Assembly: GCA_027297025.1 (NCBI GenBank) | Contig: JAPUIM010000424.1 | Span: 1 to 8,411 of the forward strand | Length of the DNA stretch: 8,411 bases | DNA from: Bacteroidota bacterium | GTDB taxonomy: Bacteria > Bacteroidota > Bacteroidia > Cytophagales > Cyclobacteriaceae | Direction: 5' to 3' | Shown here: positions 1 to 8,411 of the stretch, piece by piece | Numbering within the stretch: position 1 is the stretch's first letter | How the letters are laid out: every line of letters starts with the position of its first letter | Position numbers and translations under genes: made by a program | The notes under the pieces: model-generated | What the model was told of the DNA's origin: nothing | Database searches by the model: none | Seen by the model: the letters and a program-made list of their open reading frames with translations, nothing else

Positions 1-345
1 TTTCATAACACTTTGAAGACCAATGATCATTTTTTGAATTTCATGAACTTGTTCCAGCAATGGGCTTAAATTCCTCGAGTCCAAAAATCCAAGGTCGTGG
101 GCTAAGATTAATTGGGTTTCAAGTTCAAAAGAAGATCCTAGACTCACACTCAAAAAGTAATTGAAATCCTTATTTGTACCTCTTCCACAGCCATCAGCAA
201 TGTTTGAAGGTATTGAAACAGTGCATCTTCTTATTTGCGTAATAAGTCCAAATTTTTCTGATTCTGGAAAGCCATTGGAATTCTCATAAATCTGGTTTAC
301 CAGGTTCTTTGCTTTCTCCTAAACTTTCAACTCCCTGATACTTTT
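1..345 (-). pseudogene. Four-helix-bundle protein (23S rRNA IVP family), disrupted near its N-terminus; continues past the left edge
   Basis: Translating the minus strand from 318 down to 1 gives 106 uninterrupted codons with the family hallmarks: an opening like EKAKNLVNQIYE, then FGLITQIRRCTVSIPSNIADGCGR, then KDFNYFLSVSLGSSFELETQL and a closing helix with EIQKMIIGL. The matching N-terminal codons IRELKV sit just upstream in the same frame, but the next codon, where the family normally has Trp, is TAG (321-319). One G-to-A change from TGG explains it. No ATG or GTG start lies in this frame between the thiolase stop and the TAG; only an unconvincing TTG is available. Family members are about 115-125 residues, so only a few C-terminal codons fall outside the window. 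The family is named for proteins encoded in intervening sequences of 23S rRNA genes, but free-standing copies are common in Bacteroidota and their function is unknown. It starts about 20 bases after the thiolase stop, as though inserted into the fad operon. A sequencing error at base 320 is the main alternative. Confidence 0.8.
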
Positions 346-365
346 ATTTAATGTCTTAGCATTTC

Positions 366-1541
366 TCAATTCAACAACTCATAGATCCCTGCCACACCTT
401 GGCCCCCTCCCACACAGGCGGTCACCATTCCGTATTTTTGTTTTCGCCTTCTCATCTCGTTGAAAAGCTGAATGGACAATTTGGCCCCGGAACAACCCAG
501 TGGATGACCCAATGCTATCGCGCCTCCATTTACATTCACTTTTTCTTCATCCATGCCCAACTCGCGAATCACTGCCAAGGCCTGAGTAGCAAAGGCCTCG
601 TTGAGCTCAATCTGTTCTATATCGTCTAGTTTCATGCCCGCTCTAGCCAGTGCTTTGGGTACCGCAGCTATGGGACCAATACCCATGATTCGGGGATTTA
701 CTCCTGCCGCAACATAAGAAACAAGGCGGGCGATGGGTTTTAAATTATATTTATTAACCATCTTCTCAGACATCACCACAACAAAAGCTGCGCCATCGGA
801 AGTCTGGGAAGAGTTACCGGCTGTGACCTTGCCATTGTTCTGAAATACCGGCTTCAGTTTGGCCAAGGCCTCCAGGGAAGTATCGGCCCGGGGACCTTCA
901 TCGGTGTCCACCACAAACTCCCTATCACTTTTCTTACCGGCCTTGTCCACATAAGTTTCTTTCACATTGATGGGAACGATTTCATCCTTGAATTTCCCCT
1001 CCTTGATGGCGGCTACGGCTCTTTGATGAGAACGATAGGAAAATGCATCGGCGTCTTCCCGTGATATATTGTAGTCCTGGGCTACTTGTTCTGCAGTCAA
1101 TCCCATGTTCAGGTAATATTCCGGATGTTCTGAGGCTATTTTCCAATTAAGTGCGGTTTTATAACCCATCACCGGTACCAGAGACATGGATTCCGTGCCG
1201 CCCGCAATAATGCAATCGGCAAGTCCGGCGTGGATCTTGGTGGAGGCTATGGAAATCGTTTCCAATCCAGAACCGCAATACCGATTTACAATCATCCCCG
1301 GAACCTCCATAGGAAGTGCAAGCAAGGAGATCATTCGACCCATTTGCATACCCTGTTCTGCCTCCGGGACTGCATTGCCTACAATAAGATCATCCACTTC
1401 TTTGGTGTCGAAGCCATCGATGGAATTTACCAAGTATTTTATCACGTCTACTGCTAAATCATCTGGGCGGGTGAAACGAAAACCACCTCTTTTTGCTTTT
1501 CCCACGGCGGTTCGGTATCCTGCAACTATATATGCGTCCAT
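366..1541 (-). CDS. fadA: Acetyl-CoA acyltransferase (3-ketoacyl-CoA thiolase), FadA type
   Basis: This is a complete 391-residue thiolase, the usual length for the family. It performs the last step of cytosolic fatty-acid beta-oxidation, splitting 3-ketoacyl-CoA with free CoA into acetyl-CoA and a chain two carbons shorter. The catalytic set is intact: nucleophile Cys89 in NRYCGSGLE, the NEAF motif at 314-317, His346 in GHPLGCSGA, and the second Cys376 in TACVGGGQG. The loop TAGNSSQTSDGAA (about 240-252) resembles degradative thiolases more than the biosynthetic PhaA type, where TAGNASGLNDGAA is typical; this is a family-level inference. The ATG at 1541 fits the thiolase N-terminus (DAYIVAGYRTAVGK). 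The bases before it are A-rich without a Shine-Dalgarno sequence, as is common in Bacteroidota. It lies 97 bases downstream of the fusion gene on the same strand and probably shares its transcript. An array of heptad repeats occupies the leader directly before the start. Confidence 0.95.
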   Translation of the reverse strand: MDAYIVAGYRTAVGKAKRGGFRFTRPDDLAVDVIKYLVNSIDGFDTKEVDDLIVGNAVPEAEQGMQMGRMISLLALPMEVPGMIVNRYCGSGLETISIASTKIHAGLADCIIAGGTESMSLVPVMGYKTALNWKIASEHPEYYLNMGLTAEQVAQDYNISREDADAFSYRSHQRAVAAIKEGKFKDEIVPINVKETYVDKAGKKSDREFVVDTDEGPRADTSLEALAKLKPVFQNNGKVTAGNSSQTSDGAAFVVVMSEKMVNKYNLKPIARLVSYVAAGVNPRIMGIGPIAAVPKALARAGMKLDDIEQIELNEAFATQALAVIRELGMDEEKVNVNGGAIALGHPLGCSGAKLSIQLFNEMRRRKQKYGMVTACVGGGQGVAGIYELLN

Positions 1542-1552
1542 TGTTTTAGATT

Positions 1553-1580
1553 TTTAGTATTTAGTCTTGAGTTCTGAGTT
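1553..1580. repeat. Four tandem degenerate heptads in the fadN-fadA gap
   Basis: On the plus strand four adjoining 7-base units read TTTAGTA, TTTAGTC, TTGAGTT and CTGAGTT, a consensus of YTKAGTN. A related unit, TTTTAGA, lies at 1544-1550 after a two-base break. On the transcribed strand the array ends about 11 bases before the thiolase ATG. No role is known to me. It may be a replication-slippage array or an intergenic repeat family of this genome. Confidence 0.55.
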
Positions 1581-1638
1581 TCAATGTTTCTTTTGATGCA
1601 TATAGCATTTTTTGTGTTTCTACTATCAATTAGAATAG

Positions 1639-4041
1639 CTAATTCCTCAACGGCTTACCCTTAAACAAAATACTTTGTATTCTCTCTAATGTTTTCGGTT
1701 CCCCGGTTAAACTCAAAAAGGCTTCTCTTTCCAGATCTAACAGATATTGTTCCGAGACTAATTGGGGAGCCGATAGATCACCGCCATTCATGACATATGA
1801 CAATTTTCGAACGATTTTGGCATCGTGTTCTGAAATATAATTCCCAAACAACATGCCGCCGATACCTGCCTCAAATAACGCCATTCCTCCCCTACCTTGT
1901 ACTTTTATATCTTTTCTTTCCAAAGGTTGTGTGTATCCAATATCAGCCAATTGGATGGCTCTTTCCTTTGCATCTGCAATCAAGCGGCTTCGATTCAAGG
2001 TGATATCTTCTCCATTTTGGATTAAATCCATTTCCAAGGCCTCATGAGCGGAAGTGGCAACTTTAGCGGTGGCAATGTTCATAAAATATTTCTGCAGGGT
2101 ATTGTACTCTGGATCTCCACTTTGGTAAGCATCCGCTGCCCTAAGAACCAATTCTTTGGTTCCTCCACCTGCCGGAATTAAACCCACTCCTACCTCTACC
2201 AACCCCATATAAGTTTCCGCATGCGCCTGGACCGCATCGCAGTGGAGGGAAAGCTCACAACCCCCACCTAAAGCCATTCCTGAGGTAGCAGCTACTACCG
2301 GAACAGATGAAAATCTGGCCCTTTTCATGGTGTTTTGAAACTGGGCAATCATTAAGTTGATCTCGTCAAATTCCTGATCACCGGCATACATGAAAAGCAT
2401 GGCCAAATTAGCCCCGGCTGAAAAATTGTCTGCTTCGTTTCCAATTACTAAACCCCGAAAATTCTCCTCGGCCATGGTAATGCCAACATTTATTCCTTCG
2501 ATCGCATCGGCTCCAATTGAATTCATTTTGGAGTGGAATTCAAGATTTATGATACCCTCGCCAATATCGTACAAGGTGGCACCGGCTTTTTCCCAAACAA
2601 TCTTGTCTTTGTGATAGTCGCTTAATAGGATTAAGCCTTCGGTTCCAGGGACATGTTTATAGGATTTAGACTCCAAATCATAATAAAGTGCGACTCCGTT
2701 TTTAGATTTGTAAAACGTATCATTACCTGCATCCAGCATATCGTGCACCCAGTGTGCGGGTTTATAACCCATATTTTCCATTTTTTCCGCCGTGTCTTTG
2801 ACTCCGAGTAGGTCCCAGGTCTTAAAAGGGCCAATTTCCCAACCAAATCCGGCGGAGACGGCTTGATCGATCTGATAAAGTTCATCTGCGATTTCGGGAA
2901 TCCTTAGGGAACAATACCCAAATAAGTCATAAAAAGTACGACGGTAAAACTCCCCCGCTTGATCTTCCGCATTCAGTAAAATTGGTATTCTTTCATTTAG
3001 TTTTTCGTTGTCCTTAACCGCCTCTAAACTTGGGTATTGGGCTTTGGTACGAGGACCATACTCCAGGGTTTTTAGGTCCAACTCCAGGATTTCGGTTTTC
3101 CCTTTATCATTTTTGATCTTCTTATAATAACCTTGTTTGGTTTTATCCCCCCACCACTTTTTATCATATAAAGCCTTCACTATATCGGCTAGTTTAAATC
3201 CATCTCGAGATTCATCATTGACCAGCCCTTGATGAAGGTTGTTGGCAACATTAACCATGGTATCCAATCCCACCACATCCAAGGTTCGGAAAGTTGCCGA
3301 TTTTGGCCGGCCAATCACTGGCCCTGTCATTCTATCTACTTCCCCCACGGTAAGCCCCATTTTCTCCACCGCATGAAGTCCGGACATAATCCCATATATC
3401 CCAATCCGGTTGGCAATAAATGCTGGAGTATCTTTACATAGAACAGTTTCTTTTCCTAAAAAAAGATTGCCATAATGCATTAGAAAATCGACCAGAGAGG
3501 GATCTGTTTTGGAGGTGGGGATTATTTCCAATAAACGCAAGTAGCGTGGTGGATTAAAAAAATGAGTGCCACAAAAATGTTTTTGAAAATCGGCACTCCT
3601 GCCATCAATCATTAGATTGATGGGTATGCCTGAAGTGTTAGAGGTAATGATGGTGCCGGGTTTTCTGTAACGTTCGACTTGCTCAAACACCAGTTTCTTG
3701 ATTTTAAGATCTTCTACTACAACTTCTATGATCCAGTCCATCTCTGAAATTTCTTTCATATTGTCCTCGAAATTTCCCAAAGATACCCGTGGTGCAAATG
3801 AGGAATGATACAGTGATGCGGGTTTAGATTTTATGGTATTCTGAAATGCTTGGGTGACGATCCTGTTTCTAACCGCAGGCTTATCCAAAGTAAGCCCTTT
3901 GTCTTTTTCCTGCTGATTCAATTCCTTGGGCACAATATCCAACAGCAATACCTCCACACCAATGTTGGCAAAATGACAAGCAATCCTGGATCCCATGATT
4001 CCGGAACCCAGCACGGCTACTTTTTTAATAACTCTCTTCAT
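1639..4041 (-). CDS. fadN: 3-Hydroxyacyl-CoA dehydrogenase / enoyl-CoA hydratase fusion, FadN-like
   Basis: This 800-residue bifunctional enzyme does the two middle steps of beta-oxidation: hydration of trans-2-enoyl-CoA and NAD-dependent oxidation of the 3-hydroxyacyl-CoA. The dehydrogenase comes first. Its Rossmann fingerprint GSGIMG is at 12-17, SNTS at 134-137, and the catalytic His160-Glu172 pair lies in HFFNPPRYLRLLE. The C-terminal dehydrogenase domain starts near KDTPAFIANRI (203-213). A second, more diverged dehydrogenase-C-like segment spans about 350-440. The hydratase domain fills about 485-700, with oxyanion-hole motif NFSAGANL (539-546), GGGCEL containing Glu596, and GLVEVGVGLIPAGGGT containing Glu616. 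The 20-residue spacing of these two Glu matches Glu119/Glu139 of E. coli FadB. The domain order is the reverse of E. coli FadB and matches Bacillus FadN (about 789 residues), which is also followed by a thiolase gene. The ATG overlaps the end of marR by 17 bases, suggesting translational coupling. Confidence 0.94.
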   Translation of the reverse strand: MKRVIKKVAVLGSGIMGSRIACHFANIGVEVLLLDIVPKELNQQEKDKGLTLDKPAVRNRIVTQAFQNTIKSKPASLYHSSFAPRVSLGNFEDNMKEISEMDWIIEVVVEDLKIKKLVFEQVERYRKPGTIITSNTSGIPINLMIDGRSADFQKHFCGTHFFNPPRYLRLLEIIPTSKTDPSLVDFLMHYGNLFLGKETVLCKDTPAFIANRIGIYGIMSGLHAVEKMGLTVGEVDRMTGPVIGRPKSATFRTLDVVGLDTMVNVANNLHQGLVNDESRDGFKLADIVKALYDKKWWGDKTKQGYYKKIKNDKGKTEILELDLKTLEYGPRTKAQYPSLEAVKDNEKLNERIPILLNAEDQAGEFYRRTFYDLFGYCSLRIPEIADELYQIDQAVSAGFGWEIGPFKTWDLLGVKDTAEKMENMGYKPAHWVHDMLDAGNDTFYKSKNGVALYYDLESKSYKHVPGTEGLILLSDYHKDKIVWEKAGATLYDIGEGIINLEFHSKMNSIGADAIEGINVGITMAEENFRGLVIGNEADNFSAGANLAMLFMYAGDQEFDEINLMIAQFQNTMKRARFSSVPVVAATSGMALGGGCELSLHCDAVQAHAETYMGLVEVGVGLIPAGGGTKELVLRAADAYQSGDPEYNTLQKYFMNIATAKVATSAHEALEMDLIQNGEDITLNRSRLIADAKERAIQLADIGYTQPLERKDIKVQGRGGMALFEAGIGGMLFGNYISEHDAKIVRKLSYVMNGGDLSAPQLVSEQYLLDLEREAFLSLTGEPKTLERIQSILFKGKPLRN

Positions 4042-4495
4042 TCTTTAAAATAGACGGTTGAGTGTAAATTTTATTACTATCAATTATTTTATTGATTTCA
4101 TTTATTACTTCAAAAAAAACCTTCAGTTTACGTTCCGGAATTTTAGCTTTAACCGCATTATCAAATGCTATTACAGTATTTCTGGCAATATCTTTTTTGC
4201 TTTTTCCTTCCTTGGTTAAAAATATCCTGACCGATCGGCCATCATAGGGATCTGGTTTTTTGAAAATTAGTTGCTTTTCCTCCATTGATTTTAACATGCG
4301 GGTTAAACTCCGCGCTTCTAATCCCATCAATGGCGCTATCTTAGTAGCCGGAGTACCCTCATGAGAGTCGATATTTAATAAAACAAATCCAATAGAGGTA
4401 GTAATGTCGAACTTGATGGCCTGTTGATTATACATCCTGGAAATGGCATGCCAGGCAGCTTTAATTTGATAATCAACCGATTCTTCTTGTTTCAT
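4025..4495 (-). CDS. MarR-family transcriptional regulator of the fad operon
   Basis: This is a 156-residue winged-helix regulator of typical MarR length. The N-terminal dimerisation helix covers about 7-30. The helix-turn-helix is about 47-77 (TPATKIAPLMGLEARSLTRMLKSMEEKQLI), and the wing carries the signature DGRSVRIFLTKEG at about 85-97. A C-terminal helical dimerisation segment follows (about 98-140). It is the first gene of a minus-strand operon with the hydratase/dehydrogenase fusion and the thiolase, and its last codons overlap the fusion gene. Its target is therefore most likely its own operon, through the 18-base palindrome 31 bases upstream of its start. By analogy with other beta-oxidation regulators the ligand may be an acyl-CoA or fatty acid; nothing in the sequence proves that. 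The ATG at 4495 gives a normal MarR N-terminus. Family and fold are secure; target and ligand are inferred. Confidence 0.92.
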   Translation of the reverse strand: MKQEESVDYQIKAAWHAISRMYNQQAIKFDITTSIGFVLLNIDSHEGTPATKIAPLMGLEARSLTRMLKSMEEKQLIFKKPDPYDGRSVRIFLTKEGKSKKDIARNTVIAFDNAVKAKIPERKLKVFFEVINEINKIIDSNKIYTQPSILKNEESY

Positions 4496-4508
4496 GATCA
4501 GGGAATGT

Positions 4509-4516
4509 CAAATATA
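4509..4516 (-). promoter_or_regulatory. Candidate Bacteroidota -7 promoter element for marR-fadN-fadA
   Basis: The minus strand reads TATATTTG, an exact match to the Bacteroidota -7 consensus TAnnTTTG. It ends 13 bases before the marR ATG, so the 5' leader would be only a few bases long. No clean TTTG or TTG -33 element is seen at the expected distance. That position falls inside the 18-base palindrome, which would suit a repressor-controlled promoter. Confidence 0.45.
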
Positions 4517-4525
4517 AACAAAATT

Positions 4526-4543
4526 TGGTATGCATGCATACCA
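4526..4543. promoter_or_regulatory. Perfect 18-base palindrome, probable MarR operator
   Basis: TGGTATGCATGCATACCA is its own reverse complement over all 18 bases, and the symmetry stops at the next pair. MarR dimers usually bind inverted repeats of about 16-20 bases. The site is centred about 40 bases upstream of the marR start and lies where a -33 element would be expected relative to the -7 motif at 4509-4516. Autorepression of marR-fadN-fadA is the simplest reading. It could also fold as a weak hairpin after the TPR gene, but the following bases are not a U-run, so I do not call it a terminator. Confidence 0.65.
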
Positions 4544-4563
4544 TTAGAATGAGAAAGGAACGG

Positions 4564-6378
4564 TTATGGTAAGTCACCCCTCAAAGTTCGAAACCTCTTT
4601 CTAGCCTCACTGGTATATATACTCCCAGGGTATTTGACCAAAAAGTCCTGATAAATTTCCATGGCTTTTTCTTTGAGATTTAAGTGTTCTTCATAAATGG
4701 TTCCCATCATGAAATAGGCATCGTCACTTCGAATATCTTGTTGTTGGTCCTCTACAATCTTTTGAAGTATTGAAAGGGCAGTTTGAAAGTTCCCGATTTC
4801 CTGATGGATCGTGGCTTGCATCCAATATATATCGTCGGTGAGTGAATGACCCTTGTAATGATTAAGCATACCATCTAACTTTTTCAAAGCGTCATTTTTT
4901 TTATTTTGGAATAATAGCAGTTCCACTGCCGCATATTCTTTCATGGCTACATCAGAAGTATCCAATACCGTATTTTCCTTTATCAACAGACTAAGAGAAA
5001 TTGCGTCGTTGGAAATTTCCCGGGTAGTTGCTTCTTTCAGGATATCCAGGTGGCTCTGGGCCAATGCAAAATCACCCTTGTAATAATGCAACTTGGCGTT
5101 ACGGAGTTTTGCTTCGTAACCCAAAGGTGCTTCTTTATTAGCCTTTTCAACTTGAGAATATAAAAGTGTGGATTCCCAGGGTTCGCCTATTAGTAAGTAA
5201 ATATCACCCAAATCCAGTTTGGCATTAGCTATTAACCTGGGGCCAGATTTTGGGGTATTAATTATCTTATTGAGGATAAGAATGGCCTTATCCTTTTCAT
5301 CAAGATAAAAGGCATGTAATAAAGCTTTGCTCCTTAAGGCTTGCAGGGTAGTTTTATTAAGACCCACTTCTTCTACCAGGTGATTATATTCAATGATCAA
5401 CTCCTGGATATCAGATGTTTGTACAGGAAAGGTATTTTTAATTCTTTCTTCTTTGGCATTGATCAAATACCTTTTGGACAGGACATAATTAAACGACTTT
5501 GGATACTCTTTAACTATATAGCTAAAAATTTTAATAGCATTTTCGTAATCCTTGTTTTGCAAGGCCATGACACCGATATCCATTACTTTGTTCCCTTCTG
5601 TCTTCAATCGTCTATCTAGAGAACGCGCCTGAACAAAAGCTCCGTAAAAGTTCTTTTGTTGAAGATTGACCCAGATCAACAACTCATTTAAAACAAATTG
5701 ATCGGGATTTTTTTGAACTTTTTCATATAAAATTGTTTCCAGTGTTTTAAGGTCTTCCTCTTCTGAAAGGAGGTTTTGAAGAATATTCTTAACATAATTG
5801 ATATTCTTGGGATTTAGGTTAACGTAATTGAGATACTCCACTACCATTTGATCTCTGTTGTTCAGCACCCGGTAAATATTGGCCATTTCCAATGAATAAA
5901 GAGATGGTTCGTTTAGCGCCTTGCGACCGCGTTGGTAAGCTTCCAGTGCATATTCCGGAAACTGATTGCTAGACCAGTATTGGGCACATATTCGCAGTTT
6001 GTATTGATCCCTTTCCACCGTTTTAATTATGCCTTTAAAATTTTTATCTGCCAATTCCAAATTGCCCATCCTGGTGAAAAGAATTCCTTTATCTATTTTA
6101 TAGAATATGTTATCAGGAAACTGCCTAATCAGCTTACTTATATATTTCTCTGCTAGTTTATAATCTTGGGTGTTGATTAGTACATTAAAGTAATTATTAT
6201 GGATAAGGGGGATGTTCCTGGTTTTATTTGCCAAGTCTCCATAAATATCTTTTGCTTTGGTAAAATCTCCCTGGATATAATATTCATTAGCCAATTGGAT
6301 TTGATCGTTGTTTTGAGCAAATCCACAAGTGGTTATTAAAATAAATATTAAAAATTCGTAGAGATTATATGGCTTCAT
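4564..6378 (-). CDS. Secreted tetratricopeptide-repeat protein
   Basis: This is a 604-residue protein with an N-terminal signal peptide: a hydrophobic core (about 9-17) and a probable signal peptidase I site after GFA, so maturation would start at Gln22. The Cys18 context ITTC is a poor lipobox, so I do not call it a lipoprotein. The rest is almost wholly helical repeats. Clear TPR-like units include LANEYYIQGDFTKAKDIYGDL (starting about residue 29), the next units with DYKLAEKYISKLIRQFPDN and NLELADKNFKGII, and two near the C-terminus at about 515-548 and 552-585. The last one ends in YPGSIYTSEARKRF, like the repeats of BamD/YbgF envelope proteins. TPR arrays bind proteins, so a periplasmic scaffold or assembly role is plausible, but no partner is shown. 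The ATG at 6378 begins the signal peptide directly. The gene lies 68 bases upstream of marR on the same strand, but the operator/promoter in the gap suggests separate control. The AT-rich 374-base candidate origin lies immediately upstream. Confidence 0.88.
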   Translation of the reverse strand: MKPYNLYEFLIFILITTCGFAQNNDQIQLANEYYIQGDFTKAKDIYGDLANKTRNIPLIHNNYFNVLINTQDYKLAEKYISKLIRQFPDNIFYKIDKGILFTRMGNLELADKNFKGIIKTVERDQYKLRICAQYWSSNQFPEYALEAYQRGRKALNEPSLYSLEMANIYRVLNNRDQMVVEYLNYVNLNPKNINYVKNILQNLLSEEEDLKTLETILYEKVQKNPDQFVLNELLIWVNLQQKNFYGAFVQARSLDRRLKTEGNKVMDIGVMALQNKDYENAIKIFSYIVKEYPKSFNYVLSKRYLINAKEERIKNTFPVQTSDIQELIIEYNHLVEEVGLNKTTLQALRSKALLHAFYLDEKDKAILILNKIINTPKSGPRLIANAKLDLGDIYLLIGEPWESTLLYSQVEKANKEAPLGYEAKLRNAKLHYYKGDFALAQSHLDILKEATTREISNDAISLSLLIKENTVLDTSDVAMKEYAAVELLLFQNKKNDALKKLDGMLNHYKGHSLTDDIYWMQATIHQEIGNFQTALSILQKIVEDQQQDIRSDDAYFMMGTIYEEHLNLKEKAMEIYQDFLVKYPGSIYTSEARKRFRTLRGDLP

Positions 6379-6420
6379 TCACTTATAAACGATTTAGTAT
6401 TAATGAAATAATATATTAAA

Positions 6421-6438
6421 TATTATTATTAATTATTA
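6421..6438 (-). other. DnaA-trio-like TAA triplet run
   Basis: Read on the minus strand this is TAATAATTAATAATAATA, separated from the paired DnaA boxes by only the three bases GAC. DnaA-trio elements are repeated 3-mers with a central A that guide DnaA from double-stranded boxes onto the strand being opened. The strand, order and short spacing are right for such an element. Simple AT-richness could also produce it. Confidence 0.45.
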
Positions 6439-6441
6439 GTC

Positions 6442-6459
6442 TGTGGATATTGTGGAAAA
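6442..6459 (-). other. Two abutting head-to-tail DnaA-box-like 9-mers
   Basis: On the minus strand the two sites read TTTTCCACA (6459-6451) and ATATCCACA (6450-6442). Each differs from TTATCCACA at one position, and they touch without a gap in the same orientation. Both keep the TCCACA core. Tandem boxes next to a triplet run are the core of known bacterial unwinding elements. Confidence 0.6.
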
Positions 6460-6517
6460 ATTATTAATAAAATTGTTGTTATATATATATGTGCATTACT
6501 TGCTATTTGTAACCTTT

Positions 6518-6526
6518 TTATCCACT
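6518..6526 (+). other. DnaA-box-like 9-mer
   Basis: The plus strand reads TTATCCACT, an 8/9 match to TTATCCACA with only the last base different. It lies 58 bases from the paired boxes and points the opposite way. Confidence 0.55.
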
Positions 6527-6741
6527 ATTAATTCACCATTATTTATTTGATTTTCAATCTTATATCAAATGGGTGTTAGTAACCCCCTAGTTACAATATG
6601 TTCGGTCTATCAAAAAAGATTGTTAACTAGTTGGTGTTTAAATGTTGGTTATTTCCAATGCTGTATCGAATAAATATATCAACGAAAGAGATACACACAA
6701 AGTGCTTGTTAGTCAACAGTTTTTACCCAACTTTTGAACAG

Positions 6742-6750
6742 TTATTCACC
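6742..6750 (+). other. Weak DnaA-box-like 9-mer
   Basis: The plus strand reads TTATTCACC. It fits the relaxed TTATNCACA pattern except for the last base (7/9 to the strict consensus). It lies against the stop codon of the Ig-like gene. Taken alone it would not be called. Confidence 0.3.
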
Positions 6751-6752
6751 GA

Positions 6753-8411
6753 TTAAAAAACCATAAGTTCATTTTCTAACTCCCAATTTTTTTTGACCGG
6801 AATAATATCCGGATAAAAAATCACAGGTTCCGGTTCCACTCCTTCTAATATATTCCCAAAATCCCATTTTCCATTATTGTTTTTATCCTGCAGTATTCGA
6901 ATAAAGTACTTACCTGGTGGAACATCTCTGAATTCATAATCTGCTTGGCTAACAATCTCCTGAATAACTTTAAATTTTGTGTTTAAAAGTTGTATGAAAA
7001 AGCTAGAATCGCTGGTAACAATTGATCCCCGAATGATACCGAAATTTAGAGGATTTTTAAAAGAATACCGTTTTTCAACTACAGCTGAACTATCATTGTC
7101 GGCAGTAATAAAGGAGCCTCGAGCCATAAAAAGTTTGAATTGGCCGGGAGGGGTTGAAAGATAACCAATAGGATTAAGAGGTAAATATCTGTGTCGGGCT
7201 CTGGAATCATCTCGTTCAATTGTATCAGGATCGTAACCTAATAAATCTATTAAGAGACTCCGGTCATACGTTCCTAAGCTATCATTATGCCACAACTGGA
7301 CCAAACTATCAATTCTTTTATTAAGCTCTCTTTGCAGTCTTATAATTTCCAATTTTCTATTATCAGCTTCTTTAAAAAGTTGAGGATCAATGTACTTTTT
7401 AAAGGTAAGTTTGGTATGATATTTATCCCAGATCAGATCCTTTTGAGGGTCAAAAGGAAGGATAGCTAAACTGTCCAATTCAATGAACAGGCTATCGGTA
7501 TTGACAGTGGTAATTGGTTTATTAAAACGGTAAATACCTTCAAAATTGTTATCAACGCTTTCCCGGTTTTTAGGTTCAAAACTTTCCTTGAACTCTGAAG
7601 GCTTTCTTTTACTTTCCTGAAATTGTAGATAAAATAGTGTATCTAATGCAAAACTTATGGAGTCATTAACCTGTATTTTTACCGCCAAACTATCTTTAAT
7701 CGAAAATGTTTGGTAAATTCTAATACCTCTATTTTCATCAATGAAATTACTGAATAAGGTATCGGCATTGGTGGAGGTTAATGTGTAATCAATCAGTGGT
7801 TTGCTAAATGCTAGTTCATAGTACTTTCCCGTAGATCTATTTCCTATTAATTCTAGTTCAGATATGTCCAATTTTTGAATGGGGATGACCCAGAAGGATG
7901 CACTGTCTGTATCGACATCCGGATCAATTGGATCAAATAAGAAACCGTACTTTTCCCGGCTGGATTCATTTTGTAAGTTTCGGTTATTGTCTATAAAAGC
8001 ATAAATCTCAAACTGAACATTTTTAATATTTTCCAATTTGAATACTCCAGATTTGTTGGTGCGGGTAAAATACCTGGGTGAGCCAGAGAATATATCCAGG
8101 GTATCGGTTAATTCATAGATGGCAACTACTGAATTTTCAATAGGCTGAGCCGTAAGCAAATCGATTACAGTTCCTTGTATTATCAATGAGTCTAGATAAT
8201 TTCCTGTACTAAAAGCGATTACAGCGTTTTCAGCAGGATTGCCTTCAGTAATGTCTTTAACTGCGTCGGCAAAATTAAATGTATAGGTGGTTGAATCTTT
8301 TAACTTTTCATTTAGAATGATGGTGAGATCATATTTACCTGTTTTGTAATCGAATTCTTCATCTAAACGGGGAGTGATAATGAGTTTATTATTGAGATTA
8401 TCAATAATAAT
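6753..8411 (-). CDS. Ig-like-domain surface/envelope protein, N-terminus beyond the right edge
   Basis: The frame is open from the window edge to the stop at 6753, giving 552 visible codons. A start at 8186 would be a TTG in the middle of conserved sequence, so the gene is partial here. The first visible part (NKLIITPRLDEEFDYKTGKYDLTI, then KDSTTYTFNFADAVKDITEGNP and AFSTG) is the end of a bacterial Ig-like (Big_5/SbsA-type) domain. It is followed by a carboxypeptidase-regulatory-like beta-sandwich (IIQGTVIDLLTAQPIENSVVAIY, KSGVFKLENIKN, IYAFIDNNRN). A long middle segment of beta-rich, unrecognised sequence follows. The C-terminus is again prealbumin-like (FRDVPPGKYFIRILQDKNNNGKWDFGN), with an Asp/Asn-rich DxNxNGxWD loop that could bind calcium. 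Proteins of this build in Bacteroidota normally carry a signal peptide or lipobox, which would lie outside the window. No enzymatic motif is visible; a structural or surface role is inferred. Confidence 0.88.
   Translation of the reverse strand: MIIDNLNNKLIITPRLDEEFDYKTGKYDLTIILNEKLKDSTTYTFNFADAVKDITEGNPAENAVIAFSTGNYLDSLIIQGTVIDLLTAQPIENSVVAIYELTDTLDIFSGSPRYFTRTNKSGVFKLENIKNVQFEIYAFIDNNRNLQNESSREKYGFLFDPIDPDVDTDSASFWVIPIQKLDISELELIGNRSTGKYYELAFSKPLIDYTLTSTNADTLFSNFIDENRGIRIYQTFSIKDSLAVKIQVNDSISFALDTLFYLQFQESKRKPSEFKESFEPKNRESVDNNFEGIYRFNKPITTVNTDSLFIELDSLAILPFDPQKDLIWDKYHTKLTFKKYIDPQLFKEADNRKLEIIRLQRELNKRIDSLVQLWHNDSLGTYDRSLLIDLLGYDPDTIERDDSRARHRYLPLNPIGYLSTPPGQFKLFMARGSFITADNDSSAVVEKRYSFKNPLNFGIIRGSIVTSDSSFFIQLLNTKFKVIQEIVSQADYEFRDVPPGKYFIRILQDKNNNGKWDFGNILEGVEPEPVIFYPDIIPVKKNWELENELMVF

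Follow-up and report, generated by a model that had tools for sequence, protein, structure and literature searches.

A gene-free gap between a TPR gene and an Ig-like gene as the predicted chromosomal origin of a Cytophagales bacterium

The window, the whole stretch of 8,411 nucleotides analysed here, is the entire contig C362 of a draft genome (2.66 Mb, 560 contigs, 82% complete). All five of its named genes, the thiolase, FadB-like, MarR, TPR and Ig-like genes, are on the minus strand. The TPR start codon ends at 6378 and the Ig-like stop codon is at 6753. The gap separating them is 374 bp long with a GC content of 25.9%; this location, already given in the preliminary description, was verified from the gene coordinates. 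The gap was scanned with the DnaA-box consensus TTATCCACA, and the following features were recorded.

4564-6378, minus strand: TPR gene, flanking marker
6379-6752, no strand: predicted oriC, the gene-free gap from TPR gene to Ig-like gene (from its boxes, and from skew, synteny and box density in relatives)
6383-6442, no strand: predicted DNA unwinding element, the least stable 60-mer of the window (nearest-neighbour profile, z = 3.58)
6418-6439, minus strand: predicted DnaA-trio run, read from the sequence with the rule of PMC8287927
6442-6450, minus strand: DnaA box 2, ATATCCACA, downstream half of an abutting pair, one mismatch
6451-6459, minus strand: DnaA box 1, TTTTCCACA, upstream half of the abutting pair, one mismatch
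6518-6526, plus strand: DnaA box 3, TTATCCACT, in opposite orientation, one mismatch
6742-6750, plus strand: weak box, TTATTCACC, two mismatches, by the stop codon of the Ig-like gene
6753-8411, minus strand: Ig-like (Big_5) gene, flanking marker, 5' end truncated by the contig end

Our recount agreed with the three one-mismatch boxes, two of them abutting, that had been reported for this gap; no exact match to the consensus was detected within it, which counts against an origin. Besides the weak box, one other two-mismatch site is present at 6490-6498 on the minus strand. The gap therefore holds, as an oriC should, a cluster of boxes within AT-rich intergenic DNA, and the TA alternation noticed before was located at 6481-6490. 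Since a low GC content increases the number of chance matches, the boxes might represent only a chance cluster in an AT-rich gap. The earlier estimate of about 0.08 chance matches is right for equal base frequencies only, and first-order Markov copies of the gap (n=5000) gave a mean of 0.20 one-mismatch boxes. Three such boxes were reached in 0.18% of these copies (P = 0.0018), which argues against a chance cluster, although the two-mismatch count taken alone is not significant in the gap (5 observed versus 2.24 expected, P = 0.07, Markov copies). A search of the window for structured RNA gave no Rfam family reaching its gathering score.

Next to the paired boxes, the unwinding element expected of an oriC was found at 6383-6442, as judged from computed stability. 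In the direction from the Ig-like gene to the TPR gene, the window reads TTTTCCACA-ATATCCACA-GA-CTAATAATTAATAATAATATTT, and is AT-rich from there to the TPR start. The trio run has the letters CTA ATA ATT and then, shifted by one base, TTA ATA ATA ATA TTT; its distance is 2 bp to box 2 and 11 bp to box 1, its first trio is 3'-GAT-5', and three trios are in frame. According to the passages of PMC8287927 that set out the rule for the basal unwinding system (BUS), tandem DnaA boxes with up to 2 and up to 4 mismatches go together with three or more 3'-NAN-5' trios, no more than 16 bp away from a box. The gap carries both parts, abutting boxes with one mismatch each and three trios, the general rule being permissive in AT-rich DNA. 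This permissiveness led us to reject the trio rule as a sole criterion. A tighter test, with up to one and up to two mismatches in the pair and the trios within 6 bp, was passed by 3 of 3000 randomised gaps and by none of 200 randomised windows, a further point against a chance cluster. Across the 2.4 Mb sampled from closed genomes of relatives, single stretches yielded one match, at the gap of G238, and the gap of G004 also passed once adjoining stretches were joined. The rarity of such matches stems mostly from the paired boxes, and a run of three trios by itself is common in AT-rich DNA.

Six relatives with closed genomes were available for comparison, five of them from the family of the window (G318, G238, G217, G336 and G286) and one from another family (G004). 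In all six, the order mnmG, Ig-like gene, gap and TPR gene was conserved, and a methyltransferase match lay in the interval from mnmG to the Ig-like gene in five, with none in G336. In each of the nine relatives checked, mnmG and the TPR gene were 2.6-3.1 kb apart. The draft of the window has the opening 225 codons of mnmG where contig C254 breaks off, a position compatible with the gene order of the relatives but no proof of it. In five of the six closed relatives, the least stable 60-mer of 40 kb coincided with the gap or the TPR start, the one in G318 starting about a dozen bases into the TPR gene; in G286, the 60-mer of the gap and TPR start ranked second, by 0.001. The thiolase, FadB-like and MarR genes, which adjoin the predicted origin at 366-4495 of the window, form a block that also comes after the TPR gene in G318 and G238.

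The Ig-like gene alone was rejected as an origin marker, as 21 of 25 Ig-like relatives carried no box or one box in the 500 bp after the match. At least three boxes in these 500 bp were detected only in L003, L004, L005 and L011, all from Cytophagales or Cyclobacteriaceae, and the same four were the only ones of the 25 with both the methyltransferase and the TPR gene on their stretches; mnmG was present in three of them, and the contig of L003 stops short of it. The assignment of the window to Cytophagales is inferred from the names of the Ig-like relatives and the taxonomy. Matches to the TPR gene, part of them weak, were obtained in 360 of the 391 genomes of the order.

Box density was then compared over 38 loci (the window, 29 TPR loci, the four Ig-like relatives, G286, G067, G004 and G113), with a box defined by at most one mismatch and the gap delimited by the Ig-like stop and the first position of the TPR match. 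An Ig-like gene lay upstream of the TPR gene in 34 of these loci. The 34 gaps, including that of the window and that of G113 (1778 bp), which may include coding DNA, add up to 12,906 bp and contained 150 boxes, or 11.62 per kb. In the flanking DNA, most of it coding, 75 boxes were counted over 116,144 bp, or 0.65 per kb, an 18-fold difference. The preliminary description had asked for conservation of the boxes in relatives keeping both flanking genes, and at least one box was indeed found in all 34 gaps, the window counted, and at least two in 29. In 21 of the 34, a box lies within 60 bp of the Ig-like stop codon, and several relatives have a stronger box where the window has its weak one at 6742-6750. 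Taken with the Markov and random-copy counts, the presence of boxes in every gap of this gene order makes a chance cluster scarcely credible. In the other four loci (L051, L053, L055 and L056), the TPR gene has no Ig-like gene upstream and 0 boxes in the preceding 620 bp; TPR gene and origin appear to be separated there. Per 500 bp, the candidate gap exceeded all other sampled stretches in five of the six closed genomes; the gap of G318, with 3 boxes versus 4 in another sampled stretch, counts against the origin reading, and box count alone was rejected as an origin criterion for this reason.

The GC skew of the window itself was uninformative, as had been noted before: the cumulative curve drops to about 4.5 kb and then stays nearly flat. 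Because the window's draft is split into 560 contigs, the skew test was moved to the relatives, where 120 stretches of 20 kb (2.4 Mb in total) were sampled over the six closed genomes, and the minimum was read from the interpolated cumulative GC skew. Sampling was denser around the gap than in the rest of each genome, which weighs against the origin reading. The earlier proposal that the skew minimum should fall at the gap was borne out to within 50 kb in five of the six closed relatives: the minimum lay 11 kb from the orthologous gap in G318, 2 kb in G238, 36 kb in G217, 35 kb in G336 and 48 kb in G286. In these five, the gap stood at a height of 0.002-0.014 on the skew curve and dnaA at 0.40-0.98. 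The arms of G318 were the clearest, with 10 of 10 samples positive on one arm and 9 of 10 negative on the other, the single off-sign sample (+0.001) adjoining the gap. The arms of G238, G217 and G336 were noisier, with the expected sign per arm, in an earlier sample set, in 8/9 and 7/11, 6/9 and 11/11, and 7/9 and 11/11 samples, respectively. Two skew results count against the origin reading. An equal-arm model placed the switch of G217 at 42-122 kb from the gap, and the same proposal failed in G004, in which the sampled minimum was 1.22 Mb off, the gap stood at a height of 0.78 and the skew was weak throughout. Either the chromosome of G004 is rearranged or its skew is too weak for reading. 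Chromosome C1 of G004 is closed and 8.98 Mb long, and carries 13 boxes in its gap despite the discordant skew.

As first described, the candidate origin has no dnaA beside it. In the window's draft, dnaA is on a separate contig, C497, as a frame of 508 aa whose score exceeds the TIGR00362 (DnaA equivalog) cut-off, and in all six closed relatives it is 0.8-2.8 Mb away from the gap. The gap thus departs from the dnaA-adjacent arrangement of many bacteria. As oriC of Bacteroidetes is commonly distant from dnaA, according to a passage in PMC4755523, the lack of an adjacent dnaA is not unusual. The dnaA contig was considered as a rival origin and rejected: over its 5826 bp it has three one-mismatch boxes, all of them single, and lacks the paired motif. 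In addition to the true dnaA, C1 of G336 has short stretches at 2591131, 3013256 and 4580529 that match the DnaA AAA+ family, each with 27.2 bits; the three are possibly mobile-element copies with an IstB-like ATPase.

Many relatives share the plan of the window, with boxes that are often phased by 8 bp (TTATCCACGTATCCACA) and then repeats of TAATA. An abutting box pair was present inside the gap in five of the six closed relatives, G318 being without it, which counts against the origin reading, and a pair followed by at least three trios within 6 bp in two of the six (G238 and G004). From the window and six relatives of the same plan, we built the strict pattern TCCACN{1,2}TATCCACAN{2,5}TAATA, which gave 17 matches in 16 of the 391 genomes; the reversed pattern gave 1. 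Fifteen of the 17 either followed the Ig-like gene or preceded the TPR gene, and 8 of these 15 are independent of the construction of the pattern. Directly upstream of the TPR gene were 12 matches by coordinates, together with those of G113 and G067 by fetched loci. The absence of the pattern from 375 of the 391 genomes counts against the origin reading, and because of it the strict motif marks only part of the order. The remaining two matches were elsewhere, on contig C23 of G002 and at 650,091 of G217 (L101; C1:650091-650113), the latter a second paired-box and TAATA match about 188 kb off the predicted origin and a further point against the origin reading. In G253 (L197; C17:322000-328000), the motif follows the Ig-like gene at a distance of about 0.36 kb. 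The 6-kb stretch gave no TPR match, and the segment of about 2.1 kb from the motif to the MarR gene is blank for the TPR proteins used; here the TPR gene is diverged or replaced.

These observations also bear on an alternative in which the origin lies elsewhere and the gap serves either as the TPR promoter region, with transcription regulated by DnaA, or as a DnaA-titrating site. The boxes do stand upstream of a gene start, and the match in G217 at 650,091 illustrates that a paired-box motif is possible away from the gap. Such a role is, however, highly unlikely, as the skew minimum tracks the gap in five of the six closed relatives, the TPR genes located elsewhere have no boxes in the 620 bp in front of them, and G253 retains the motif beside the Ig-like gene although its 6-kb stretch lacks a TPR match.

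A second question is whether the locus is oriC in the relatives and the origin has moved in the species of the window, leaving the gap as a decayed remnant. The window has 3 boxes, none of them exact, versus 6-13 per 500 bp in five of the six closed relatives, and the discordant skew of G004 also leans this way. On the other hand, the paired boxes, the trio run and the stability minimum are all retained in the window, and the strict pattern has a single match in its 2.66-Mb draft, that of the window. Decay of a former origin is accordingly a very unlikely explanation. The proposal that the gap is a chromosomal origin was supported by the skew of relatives, the retained boxes and the gene order, and we consider the gap at 6379-6752 to be the chromosomal oriC of this bacterium with a probability of about 0.92.

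If this is the origin, DnaA, encoded on another contig, would bind the abutting boxes at 6442-6459, and the box at 6518-6526, perhaps with the weak box at 6742-6750, would assist its binding to the pair. From the pair, a DnaA filament would extend toward the TPR gene onto the single-stranded trio run at 6418-6439, in the manner published for basal unwinding. The strands would separate in 6383-6442, helicase would be loaded and two forks would then depart in opposite directions.

The predicted element resembles the BUS of Bacillus subtilis and others, in which, according to passages in PMC8287927 and PMC6669920, tandem boxes are followed by a trio run starting with 3'-GAT-5' and the trios are located 11 bp from the first box. 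The unwinding region of B. subtilis lies between dnaA and dnaN, as described in PMC6669920, whereas dnaA is distant from the gap of the window. The main text of PMC8287927, searched by word, contains no Bacteroid-, Cytophag- or Flavobacteri-.

With respect to position, oriC of Flavobacteriaceae has been predicted beside mnmG in Algorimicrobium (PMC12843772) and Mariniflexile (PMC11278836, in which the figure legend swaps ori and ter relative to the text). As given in passages of these two papers, the predicted origins are like the gap of the window in lying away from dnaA, in adjoining mnmG and in their concordant GC skew. They differ in belonging to another order, and the passages concerned name neither an Ig-like or TPR neighbour nor an unwinding motif. 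Because both papers predict such origins, a dnaA-distant oriC beside mnmG is already known. The present analysis adds the flanking Ig-like and TPR genes and the paired-box element, with tests on closed relatives. Among literature titles and the openings of abstracts, we found no origin flanked by Ig-like and TPR genes for this order; DoriC may well hold such predictions. Plasmids with oriC of Cytophaga hutchinsonii were reportedly described by Xu et al. in 2012. The oriC of C. hutchinsonii, which belongs to the same order as the window, Cytophagales, drives plasmids. The use of oriC plasmids in this species is also mentioned in a passage of PMC5288383.

Origins of Bacteroidota cannot be located by searching for dnaA, and those in the parts of the literature cited here are predictions from sequence. 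The recurrent order of mnmG, usually a methyltransferase gene, the Ig-like gene, gap and TPR gene makes the origin placeable in fragmented drafts, and the paired-box motif helps its placement in part of the group. The position of the origin is needed for growth rates from metagenome coverage, for origin plasmids in genetics and for a first test of unwinding by a Cytophagales DnaA.

The relation of the boxes to the TPR start varies among the loci. In 15 of the 34 gaps (L029, L031-L035, L037, L038, L040, L043, L045, L046, L004, L005 and L011), the last forward box has its end at -14 to +22 bp relative to the first base of the most upstream TPR ATG, and so abuts or overlaps the region of the TPR start codon; in the window, 63 bp separate the last box from the TPR start. 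At least three trios follow within 16 bp of the last box in 11 of these 15 loci, by the permissive rule, and in 8 of the 11 the trio run begins inside the TPR reading frame, within the first dozen codons. Alternative TPR starts before codon 18 were present in L033 and L034 only (codon 4). In the 8 loci, part of the predicted origin would be translated, giving predicted N-termini such as MTYYNYIYIYIIK. A tentative and rather doubtful extension is that the origin of the order is fused to the TPR gene: the DnaA filament would run towards or into the gene, part of the origin would be translated as the N-terminal residues of the protein and DnaA loading would also switch the gene, so that the gap would serve both as oriC and as a replication-timed promoter. 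The TPR protein that would be controlled in this manner looks like an exported protein.
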